Assembly (NCBI RefSeq): GCF_020520425.1
Contig: NC_079490.1
Location: 2,542,001 to 2,606,000 of the forward strand
DNA length: 64,000 bases
Direction of reading: 5' to 3'
Source: Spinacia oleracea
Lineage: Eukaryota > Streptophyta > Magnoliopsida > Caryophyllales > Amaranthaceae
The first letter of the stretch is position 1, and each line of letters begins with the position of its first letter. Positions 1 to 64,000 of the stretch are shown one piece after another. The notes beneath the pieces are model-generated. The model was not told the DNA's origin, made no database searches, and saw nothing but the letters and a program-made list of their open reading frames with translations. The translations under genes were made by a program, and so were the position numbers.

Positions 1-2943
1 CTGTGTTTTGTTGCTTTTGATGTGCTTTATGTTGGGGATACTAGTGTGATTCATCAAACTTTGAAAGAGAGGCATGAACTTCTTAGAAAGGTTGTGAGAC
101 CCGTTAATGGCCGATTGGTGATCTTGTTGCCAAATGATAGTAGTAGTAGTAGTAAAGATAATAGTCAGCGTGCTGGTGAGCGATGTTGGTCGATTGTGGC
201 TAACCACGTTGATGATGCCGAGAGGTTTTTTAAGGAGACTGTTGAGAATCGGGATGAAGGGGTTATTATTAAGGATCTTGGTTCGAAATGGGAACCGGGT
301 GATACGAGTAGGTCATGGCTCAAGGTGAAGCCTGATTATGGTAATGCAGGGGCCGATTTAGATGTTTTGATTATTGGAGGGTATTATGGTTCAGGTCGCC
401 GTGGAGGGGAGATTGGTCAGTTTTTGGTTGGTCTTGCAGAGAAGTCTAGTTCAGGTTCTTACCCTAGGAGGTTCGTGTCCTTTTGTAGGGTTGGTACAGG
501 GTTAACTGATGAGGAACTTGATGAATTAGTGACAAAACTGAAACCCTATTTTAGGAAGTACGAGTATCCAACGAAATCACCCCCGAGTTTTTACAAAGTT
601 ACTAATCACGCTAAAGAAAGACCAGATGTTTGGGTTGAGAGCCCTGAAAAGTCGGTGATTGTGTCAATTACGAGTGATATTCGTACCATAAGTTCTGAGG
701 TTTTTGCTGCACCGTACTGCTTGAGGTTTCCTCGGATTGATCGGGTGAGATATGATAAGCCTTGGCATGATTGTTTTGATGTTCAGTCTTTCCTTGAGTT
801 GGTAGTTATGAGTAATGGGACAACAAAAAGAAGAGGTGGTGCAGATAATAATCAAGGGTTGCCAAAACGTGCACGGACTTTGAAAAATGGAGGAGGAAAT
901 AAAAGACTCAATCTCACAGTTCCTTCTCATTTCACTCAGACTGATGTTTCTAAAGTGAAGGGGGAATCACAACTTTTTTCTGGTATTGTATTTCACTTTG
1001 TGAATGTGCCTTCTGAACATTCGTTGGATTCTCTCCACAAGTTGGTTGTTGAGAATGGTGGAACTTTTTCCATGAATTTGAACAACACGGTTACTCATTG
1101 TGTTGGGGCAGAGAGTCGAGGGATCAAGTATGAGGCGGTAAAGAGGCGTGGATGCGATGTTATCCACTACTCTTGGGTTTTCGATTGTTGCTCACAGAAG
1201 CAGCTCCTCACCTTGATGCCCAAACATTATGTCTTCCTTTCCGACTCTACAAGAAAGAAGTTACAAGAACAGATTGATGAATATTCAGACTCTTACTTTT
1301 GTGATCTTAGCGTTGTTGAGTTGAAACAGATCTTTTGCAACGTGATCAGATCAGAAGATGCAAAAATGGTTGACCACTACAAGAAAAAGTACTGTCCGCG
1401 TGAAAAATGGGGTGTTTTCCGTGGTTGCTGCATATATTTCCACCCATTTGCAAAATCCAATTCCGCTTCTTGGGACATCTTTTTGAAAATAGCTACACGG
1501 AGAATGAAAGTAGAAGTATCTTTAGGTGGTGGGGAAGTTTGTGACAACCCTTCTCAAGCAACCCATATAGTAGTCGTGTCAGTCCCGGGACATGAGCTTA
1601 AATTTGAAACCTTGTTACAGAGTTTCCCAGCGAACCAGCAATCTATCTTACGTAGGAGAAGACTTAATGTTGTGGGGTCACAGTGGTTGGAGGATTGCCT
1701 CAAAAAGGAGCAGAAATTGCCCGAAGTGGCATACAACCTGAAACCAACTACCTTCGAAGAATCTGCTTCTGATGAAGAGAAAGGTGGAAATGATGATGGT
1801 TATGAAGAAAAGCCGAGGAAGTCTGTTTCAAAAACCGTTCCCCGTATCACGGAACCCAAAAGAAAACGGGGAAGGGCTGTTGGAGCAAGCACTAGGAAAA
1901 GCAAAACAATTGTCAGCAAACCTCCGAGTACAAAAAGGGCCAGAGTTGGAAGCAGACCTGCTAAATTACATGAAATTTCCTTAGAAGACGACTTTAGTGA
2001 GCATGAAACTGATGAAATGGCAACGGTAAGCCCTAAACTTGAAATGCATGACTATGGTTATTAAAATCGCGATTCAAATCGTAGAATCTTACGATGATTC
2101 GATGATTCAAACATAATCTTACGATTCGATTTACGATTCTACAATTTTTTAGTGACTAGCGAAAACCTCCTAAATTTGAATCATGCTGAGAAAGTTATTA
2201 ATCGATAGATATTGTTAATTATTTCTTATTTAGCTATTAAACATCTATATAATTCAGTTATTAAGTTTTTCACCTATAATATAAGCACTTTCAATGAAAT
2301 TTGAGATTAATATCTTGATTATACTTGTTCGTATTCGATTCTAATAATCTCTTCCGATTCAAAGTAGAATCCCGATTTTGATAACCTTGTGCATGACCAT
2401 GTTTTTCAGGGCATATCCTTTGATGATAAGCATAACGAGCAGGATATTCTCGGGAAATCTGGTCTTGAAACTGGGAACTTTGGATTATGCTCAAAACACG
2501 GTTTATCAGAAAAGAACAAGGAGATTAAGGAAGAAATCAAGACTGATGAACTGGCAAAAGCAAACCATATCACCCAGAAGAATGTTTTTGATGATAAATC
2601 TGGTCTTGAAAAGAACGAAGAGAATGTGGAAGAACAGAAGCCTGACTTTAATGAGAAGAGGAAACACTGCTTTCAAAATTCTGGGTTTGTTACGTGCAGT
2701 AAACCGGATAAAGACAGAGATTACTCCTCTACTACAGGGAAATTGGATGTGATGGTTGATTCAGTTCATGGGTTATTGTTAGATTTGATCCCAGGTCTTG
2801 CTACTAATGTTGCTTCAGAAAACAAAGGTTTACCATCAACACAAACACAAGATGGATCTTTTGTAGAACCGGCGACAGGAGAACCAGTGAAGAAGAAGAA
2901 AGTTAGCTATAGGGAACTTGCAAAGCAGCTGCTTAAGGACTGA
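1..2943 (+). CDS. LIG4: DNA ligase IV (LIG4), 5'-truncated by window edge
   Basis: ATP-dependent DNA ligase of classical non-homologous end joining; it seals double-strand breaks in the nucleus with XRCC4. The frame is open from base 1, so the start lies outside the window. Model: exon 1-2025 and exon 2410-2943, both phase 0, giving 852 residues here; plant LIG4 is about 1200, so roughly the first 350 are missing. Seen in order: end of the adenylation domain with motif III (FDVLY, residues 6-10), motif IV (EGVIIK, about 93-98), motif V (SWLKVKPDY, about 112-120), OB fold (LDVLIIGGYYGSGRRGGEIG), BRCT 1 (about 325-410), the inter-BRCT stretch that binds XRCC4 in the family, and BRCT 2 (about 470-575). 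A basic, low-complexity plant-type tail follows and ends in RELAKQLLKD. The only intron in view is almost wholly a hAT MITE (see 2053-2389). Without splicing the frame stops at 2064. Identification is firm; the splice is inferred. Confidence 0.93.
2053..2389. mobile_element. hAT-type MITE inside LIG4 coding sequence
   Basis: A 337-bp non-autonomous element. Its ends are imperfect inverted repeats: TATGGTTATTAAAATCG at the left, and the right end reads CAAGGTTATCAAAATCG on the other strand. A perfect 8-bp target duplication TGCATGAC flanks it (2045-2052 and 2390-2397), the size expected for hAT. The interior is full of degenerate CGATT/AATCG repeats and has no ORF. Removing the element and one duplication leaves continuous LIG4 reading frame. 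Confidence 0.87.
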
Positions 2944-3157
2944 GGTAAATCCATTTGTTACTGCATTATGTTTTTCTCTGATCATTTTGTAAAATGATGT
3001 ACAGTGACAGTGCATTTTACAGTGTCAATTTGAATGCATCTTGCATTTTATCTCTACTCTTTAAAAGTTTCTTTCTGAGTTTTTAGGTATTGTTTTTTTT
3101 TTCATCTTAAATTCGATATTATCCGTACGGAAACATTACTGAACCACTCACTCAACT
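2944..3157. other. LIG4 3' flank / probable 3' UTR
   Basis: AT-rich sequence after the LIG4 stop with no ORF. It probably holds the 3' UTR; no perfect AATAAA was noticed. Confidence 0.4.
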
Positions 3158-3450
3158 TAAAGATGGCTGTGGCTGGAACAGGCCATGCTTCACGCCAATC
3201 CATGGACCTGAACGGGCCTTCCCTATGCCCTTCTAATTGGCCGGGTTGGGACGAACATTTTCAGAAATGTGTCTTGGGCCACGTGCCTTTGTCCCTAAAC
3301 CTAATTTTACTCAATTAAGTGTCTTGTTGTGCCAAGCTGTGCCGTGCCTTGTATGAGGCCCATACCCAGCCCACAGCCCGTGACTTCGTCCTCGTTCTGG
3401 ACCTTGCTTTTGTTGGCCGGGTCGGCCGGCCCGAACCAGTGCCATCTTTA
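3158..3450. mobile_element. GC-rich hAT-like MITE
   Basis: Inverted ends TAAAGATGGC...TGG; the right end GCCATCTTTA is the reverse complement of the left. The flanks ACTCAACT and TCACAACT match at 6 of 8 bases, suggesting an old 8-bp duplication. The interior carries GGCCGGG/GGCCCG-rich low-complexity DNA unlike its surroundings. The 96-aa minus-strand ORF over part of it is compositional. A similar GGATGGCACTGGCCGGG start occurs near 42138. The segment lies between the 3' ends of LIG4 and AGT1. Confidence 0.55.
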
Positions 3451-3825
3451 GTCACAACTCCCAGCCGGACTAGCTGTAACCTACTTTGGTAGTTTGGTGT
3501 ACTGTAGTTTTGGGACTGGTAAAAAAATGTTTTGATCATGGCATTCCCTAATCTACTGTCAAAATCCGAATTCTGTTGATCAAAACTGAATTTTTCTACC
3601 AACAAAAATTTATCTTTATAAGTTGAAGAGAACAGAACCTTAATAACCGAATTTTATGAGATACGGAAGCTGGTTAATTCGTTAAACAACATAACGATTT
3701 GATTAAAAAGTATCTCAGATAAAAAGCGTAAATGGCTGTTAAAGTCCAAATATTACACATTATTTTTTACAAGAGTATACCAATAAACAAAGATTAATTA
3801 CAAGCATAAGAAACACGATATTGCT

Positions 3826-6800
3826 TCAGATCCTAGAAGGGATCATAGGTGTGCTGTTCTGTAGGTATGCAGCTGCAGCTGCAACTCCGCTACCCAGCTT
3901 AATAGGGTATCCTACATCCTTAAGTATCATCTCCACCCCAGCCAAACAACCAAGTAGTTGCAACTGCATCACAATATGAATTAGAGCTAGTTATTGGTAT
4001 GAGTTAGAGCTAGCAAAAACTGATCCAACCCAAAAATCCAACCCGAACCCATCCCACAAATCCAACATGAACCCAACCGAATAATAAAGGGTTGGGTCAA
4101 GATTTTCAACTCGCTCATGTTGAAATTTTCAACCCGGAAACAACCCGTCTAACCCGTTTAAGTTCAAACAAGTACGTAATATAGATATGTAGAATGTTAT
4201 TGACATATTTTATTTCTCATTTTTTTCGTTCAACATTGAATAATTATTTGATGTTTTGATTGATGTCAAATGCATATTAGAGTATTAGTTTTTTCTATGG
4301 ATTTGCCTAAAAACATCAGCTACAATTATAGTCAAGTCAATTTGCACATAAAAAAGAAAAAAACCTTAAACGGATCAACTTCAGGTCAACCCGTGTATAG
4401 TCGGGCTGGGTTGGGTTGAGATTCTCAACCCGTTTAAGTAAACAGGTCGGTTGGGTTGAGAAAATCTCAACTCGTTTATAAATGAGTCGACCTGATTCCA
4501 ACCCAACCCAACCCAACCCATTGCTAATTTGCTAGCTCTAGCCTGAGTGATGCCCCAGTAGTATAAACTAGAGCTGGAAGTGCTTAACTTTCTTAAAAGA
4601 TTGAACAAGAAAACTGATAGTACCTCATTCAAGTGACCGAGATGCCCTATTCTGAAAACCTTGCCAGCAACTTTGTTAAGACCGAGCCCTAAGCTCATAT
4701 TATATCTCTTCCATGCTCTCTTTACAATCTCATTGCTGTCGATGTGGGGGGGAACGACTACAGCGGTGACAGTGTCACTGAACCATTCTTCACCCTGAGT
4801 GCAGTTCTTTAAACCCCAAGCGTCTACTGCAAGTCTGCATCTCAAGATGATTAGCATGTTATTTTTTCTTTTGAATAGAGGCAATGCATTTGTGTCAATC
4901 CCCATTACCCGCCCAATTACTTCGGCTCTTCCTTATTCTCATTACTTGTTAGACCAGACCATGAAAAACAAAAAACACTCATAAAAAACTTTTAGACCTT
5001 ACCATACCAGACCATACCAAAACCTAGAAAAATCAGACCAAACTAAATCAAAACGAGAAAAATCAGAACGGACCAAGTGAAGAGAACAAAGCCTTAATCA
5101 GGCATGATAGTTGTTAACAACTTAACATCCACATCTACATCTAGAGCACAACAATGATCGTTCCAATTTACATAACTGCATTCACTATAATAAGGCTTAA
5201 TTTGTTCTTTTCATCTTAAAGAAAAAAGTTTAGGGAAACATAAGCTTAGTTCAGATAAGTTTTGACAAGGCTATCAAAGTTCTACTCACAACTAAAATTG
5301 GAGAGTGTTTTTTACGTGAAAAGAACAAAGCCTTAGGGTCTATTCTCTTCATCTGGTATGGTCTAATTTTTCTAGGTTTTGTTCTAGCATGGTCCAATTT
5401 GTCATGGTCTGGTTTGGTCTGACTGTTTTATGTGAGTGTTCTTTTCTTTTTCTGGTCTGAATTGGTCTGATTGTGTCTGGTCTAATAAGCAATAAGAATA
5501 AGATAAAGAGAATAGAGCGCCTTAGCCGCAATTACAGGATGAGTTTAAATAGGCATACCTGGTAGCTTTTCCAAGGCGGGCATGCCTTGCAATGACATTG
5601 TCAAGTCCTTCCTCAAAAATGAGTTCCAAGGCAGCCTTAAGACCATAGAGGAGTTGAATAGATGGAGTGTAAGGCCAGTAACTTCCCATCTTGTAAAACT
5701 TCAAGTAATCATTCCAATCAAAGAAAACTCTGACAGATTTAGCAGTCTTGCTTGCCTCTAGAGCTTTGGGGCTTGCACAGACAATACCCATCCCTGTTGG
5801 AAGAGATAGAGCCTTCTGAGAACCAGTTAATGCAACATCGATTCCCCACTCGTCCATACGGAAATCTAGGGCACAGATCGAGGAAACTCCATCGACGAGG
5901 AGGAGTGCAGGGTGGTTGTAGTGGTCTGAAAGCAGTTAGAAGTAGAACCAGCATAAAGAAGTTAGGTTTCATGTTCAAGAAATAAGAACATTGAACAAAT
6001 ATTTATCCAAGTAGTCCCAAGAAAATTGGTGTATATGGTCTCATAAGCGTGCTGAATAAAGTTCAGTTCAGTAAAATTCAGCTTGGTAGTGGTCTGAAGG
6101 CAGTCAGAACCAGCATAAAGCTTTCATATTCAAGAAATAAGAACATTGAACGAAAATATTTATCCAAGAAAATAGGTGCATGTGTCTCATAAGCATGCTG
6201 AATAGAGTTCAGTTCAATAAAATTCAGTTTAAAATAACAGGGTCTAACAACTCTGACAAAATTTACCAAAAGTTTTTGTATAAACGACACTAGTTCTTAA
6301 ATGGACTTGGTCCACACTAAATTTATTGTGGACCATGCCTTAAAATAAAGTCAACAACTTATTCCTAATTTATTTGGCATTTTATTAAGATTATTATGCG
6401 AAAAAAATATCAAATTAGTGTCGTTGATACATGTTATGCTTGAATAATGTGATTTTAAGTCACAATTAGCTTTTAAAAACATAGGGTTACTATGCTTTAA
6501 AAGATAGTTACTATGTCTAAGAATTTTGGTGTTTAATTTATTATAGTTACTATATGAACAATAAAAGTCACTATGAGTGTAAAAAAAGTGCTACAGAAAA
6601 CTATTGATTTTAGGTCCACACTAATGTTATTATGGACCAGGTCCACGCAAGAATAATCCTATAAACGATACTCAAAATGTACGACATTGTATGTGATATG
6701 AGGGAGAATGTTACCCAAAACCCTCGGGAGACTAGCAAGATTATTAGCTTTCATATTCAAGGAATAAGAACATGAACAAATATTTATCCAAGTAGTTTAG

Positions 6801-8702
6801 GAAAATTGGTGCCCGTGTCTCATAAGTGTGCTGGATAAATTTCAGTTCAGTAAAAGCTTAAAATTCAGCTAAAAAGAACAGAGATGTTAGCTTAATTTTA
6901 CTGAAAGTTTTATATATGATACTGTTATTTGGGCCCACTTTACACCCCTATAACGATTTTCTTTAACTCCTCCACCCTCCTCTCTTTATAACCATTGAAT
7001 TTTGTCAATTTTGTAAATTCCGTGTGAGGAAAAATTATGTGAATTCATGGAAGAGAATGAATCAGAGGAAGATAAGGGAGTTAAATACATGAAATTGTGG
7101 AAAAAGAAAAAATATCAGAAATGCTACCGTTATTGTGGCCCCCAACATAACTTTTTCATCTATTTTTCCATGGTGGTAAAAAACAAGTTTTAATATTTAT
7201 TTAAGTGGTAAAAATTAATTTTTCGAGGGAAAAAGTTACCCAAAACCCTGCGGACAGTGGCCAGATTGTTAGTAACCCCAGTAGCAGTCTCATTATGAAC
7301 AATGCAGATAGCCTTGATATTGTGTGCAGTATCAGCTGCTAGCTTTGATCCCATAGCTTCAAGGTCTGCACCTTTACCCCATTCACTCTCTATCACATCA
7401 ACATCAAAACCAAGTCTTTTCTGCTGATCAATCCACAGCAAACTGAATTGCCCTATCAGGAATGATATTACTTTGTCTCCTGGTGACAAAGTGTTTGTCA
7501 ATGCACTTTCCCATGCACCAGTACCTGCACAAATAGCCATGTAGGAGTTACTAATCTGATCAATCCATTGAAAAAAAAATATATCAATATCATGGTTAAA
7601 GCGTCAAACTAGTGTGTGGCACGGGCATTGACATTTATTCGGGTTTATTTTTTGTAAATATGTGGCCTAAATGGATGGTGTGGTAATCGAATTGGCGGTG
7701 GTAACGTGACACAAGATTAGCGACCGATCAACAAACTTCCGGATCTGAAACCCCACATCAGAAAATCAAAGTACAGCCTAATCTTTTTTTTTTCACCATT
7801 AGTTGATTAATTACTTAACCTCTTTTAATGTTTCCCCTCTTACTTATTATATTCTATTACTCCGGACTTTTTGTGTAATTTGAGGCTTAAGCTAGGAAAG
7901 TAATAGTTGTACATTTATAAATTAAGTAATCGTTCCTTTTTTTTCTTCTTTGCATTCACTTTTATTCAATTTATATGGAAAGGCACGACATATGTTGCAG
8001 TTGGTTAAAATGGTAGGAAGTGTAACTTTTAACAAATGAGGTTTGATGTCCGATCCTTGCTACAAGTGGCGCAATAAGTAGGGGTATACGTGACATGTAT
8101 ACGTTTTTAAGAACACCTTTTAATATATTACTCCGTAGTACAGATTTCAAAGATTCAAGCATTTCTCAGTTTGATCCATTTAGTACCTGTGGCTTATAAC
8201 ATGTCCTGTAAAACAGGGAAGTTTCCTACAGTAACCCATGTCACTATTTGCAGCTGTTGGGTTAGTGGTGTTGTTTTAGTCTCTCTGCTTAGCCATTACC
8301 CAGCCCAGCCCACGTAACTTCTGCCCGTCCCGACCCGGCCCTAACCCAGCCCATTGAACAGGTCTAGTACAAACTACAAAGACAGTAGGCAAACAAACAA
8401 ACCTCTGTACCTAATTAATCGCGCAAATAACACATACTTCATATTTTCTGAATAAACACTTCCTTCAGACTTCAGTCTACAGTATGACAGTAGTTACCTG
8501 TAGTTGGGATCATAAATGGGGTTCCAGTGGTAGTTTTGAAGATCTTCTTAACATCTTCAAGAAGTGATTTAGTGAGTGCTGGAATCGCAGGTGCGCGATA
8601 ATCCTCGTTGTTTCGATTCATGGCTCTGATGACTGGTTCTGGGATATTCACAGGTCCTGGAACAAACAGATGGTGCCTTCCTGGTCCATTCATGTAGTCC
8701 AT
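3826..8702 (-). CDS. AGT1: Serine:glyoxylate aminotransferase, peroxisomal (AGT1/SGAT)
   Basis: PLP-dependent class V aminotransferase of the photorespiratory cycle in leaf peroxisomes: serine + glyoxylate gives hydroxypyruvate + glycine (also alanine- and asparagine-glyoxylate activity in the family). Coding exons on the minus strand: 8702-8498, 7524-7240, 5925-5559, 4834-4624, 3963-3826. All borders are GT-AG with matching phases; the sum is 1206 nt, 401 aa, the same length as Arabidopsis AGT1. Seen: N-terminal GPGRHHLFVPGPVNIPEPVI; GTGAWESALTNTLSPGD; the LLLVDGVSSICALDFRMDEW block; and the PLP lysine in TGSQKALSLPTG (Lys201). The C-terminus ends SRI, a PTS1 signal. Introns 2 to 4 contain several MITEs and duplications. 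A leader intron is likely upstream (8751-9732). Assignment is very secure. Confidence 0.97.
4005..4540. mobile_element. hAT-type MITE in AGT1 intron 4
   Basis: Starts TAGAGCTAGCAAA and ends TTTGCTAGCTCTA, a near-perfect terminal inverted repeat. Flanking octamers GTATGAGT (3997-4004) and GCCTGAGT (4541-4548) agree at 6 of 8 positions. The interior has arrays of CCAACCC and GGGTTGG that can pair across the element. Subtracting it leaves a normal intron of about 116 bp, so splicing is probably unaffected. Confidence 0.75.
4920..5527. repeat. Cluster of three related MITEs in AGT1 intron 3
   Basis: Three adjacent inverted-repeat elements sharing an AAGGCT...GTTCTCTTCA-type end: about 4925-5095 (right end GTGAAGAGAACAAAGCCTTA), about 5190-5336 (AAGGCTTAATTTGTTCTTTTC to GAAAAGAACAAAGCCTTAG) and about 5330-5527 (CTTAGGGTCTATTCTCTTCATC to GATAAAGAGAATAGAGCGCCTTA). 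Another member is at 63425-63635. Interiors carry GGTCTGGTCTA-type repeats. Borders are approximate because target duplications are not clear. Confidence 0.6.
5921..6245. repeat. Tandem duplication at the AGT1 exon 3 splice acceptor
   Basis: A 168-bp unit is duplicated next to exon 3. The real acceptor (TTTCAG before base 5925) has a copy in the same context at 6094-6096. Both copies share the downstream AGAACCAGCATAAAG and ATAAGAACATTGAAC blocks and the AATTCAG tail. A third, partial copy without the acceptor lies at about 6750-6885. Confidence 0.8.
6288..6659. mobile_element. Mutator-type MITE in AGT1 intron 2
   Basis: About 372 bp with imperfect inverted ends of about 42 bp: AGTTCTTAAATGGACTTGGTCC on the left and, read from the right end, ATTCTTGCGTGGACCTGGTCC. 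The 9-mer TATAAACGA is duplicated at 6279-6287 and 6660-6668, fitting Mutator. It separates repeat copies 2 and 3 of the intron duplication. It resembles the element at 43925-44250. Confidence 0.72.
7240..7524 (-). other. AGT1: AGT1 coding exon 2
   Basis: Listed separately because it fixes the exon phasing. It enters by completing a split glycine codon (PTT-G-TGAWES) and leaves on the first base of the Asp codon finished by exon 3 (VRRVL-D-HYNHPALLL). Both joins reproduce conserved SGAT sequence. Confidence 0.93.
7985..8080 (+). repeat. SINE-like, tRNA-derived fragment in AGT1 intron 1
   Basis: Contains TTGGTTAAAATGGTAGGA, resembling a degenerate Pol III A box, and about 45 bp later GATGTCCGATCCTTGC, resembling a B box. 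No full tRNA cloverleaf can be drawn and no tail is clear, so this is at best a decayed SINE head. Confidence 0.3.
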
Positions 8703-8750
8703 ATCTTCTTCCTTTGTTAACTAAAATGTCACACTATTTTTTTACGGAAA

Positions 8751-9732
8751 CTGCAAAACCAATTCAGGAATTAGTATCATTATTCAAGGAATCATGCACT
8801 ATGTCTATCACAAAGGATGTAAAATAAGAAAGAGCACAAATAAAATGACTATCTTAACTTTTGTGTACTTTTGGTCAAGCATTTATTCTTATAATACGTT
8901 GTTTCATAAAATAGCACGAACTCGATTTTCAAAAAGAAAAAAAAAGAGCACAATGGATGTAATATAGGAAATGGATGAAAAGAAACGGAGAGGATCCTGA
9001 CATGTTTTTTACTTGAGGTTAGCATTTTACCATCTTGTATAGGCAAATGCTTCTTCTAAGGAATAATTTCACTTAATTCACGAAAAATCAACTGATCCTA
9101 ACACGTTTTTCACTTGGGTTTTAACATTTTACCCTCTTGTATAGGCAAATGATTCTTCCAAGAAAGAATTTCACGTTCTTCCATGAAAATTAACTTGCGA
9201 AATGTTGATTATCGTGAAAGAAGTGAACTTCTTCCTATTCGAGCTAGAATTGAGCATCCACTTGTGGGATGCATATCCACTTAAGAACTCGTGGGGTTAT
9301 TTGGTTGGCATGAAATATACTCCACACACGAGTATAAATCCGATAAGTAAAACTCTATTATATTTGTTGATAAACACAAAAGGATGTTAGTTCATGGCTT
9401 TTATTAATTTTTCCTAGGTAAGTAAAACTTCATCATCTCCCAAGTTCTATTTCGTACCATGAACCAAACAACTTTATACAATTTTACTAAATGAAACTTA
9501 ATACAAAAGTATAATCTTCTATGTTCATGCTACCGATCACTAAAATTATTCAAATTTTCGAAAAAGTAGACTATCAAAACCATTAGTGATCAACTTTTTG
9601 ATCGGGTTATTGACCTGTGCGGGATTACAGCCCTTTAAAAAAGTTTAAACTATTTAGATTACTAAAACTAGCAAAAAGGGGGCAACAATAAAGAAGTCAA
9701 AAGTGTAAGGAGGAAAATGTTTAGTTGTTTAC
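8751..9732 (-). other. Probable leader intron of AGT1
   Basis: On the minus strand a good donor (CAATAAG|GTAAAC, exon edge 9733) and a good acceptor (TTTTGCAG| at 8751-8753) lie on either side of AT-rich non-coding DNA, 48 nt upstream of the ATG. The 5' exon would run from about 9790 to 9733. A tandem duplication of about 107 bp (8991-9200) lies inside this intron. Confidence 0.5.
8991..9200. repeat. Tandem duplication, unit about 107 bp
   Basis: Two head-to-tail copies share GATCCT(G/A)ACA(T/C)GTTTTT(T/C)ACTTG, CATTTTACC(A/C)TCTTGTATAGGC and AATTTCAC. It lies in the presumed AGT1 leader intron. Confidence 0.75.
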
Positions 9733-9814
9733 CTTATTGAGATGACAGAAAATCTTGCTCCAAATCCCCAAATGGTGTTGCAGAGAGGACTGACTGATAT
9801 TAACCAACCCCAAA

Positions 9815-9995
9815 AAAGTTTAAATATGAAAACTAAATAAAAGGAATATTTATGAAAAATAAAATAAAATAAAAAGAAACACACACAAAAATTGGAATAT
9901 CTTAAGCCACCATTTTATGTGATTGAATTTCTTATAAGAGGGAGGGATGCCAGTCAGTTGGGTCCCACACTTCTACGTGGCAGATAAGGATCCTC
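9815..9995 (-). promoter_or_regulatory. Candidate AGT1 light-responsive promoter
   Basis: At 9975-9989 the plus strand reads ACGTGGCAGATAAGG, a G-box-like ACGTGGC directly joined to an I-box GATAAGG. This pair is typical of RBCS and other light-regulated photosynthesis genes, and photorespiratory genes are co-regulated with them. On the minus strand a TATA-like TATTTAA lies near 9820-9830, about 30 bp before the presumed transcription start. The assignment rests on motif and position only. Confidence 0.45.
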
Positions 9996-11403
9996 CTTCT
10001 CTACACCTTTGCGGCCTATAATTGCTTACCTCAGTTCTTAAAATTGAGCACACCTAAATTATCATGAATAAATATGAATTTAAGATTTTATTTTAAAAAA
10101 TAATTTCAACAAAAACTCCAAAAGACAAAATTATTAAAAAATAATGTTTATAAAACACTTTCTTCGTTGTTTTAGTGAGTTAACATGTTCTCTTGACAAG
10201 CACTTTAACGAAAGATTAAATTAGGTAAAGTGGTACGAAAAAGTAAATTACAAAAACTAACACTTATAAAAGGATTATATGACTCTTTCACACTCTATGT
10301 CACTCTTTTTAAGATATTGTAGTAACTAGTAAATCAAAAGTGTTTAGGGAACTTATTTCTAGTAGTCAAAAGGATTTTTGTTTTGTTAAGGAAGGTTAAA
10401 TAATTGCAAATCAAGCTTTGTCAAAGTTAAAAGAGTTTGGGATCAAATATTCTAAGGATAATATTTATTTAAAAACTAGTTATTTTCCTTTTTTATTCTT
10501 ATTTATTTGAAAATGAATTAATTTTGTAGAATCAATGCATTTTATAATATCTTACTTCTGGTTTCAATGATTAAGTAATAGAAAATTGAATAGTATATAA
10601 GTGTTGCAATCAGATCAATTGACATCTAATATCCAAACTTGCTAATTCCACACTTTATGGAGTATTTTTCTTTCAATGCTATAACCATTATAATACAAAG
10701 TGAAAAGGTGATTAAAAAATATATAACCACTTTAAGCACAGGAGTTAGGACCGGGAATTGATTTTGACACTCCGTTTTATTTGGGACTCTTCTTTGTGAG
10801 TAGAGCAAGTGGAGGGGTGCCGAAGTCAATTGTTAGGGTGCCAAAATCAATTTCCGTTATGACCATAAGCTAAATTATATCATGTCAACACCTTGAAATC
10901 ATTTATTTAATAAGATAATGAAGTATCAATCAACTCATATATAGTAGTTTAATCACTCAATTAATCACTCAATTCACCAATGACCAAAAACAATGGTAGA
11001 GTTGTAGCATAAAAACAGAATAAGAATTAAGGAATCCTTTTCTTTTTTTAAGGCTGAGAAAGCAAAGTAACAGATAACAAGATAATGAAGTATCAACCAC
11101 AATCTTCCCAAAGAAGAAGGCCACCACACAGCTATGATATAGCTAGCTCCGATTTGGTTTTCCTATGATGTGGATCCTTCCCAAATTCTTGTTCATTCTT
11201 CTCTATAATTTTTGTACATATACAGAGGAACCAAATACCAGAGACGTGTGATAATTTGGAGCATTCCTCCAGAATCTCATCCCTGAAATGTTGAAAACAT
11301 TTTAAGCTATCAAATATAATTCCAAAATCTAATCTTTTTCGCCAGCAGTACATGAGATAGTATTGCAAATACTTCCAACAAAGTGTGTCAATCAAATTAA
11401 TTA
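9996..11403. other. Intergenic, no gene seen
   Basis: AT-rich DNA between the AGT1 promoter and a large foldback element. The ORFs present are short, without family resemblance or coding bias. The distal AGT1 promoter may extend into it. Confidence 0.5.
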
Positions 11404-12503
11404 CGGATATTTCATGAAATACCCCCGAGTTTTGCCTTAATTCACCAAATGCCCATCAAGTTCCAATAATTCACCAAATACCCCCACAAATGACTTAATA
11501 CCCCAAATACCCCTCCATGACGTCATCATCCTTATGATCAACCAATTACGATCTAATTACTCACTTAATCCTTAATTAACCCCCTAATCTCTAATTACCC
11601 ACCCATAACCATTAACCCACCCATTTCTTTTTCTTTTCTCACATCCCTTTCTTCTTCTATTAACCCACCACCCACCTCAAGGATTTCCATGGCAGCCCCC
11701 CTTCTTCACTCTCTCTCTTACTCCATTTCCGCCACCACAACTACACCTCAATCAAAACTCGGCATATAGCTCATATTTACTGCAGTTCCATCAAGATCCA
11801 ATTGAGCCACCAATTACCAGAAAGAAGAACGGAGCTTTGCATCAAATTGTGCCACCAATTCTCAAAAAATCACAAATCCAAAATAAGGGTTTCTGGGGAT
11901 ATTAGTAAATTAGATCAAAAAGCAAATAAATGATTAAATCAAAGAACCCCAGTTCACAAAACAAGGCAAATAAATTATTAAATCAAAAAGCAAACTCCAG
12001 ATTTTGCAAATATCAGCTGGATTAATCGAGCTGGTCAAATTGAAAACTATGGGAAATGAATTATTTAGGGAAAAACTAAATAAAAAAATGGAGAGTGAGA
12101 GGAGATTGGCGTCGTTTAATTAGCGAGAAAGATCTGGGAAGGTCAGGGAAGAAGAAAGGTGGTGGTAATGGAGTAGGAGAGAGAGTTAAGAAGGGGGGCT
12201 GCCATGGAAATCCTTGAGGTGGGGGGTGGGTTAATGGAACAAGGAAGGGATTTGAGAAAAGAAAAAGAAATGGGTGGGTTAATTGGTATGGGTGGGTTAA
12301 TGGGTGGGTAATTAGGGATTAGGGGGTTAATTAAGGATTAAGTGAGTAATTAGATCGTAATTGGTTGATTATAAGGATGATGACATCATGGAGGGGTATC
12401 TGGGGTATTAAGTCATTTGTGAGGGGTATTTGGTGAATTATTGGAACTTGATGGGCATTTGGTGAATTAAGGCAAAACTCGGGGGTATTTCATGAAATAT
12501 CCG
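11404..12503. mobile_element. Mutator-type long-TIR (foldback) MITE, 1.1 kb
   Basis: Starts CGGATATTTCATGAAATACC and ends with its reverse complement GGTATTTCATGAAATATCCG. The arms are about 340 bp (11404-about 11743 and about 12158-12503), nearly identical, facing inward around a spacer of about 415 bp. A perfect 9-bp duplication AATTAATTA flanks it (11395-11403, 12504-12512), diagnostic of Mutator-like insertion. It has no ORF. A transcript across it would form a hairpin several hundred base pairs long. Confidence 0.93.
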
Positions 12504-12669
12504 AATTAATTACATATAAAAAGACATCAAAATACATATACCTTAATCAGTTACATATATTATGTCTACCAAGTTCCTGGGTTTGAAACATGTTCATGTA
12601 GTTCTATAATCCTTAATTGGTTAGTAACAGTGAAGTTCATAAATCAATGCCTAGTTAAGTAGTAATATA

Positions 12670-12891
12670 CTCCCTCCGTCCCAAAATTATAGTCCTGTTT
12701 GACTAAAAACACGGGTTTTAAGAAAAGTGGAATATAGTGTATGGAAAAGTGGAAAATAGTGTACGGTTAAGTAGAAAGTGGAATATAGTGTATGGGAAAG
12801 TGGGGAAAGTAGTGTCCAAATAAGGAAATAGGACTATAAATTTAGGACGCGCGAAATAGAAAACATGACAACAATTTTGGGACTGAGGGAG
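12670..12891. mobile_element. Stowaway (Tc1/mariner) MITE
   Basis: Typical CTCCCTCCGTCCCAAAATTA start and GACTGAGGGAG end, flanked by TA at 12668-12669 and 12892-12893; 222 bp without an ORF. Confidence 0.9.
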
Positions 12892-12893
12892 TA

Positions 12894-14106
12894 GTATAAA
12901 CTTGCTGATATTACAAATACTTCCTTATTCATACTCATTGACCTATGTATTACTCGAACTCTTCATTTCACTTTGAGAAAGCCCATGTCCATTCTTGACA
13001 GTTGACACTATCACATATCAATGGTATGAACTATGAACACACTTGATACTTAGTTCACTCTGGACAAAAATCACGGATCCATTTCAAAACATAGTCCAGG
13101 AAAATATTTGAAAACACATTTAAGTCAAGGATTCTTACAACTAAAAACATACTTTAGCAGTTCGCATGAACTGACCTTTAACTGAACTCCAGATCAACAA
13201 ACGGCAGGAGAATCAGCAAATGGCACAAACATTCAGGCCTCCAGTACACTTTGAGTCATTGCCCATGGAACTCTGTCAAAACAGATACTTTCAGAAGAAG
13301 AAGAAAAAAATTATCTAGCATCAAAGCAGCTGCATTTAACACCTTGTAAATAATGCAAAAGAATTCTTCTGCTCAAATGGAATTCAATCGAGAAGAATGG
13401 AATGTACTATTACCTTACATTAGTGATACACCTTGTAAATCTCACCACCTTGAGGAAAGGTTCTGCATCTGGCACAAAACAGAAGGTAAAACAACCACAG
13501 TAAAAATCAGTTAGAAGTGAAGGTAGTAAAAACGATGGGGGACGATGCCAAAAAAAAGCAACTGACCAAGGGAACAGAAAAAGAAGTGTGATCAACCTTA
13601 CTATAGGGAAGTAAACTATTACCAACAATCAAAAAGTATCTACAAGCAGCTTACAATGACCAAAATTTGATTTTGATAACAAAACTGAGTAATGTACATT
13701 TTTGAAGGTGCGGTAACTCCGGTAAGTACTAAATACAGTGATCTACCCAGTATGAGTAGATTACAGAGAAACTAGGTTAAAGACCTTCTCTACATCCTTT
13801 TTTCTACTTTAAGCTATAATTGTAAACAAATTGTTGGCCTCTATCTACTAGAGAAAAACAAAACACCGCTATTTGCAGGGCTCAACTGCCTTCTTCATTT
13901 GTCTCTTGTCACTTGCCACTGCTTATGTCAATGTGTAGATGATCATGCTTTCTTTCTTAGCCATCGAGGCTAACCAGGACACTCCTATCTGACATGCCAA
14001 GGCTTAGCATTGGCCATTTTGTCGACAGATAGATTTTTATTTATCCCAGGGGCCAAAAAAATTGAGGTGCTACTCAAATGGACTCCATCCAACCACCATG
14101 TAACAG
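12894..14106. other. CHR5 3' flank and probable 3' UTR
   Basis: No other gene seen. On the minus strand a TTTATT (AATAAA reversed) at 14037-14042 could serve CHR5 polyadenylation. Short ORFs are unsupported. Confidence 0.4.
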
Positions 14107-30905
<16,799 letters not shown>

Positions 30906-30908
30906 CCT

Positions 30909-31755
30909 CTATCATGGAATTGTTATCTTCTACTCTAAAAGTAGTTACCAGCTTAATGCCTAAAGCAACAACTCCAGAACAAATCCTAGGAATACACAAG
31001 AACGAATGCAGTCAGATGAAGCAATAAAATTTCTCATACTTCATATTACAATTACCAAACTGAAACAAGTAGCAAATAGCAAGAGGCTGACACAAAGCAA
31101 TACACACTCAGTAGTACTAAGGTAAGAAGAGTGTAAGAAAAGAACAGAGTCGCCTTCAACGGAATATGAGGAGAGCATTATGAATAACCTTTCCACATAA
31201 TGGTGATTATCAAATTCATATGGGGTGAAGTTGACTGGCTTATATCATACAAGCATGTTTTTCCTAGAACTTGAGTAGTTAACTACAATCACTGTCCAAG
31301 TAATCAAGGAGAGCAAGTCGGGCTACGACATGAGCTAATAATGAAACAAAAAAAACAAGCTTTTTGATGAATTAATCAAACCTATAGAGAAGGTTAGAGA
31401 ATATGCAATGATTAGCAAAGACCCAAAAAAAACAGTTAACTTCTAGCACTCTACACAAATAACTGAAATTCAACGTCCAACTGATCACAAACTAAACCTA
31501 AATCCAACACTAAACATCAATATAACTCATTCCAACCAAACTCCATGAAACAAACAAATCAAATTAGGAAAACAACGGATCGGACACTCAACACTGATAA
31601 CAAAACGAGCTAAACACTCAAAAACGCCTCAATAAACTCCCTACATAAACAAACCCTAAAAATCGAATCCGAATTCAAAATCCAACACCAAAAACCCTAA
31701 ATCAACCCGCCAATTTCCTACACAATTCAGTAGCCACTAATCAAATCAACCTTAC
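30909..31755 (-). other. Probable leader intron of CHR5
   Basis: Minus-strand donor TTGCAG|GTAAGG (exon edge 31756) and acceptor GATAG|AGGATGGC just 3 nt before the start codon at 30905. No coding potential lies between. The 5' exon would extend through the purine-rich block up to about 32200. Confidence 0.55.
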
Positions 31756-32200
31756 CTGCAAAAATCGGGGTCCAATTGAAGGTATCAATGAAAAGAGGAG
31801 AGAGAAAAGGATGCGCCGGTTAAATAATCGCGCGCACACCTACTCGGAAAATCACGTCGGAAAATGGCCGGGAAATCAAACACACAAAAAAGGAGGGGAC
31901 TACTATTTCAAAAAAAAATTGATATTTCTCTTTATATATTCTGTTGTTTTTTGTGAAATCGGGAAATAATTATTTACTTCCTTAGTATGGAATAAGTATT
32001 GAGGAATCGGAGGATTGTAGCGGTAAAGCGATCGCCGCCGGGAAAGAGGAGAGAGAAAGGCGGTTTTCCGGTGGGAAGGGAGGAGGGGAGGGGGGGAAGC
32101 GACGATAGGGTTGATTTGGGTTTTTGTGAGGAGAGAGAAAAGAGAGGAGGTGTTTTTGCGGAGAGAGGGAGAGATAATTAGGGGAAAAATAATTTTGGGG
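31756..32200 (-). promoter_or_regulatory. CHR5 5' UTR exon and core promoter region
   Basis: Pyrimidine-rich on the minus strand (TCTCTC, CCCTCC runs, CGGCGGCGATCG), as in many plant 5' leaders. The opposing ORFs of 126 aa (-) and 60 aa (+) are compositional. Confidence 0.45.
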
Positions 32201-32264
32201 AGTGGTGAAAAATTGAAATAAATGGGGGAATTTTTTAATATTTTGTAAAAAAAAATTAGGCTAA

Positions 32265-32640
32265 AAGTGTTTTTTTGGGTCAATGAAATTAATTATGGGG
32301 TTGGGGTGGTGGTCAAATGAGAGAGAGAGTTACTAGTGTCAAATCGATGTGGAAAATATAGACATATGTCGGTCTTGTTCTTTTAAATTGAATTGAACTG
32401 AACTTGTTTAAATTGTTAAAATAAAACTAAGCTTATTTATATGTTGGGGTTTTTTAGGTTAGTGAAATTAATTAAGGGTTTGGGGTGTTCGTCAAAGGAG
32501 AAAGAATTACGGAGTACTAGTATCAAATTTGATGTAGAGGTACGTTGCGAGAATTAGGTCTTGCTCTTTCGAACTAAATGAATCTGAATTGAACTGAACT
32601 TGACTGGACTTATTTGTAATGTTAAATGATTGAATTGGAT
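32265..32640. repeat. Tandem duplication upstream of CHR5, unit about 185 bp
   Basis: Copies share TTTTTT(G/A)GGT, GTGAAATTAATTA, GGGGTGGT-like, GTCAAA(T/G)GAGA, CTAGT(G/A)TCAAAT and GAATTGAACTGAACTTG in the same order at about 32270-32420 and 32450-32610. Confidence 0.75.
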
Positions 32641-33772
32641 TAAATTGAACTGGAAACCTGGAAAACATTAAAACAAGTCATGAAAACAAGGTCTTACGAT
32701 AACTATTTTATTTTTTATTTGTGATGAATTAGTAATTCAATGGATAAGCATTCACTATTGCTCATGTACAACAAAATAAACAATAGAAAGTACCACTATA
32801 CGGGTTGAAGTAAGTGGAACTAGAAATCAAGTGACCATATGTTTGAGAAATATTCCATGTTCATGTCATTTCGAACAGTTAATAAATCGAAGTTGGTTTA
32901 GTAAAATAGAAAAATTCATGTTGATATCACATTTCGATAATGGTTGTTTATTCATTCTGATAAAAGGTACTTGAGTAACTAGGTAGAATTACGGAATAAA
33001 TTATTTGTTGATGTCAAATCTTCAATTAAATGACAATAAGTTAATCAACTTTCCGAGTAGTTATTTTTCGAGTTATTTCGGAGTTTCAAATATAAGTTAT
33101 CCTAATATTGTTATTCCATTTTTAAATTTTGGGGTAATTTGTGTCTACATTATAGAAATTCAAGAGATACTGCTGTAGATTTTTTTTAATTGTCAAATTA
33201 AATTTTTATATATTCGACATTGATATGATATAAGTCAATTTGATTTTGAGACCATTTCTTAGTGTAATGGGTTAATAAGGTTAGACCATTCCATTCCCCT
33301 CAAAAAATGGTTAGACTGTTCCTAAATCGAGTTTTAGATCATCTATTTGGTTGAAATAAAATGGAAGAGAACGAAATGAAAAAAATTTAACAACCCATTC
33401 GATTTTGTAATGGGACCGAAGGAAATAAAAAAAAAAAAAAAATGACTGCAAAAAAATCCTTCCTGGAACCCATGACCTTAAGTTTCAACACTAGGGACTC
33501 ATCCAATGAGCTGAGTTATATTACACGTTTTTTTCCTAAATTATTATTGATAGAAGAAAGAAAAACTATTTTGTAAAAAGGATTCAATCATAATTTCATG
33601 CATAATGATATACGGAGGAATAATTTTCTTAATTGTTGTCCTCGGAAAAACCCGGGGCATTGTCTTCAAACATTAGTTAGTAATTCAATTGTGTGACATT
33701 AACATTCTATAATTTGTTTAAACAGACAGTTGGTTACTATAATTTTTGTGATATTTGAGACTATAGGAGTAT
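32641..33772. other. Intergenic, mostly unassigned
   Basis: AT-rich, no gene. A minus-strand tRNA-like stretch near 33455-33530 (TAACTCAGCTCATTGG then GGTCATGGGTTCCAGG) looks like a SINE head but does not fold as a tRNA. Confidence 0.4.
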
Positions 33773-34305
33773 AGGGGTTGTTTAGTTCACAAAGTGGTAT
33801 GGGTTTGGAATAGGAATGAAACCAAGGTGGTATCGAGTTAGAATTTGATTCAAAATACCATACTTTTGGTACTTTGGTTATGCTCACGAATAGTTTTTTT
33901 TTTCCTCTTTATTTATGCGGTAAGATGAAGTCCCTATAGGGTCGAAACCCGCACGAGTCAACTCGGCCCAGGTTAGCAGACTAGACACTTTGAGAATAAG
34001 GGAAATGGTAAGGCAAACCCTCCCTTAAAGTGTCCCTAGCGGCGATTGAACCCCAAAAGGTAGAAAGGTGAAATCATTTTACTGGGCCAAGACATTCCTT
34101 TGTTTTTTTTTCTTTTATTTGATACCTGGATGTTTGATATGAGTCATACGCCCATACCCACATCCCCTCGGTTTCTAAACCCTTTATCTTGTGGGTTTGA
34201 GGTATGAGTTCAGAAGTTACAAAATTTCGTAAACAAACATCATGTATGGATTTTGCTCATTCCAAACTCATACCTTATACCAAAAATCGACGAACAACAT
34301 CACAT
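33773..34305. mobile_element. MITE with nested SINE-like insertion
   Basis: Outer ends resemble an inverted repeat: GGGGTTGTTTAGTTC at 33775 and, reversed from 34305, GATGTTGTTCGTCGATTTT, with further pairing between GGTATGGGTTTGGAAT and ATTCCAAACTCATACC. At about 33893-34107 lies a distinct, GC-richer block with CGAAACCCGCACGAGTCAAC and GATTGAACCCC, ending in T-runs, as in SINEs of the Au type read in reverse. Confidence 0.45.
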
Positions 34306-34534
34306 GAGAGTGTTGTTGGAATAAATACTTTCTCAAATGTCATATCAGTTTTTTGTTGTGATATGTTCCATGTTACCCAAGAATAGACTCACACAGCTAG
34401 AAATGCTATTTGCTCTCTATACATTTGCACAAATGATATTTCCAGTTACTATACAACACAACATTATCAGGAAACAGAAGAGATTCAGCACATGAACTTA
34501 AACAGAAGCCCTTCTGCAGTTTAAGCAGTCCCTG

Positions 34535-37500
34535 TTATTTTGTCCGAGCAGCGTCGAACAGTTCTCTCCACTGCTGTGGATCACTCCCCGGTCCATCTCC
34601 CTGTAGAATACAACATCCACAACCGAATAAAACAATATAATCTTGAACTTTAGGTGGAAAAGGGTTACGAGTAATTTTTAGTAGGGGTGGCAATGGGTCA
34701 GGTTCGGGTTTGGTTTCAGGTCGATTTCAGGTTATGTCAAAAAAATATCAAAGATATTGTAAAACTTAATATTACTACAAAATATGATAAATGGGTCAAA
34801 TCGGGTCGATTTCAGGTAGGGTTCGGCTTTCTCTAAGTAACTTGAGGTCGGGTTCGGGACAGGTTATCGGGTCGGGTCAGGGATTGTCAGCCCTAACTTT
34901 TATAACTAACCCGATATGAAAAGAATGTAGCACCCTTGCTAACTTGCTAATCTATACATTTTCATGAAAAATGGACTTGACAAATTAGTAGGAAGGTTAA
35001 AAGTATTATAGTACCTGAACAGAATTGATTTCAAAAATCTCCCCTTCTGTGGATTCAATATCCAGTGACTGTATACAAGCCTCAGCTACAACTAGTCTGC
35101 TTGCTTCTCCAACGAGCTTGTCTCCTGGTTCACAATTCCAGAAACCATTAACAGATGAAGAAATACAGAAAACAAGTTTACAGATGATGAAATACCATAA
35201 GCATTATTACTCCGGTCCACACATCACTTGCTGTTAATTTTGCAACTGTATAATTTTGTTATCCTAGACAACAGTACATTTTTCTTTTGTTTTTTCTTGT
35301 ATTACTAAAAACCTTTTCCATCATTGGTGTTAATGCTATTATCTCAAGCAAAGAGTATTGTCAGATAAACTGCAAAATTATATGTTTTGGTTTGCATTCA
35401 TCAGAAAAAATCTTAGTCGATCTATCATTAGCAAAATTATATGTTTCCGTTTGCATTCCTCATTGTGTTTTGTGTGTAAACGATTGAGGCTTATGACCTA
35501 AAGTCATTACTTATGAAAATTGGCAGACTCGAGTTGCTAAAGTGAAACCGAGCCATTTTGTGAGCCTAACTTCCATTAATCTAAGCAAGTAATCTTCCTT
35601 TTTACAGCAGATTTGTGAGTTTATCAGTATGATTTGACACCAAAATATAGTTTGTTGAACTTACATAGTGCATGAAAGGTGCCAAAGTAGCATACCTTGA
35701 CCCATGAGTACAGCACGACGCTCCCCAGCTGTAGCTTTGAGCAGAGTATTGAGATCATATGAGGTATACGGGCCATCAGTCAACCTCCCAGGTCTGATAC
35801 AAAAGCAACCTCGGTAAGAAATACGATAAACTACGTGTTAAGATTATGTTAGAATATTAGGGTTAATAATATTATGTTTATGCTGATAACATTCACACAA
35901 ATTGTATGCGTGTACAATTGTTATACTCTATTATGCTTGATTATATGACTTGCATGTTATACCATATTACCATAACCATGAACCATCAGATCCTAAAATA
36001 ACCAATAGATGTTTTCCTGGACGGCAAAACCGGACCTGATTATAGTATAAGGAATCCCAGAATCACGAAGAAAATCCTCTCCCATTTTTTTGTACTTCAG
36101 AACACCAAAAAGATTCATGACGCTGCAGGAAACATCAGAAAAAGCTGATTAACAAACTAGTTTAACAGTTTGATCAATATATCATCAGATGACAAACTAT
36201 GATAGTTGAAGAAGTCATACCTCCATGGTAGTTCATTGAACTTTGTCACTCCAACCGATGAAACAAGAACAAATCTCTTCACAGATGACGGTAGTATAGA
36301 TATGAGGTTTCTGACTCCATCCCAATCTTCAGAATAGTATACAAAAGTTACCCGTCAGCAAAAAAATCAGATAAGTTTACCCAAAAACAAATATAAATTG
36401 CCAAGTCAGCTAAGTTGTACTTCCTCTATCCGGAAGTAATTGTCATATTGTTCCAAACTCCCATTATTAAGAACATGCCATGATTTTACAAAAAAAACTT
36501 CATACTTGTCACTTGATTTAAGCCATAAAAAGATATCCAGTCATGAACCATCAATTTTATGTAAATCCAGACGGAGGAGTATACACTACTGCTGAAATTT
36601 TACTACAGTAATTTTCCTATGTTATCGCTTATGACTTCCTAAGTACAGCAATAAAGAAGTACAGACCTACTCTTTCAGGCGTATTATCTCCGTCCCATCT
36701 CCGTGAAGGAAAAGCTGTAGTCCCCGTGCAACATATAACATGTGTTACACCCTACACCAGAAATTTTATCAAGAATTTGCAAACATTATCAGTATACTAG
36801 ATCAATCCTAATTTTAAACTAAGATTAAAAGTGTTTGTATTAGGACAAACCTCAAGAACTGATGGATCAAGATTCTCTTGACTCCTTGTGTCCCCCTTAC
36901 ACACCTGTCAAAGTTCTGAAAGCTTCTTCAACATAAACTTTTAATTCCCACGGGACAAATATGGATTTTTGGAGTTTAAACGATATAAAAGATATCAATT
37001 TCTGAACAAAAAACCATGTTGATATAGATTTAATTAATTACTTGTAGTTTCTCTTCATCGTGTTCACAAAACAATTTAGTTGCTTTTTCAGGATCTCGTA
37101 CTAAAAGACGTATTTTGATATCACGATTGAGCAATGATGCCACTACAATCTGCCCTGAAAAGAAACAACAAAACGTATACGATTTAGTCACATGGATGAA
37201 ATGTCATGATCACAACCATAATAACAACCACCCTAGCTTAGCCGCTTGCATAGTCCTACATATTTATCACAAAGTTAGCAAAGTTTATTCCTTAGAATGT
37301 TAATGAGGATCCTAGCTTGTAGCCTTGTATAACGGCTATAAACATACAAAATCTTCATTTCTCCAGGGCAGAGAGTAACATATTGTCCAAGAGTATCAAA
37401 ATTTAAACAATTACCCCTCATCTCCCAAGGCAAATAAGCAAGTATTTCGATCACCTTTCCATTTCCTATTTCCATGGTTGAGCCTTTACATGACCCTAGC

Positions 37501-39444
37501 TTCTAACCACCCAATATGTTACTCAATGTAAGTATATGTAACGTGGCTACAACGCCTCCGAGTAGAAGATAAGGTCGGGTTCGATACGAAAGCCCACGGG
37601 TTTTATAGGAAAGTCATAAAAATACTAGATACTTTTGAAATAAATAGACAAGAGTACTTAAAAGTTGTAATCCCCTAAGGTGAAATGAGCCACAAAGGGT
37701 AAATCATGTAGACGAGATTTAATCTTAAGTTTTAGGTACCACCTTAATACCTTAACCAACTAAGGGTATGTTTGTTTCAACTTATTTTGGCAAAAGTAAG
37801 TTCAGATAAGTTAATATAAGTTCAGTCCAGCAAAAATAAGTTCTTCAGACAACTTACACAGTTACACACACATACAAGTTTCTTTAAGCAAAAATAAGTT
37901 CAGTTAAGTTCACGTAAGTTCGGATAAGTTAATTCCAGTCAAATTCAGTAAAACCAAACATAGCCTAAGCTAGTTAGCATCCAATTCGCACCTTACATCC
38001 AATCCATACACTTCATGAGCAGACCAAACACATTCAGTTTAGGCACTTTAGTACCAAGTATTATTCTATAATCTATCTATTATCATTCCCATAAATAATA
38101 ATCATACAATAATACCTATGTTCTTACTTATGTACCAAAAAAAATTGCTCGATGTAGGAAAATGATATATGCCGTACTATAAATCAAGGGATCGTGTGGG
38201 CATCATATGAAGTTCATAATCCCAGTTCAAATTCTAAAATGCACACACAGCCACAGGTGTTTTCTGCAGTTCAACAAGTTTTAGCAATCATGTGTTCATA
38301 TACTCTATTATACACCCGAATGCACCTAGCTTCAATACACGTACACCCAAAGCTATTTTCTGCTCACTTACTTAGCCTAAACACCCAGAAAAAGAAATAA
38401 ATACAAGCATAAACTTTTAAAATGCACACACAGTCACAGTTTTTTCAGCAGTTCAACCAGTTTTAGCAATCACGTGTTCGTATAGTCTATTATACACCCG
38501 GGTGCACCTAGCTTCGATACACGTACACCCAAAGCTATTTTCTTCTCACTTACTTGGCTTAAACACCCAGAAACAGAAACACATACAAACATAAACTTCT
38601 AAAATGCACACACAGTCACAGGTGTTTCTGCAGTAACCAGTTTTAGCAATCATTTGTTCACATAGTCTATACTCTATCATACACCCTAGTGCACCTAGAT
38701 TCGATACACATACACCCAAAGCTATTTTCTGCTCACTTACTTAGCTTAAACACCCAGAAAAAGAAACAAATGCAAACAAAAAATTCTAAATTGCACACAC
38801 AATCACAGGTGTTTTTGCAGTTCAACCAGTTTTAGCAATCATGTGTTCATAATTTCATATAGTCTATTATACACCTGAATGCACCTAGCTCTCGATACAC
38901 TTACACCCAAAACTATTTTAGGCTCACTTACTTAGCTTAAACACCCAAAAAACAAATACAAACATAAACTTCTAACAAGCACAGTTTTCTGCAGTTCAAC
39001 CAGTTTTAGCAATCATGTGTTCTGTATTCATATAGTCTCCAAAACTATTTTAGGCTCACTTACTTAGCTTAAACACCCAAAAAAGAAACCCTAAATTAAA
39101 ACATAAACTTCTGAAATGAAATCAAATTGATAAAAAAAATTACCAACACCACCAGAGCCACCAACAACAAGAACCAACTTAGAAGACGAAGCTGAAGGGA
39201 AATTGGACTCAAGGGTTGACTCTGAATCAGTTGATTGAATGACATCTTGTTTCACAGCACGAATTACTGGTGGTGGTGATTTTATAGAGCAAACATTCTT
39301 GAAATTGGGGTTTGAACCATAATAATTATAATAATAATTTGTGGGTATTAAAGAAAAAGGGGAAATTGATTGAAATGATTTAGGGTTTCTTTGATGTTTG
39401 AAGGGGTAATCTGAAATTGGAGGGAATGACAGTTTTGTTGCCAT
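34535..39444 (-). CDS. NAD(P)-binding Rossmann-fold protein, atypical SDR, plastid-type
   Basis: Atypical short-chain dehydrogenase/reductase (NmrA/Tic62/YwnB-like) of unknown substrate. Coding exons: 39444-39144, 37154-37042, 36904-36851, 36751-36667, 36326-36221, 36122-36036, 35793-35696, 35124-35015, 34600-34535; all phases agree, 1020 nt, 339 aa. Residues 1 to about 85 are rich in Ser, Pro and Asn with few acids, like a chloroplast transit peptide. Then come strand 1 and the dinucleotide loop (LVLVVGGSGGVGQ), LLVRDPEKA, THVICCTGTTAFPSRRWDGD, RFVLVSSVGVTKFNELPW, KYKKMGEDFLRDSGIPYTI, and RPGRLTDGPYTSYDL. I see no classical YxxxK catalytic pair in the standard spacing; YKKM may stand in. A 2.5-kb Mutator-type element sits 90 bp upstream of the ATG. 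No symbol is given because I cannot name the locus reliably. Confidence 0.92.
34682..34895. mobile_element. hAT-type MITE in last intron of the Rossmann gene
   Basis: TAGGGGTGGCAA at the left, TTGTCAGCCCTA at the right; classic hAT-like ends. Flanks ATTTTTAG and ACTTTTAT match at 6 of 8. The 214-bp body is made of GGGTCGGGTT-type repeats. Confidence 0.8.
36420..36579. mobile_element. Stowaway-like MITE in intron 4 of the Rossmann gene
   Basis: CTTCCTCTATCCGGAAGTAA at the left and CAGACGGAGGAG at the right, with TA on both sides; 160 bp. Confidence 0.7.
37764..37965. mobile_element. Tourist-like (PIF/Harbinger) MITE
   Basis: GGGTATGTTTGTTTCAACTT at the left, AAACCAAACATAGCC at the right, with 3-bp TAA duplications at 37761-37763 and 37966-37968. 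The body consists of AAGTTCAGATAAGTT repeats. It lies in intron 1 of the Rossmann gene. Confidence 0.75.
38235..39115. repeat. Tandem array, unit about 185 bp, nearly five copies
   Basis: Units begin at about 38235, 38418, 38600, 38787 and 38972 (TAAAATGCACACACAG or a variant). Each contains CAACCAGTTTTAGCAATCAT, TATACACCCG, TGCACCTAGCTTC, CACGTACACCCAAAGC, TTTCTGCTCACTTACTTAGC and AAACACCCAGAAA. The last copy is shortened and ends about 30 bp before exon 1 of the Rossmann gene, so the array fills the 3' (exon-1-proximal on the genome) part of its first intron. Confidence 0.92.
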
Positions 39445-39533
39445 GAAATCTTACCCAGTTGATGAGAGAGAATGAGGAATTTGAAGTTGAATTAGTGGTG
39501 TTTGTTTCAAACAAAATTGGAGCCATATATACC

Positions 39534-42075
39534 GCAATTTGGATGGTGCAGGCGTGTGCACGTAGCTCTAGGTGCACCGGGATTAAAACGACCAATATTA
39601 AACACAAAACGCGCGTTTTCATTAAATTCCCAGGAAAAAGAACAATGCCCTTGAACAAAAGAACACCTCTGAACAAAAGAACATTAAAGGCTCTGTTCTT
39701 TTCAGTTATGTTTATCGCGTTTTTATTTGATTTTTGTTATTTTTGCGATATATATTCTTCTGGGTTTTATGTTTTGAATTCAAACTGTGAAGAGGAGAGA
39801 GAAAGTCTAGGTTTTCTAAAATGGGTTTTAGAGAGAGAAATTAATGAAAATCCCCAAAAATTCGTTGATTTTTCTGCTTCAACATCAAATTAAATTGATT
39901 CTTCTTCTTCAAATCTGAATTCTACAGCTGATAATCAGATTTTGGGAGGTAAATTTTCAATTTTGTAATAACAAATGGCATGTTTTGATGATTTTGATTT
40001 TGTAATAGTTGTGTTTTTGATGATTTTGACTATTTTGATTTTGTAATAATCGTGTTTTGATGAATTTGATGATTTTAATGAATCAAATTATGTAATAACA
40101 CGCTGATTTCGTTGAAATCGTTGATTTTGAAGATTTTGATTATGTAATTACGATTTTTTCCAGAAAAGAACAGTTTTACGTATTAAAAGAACATATGCTC
40201 GAATGAAAAGAACAGTTACATTATGCTCGTATTAAAAGAACAGTTTCATTATAGTAGAAAAATAGACCATTTGCGTTTCATAATTTGTTCTTTTGTTTTA
40301 TTGTGTTCTTCTTTTTTATTATTTTCAATATTATTTGCATTTCATAACTTGTTCTTTTTATTTTATTGTGTTATTTTTCTTGTTAAATTACTTTTTATTT
40401 ATCCTTTGTTATTTTGATTGCGTTCTTTTTCTTGTTTTTATACATATTAACCTATTATTTTTTCAGATATTATGAATAATGTGCTTGATAATGCATAACA
40501 GAATGATGAAAATGATGGTTCCGAATCATATGTTATTGTGGGACAAAGTACTTGACTTGTTCTTTTAGTCTCTATATTTGTTCTTTAAGACTTTTCATTT
40601 GTTCTTTTCATAATACTCTGTTAAAAGAACAAAATAAAAACACGTGCACGGTTCTCATTATGCACTCCTTTAACAATTTTTCTTTTCTCCTTCTCTGTTC
40701 TTCAATTCTTTGATTCTACTTCCTATTTGTTCATTTTCTATTTTTCAGCAACTATATATATAATAATTGTACTTATGAGTCATAACCATTAGTCATTTTA
40801 GAAATACATTTTAGAGAGAGAGAGAGAGAGAGGGGAGAGGATTTATATTCTCTCAACATAAGAGAGATTTTTCGAGAGAGAAAGAGTGAGATGGTAAATG
40901 AAAGAGTAAAAAAATACATTTTCTCCTTATTCTCTCTCTAAAATTCCTTCTGAATGTTTCTCGTTTGTTGAAAATGAGTGAATTAAGAAAAACACTAGTT
41001 CAATGTTGATGCTCCTGATAAATGTTGATAAGTGTTTAAGGTACGTTTCCTTGTTTTTTCATCTAATGTTCTTTTCGGATTGTTATGTTCTTTTTCACAA
41101 CTTTATTTTTACTGTGTCATCAACATAGTTTGTTCTTTTATATCAACGTACATAGATTGTTAAAAAAGAACATATAATGGTTTGAAAAGAACAAATAACA
41201 CTTAAAAAAGAACATAGTCTGATTCGTGGTAAAAGAACAAATATACTTTTTTTTTAAAATATAGATTTAGTTTTAAGTGCATCAAAAAATCGTCGTTTTG
41301 TCTTTTTAATTAGAACATAAAATCGTTTGAATAGAACAAATAACACTTAATAAAAGAACATAGATCTTATGTGTGGGATAAAAACAAAAATACATTTAAA
41401 TAAAAATATAGATCTAGTTTTAAGTGCATCAAAGTATCGTCGTTTTCGTCTTTTTAATTAGAACACTAATTGGTTTGATAAGAACAAATACAACTAATAA
41501 AAGAACATAGATTTGTTGTTCTTTTCGTCCCTTTCATTCTGTTCTTTTGTTTGATAAGGAAAAAGAAAATGATGTTCTTTTTTCATGTGTTCTGTTCTTT
41601 TTTCTTATTTTATTGTGGTTTTTTTTTTTTTGAGTTTTTGTTATTTTATTTTTCTTCTAATTTTGTTCTTTGTGTTTTGTAAAAAAGTTGTTGTTCTTTT
41701 TTATAATTATTTTGTGTTCTTTTTAATTTTTTTACAGTTTTTTAATATTTAATAATATTATCGATAATATGTATTTTTTTTTGTTTTTCTATTGCATTTT
41801 TCACACGATGTTCTTTTTGAAAAATAGTTGTTCTTTTTATAGTTATCAGGAGAGAGAATGTGTTATTTTTATTTTTGTACATTTTCTTTAGTTTTTTGAC
41901 ATTAGTGTTCTTTTCAGGTTTAGTTAATGTTCTTTTTGTTTACTCTAGTTCTTTCTGTTTAGTTTTTTATGTTCTTTTTCGTTTTTTTGTTTTTTGCGTT
42001 TTCTTTTAATGTTTTTGCGTTTTGGTGCAGGTGCACGTAGATCTACGTGCAGGTCCCTGCACCATCCACGCGTTG
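39534..42075. mobile_element. Mutator-type non-autonomous element, 2.5 kb
   Basis: Left end GCAATTTGGATGGTGCAGG; right end, reversed, CAACGCGTGGATGGTGCAGG. Both ends continue into GTGCACGTAG-type subterminal palindromes. A perfect 10-bp duplication CATATATACC flanks it (39524-39533, 42076-42085). The interior is very AT-rich and packed with the octamer GTTCTTTT and its complement AAAAGAAC (more than 30 by eye). No transposase ORF; the 144-aa and shorter ORFs are compositional. It lies 90 bp before the start codon of the Rossmann gene. Confidence 0.88.
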
Positions 42076-42135
42076 CATATATACCCGTTTGATATTTTGT
42101 TTGTGGTATTTATTGGGTGTTTACCGTGTTAGTGA

Positions 42136-42540
42136 GGATGGCACTGGCCGGGCCGGGCCGGGCCAAAGTACGACATGTCCCAACGCGAAAAGAGAATCGC
42201 CCGATACGAGCGTGAAATCATAGGCCGTGGACTGGGCCTGGATCGTACTTTTTATGAAAAAGTCACGATAAGACACGACACGACATGTCAAAGTATGTTA
42301 AATTGTGTGAAATTAAGCTAGGCACGAAGACTCGACCCGGTCTGACACATGGATACTTGAACACAAGTTGGGCCATGCATGTGCCGCAATTTTTTTTATT
42401 TTCGAGACTTTTTCAACTTAATAAGGGAAGGGGTGGGTCGGCCAGTCCCGACATGTAATTAGTGGGCTTGGAGGCCCGTTCAGGGCCAAGGTATGTGGGC
42501 TTAGCACAAAGCACGACCCGAGCTGGTGTACAACCATATT
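42136..42540. repeat. GC-rich dispersed repeat, hAT-like
   Basis: Starts GGATGGCACTGGCCGGGCC, close to the end of the element at 3158-3450, and carries GACACGACATGTC and GGCCCGTT blocks. The right end near GAGCTGGTGTACAACCATAT pairs only weakly. The type is uncertain. Confidence 0.4.
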
Positions 42541-42604
42541 ATGATATTACCCAGTATGGAGTATTTTTTCTTTCCCTAAAAGATTGTGAAAATTATTAAG
42601 TACA

Positions 42605-42735
42605 CACGGGTGCACCGTGCACCTAAGGGTATTTTTATGCCCATGCATGGGTGGCCCCTCTCACATTTTCTCATCACGACGTAAGGGAAATTGTGCGAGA
42701 ATGCACCGTACACCTGGGTGCACCTAATATGTTCT
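42605..42735. repeat. Short hairpin element with GGTGCACC ends
   Basis: GGGTGCACCGTGCACCTA at the left; TGCACCGTACACCTGGGTGCACCTA at the right (given here in parts: TGCACCGTACACC, GGGTGCACCTA). The ends are inverted and share sequence with the subterminal GTGCACC of the 39534-42075 element. Confidence 0.5.
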
Positions 42736-42774
42736 AAAAAGATTGTCCATCATTGTTTGGGTGTAAAATGTTAG

Positions 42775-43285
42775 ATGTGCACATGAGGTTGGCGTAGCGG
42801 CAGCCTGTGAGGTATTTCATAATACCTCACAGGGGTATTTTCGTAAATTTACACAAATATCAAACAAATTAGGAATATGACAAAATGAGTAGGACAATAG
42901 GAAAAGGACAAAATTAATAAATAAAAGAGAAGAGAATGACAGAAAAAGAGGAGAGAGAAAGTGATATGAAGTACCATTTCTCTTTTACAATGTACCATTC
43001 TTTAAAAAACAAGTACCATTTTCTTTTAAAATGTACCATTCTTTAGAAAACAAGTACCATTTTTTAATAAAACACCATTTGTTTTTTACAAAATGCCATT
43101 CTTACTTAAAAAATACCATTTCATTTCATTTTTCGTACCATTACATCATTTGTTCGATCCATAATCGGTCCAAAAAAATATGACAGCAAGCAGTTTTGTT
43201 TTTTCTCTATTTTGTCTCTTTGTTGGTGTTATGTTTTTGGTGATACATCACAGCATGGGTTTTTTACTTCCTCATGTGCACATGG
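42775..43285. mobile_element. Inverted-repeat element with TGTGCACATGAGG ends
   Basis: ATGTGCACATGAGG near 42775 and CCTCATGTGCACAT near 43273 form inverted ends. Inside are a CCTGTGAGGTATT/AATACCTCACAGG hairpin (about 42808-42834) and a run of GTACCATT(C/T) repeats (42970-43145). Superfamily not resolved. Confidence 0.5.
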
Positions 43286-43714
43286 GTTGGTAAATTAGGT
43301 CCTTGGAGAGCGATAGAGATAGAGCAAGCGAGAATATTTATTAAATCAGGTATGGGCCAAAAGACTAGGAACACCCCCAATAAGAAATATGGGGTAATCT
43401 TTTAGGGACAGATGAAGTACTTTTTAATTCCCCTCCGGTTAAGGGTTATCAGCTCTAACAAGTTAAAATAAGTTGCAATTATGTCTTACCAGACTACAAA
43501 CTTTTATAAGTTCCAATTAGTTCTATAAGTACCCAATTTAACAAGGGATTGGATCATATAAAAATGTTCCATATGGCCAAAATATAAAATAATTCAATCT
43601 AATTTTTGGAAAATATAAATATAAAATTACAATTTGATCCCAAACTATATAACCCATACCACAAAGTATAATTTTTTCAATAAATTAGCAATAGTTTATT
43701 TAAATTTTAAAATG

Positions 43715-43855
43715 GCAGGTTCCCGTTCTCATTTTCAGGAACCTGTTGCAACAAGTTTAGGTTTTGGTTCCCAGTTTCATAAACCGGTTACAACGGGTTT
43801 CTATTCCCATTTTCAGGAACCTGTTACAACAGGTTCCGATTCCTATTCCTGAAAT
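43715..43855. repeat. Short tandem repeat, TTTTCAGGAACCTGTT units
   Basis: Three degenerate copies of a unit of about 50 bp containing (TTCA)GGAACCTGTT(A/G)CAAC; the two small overlapping ORFs are a by-product. Confidence 0.6.
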
Positions 43856-43924
43856 GTTGACAAGGTACCCTATTATACGCACCTCTAGCCCTACCTATGT
43901 GCCCTTACTCCCCTTTTTCAACCC

Positions 43925-44250
43925 ACAAATTCTTATTTATAATGGGTGTACAATAAATATTGTACATCGAAATAAAAGTTGACTCAAAATGATTAAAAGT
44001 TACATTTATATGTGTAAAAGTTATCTATTTTTTAATGATAAATTTTTTCATTTGAATCAAAATTATTTCTTCCAAATCCCTAATAATGTATAAATTAATC
44101 ATTTAACCCTTTAAAATGTTTATCTATCAACTTTTTATTTTTATAATATAAAAGTTACAGAAAAATAGGTTAAAGTTACAAAAAACTGCACAAAAGTTAT
44201 CTTGATGTACAATAAATTTATTGTACAACTTGTGCGCGCAAGATCTTTTG
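43925..44250. mobile_element. Mutator-type MITE upstream of PUMY
   Basis: 326 bp with subterminal inverted GTACAATAAAT...TTGTACATC blocks and a perfect 10-bp duplication TTTTCAACCC at 43915-43924 and 44251-44260. Related to 6288-6659 by TTCTT and the TCCACAATAAATT / GTACAATAAATT pattern. It ends 366 bp before the PUMY start codon. Confidence 0.82.
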
Positions 44251-44260
44251 TTTTCAACCC

Positions 44261-44616
44261 GTCCTATTCCTCCTTCACCACGCACCACCACATTCACTGA
44301 CATTTATGATTTATAACTAATTATACGTTTGGATAAGTTCTAATTAACTGATAATTGAATTACTTTTACACAAGATAAATTTAGAAAAAGTAAGTTATAA
44401 TCCGATAAATAAAACGCACCTTTATTTTTATTTTAAAAGTCATTATCTACAACACGAATATGATATAGACACGTTTGACTGATGTAGACTCCTAACCATC
44501 ACCGTGATCTTCAGCCTCCTTTTAAAACAAAAACTCCACCCAATTCTCCCCAAATTCCTCTCTCCTCGCCGTCGTCGCCGCCGCCTCCGCCGCAAATCAC
44601 CACTCCAACCACCACA
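44261..44616 (+). promoter_or_regulatory. PUMY promoter and 5' UTR region
   Basis: Upstream flank between the MITE and the start codon. The last 100 bp turn CT- and CCGCC-rich (TCTCTCCTCGCCGTCGTCGC), as in many plant leaders. No clear TATA box identified. Confidence 0.4.
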
Positions 44617-47600
44617 ATGGATTCAGCAATTTCAAGACTCTCTAATATTGCAGGACACCTAAATCCTCAACCTTGTTTTTCAACCTCTCATCTTCCCAAG
44701 GTTTTGCCGCCAATTTTTCTCTCTCTAGATTGTTACTTATGACCGTGTTCAATCATGTATATTAATTGTTTATTCTTATTCATGAAACGAAAAAAATTTC
44801 AACTGCAATTCTCATTTTTTTTTAATAAAATGGTGTAAATGTAGGGTGGGAATAGGGGGATGATCAAAATAAGCACTGAAGTCTCTAATGCTCTATCTCG
44901 TGGAGCAGCAGTTGTTGCTTTGGAATCCACTATTATTTGTCATGGTAAGTCTTATAATCTGGGTTGACATTGTTGTTATATGTTATGAACTGATCCCTTG
45001 ACGGCCAAATTTGTGAATTTGTTAGTTCAATTGAAATTATTGTTACTAGTTAGGGAGAGATTGAATTCGGTTTGAAACTATGGTTAACTGAGGCAATTTG
45101 GGAATACATAAAAGTAAGCATGTTCATGAATGTCTGTTATTTGTTTGCATTTTGAACATCTGATTAAACTTGTCAATTGATGAACTAGTGATGAACTACA
45201 AGCTTAAGTAATTCGGATTATCGATCGAGAACTATTGGTTTGGCCTGGTTAATTTGAAGTTTTTCTTATTGTATTTTGTGTAATTGGATGTGCAATTGGC
45301 ATTTTGAGGGGCCTTGTTATATTTGGTTCATGTAGCCGACTCCATCCTATTGCGACTAATGTTTTGAAATTGTTGTTGTATGTTATGTACTGATCCCATA
45401 GACTGCCAAATTGTGAATTTGTTTACTTGTTACTTCAATTGAAAGTGGAATTTATCTTTACCAATAAAGAAGATATTGAATTCGTGTTGAAACTATGACT
45501 TGAATGCTCATGAATTTCTGTTATTTCTTTGCATTGAACCTCTGGATTAAACTTGTCAACTGATGAACTACAAGCTTAAGTAATTCGGATTATCGAACAA
45601 TCGAACAAGAACAATGGGTTGAGCTAGTTAATTTGAAGTTTTTTCTTATTGTAATTTGTGTATGTTATGTACTGATCCCTTGACTGCCAAATTGTGAATT
45701 TGTTAGTTCAATTGAAATTATTGTTACTAGTTAGGGAGAGATTGAATTCGGTTTGAAACTATGTTTAACTGCTAAAGCAATTTGGGAATACATAGAAGTA
45801 AGAATGTTCATGAATTTCTATTATTTCTTTGCAATTTGAAGCTCTGGATTAAACTTGTCAACTGATGAACTACAAGCTTAAGTCATTCGGATTCTCGAAA
45901 AAGAACTCTTGGTTAGGCCTAGTTAACTTGAAGTTTTTCTTACTGTGTCTTGTGTAGTTTGGATGTGTAATCGGCATATTGAGGGCCCTTGTTGTTTTTG
46001 GTTCATGTAGCCGACCCCATCCTATCACGACCAACACTTTGGCATTGTTGTTGTATGTTATAACTGACCCCTTGCCTCTTAATTGTGAATTTATTTACTT
46101 GTTACTTCATTTAAAAGTGAAATTTATCGTTACCAGTTATAGGAAGATATTGAATTTGTGACTAAACTATGGCTTATTTAACTAAAACGCGATTTGGGTA
46201 ATACATGAAGGAGTAAGAATGTTCATGAATTTCTGTTATTTGTTTGCATTTTGAGCATCTGTATTAAACTTGTCGATTGATGAACTACAAGCTTAAGTAA
46301 TTCGGATTCTCGAAAAAGAACTATTGGCTGGGCCTGGTTAATTTGAAAATTTTCTTATTGTATTTTGTGTAAATTGGATGTGCAATTGGCATACTAGGGC
46401 CTAGGGTAGATTGTTTTGAAATGAAGTGAATGAATTCTTTTTGCTAATTATTGATATTATTGCTGATCATGCCTTGTTTGTGGTGATAATAGGAATGCCC
46501 TACCCTCAAAATTTTCAAACTGCGAAGGAGATAGAGGCAATTGTGAGAGACAGTGGAGCTATTCCTGCAACCATTGCTATTCTGGACGGAATTCCGCACA
46601 TAGGTGCTTATTTTCTTAATTAATTAAGTTCTTGTTGTACTCTTGTCTACAATGAGTTTGTGTTTTGCGTAAGTCATTTGATAATTTTGTCGATGTCCTG
46701 CTTTATTTCTGTTCTTCTAGCTGAAAATCAATCTAAATATGTCACCATACACAACCTGACATCAATACTGTTATGGAAAAGTTCAACGCAATCATCTATT
46801 TGTGTTTTTTGATGCGTATAGATATTGTAATGTTTTTCAGTTGAAAAAGTTAACATGGTCATCACAGTTAAGCAAGCTGGGAATCGTTCAAGTTTAGTCT
46901 TCTGTCTCTAAGGTTTACATATCTTAATTTTCAATTAGGTCTTAAAATTGAAGAGTTGGAGAGGCTTGCCAGAACAGGAGCTCAAGTTCGAAAGACTGCT
47001 CGTCGTGACATTGCTTCTGTTGTAAGTGCACATTGTATCTTTAGCATTACCTACGTAACTTTCTTCAGTCCACCATGTGCTTGAACGACAGAATCCGATA
47101 CTTTACGTATTTTATTGTGTCTGAGCACAATACCTCTCTCACTTTTGTTATGCTAGAATCAGTGTTTTTAATTTACTTGTTCATACTGGTGCATGGTGAT
47201 ATCTTATGTAGTCATACTTTCATACCCATGCTTTGTTTTCACTTTATTTACTTGTTGATACTGGTGCATCATGATATCTTATGTTGATACTCAGAAGAAC
47301 ATGCGTTAGTTCCAATATTGTAGCCTAGTACTGTCATACGTCATAGACAGTCATGTATTTTCTGGAATCTGGACGCAGAATACAATTTAGCCTCCTACAA
47401 AATGTCCCTTCGCTTTTTGTCTGGCCATATGGAAGTTGGATGATTCAATTTCAATATCTATTGTTTTTACTAAAGCAATACTGTAAACTCTCAGTTCCTT
47501 ATTGTAGTTGTTTAGTTTTTTCTAGAACCAGCTGCCGGAAGATATTGTTCATGAAAGTTATTTATAAGGGGAGCGTTCGCAGTTGTATGAGTAAGGCTGT

Positions 47601-50229
47601 TTATGTTTGAGTCCCTAGGTTACTAGAGGCATTAGAGTAATGATATGTTATGGAAATTTTATCTCATAAATCCTACCATTCTTGACCGTTTATAAAGCAT
47701 ATGTGAGCTACTCATACAAGTTTGCTGTTGAACATATATTCCCAATTTTAAGGATTCTAGATATATCCACATTCTATTGTCTTTTTTTCTGCGCGTTGTG
47801 CTCATTTAGCCTCTTGTACTGCCTGCCAATCTCTTGTACTACATGTTTCTTCAACAAACAATTGCTTATTATACGTGCATGTGCAGCAGTTAGTTCTAGT
47901 GTCATTTAAAGTCGTTAAGCTATCTCTTATCTACTTATAGGTCGCTTCAGGAGGAGATGGTGCTACAACCGTTTCAGCAACAATGTTTTTTGCCTCAATG
48001 GTCAGCTTTCCCTTCCTCCCAACCGTGGATTGCAAAACATAATTCTCTGTGTCTTTTCCAATCTTCGGATATTGGCTAACAATCATCACTGCAATTGCAG
48101 GTTGGCATTTCAGTCTTTGTGACTGGAGGAATTGGGGGAGTACACAGGCACGGAGAGCAAAGTAATTTTTACCATTTTTAGTGCTGTGGCAACTATACAA
48201 AAACTTAGCATACTCGGTCTAGTAATAAATAACCAACTCCATTCTCCTTGTTATTTGCTTTATAAGAACATTTACATTTTGTTTCAGAATATATAATCAG
48301 GACTAGATCAATACGGCTAAATGAATTCCTGCACTTCATAGTTCATACACAGTGTGAAGTACTAGATTATTGCGCCTCAAACCACGAGTTTAATGAAAAT
48401 AACCTTTCTGCTATCACGCACTGCACCCTCTTTAACGATGCATAATTTCCTTTCTAGTGCTTCTGAAGCATCACTAGGCGCATTTATTAGCTTGAAAATA
48501 AGAGATTGTTTTGACAATAGTGTAGTGCATATGCTTTTATAGTTTTATGTGAGACAGTCTAAGACATTCCTTGTAGGGCAGAGAAGTCCCCCATGTGCGG
48601 CAATGCCTAAAGTACATAATGATAATTTGTTGACTGGTAATTATGGAATAGTGCCTGTTTTATTGATGCGTTATTCTCGATTTTGATATTTCCTTTGTAG
48701 CCATGGATGTATCTTCTGATCTTACTGAGCTGGGGAGGACGCCGGTAGCAGTGGTTTGTGCTGGTGCTAAATCAATACTTGACATACCTAGAACCCTCGA
48801 GTATTTGGTAAGATAAACCCTTGAAGAAGATTCAGAATTGCACCACCTTCACCACTTATATCAGTCCTGAAGGGTCTATTTTTATCCCATGGTTTGATGC
48901 AGGAAACTCAAGGAGTGTGTGTTGCCGGATATAAGACCAACGAATTTCCTGCCTTTTTTACTGAAACGAGTGGCTGCAAGGTACTTCTGGCATTCCCATA
49001 TTTTTTGGGAAGTTGCAAAATTGAAATCAAATGTTTTTAACGATGACTTGAAACAGACAAGTTGAAACCTTTTAAATGAATAGTTTCCACTACATTCCCA
49101 ATTGTCTAAAGTTTAAAAAGAATCTAACAATGGTATGATTATATATGTTATATAGATAAATATATAATATATTAATATTATATATATTATATATGTTATA
49201 TATATATATATTATATATGTTATATAAAATTACCAAACAGGACATAAGTACCTTTTAAGGAAAATAGGGGAATAATCGTAGCAGCTTATTTGGCTTCCCC
49301 CTGTTGCTTAGAAATCATTTTAGGCGATGAAAAATCTTTTGTTAGTGTTCCCATTCCAACAAACCTGAACTAAGGGAAAGTTATGGATGCTTGTGTATGT
49401 TTTTCTGGTTTCCATATATTTTTTACTTGCATACACCATGTAATACACTTTGAATTCAGGTCCCTGCAATATGTTGTGCCTGTACATAGTATAAACCTCT
49501 TGAAATAAATAGCTCAATATTTTGTGTTTGTTATTAGGTTTCGTGTCGCATAGACTCCCCAGAAGATGCTGCTCGGTTAATAGGTGCCCGGCAAATTACT
49601 TACCATCTCTTTGATTTCTAATTTGTATTGTCCTTGTTATTCATATTTCTGATCACACTCTTATGGTTTCAGAAGCAAACACAAAACTCAATCTCGGAAC
49701 TGGGGTGCTAATTGCAGTTCCCATTCCCAAAGAATACTCTGCTTCTGGAAGCTTTGTTGAATCTGCAATACAGAAAGCCTTGACGGAAGCAAAGTTAGAT
49801 TTCTTCTCAGAAAATTGCTCGACTATATGTCTATATTGATTTTGGTTGTTTATACTTTGTAGTATCTTCAGTTATGCCTTATGAGAAATTGTTTGGAATA
49901 TATTTTCAGGGAGCAAAATATAAAGGGAAGTGCTGAAACTCCTTTCTTGCTTTCAAGAGTGAATGAATTAACTGGAGGAGCTTCATTGGCTTCTAGTATC
50001 CTTTGACCCCATTACTATATGATGAGATTACTAGTTTTTTTTTTTGCTCAAACAAGTATTTTTGAAGGTCAAAGTGTTTGTCTGTTTGACTTGGGTTTCA
50101 CCTGAGTTGGTACATTTCCTTGACTTGCGTTTAGATATCGCTCTTGTGAAGAATAACGCTACCACTGGTTCTAAGATTGCTGTTTGTCTTGCCCAATTGA
50201 GAGGATATGATGATCAAGTCAAATCTTGA
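44617..50229 (+). CDS. PUMY: Pseudouridine-5'-phosphate glycosidase (PUMY, PsuG/IndA family)
   Basis: Cleaves pseudouridine 5'-phosphate into uracil and ribose 5-phosphate, the last step of pseudouridine breakdown; in Arabidopsis it works with the kinase PUKI in peroxisomes. Coding exons: 44617-44700, 44845-44944, 46493-46603, 46939-47021, 47941-48000, 48101-48161, 48701-48807, 48903-48980, 49538-49583, 49673-49793, 49910-49995, 50135-50229; all in phase, 1032 nt, 343 aa. Residues 7-15 RLSNIAGHL exactly fit the PTS2 pattern R(L/I)x5HL. Family blocks: [16 protein letters not shown] with Glu55 (E. coli Glu31 equivalent), [38 protein letters not shown] with Lys190 (the imine-forming lysine, E. 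coli Lys166), [12 protein letters not shown], and [12 protein letters not shown] near the C-terminus. Intron 2 has a degenerate repeat array. Full length, no damage. Confidence 0.95.
44985..46400. repeat. Degenerate repeat array in PUMY intron 2
   Basis: Four copies of a unit of about 300 to 415 bp, marked by GAACTACAAGCTTAAGTAATTCGG (read as GAACTACAAGCTTAAG then T(A/C)ATTCGG) near 45192, 45564, 45868 and 46282. Shared blocks include CATGAATTTCTGTTATT, ATTAAACTTGTC, TTGAAGTTTTTCTTA and TGTAGCCGAC(T/C)CCATCC. The array accounts for almost the entire 1.5-kb intron. Confidence 0.85.
49139..49228. repeat. (TA)n-rich low-complexity tract
   Basis: Alternating TATATA with TGTTATA interruptions in PUMY intron 8. 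Confidence 0.85.
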
Positions 50230-50403
50230 TGGTTATCCATGCAGTAGGAGCTACGTATACAAGCTAATATATGATAGGGTATGCATCTATATTTCAAACT
50301 CCTATCATTCGGAAATACAGGATGACTTTTTTGTGATTTACTGATGCCTATATTCATGTTCTAGTTGCCATACAGTTTCTCATACATGTATATATTCCGC
50401 ACT

Positions 50404-50706
50404 TAAGGTGATGTTTGGTTGACATGAAAAACAATAGGAAGTATCACTTCCTAGAAAGTGGAAGATTAGAGTATTGTTTGGTTGACAAAAACATGGGAAG
50501 CAACACTTCCTAGGAAGTTCTACTTCGTACAAAATGGAGGAAGTTGCTTACCTAGCTTCCCCCCTATGTAAGTGAAACTTCCCATGGTAATTTACTTCCT
50601 ATGTTTAACCAAACAATATCATCCACTTTCTAGGAAATGCTTATACATAGGAAAAACTTCTTTCCTAGGAAGTTTTACTTCCCACGATCAACCAAACGAT
50701 CCCTAG
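50404..50706. mobile_element. Tourist-like MITE downstream of PUMY
   Basis: GGTGATGTTTGGTTGACAT at the left and GATCAACCAAACGATCCC at the right form inverted ends, with paired (G)GGAAGTAA(A)ACTTCCTAGG blocks inside. Flanking TAA and TAG suggest a 3-bp duplication that has drifted. Confidence 0.6.
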
Positions 50707-51695
50707 TTCATCACCTCTGAATCTCTGATCAGTATTTAGGAACTTGGATGCATGTTTCTTGCATTCTTTTTCCTTTTTGTTGGCCCTACAAAGTTTTTAC
50801 TTGTATTGCTATCTTTAATTCGAAGAGATTCTCAGTATATAATCAATTCATAACCGAAGAAGAATCATGCAGGCCATTGGCTCATATTCCCAGAATGTTT
50901 TAACTACAGATGATATGAGAGACATATTTAGGATGTCTGGAAGAATTTTCACCTTTTCTTTTATAATACTTGTATCATTTTATGATTATATTTCTCAATA
51001 CACCACTTAATTTTGTGTGATAAAGGGCCTTCCATGAAATCCTGTCATACTTGGGATAAAAACCCGATTATATGACTACTTAATTCCGGATTTAGTTAAT
51101 ACATTATTGTTGATAGAACTTATAAGTACTCGTTTATCTACCTGAAGAATCATTCAGCATTACTAATACAGTTCTTTCTTCTCTGCAGTTAGGTTATTTT
51201 TGTTTCATAAGACTCAAAATGGAAGTTGATGGTAAAATTATCTGGTTTTCGCAATAATCGTTGCAATATTCGATGAATCTTTCTGGGAAAACTTTACTGT
51301 ATTTATCTGATAAATGTTATTCCTGAATTACAGTACAGTATGTTTTAGTGTACTTTAAAATTGAGTATAATAATAAGAACAGAAATTGCAGTTTTGAAAC
51401 AGGTGAAGTGAACGTGGTATCAACAAAAACTCCACTACAAAGATGTTATACCAAACACACAATTTTGGTCATCCACATTAAGTTGGTTTTGTCTGCAAGT
51501 TTCTGTATGGAATGAGGCTGCAATTGCAGTCCCACTATAACTATATGTTTAATACTAACTCGGTTTTATGGTTGTTGCAAAAAAAAATTAAAAAAAAATG
51601 GGCCTTGTATTGTATGAGAGGTACGATGATGGGCCATTACGTCTTATATGGACGTTATTTTAATATTTAGTGTAAGCTCGACATGAGCATGACGG
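50707..51695. other. Intergenic, no gene seen
   Basis: AT-rich DNA after PUMY without credible ORFs or recognisable element ends. Confidence 0.5.
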
Positions 51696-51696
51696 G

Positions 51697-51859
51697 TAGG
51701 ACTGTCAAATCGGGTCATCAGTTGGTTACAGGTCGGTTATAACCGGATAATGTAGTTGTGTAGGGTGATTGTACTTATGAGGTTTGAATGTGTTATTTTT
51801 TTTCTTTTTTCGGGTCACTTTGGAAATAGATTGAAACGGGTCAGTTTTTGACAGGCCTA
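51697..51859. mobile_element. hAT-type MITE
   Basis: TAGGACTGTCAAATCGGGTC at the left, TTTTTGACAGGCCTA at the right; body of GGTCGGTTA / CGGGTCA repeats. Flanks CATGACGG and ACTGACGG agree at 6 of 8. Same style as 34682-34895. Confidence 0.72.
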
Positions 51860-52219
51860 GACTGACGGTTAGACTTGCATAGTGGTACAGTTTTTCTTTC
51901 AACAATTAACCCAAAAATCTTAAAATTGGTAAGGAGGCCCATGGGCTGTGCAGGACCTTACTTATGGAGGAGAGGGATTAGCTTGGAATGACAGGATGTT
52001 TTCTTGGCCCGTTCAAAGCATAACTTGTTGGACACGAGTCACACAGGCCTGGAATGTGGGCCCACTCAGTCTGACACGTGTCCAACTCTAATTCTTAGCA
52101 ACTATAACAATGGCGGTTAAGTGATACACTATCTCTATATTTCCAAACAAGTTACGATTAAATTTAAATGGTTGAATGTAAGTTTAAGTATCAATTAGTC
52201 TCGGTTTATAAAGCATAAA

Positions 52220-52497
52220 CAATGAGATCTTAGTAGAGTGGTTAAAATTGAGAGTCTATGTACAATATTTCTTAGGTTCAAGTCCCCCCGTTTCTCATTT
52301 GTTATATGTAATTGTCCTTTGTTTTTTGGTGTTAGCACCTGGTTCACCTTTAGGGCTAATCCGGATTTGGGCAAGTTTTAGGTGGTTAGGTTTCATTCCC
52401 CTTCCAATTGTTGTTGCGGAGGATCGAACACGGATTCTCCCTACCAAGTTCAGCCCCAGGCCCCCAATCACCACTGATAATAATTAAAAAAAAAATG
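52220..52497 (+). mobile_element. tRNA-derived SINE
   Basis: Head with A-box-like TTAGTAGAGTGGTTAA (52230-52245) and B-box-like GGTTCAAGTCC (52275-52285). A body of about 200 bp follows (TTTAGGGCTAATCCGGATTT, GGTGGTTAGGTTTC), ending in an A-rich tail (TAATTAAAAAAAAAA, about 52483-52497). The 79-aa ORF inside is incidental. Confidence 0.6.
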
Positions 52498-53259
52498 TAT
52501 ATTTGCTATATAGTGACTTTTTAATATATAAAAGTGAAAATGTTTTATTTTAGAGGAATAAAAGGGAAAATGTTAATGTTTACTTTATTTCCAAAAGCAA
52601 TTTTACAAAATTTATGATCAAAATTAGTAGGATTTTACTACTAGAATCAAATTGTACAATAACTTTTATGATCAAGAAAAACTTTTCTAAAAAAAGCCAA
52701 AAGCATATTTTGTTTGTTCGGGTACAAAACCAAAAGTATAATTTGACTGGTCATCTTTTGACCATTTTTTTATTTTAAACTCATATTAAGTTCTAGAATT
52801 CCTATACATAATTGCTTTCAACACTTCATAATAATTTCTAACAATATTTTAATGAATATTTTATCATTTTGTGATGTCATATGCATAATGCATGAGTCGT
52901 ATGACCAAAGGAAACGTGCTCCCAATAGAAAAGAGAGCCCTTAGTTAAGGTAGTTTGGTTAAGTGGTAGGACTCCGATCTTGTGATTAAGAGTTAATCTT
53001 GTGATTTACTGATTTAAGACTCAATTATTGAAGATGTTTTAGCAATTAGTCCTAAGCTAGATTATGTTGTTTGGTCTTATATCAAAAGGGGTTTGTAATT
53101 TTGTTGCTCGTCAGCTTGCTAGAGTAGTGTTGTTCAGTGTTGAGTATGTTTGGAAAAATCATTATCATAAACATGCATTCTCGCATAATTTTCCCTTTGG
53201 TTAATCACTAGTTAAAGTACTACTCCTTCTCCTCGGGAAGGACAAAAAATTAAAAAAAA

Positions 53260-53770
53260 ATCTTGTGATAGAGAGCCTATAATTAAGTTCAAATCATAGC
53301 ACAAGGTCTTTCGGAATGTGTATTCCCCTTATCCTGCCTCAGTCACCCTCCTAAAAGCTTAAGTTATTTAGCTGGATCGGATTGATCTATAAAGGGTTTT
53401 GGTCTAGTAAAACCCTTCCCCCTTGTACTGTTCGATTTTTCAAAGTTTCCAATCGAATTAAAAAAAAAATCCAATCAAATCCGAATTGCACGCCTATCCA
53501 TGAGAAAATAGAATACTTAACCAATGTGGTTTGGTCTAGTAGTATGACTTTTAATTTAGTTATCTTGTGATTTAGGTCATAAGTTCGAATTATGACACTA
53601 GGGTCTTTTGGAATGTAGATTCCTCCCATCCCCCTTTTAAAAGCTCGGCCTATTTAGCTTGTATCAGATTGATCCCCAAAGGATTATGCTCAAGTAGTAA
53701 TCCATTTAAGCCAATAAATGGTGTAGACGAGATTCGATCTCGGATACCAATACCTCTCACCAGAAGTTGT
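53260..53770 (+). repeat. Two SINE-like copies in tandem
   Basis: Both carry (A)AGTTC(A/G)AAT, GGTCTTT(C/T)GGAATGT, CC(C)ATCC/CCTTATCC, AAAAGCT, ATTTAGCT and CAGATTGAT or GGATTGAT in order (about 53285-53400 and 53575-53690). The second has a tRNA-like head (TTTGGTCTAGTAGTATGAC, 53530-53548). A reversed B-box-like GAGATTCGATCTCGG at 53729-53743 marks another fragment. Confidence 0.5.
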
Positions 53771-54469
53771 TTTTACTTAATCACTAGTATTGTTGTAAGA
53801 CTTTATTGATATTATTATGTCGCTTGCTTTTAAGCTTTCTATACTCAACAAAGTCTCCCGAACAAATACACTCGCATCGTCGGCCCCACTTGTGAATGTT
53901 GTCCACACTCAAGTGCTCGATCGGCGCTCCGTCGATCACACTCTTGTTGTCAATAAACAAGAGCTCTCCTTCCATAAACCTTTGCTCGCTCGTGCTTCAC
54001 GAGCCCTTTGAATTCGTTCCACACAAGGCTTGCGCCCTTACCGTCCAACAGGTAAGAGCGTGCCACACGATCCGCTACCCATAACATTCAGACCGTAACA
54101 GTTTAAATGATATAAACGAAATTCGATCTCAGATTCTGATATTACCCTTGGCATTAAGTAACTTTGGGATTACTCTCCTTTTATTTTTCCTTGTTGGTTT
54201 GAAATTCCTAGTAGCTGGAGGATTAGATTGGCTGTCATTTCTCATGATGACTGACCCCAAAAGAAAGAGGTTTGATTTAATTTGATACTTCCTACTTAGC
54301 TGGATCTCTTCTGTAAAAATTGGACTTTCATGGAACTAAGGGTTACCCACCCTTACCCACATGGTTTTCGTGGGTATGGCCTTGGCCCCTCATTTCACTG
54401 CAAATATAATGTGTCTTATGCTCATCCACAATTCAACCAAATTTTTAGGGTACAAAGAAAACATATGAC

Positions 54470-55215
54470 ATGAATGGCCAACTACCATTGAGTTTTTAAA
54501 AGATCTAACACATACATGTGTACTTGTTTACGCGGTACGAACTTTGAACTAGTAGTAGACTAGAGGTGATCAAAATTCGGGCCGGGCTGAGCTTTAAAAC
54601 AAAAACTGATGTCCAAATCCATAAATTTGATACGGACTTTTCGGGTCGGGATGGGTTTTTTCTGGGGGTTTCAGGTTGGGTTCGGGCTTTGGTCTAAACA
54701 TGCGTATTTGAGGTTGCTCAACCTCGTACTTTTACGAGTCGAGCCAGCGGGTCGGATAATAGATGATCAGGTTTATAGTTGACGTGTATTGGAACCGGGG
54801 CGGGAATTTTCTATATACAATTGGTTGTACAGGTATAAGTAAATTAAATGAATAGAAATAGTTTTGGGATTATTGGTTATACGATGTAGATGAAACAAGG
54901 TACTTGTAGTTGAAGACGACCATGAAAAAAGAATGGTACAACACATGCACGGAAAAACACTGTTAAACACTAGTTGAGTCTTAACACAATGTGCACTTAG
55001 CCACTTGTTAATGTGGTATGAACTTAGAACTAGGTATAAGACGTGTAGTGGAGCATTACAACAGTTTTCTATGTACAACTAGTTGAGTTTTTGAAAGAAC
55101 ATGTGTACTTGTTTAAGCGATACGAAATTATAACTTGTAGTAGATGTGTGGTGGAAATTAAAGATAATTTTCTATGTACAACCGGTTGTACGGTACTGGT
55201 GTGAGTAAATTAAAT
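54470..55215. repeat. Degenerate tandem repeat interrupted by a MITE
   Basis: Units share ACATGTGTACTTGTTTA-, CGAACT(T)...AACTAG-, GACGTGTAGTGGA- and TTTTCTATGTACAAC(T/C)(A/G)GTTG-type blocks at about 54505, 54985 and 55095. The first unit is split by the hAT MITE at 54561-54775. Confidence 0.6.
54561..54775. mobile_element. hAT-type MITE
   Basis: TAGAGGTGATCAAAATTCGG at the left; the right end reversed begins TAAACCTGATCA. Flanks TAGTAGAC (54553-54560) and TAGTTGAC (54776-54783) match at 7 of 8, giving an 8-bp duplication. Interior GGGTCGGGATGGG repeats. Confidence 0.75.
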
Positions 55216-56476
55216 GAAAAAAGTCTCAGTTTTAACTCGTTTAATGTAGCAAATGAGTCTTTTGAATAGGGCTAACACGTTTGTCAGCTCTGTATGGTGT
55301 CTTACGGTGTTAAACACGTTTGTGAAAATCATTGTTTTAGAGATATATCCTCATATGTGCTCGTACACAAGTTGTCTCTTGATTAATTAAAGCACTACTC
55401 TTTCTCTTAATTTCGAATCAAAGCATGAGAGTGTTTCGAAATGGGATTCCCAAATTTGTTCTAATGTTTTTCAAGATGGTAAGACTTTTACCTTTCCAAC
55501 TATCAACTGAATGAGAGGGGTTACACATGACAATATACGCTAAGTGTTTTTTCTAATAATATTATTATAGGGATATGGTAAGTCTTAACCAAGATTACAA
55601 GTTACATAGTGGTAGTGTTAGTTGGTGGAATGGTTTAAGTAGTGGAACTAAACATAACCACTCCAAAAGTTTAGTACAAAACCACCCAATAAGATATGAC
55701 AAAAGAGAAAAATCCATGTGTTGTACTAATAGAATCTTGTAAGCAAACCTAATTAGTGATTAAATGTCATTATAATTAGCTACTAATGCTACTAATACCA
55801 ACAAAAGCACTTCTACTAATTATGTTGCTAAACTAGTCGGTGGCCTAATCAGACAAAAGTAATCCCCCTAATTAATCTAAAAAGTCTATGCAAAACAATT
55901 GGACTTTTATGCTTCAAAAATCAAAGTTCAAAGTCGTAGTAAATGCTTTTGTCTCATTTGTACAAAACTTTTAGTACGGTACATGATAATTCAATGCATC
56001 ATCTACAACTTCAACTTCATCTCTTGATGTATTGAAAGAGTTTTGAAAATCATAATGGGTCCGAACGATGCACTGGATCATTAATTGTATTACCGTTTAT
56101 TTACAAATTTAATGAAAAAATGACATGTGATAAGATATACGAGTAGTTCAAATCTATGTTGTTGAAATTTAGAGGTCATAAGTTTGAATACATGGCAATA
56201 CGACGTGTGATAGACTGGATCATTTAGTTATATTTTCATGTATTTCGTTTTGAATTATAAAGAATGACGTGTGATGTACGATATGCCGAGTAGTTCAAAA
56301 TCTCTGTTGTTGAAACTAGAGATCAGAAGTTTGAATCTCATATGAATATTATGAAATGAGATTGATTGAATGATTCACGTGAAACATGAACTTGCTTAGA
56401 AACTTTTTTTTAACAGATTAATATAGAAACTAGTTATTGTTTCAAATAGTATAATTTTATATTATAAAAATAACTA
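55216..56476. other. Intergenic; one degenerate duplication
   Basis: No gene. At about 56120-56370 two copies of roughly 150 bp share GA(C)(A/G)TGTGAT, CGAGTAGTTCAAA, TGTTGTTGAAA, AGA(G/T)(A)TCA(T/G)AAGTTTGAAT. Otherwise nothing recognised. Confidence 0.5.
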
Positions 56477-56735
56477 CTCCCTATGTCCTTTAATACTCGC
56501 ACCGTTTTGACTTTTTGCACTATTCACATAATTCACTTTGACCCTATTTTGTTTCTAGTATATAAAAACAAATGTTAGTATATAATATATTGTTGACTTC
56601 ATTTTAATATATATTTTCAAATATTAATATTCTTATAAATTTTTATAGTATGTAGTTAAAGATATTGGTGGATAAAGTTGTGCATTGGTAAACGTATTCA
56701 ATCAAAGCGGTGCGATTATTAAGGGACAAATGGAG
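56477..56735. mobile_element. Stowaway MITE
   Basis: CTCCCTATGTCCTTTAATAC at the left, ATTAAGGGACAAATGGAG at the right, TA flanks, and inner GCACCG / CGGTGCG pairing; 259 bp. Confidence 0.85.
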
Positions 56736-57389
56736 TATTTTACTAGACCTCGAGATTACTTTATGAGTAGGTCTTTTATGAGTCTTTCGTATACATAAGA
56801 CCTTAGACCGCTAATGTTAATTATCATATATCGATATAATATAATTGATAATAACACATTGTAACTATATAATTAGTCAAAGTATGATTACTAGTTTTTT
56901 TTAATTATTTCAAACGGGTAATAGTTACTCGTACAATTTATCAAATAACAACAAATTGCACACAATTTTTTTTTTCTCCTAAAAATAAAATAAAAATCAT
57001 GGTAGGTTATTTTGATATTTTCCATATCACACGTATTGAGTAACTCGGTCAAATTTCTTCACTATTTTGATTATTATTATTTTTTGTTCCCTTTCCTTTA
57101 TTAAGTTTCATGTTTTCATTGAGGACAAATTGAAAAAGACAAAAAAGTTGAATTGTACAAAAATTAGCTAAAGTTCCTTTTCAGTGACCTCCAGCTGCTT
57201 GGTTGTTCATTTAACCAAACCTTAGTATTAAATTGGTTGCTTGTAATATCAAGTTTGTGAAGTTTAATGGAAATTCCTTTCTTAAATTACTTTAATCTTG
57301 ATCTATACATTGAAGTATGGCTCTAAGTATATACTATATACTCGTACTTGTACGGATAAGTGCGGCGTTCTTTTCGCCGGATGAAACAT
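56736..57389. other. Intergenic, no gene seen
   Basis: Very AT-rich, no ORF of note. Confidence 0.5.
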
Positions 57390-58115
57390 GACCTTAACCT
57401 AAACTGATTAAATCTAATTGACCTGATAAGATTGGACAAATCTGATTGAATTTTTTTGGACCTGATCAAACTTGATTAGTTGTAAAAGAGTAAGCTTGAG
57501 AGAGTCAACTTAATGACCTGATTGAAGCTTATTAACCCGATAAGACTAAAATGCAACTTATTTGAAGTTATTAGACCTGAAACTTGTTCTTTTTTTAAAG
57601 GCCAAGATAACCACCCTAAATCACATTCCGTACTCCACAAGTCGATCAAACCTTAATGTGTTTGAACTGCTTGACCTGATCAAATCTAGTTTGAATTTCT
57701 TTGGACCTGATCAGACCTTATTGCAAAAGAGTTAACTTTAAGCTTATTAACCTGATAGGGACCCAATTACAACTTATCTGGACTTATTAAACACGGAGCT
57801 TGTTCATTTAAAGGTGAAGATAACACAACATAGATCATATTTCGGACTCCACCAGTCAAACTTTAATATATTTGAACTAATTGACCTGATAAGGTCTGAT
57901 TAAACATGATTGAAACTTTTTGGACTTGATTGCAAAAGAGTAGATTTAAGAGAGCCAAGTTATATAACCTGATTGAAGCTTGTTAACCTAATATGACCTA
58001 ATTGTATCGTACCTTATCTGAACTTATTAGCCTCATAACTTGTTTTTTTAAGGTGCAGATAACACACCTTAAATCATATTCCGTACTCCACAAGTCAAGT
58101 GAATCAACGAACAAT
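57390..58115. repeat. Degenerate tandem array, unit about 215-240 bp, about three copies
   Basis: Repeated order: AACCTGAT(T/A)(T/G)GAAGC, GACCTAATTG-like, ACTTAT(C/T)TG(A/G)A, ACTTGTT(C/T)(T/A)TTT(T)AA(A)GG, AAGATAAC, CATATTCCG(T)ACTCCAC(A/C)AGTC, TTTGAACT, TTGACCTGAT(A/C)A. Copies of the CCGTACTCCACAAGTC block lie near 57630, 57845 and 58080. Confidence 0.75.
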
Positions 58116-60500
58116 CAAATCAAATGCTCTCTTTTTTAGGCTTCGTTTTATTCAAACTTATTTTATTCGGATTTATTTAAACTTATTTGTTTGAAATAAG
58201 TCAAAATGAGTAAAACATAGCAAAACCTTAATATCCCATAGACTCGAAAAAGACATAATGACAAACAATTAATCTATGAAAGAAAAAAGATACCATTAAT
58301 TACCTTAAAAGGAAATTAGAATTAGTAGTAATTTTCTTGAAGAAAAGTAGTACAAAGTACTAGTCCATATTTGTACCCTACTAAAAGATGAAATAGCATC
58401 CAAAAATACAAGTAGTTGGAGTATAAATGACGACAAATAAAATTGAAAAAGGAGAGTACAAAAATTAAAGATAAATGTGGTATCTACTTTTGGAAGTATC
58501 CTTAACCACCTTGTCCCGTTTGTCTTTAATTGGGAGAATGGGATAAATACCCATTTGTATGTGTCTTTTGTGTGTTTGCCTTTCAAACAAAATGACTTTT
58601 GGAACCACTTTTAATTTTTAAATTTTAAATTTAATTTTTTTTAGTACGAATGAGCAACGAGGATAATACAGTACTCTGTATCATATACGAGACAAAGTTT
58701 TGAACTTTATAACATATCGGATGCATGACTTGGAGGTCACAAGAGCAAACCTCAATTACATGTTTGAGAATGATTCAAGTGTAGACCTGGCCTGGGTAAC
58801 TGAATTAGTTAATCTGAAATAGTTGATGATTCAGTAGGATCTTTCTTCTTACGGAGTACCTTCTAAAAGAAACTTATTGTATGCATGCACTCAATCGGCC
58901 AATTAACACTAGATCAATAAATCATTAGCTTAATTTTTTTATTTTTTACTCTGTATTATTATCAATTAGTCTTTCATCGGCAATATTAAGTGCCTAATAC
59001 GAAATACTCTGTAATATGTAAGGTGTGTTGAAAATGAGTGATATAACATGTGGTATGACAGTTAAATAATCGGTAAGTGTCAGAGCTTTTATATCAATTT
59101 GTATTTAATTTTTAACTTTTAATTTTAATTTTATTTTTAATTTTATTTTTAATTTGTGAGGTTCCATGTAAATTCCTCCAAACACTAAACCCCACTAGGA
59201 GACAAAAACTGCACCAAATTTAGAGAGAGGAGAGAGAAAGTGAGTGTGTTTTGTTTGTCTTTGTTAAGGCATGTTTGGAGCCAAGTGTTGAATGGGAATA
59301 AATTGGGGGAGGCTTTTCCTTTGGCTTTTTTCAATGATTCCTAAATTCACTTCAGGTCAAGACGAAACCATCCATTGAAATAAAAGTTGAGTTTTTCTTT
59401 ATTAATTATTATGGAAGAAAAAGACATAAAATCTTTTCCCATTAGACAAAACAATATACGAACTATGAGTATATAGTCACTTTGAATTTATCATCAATCA
59501 CATAATAATAATAATAATAATAAAATACGAAGTACTATTTGTTAAAAATTTCTTTTAAGGTTACCAATCTTTTAATTTAGCGTAACGAAAGACTCTACTG
59601 AATCAACACCTATCACGTGTTAGTCATTCAATCTAGTCACGTCTACGCTTGAGAGTCGAGCCACTTCTAAACATTTCGCACTTGATAGAACTCGATCCTG
59701 TAACCTTCAAGTCACGAATAAAGCTCTTACTACATACAACAAATTATGTTGTACGAGTATTCCATAACTCGAATACAAGACCGATTATGATGAAATAGCT
59801 TGGTTACCTACTAGTCTAATAATTTGTTGACTCACCTGTATGAATTTTAAATTTATCATTAGAAATATACTGTGTAAATTCACAAAGCCGCTTCTTTTTA
59901 TATGGAAAATTTTACCTTACCAAAAACTATACTACCCCTGGAGAAGTTAAACAAATATTTAGGGCCTGTTTGTTTCAACTTATTTCAGTACAACTTAATT
60001 AGATAAATTCAACAAAAATGAGCTTCTTTTTGTCAGACAATTTCACACATTAAATACGTTCAGATAATTCATATACTATCAGAAAAAATAAGTTCAGATA
60101 AATTCATATAAGTTAACCTTAAATCAAAATCAGTTGGACTAATACATTTCTTAAATTGATTTTGTAGTCCACAAAAAATCGAAAAAAATGATTCAAAATG
60201 CATGGTGAAATCACACGTCAATTGTAATATTTAATAAGGAGTACTATTTAGGGATATACTTCCTATATACTTAATTTTTCCTTTACAAGAAAAAATGACA
60301 TATTCAAACAAATGAAAAAATTAACAAATACTCCAAACTATTTATTTTTTTTAAAAAAAAAAGATAAACAAAAAAACAAGAAAGGGGGCTCTCCTTCTCA
60401 TAAATTCCATATTCCTCTGTTTTTCATTTTTTATAGAAAAAAAAAAGAGTAGAAACAAAGAAACAAAAACAAATGAGTTGACGACAAAAACTACTACCAC
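58116..60500. other. Intergenic, upstream of SCL3
   Basis: No gene. Contains an (AAT)n microsatellite (about 59498-59523), a Tourist-like left end GGGCCTGTTTGTTTCAACTT at 59963 without a clear right end, and AT-rich DNA. Distal SCL3 regulatory DNA may lie here. Confidence 0.45.
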
Positions 60501-61124
60501 GCATTGTCTACTAACGCAACCCCCCATTTCTTCTTCTTCTTGTTGTGGAGTTCTTCAATTCCCCTCTCTCTTTCCTCAATCCTTTCTCAACTAAAAAATC
60601 CAAAAAAAAAAACCCCCAATTTTGTTTGGAGAGGATTATAGAGAGAAATTCGAGCAATTCAATCAAAAAATTGAGAATCTTTTTGAGGGGTTTTGATGGG
60701 TTTTGATTGAATTGCAAATCCCAGAAAGATTTTTGTTTGTTTCAATCAAATTTCACATCTTGTTCAACCCTTTTCATGGTGGTAGTTTCCTCTGTTTTCT
60801 TTTCTTGGTTTATCTGATCTATCTTGTTTCAGAAGTTTCTGTTGTTCTTTCTTGCTTTTATTTAGTTCATACTCCAAATTCTGACCAAAACCCTGCTCAA
60901 TTTCACCTGTTAAATCCCTTTTTATACATTTAAGTTAGTTAATTGCTGGTTTTATTGATTTGGGTTTTTATTGGTTTTGATAGTTTGAGCTAATCCTAAC
61001 TTTCTGGGGTTGTTTGATTGAATTAGGTTATTGTAATAAATCCCTAATTTGTTGGGGTTTGTTGGATTGAATTAGGATAAGTTTTGTGCTTTTTTTGTTT
61101 TTTTGGGGGTGAAATTGTTGTTGA
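60501..61124 (+). promoter_or_regulatory. SCL3 5' leader region
   Basis: CT-rich stretch (TTCTTCTTCTTG, CCCCTCTCTCTTTCC) at 60530-60575, then T-rich sequence before the ATG at 61125. A leader intron is possible (acceptor-like TTGAATTAG| at 61018-61026 and again at 61067-61075) but I cannot place the donor with confidence. Confidence 0.4.
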
Positions 61125-62513
61125 ATGGGACCAATGCTTCAAGATGATGGATCATCAGTAACTTCATCATCACCCCTTGAGTTTTTCTCTAGAATGTCAC
61201 CAAACATAGGTTCTTCAAATCCATGGCTTAGAGAACTGAAACCTGAAGAAAGGGGTCTCTATTTAATCCATTTATTACTAGCTTGTGCAAACCATGTCTC
61301 AAATGGTAGCTTAGATAATGCTAACTTAGCCCTTGAACAAATCTCTCATTTAGCCTCACCTGATGGTGATACAATGCAGAGAATTGCTTCTTATTTTGCT
61401 GAATCCCTTTCTGAAAGAGTCCTAAAATCATGGCCTGGTATATATAGATCCCTTAATTTCACCAAAATGCCTGTTATTTCAGAGGAAATTCTTGCTAGAA
61501 AACTCTATTTTGAGCTTTTTCCATTCCTTAAATTAGCTTATGTGGTAACAAATCAGTCAATTTTAGAAGCTATGGATGGTGAAAAGATGGTTCATATAAT
61601 TGATCTGAATGCATCTGAACCTGCACAATGGATTGCCCTTATTCAGGCTTTAAGTGTACGGCCTGAAGGACCGCCTCATTTGAGGATTACTGGTGTTCAT
61701 CAACAGAAAGAGGTGTTAGATCAATTAGCTCATAGGTTAACTGATGAAGCTGAAAAGTTGGATTTGCCATTTCAGTTTAATCCTGTAGTTTGTAGTAAGT
61801 TAGAGAATCTTGATGTCGAAAAGCTTCGTGTTAAAACCGGGGAAGCGTTAGCTATTAGCTCGGTTCTTCAACTTCATACCCTTTTAGCCTCCTCTGATGA
61901 TGAAACAACCATGAAGAAAGCTTCATCTTTAGGGTTGTTTGTTAATCATGTAAATGGGGGAAATAATGCTAATGCTAATAGGCGGCGTAGTAGCCCGAGT
62001 AATGATTCATCATCATCATCACCAACCTCGATCAATGCTTCAGCAAAGATGGATGGATTTCTTGCTTCTTTGTGGGGTTTATCCCCGAAAATCATGGTGA
62101 TAACCGAGCAAGACTCGAACCATAATGGGTCGGGTCTAATGGAGAGATTGTCCGAGGCATTGTACTACTATGCTGCATTGTTTGATTGCTTAGAGAGTTC
62201 TTTACCTAGGGTATCAATCGAGAGAAGGAAAGTAGAGAAGATGCTTCTAGGTGAAGAGATCAAGAATATTATCGCGTGTGAAGGAGGAGAAAGAAGGGAA
62301 AGACACGAGAAGCTCGAGAAATGGATCCAAAGGCTCGATATGGGTGGGTTTGGGTGCGTTCCGTTTAGCTATATGGGTATGTTGCAGGCACGGCGTTTGT
62401 TGCAAGGGTGTAGTTGTGATGGTTATAGGATTAAGGAAGAGAATGGTTGTGTTGTTATCTGTTGGCAAGATCGTCCCCTATTTTCGGTATCAGCATGGAG
62501 ATGTAGGAGATGA
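61125..62513 (+). CDS. SCL3: GRAS transcriptional regulator SCARECROW-LIKE 3 (SCL3)
   Basis: Nuclear GRAS-family co-regulator. In Arabidopsis SCL3 promotes gibberellin responses by opposing DELLA proteins and acts with SHR/SCR in the root endodermis. Single exon, 462 aa. Seen: short N-terminus without a DELLA motif (1-35); leucine heptad I from LYLIHLLLACANHVSNGSL (45-63) to about 100; VHIID core as MVHIIDLN (155-162); RPEGPPHLRITGVH; leucine heptad II (EVLDQLAHRLTDEAEKLDLPF); PFYRE-like LRVKTGEALAISSVLQLH; a Ser/Asn-rich insertion (about 280-307); and the SAW end with GCVPFSYMGMLQARRLLQG and VSAWRCRR. The first ATG is chosen because MGPMLQDDG aligns with the MVAMFQEDN start of Arabidopsis SCL3. 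No damage seen. Confidence 0.97.
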   Translation: MGPMLQDDGSSVTSSSPLEFFSRMSPNIGSSNPWLRELKPEERGLYLIHLLLACANHVSNGSLDNANLALEQISHLASPDGDTMQRIASYFAESLSERVLKSWPGIYRSLNFTKMPVISEEILARKLYFELFPFLKLAYVVTNQSILEAMDGEKMVHIIDLNASEPAQWIALIQALSVRPEGPPHLRITGVHQQKEVLDQLAHRLTDEAEKLDLPFQFNPVVCSKLENLDVEKLRVKTGEALAISSVLQLHTLLASSDDETTMKKASSLGLFVNHVNGGNNANANRRRSSPSNDSSSSSPTSINASAKMDGFLASLWGLSPKIMVITEQDSNHNGSGLMERLSEALYYYAALFDCLESSLPRVSIERRKVEKMLLGEEIKNIIACEGGERRERHEKLEKWIQRLDMGGFGCVPFSYMGMLQARRLLQGCSCDGYRIKEENGCVVICWQDRPLFSVSAWRCRR

Positions 62514-62811
62514 AAAGTTGATACAGATTTGATATAAATGTGTTTTTTTTCTGGGTTTAGTTTGTTTTTTTCAATGTTTGTATGAAATAGTTTTTTTCTT
62601 TTGTTTTAGTAGCAGAATGTATACCAGTATATCATATGAGGAAGCAACCTCTTTTTAATGGTATCTTCGTTTTATCTTCATTTTTCTGAGTGTTTATACT
62701 TGTATTGATCTGTATCAGTTTGAGTAAGTTACTCCTGTTAACAATTTCTATGGTTTTTCCATATGTTTTACTGATCTAACACCAATTTTCGTAGCGAAAA
62801 AGATCAACATT
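62514..62811. other. SCL3 3' UTR and flank
   Basis: T-rich sequence after the stop. No perfect AATAAA was noted. Confidence 0.4.
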
Positions 62812-63105
62812 ATGATTTTCTGAATCTGTAAACTTAACATCAGGAAACTAACAGCATTCTGAATCTGCAAACTTAACTGAAACTAACAACATTCTGAATC
62901 TGCAAACTTAACTGAAACAAACAGCATTCTGAATCTGCAAACTTAAACTGAAACTAACAGCATTCTGAATCTGCAAACAGAACAGCATTCTGAATCTGCA
63001 AATTTAACTGAAACTAACAAGCATTCTGAATCTGCAAACTTAAAATTAGGAAACTAACAGCATTCTGCATCTGCAAACTTAGCATCAGGAAACTAACAGT
63101 AAACC
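62812..63105. repeat. Minisatellite, unit about 36-38 bp, about eight copies
   Basis: Head-to-tail copies of GCATTCTGAATCTGCAAAC followed by TTAACTGAAACTAACA or TTA(G/A)CATCAGGAAACTAACA. Two variants alternate; the ATCAGG variant sits at both ends. It starts 300 bp after the SCL3 stop. Confidence 0.9.
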
Positions 63106-63264
63106 GCGCATATGTAGTTTATTAGACCTGAAAACGGTTGAAATGACGTGTTAATGGTGGTTTGATCGCGAATTAAATGATAATATCGCGTTTATCTGGA
63201 TAATTAGCTATACTCTCTTCCCTGTACAGGTTTCTGTTCTGATGGTTAAGACAATGCAAACATG

Positions 63265-63890
63265 GATTTCCTGCAGTTTCAACAGTTTAGGTGTGCATCA
63301 GTAGAACATAAGTTACATAACTCAGGTCTGCTGAAGTTCTGAGCTTTGGGCATATGTGGTTAATTGGTTAAAATCATGGGGATGGTACGACTACTGGTAG
63401 ACAACTAGACGGTCGCCATGAGTCCATGACCTGAGATAGAAGCTCTGTTCTCTTCACCTTATCCTTAATTCCTTATTGCTTATTAGATTAGACCAGATTA
63501 CCAGAAGAATTAGACCAGATAAGACCATATCAGAACAAAGCAAAAAACCTCACATAAAACAATAAGACCAGATCAGACTAGACCAGATAATAGATAAATC
63601 AGATCAGGTGAAGGGAACAAGGCTAGAATCTCGTCTATAATTAGTTATACTTCTTGTACAGCTTTATGTTCTGAATCTTCTGTGCTTAAACAATAAGACA
63701 TGCATCTTGCAGTTAAGGTGTGAAGCAGTACAACATAAAGTTGCATAACCTAGGTCTGCTGAAGTTCTCAACTTCTAGCATGTGTGGATGTCAACTGTCT
63801 TCGTTGGTTAAAGTAATGGGGGGATGATACAGCTCATAGTCGAATACTCATGAGTTTATGACATGAGTTCGAATCTCTACACGGGTTTCT
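63265..63890. repeat. Direct duplication flanking a MITE
   Basis: Copy 1 (about 63270-63430) and copy 2 (about 63705-63880) share CTGCAGTT/CTTGCAGTT, TAGGTGTG or AAGGTGTG, AGTA(G/C)AACATAA, AGGTCTGCTGAAGTTCT, GCATATGTGG or GCATGTGTGG, and GTTGGTTAAA. The second copy carries a tRNA B-box-like GAGTTCGAATCTC. Confidence 0.65.
63425..63635. mobile_element. MITE of the AGCTCTGTTCTCTTCACC family
   Basis: Left AGCTCTGTTCTCTTCACCTT, right AGGTGAAGGGAACAAGGCT, inverted; body of AGACCAGAT(T/A) repeats. Same family as the elements in AGT1 intron 3 (4920-5527). Confidence 0.65.
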
Positions 63891-64000
63891 CTTTGCGGCT
63901 CTTGTTGTACCAAAAGAATTACGGATTAAAAAATAAAAATCACGCGCATGTTTGTGGACTTCTTGCAACGGATTCCCAAATTGTCAATTTCAAAGCCCAA

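Follow-up and report, generated by a model that had tools for sequence, protein, structure and literature searches.

The Ds elements of maize, which are hAT transposons, are reportedly spliced from mRNA when they lie in exons, with a de novo intron described in sh2 (work attributed to Wessler, 1987, and Giroux, 1994), and the catalase gene CatA of rice is said to possess a transposon-derived intron formed by a MITE-like element (attributed to Iwamoto, 1998). More generally, the insertion of transposons is an accepted way for genes to gain introns, among others through latent sites that become active close to the element, and Table 1 of the source holds 35 such events, drawn from Oryza, Drosophila, Oikopleura and Zea (PMC3443670). 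The relevant section of another paper presents transposon insertion as the only model of intron gain with in vivo support in plants, and states that no proposed species-fixed intron gain had been tied to an element (PMC4256211). Introners, according to the portion of a 2022 survey drawn upon, were reported from no land plants (PMC9860276). Human retrogenes, in turn, are described in the pertinent part of a further study as regaining introns, RPS3AP5 having done so by the insertion of outside sequence (PMC3565874). Against this backdrop, the source of new plant introns is an open question, and we describe here a natural candidate for intron birth in the DNA ligase IV gene (LIG4) of Spinacia oleracea, in which the element, its target duplication and both splice sites are all still readable. 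We regard this locus as a well-preserved candidate of a known, rarely documented kind, the transposon-derived intron; a literature search, with most subscription journals lying outside its coverage, found no publication on it.

The window, i.e., the whole stretch of 64,000 nucleotides that was analysed, opens inside LIG4, the ATG of which lies 1002 nt upstream of it (G000:C4:2540999). The coding segments in the window are:

1..2025, + strand: upstream exon of LIG4, in-window part, with the ligase core, the C-terminal ligase domain, BRCT and the DNA ligase IV motif; without intron
2410..2943, + strand: downstream exon of LIG4, 177 codons and a stop, intact

The best solved-structure match of the first 675 in-window codons is DNA ligase 4 (7lsy, E 3.1e-57). 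In the window, PF11411 (the DNA ligase IV motif) and BRCT score over the Pfam cut-off, and the ligase N-terminal domain PF04675 is present once the part upstream of the window is included; the gene thus combines a ligase core, BRCT domains and the DNA ligase IV motif, the features by which DNA ligase IV is recognised. Its first 1009 codons (G000:C4:2540999 to window 2025, i.e., positions 6999-8000 of locus L009 followed by window 1-2025) are without introns, and the frame runs uninterrupted from the ATG to the element over 1018 host codons. Elsewhere in the window, 61125-62513 on the + strand is a single open frame of 462 codons whose product, judged by eye, resembles an SCL3-type GRAS protein; the lowest G+C among 2-kb steps is at 40001-42000 (0.249 vs 0.295-0.425 elsewhere); and Rfam returned no match in the window.

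Across the genome searched (894,210,420 bases in 242 contigs), LIG4 appears to be a single-copy gene that, apart from the element, is without coding introns. Its residues 1-905 match the genome once, in one piece, and its C-terminal 294 residues give significant matches only at the LIG4 locus (two of 14, the other 12 with E of at least 3); likewise, the LIG4-specific Pfam motif PF11411 has a single match. The ligase core, PF01068, provides a better control than the search with residues 1-905, because the latter scored only one candidate and is weak for split genes: the eight matches of PF01068 comprise LIG4, in one piece, and seven exon-sized pieces at two other loci, both of which are nearest to DNA ligase 1 (one fragment tested per locus). 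Neither an exon-split parent of LIG4 nor an empty-site paralogue was found in the spinach genome by the searches with the LIG4 protein, PF11411 and PF01068; three scans of a general and a viral contig collection for plant LIG4 sequence likewise turned up no relative. In Arabidopsis, insertions described for LIG4 lie in its 1st and 6th exons, in its 9th intron and in its 18th intron/19th exon (PMC12231562). The spinach gene thus has one coding intron at most, as against at least 18 introns in Arabidopsis, some of them possibly in untranslated parts; the absence of ancestral introns looked for in a retrogene is seen here as a single coding frame set against a gene with a 19th exon, a comparison confined to the coding part. 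The simplest reading is that spinach LIG4 arose as a retrogene or underwent conversion by a cDNA of its own, and we consider it likely that its introns were lost via an RNA intermediate, whether the gene moved or was converted where it stood. As for the scars of retroposition, the 1.2 kb upstream and the 1.1 kb downstream of the gene revealed neither a clear poly(A) remnant nor clear flanking repeats (longest common word 12 nt, longest A run 7), and an old copy may lose such scars.

The one interruption of this otherwise continuous frame is a small transposon with its target-site duplication:

2045..2052, + strand: left target-site duplication TGCATGAC, exact 8 bp
2053..2389, no strand assigned: hAT-type MITE of 337 bp with relatives on contigs C1-C6 and with ends that match as inverted repeats at 19 of 23 positions
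2390..2397, + strand: right target-site duplication TGCATGAC, exact 8 bp

The two copies of TGCATGAC have 0 mismatches, and 19 of the first 23 positions of the element's termini agree as inverted repeats. The element is small, has short inverted repeats at its termini, occurs in multiple copies and lacks coding capacity (no ORF of at least 50 aa lies wholly within it); it is thus a MITE, which we take to belong to the hAT superfamily from the duplication length and the end sequence. A genome search with the full element gave at least 45 matches, namely the LIG4 copy, 39 other places and five shorter pieces, a lower bound since 40 of 226 candidates were scored. Thirty copies with loci (L030-L059), the LIG4 copy included, were examined; they are 324-383 bp long and 15 of them, again counting that in LIG4, are flanked by a perfect 8-bp duplication lying no more than 3 bases from the nominal ends. 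Because the family has at least 39 other places and half of the examined copies have perfect duplications, the insertion signature at LIG4 is more than chance.

The same copies help in dating the insertion. Set against the majority of the other 29 copies, the one in LIG4 has a different base at 26 of 333 sites (Kimura 0.082, the median of the others being 0.078), or at 25 of 308 outside CpG; it shows four indel events to these 26 substitutions, and a FastTree tree gives it a terminal branch of 0.095. At plant rates of between 6.5e-9 and 1.5e-8 substitutions per site and year, the insertion would be roughly 5 to 13 million years old, an estimate biased by the choice of copies for their similarity to that in LIG4. 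Two near-identical pairs among the 30 make the insertion events fewer than the copies. One pair, L034 and L037 (G000:C3:4782960-4783283 and C3:21402026-21402348), has the duplication TTCACAAA in common, agrees in its flanking frame and adjoins a Sigma-70 region 3 domain; the probable cause is a duplication, later than the insertion, of part of a sigma-factor-like gene. The other, L046 and L047 (G000:C2:93716227-93716589 and C2:93694327-93694689), lies 21.9 kb apart and is probably a tandem or segmental duplication that likewise followed insertion. When frames across the empty site were computed for all 30 copies and nine of them inspected, the longest besides LIG4 were those at L058 (529 aa) and L053 (273 aa), both of which look, by eye, like retrotransposon coding sequence; the frame at L041 has a domain match below the cut-off only.

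What surrounds the element can be laid out as follows:

2026..2409, + strand: predicted intron, GTAAGC...TTTTTCAG, 384 nt, phase 0, 71% AT
2026..2044, + strand: former exon left of the duplication, carrying the donor GTAAGC
2398..2409, + strand: former exon right of the duplication, carrying the acceptor TTTTTCAG

The original prediction held that this 384-bp intron is the MITE at 2053-2389 plus one 8-bp duplicate plus 39 bp, and that the 39 bases, 13 codons, would read straight through in the LIG4 frame. Both parts are borne out: 384 nt resolve into 337, 8 and 39, the element and one duplicate making up 345 of the 384, and with these removed the remaining 39 nt translate as VSPKLEMHDHVFQ and keep the LIG4 frame on both sides, giving a protein of 1199 aa. 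The predicted intron hence consists mostly of element and duplication, and its empty site is readable as exon, which is how a transposon-derived intron is recognised, though an open stretch of this size with a length divisible by 3 would arise by chance in roughly 1 of 6 cases anyway. The proposed insertion into an exon has strong support in the combination of the exact duplication, the in-frame 39-nt empty site, the want of any other coding intron and the want of an exon-split second copy. Hence, we hold that the MITE very probably inserted into a LIG4 coding exon, and the 13 codons along with both splice sites would predate it. A history in which the element entered a pre-existing intron that later shrank around it would account for a donor and an acceptor that are unusually good for exon sequence and resemble real intron ends. 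However, without the element such an intron would have 39 nt, a length below the usual plant minimum for introns; those 39 nt continue the LIG4 frame without a stop; and the shrinkage must have spared both sides of the duplication, which is intact. Moreover, because LIG4 has no other coding intron, a lone survivor at this very place would be a special case, and we consider this history very unlikely.

With insertion into an exon as the preferred reading, the next consideration is the quality of the sites themselves. The donor GTAAGC at 2026 forms a U1 duplex of -8.2 kcal/mol, the 2nd of the 235 GTs from ATG to stop when these are ordered by U1 pairing energy. The acceptor TTTTTCAG at 2409 is the 3rd of the 276 AGs over the same span and the best between 2080 and 2600, on a simple pyrimidine score of our own making. 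The donor begins 19 nt before the left duplication and the acceptor ends 12 nt after the right one, so that neither is supplied by the element or its duplication; indeed, the best GT inside the element is no better than -3.2 kcal/mol. The exon end before the donor is ACG, not AG. The predicted intron is richer in AT than the coding sequence (71% vs 58%), and a motif search yields a candidate branch point:

2378..2382, + strand: TTGAT within the element's right inverted repeat, a candidate branch point whose A (2381) precedes the acceptor by 28 nt

The yUnAy motif behind this search has four matches in 2301-2409.

Frame restoration was rejected as evidence by itself, since it is achieved by 69 of the 486 GT-AG pairs at least 70 nt apart that can be formed from GTs at 1900-2389 and AGs at 2060-2699. 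The same abundance is what speaks for the element being spliced mainly with other sites, so that it would be partly translated or isoforms would be mixed: with the donor at 2026, 18 AGs up to 2699, that at 2409 included, restore the frame, and the one at 2367 would keep 14 residues, partly element-coded, in a product of 1200 aa. Yet 2409 is the top-scoring AG between 2080 and 2600 (1.10), against 0.88 at 2577, the best listed of the frame-restoring alternatives, and 0.54 at 2367; the AGs at 2233 and 2257 within the element come close, at 1.04, and do not restore the frame with this donor. Main use of such other sites is improbable in our estimate, and from the ranks of the two sites, splicing between 2026 and 2409 is likely to yield the main product.

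How often an insertion would find itself so well flanked can be gauged from the element-free exon, in which 38 of 3400 insertion points fall within an in-phase pair that good at a reach of 60 nt, every one of them inside the 39-mer; at a reach of 100 nt the count is 44. Among 100 codon-shuffled versions, the mean share of such points is 0.14%, with 86 versions having none and the highest reaching 2.1%, as against 1.1% for the real LIG4. Under laxer splice cut-offs, the real share is 3.1%, vs a shuffle mean of 0.92% and a highest value of 5.6%; single codon shuffles can therefore exceed the share of the real gene. Either the element landed by chance between the best latent pair or the sites improved afterwards, and each of these would favour splicing.

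A different fate for the gene would follow from retention of the element in the mRNA:

2062..2064, + strand: TAA that would end the LIG4 frame on retention of the intron

As foreseen in the original prediction, the unspliced upstream frame stops at 2064, and the three predicted lengths are accordingly 1199 aa before insertion, 1186 aa when spliced and 1021 aa when retained, the last consisting of 1018 host codons and three from the element. An element that truncates LIG4 in this manner, leaving the downstream frame as a relic, would be compatible with the ligase and BRCT domains that were found, all of which precede the element, such that a shortened enzyme might work, and with the tail, which has no Pfam domain above the cut-off. 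Standing against truncation are the ranks of the flanking splice sites, 2nd of 235 and 3rd of 276, and the 531 nt downstream of the element, which are intact. Had the tail been lost to use at insertion, the joint chance of these 531 nt staying open would be 0.07 to 0.0001 at 4 to 8.2% substitutions under neutral drift; at 2% divergence it would be 0.11 to 0.27, where an intact tail is unsurprising. In this test stops were simulated and frameshifts computed, on the assumption of 0.1 or 0.2 indels for each substitution and of a share of 0.8 among these that shift the frame. Truncation is hence disfavoured, because an intact stretch of this length is improbable under neutral drift unless the insertion is young, and we judge it unlikely. 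Within the tail, an exact 16-nt repeat (2455-2470 and 2596-2611) lies in a weakly repeated stretch, hinting at an internal duplication in the C-terminus. The C-terminal end, KKKKVSYRELAKQL, presumably resembles that of Arabidopsis LIG4, a likeness to which we give no weight.

Taken together, we propose the following history for the locus. LIG4 would have lost its coding introns as a retrogene or through conversion by its own cDNA. A 337-bp hAT MITE would then have entered the resulting long exon several million years ago, duplicating 8 bp. Before this event, GTAAGC and TTTTTCAG would have been spaced 39 nt apart, too close for splicing, 39 bp being below the usual minimum length of a plant intron; the insertion would have spread these splice-like sites to 384 nt and added an AT-rich body and a candidate branch point. 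The spliceosome may then remove the element together with the 13 original codons, in phase 0, to give a protein of 1186 instead of 1199 aa, with the C-terminal 177 residues retained. That latent splice sites of the host became usable in this fashion through an insertion into an exon, with the element and 13 codons being removed, is in our judgement a likely account of the whole. The fuller sequence of events, in which the only LIG4 of the genome lost its coding introns via an RNA intermediate and then regained one when the MITE pushed latent exonic sites past the minimum intron length, we hold to be slightly better than an even proposition. The rule it suggests is that latent exonic sites come to bound an intron when an insertion widens the distance between them sufficiently. 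If true, the locus would offer a long-established, possibly fixed, plant intron with a readable transposon origin, gained in the ligase of a repair pathway that heals broken DNA ends.

This proposal finds its likenesses and contrasts in several described systems. Splicing of maize Ds from exons is a direct precedent: there, too, a hAT element in an exon is reportedly spliced out, partly via host sites, as is predicted for LIG4. The Ds cases, however, are mutant or revertant alleles, whereas the LIG4 element sits in a reference genome and is about 8% off the majority of its relatives. Rice CatA is likewise said to be a plant gene with a small element as intron; unlike it, LIG4 is without any other coding intron and has its splice sites in the host exon, outside the target duplication. 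The Introners, in the portion of the survey used (PMC9860276), are similarly non-autonomous DNA transposons with a duplication and inverted repeats that act as introns. They make many introns, whereas at LIG4 the splice sites lie in neither the element nor the duplication, and none of the 29 other copies of its family stood out as an intron in the frames across their empty sites. RPS3AP5, as presented in the relevant part of its source (PMC3565874), is comparable as a retrogene regaining an intron through insertion; it differs in being human and in having an insert without assignment to a transposon family, as against a hAT-type MITE in what is seemingly the only copy of LIG4. Finally, exitrons and intronization, as treated in the part of the literature drawn upon (PMC4484396), share with this locus the in-frame removal of coding sequence via host exonic sites; unlike exitrons, the exonic stretch in LIG4 would have been too short for splicing until the element lengthened it.
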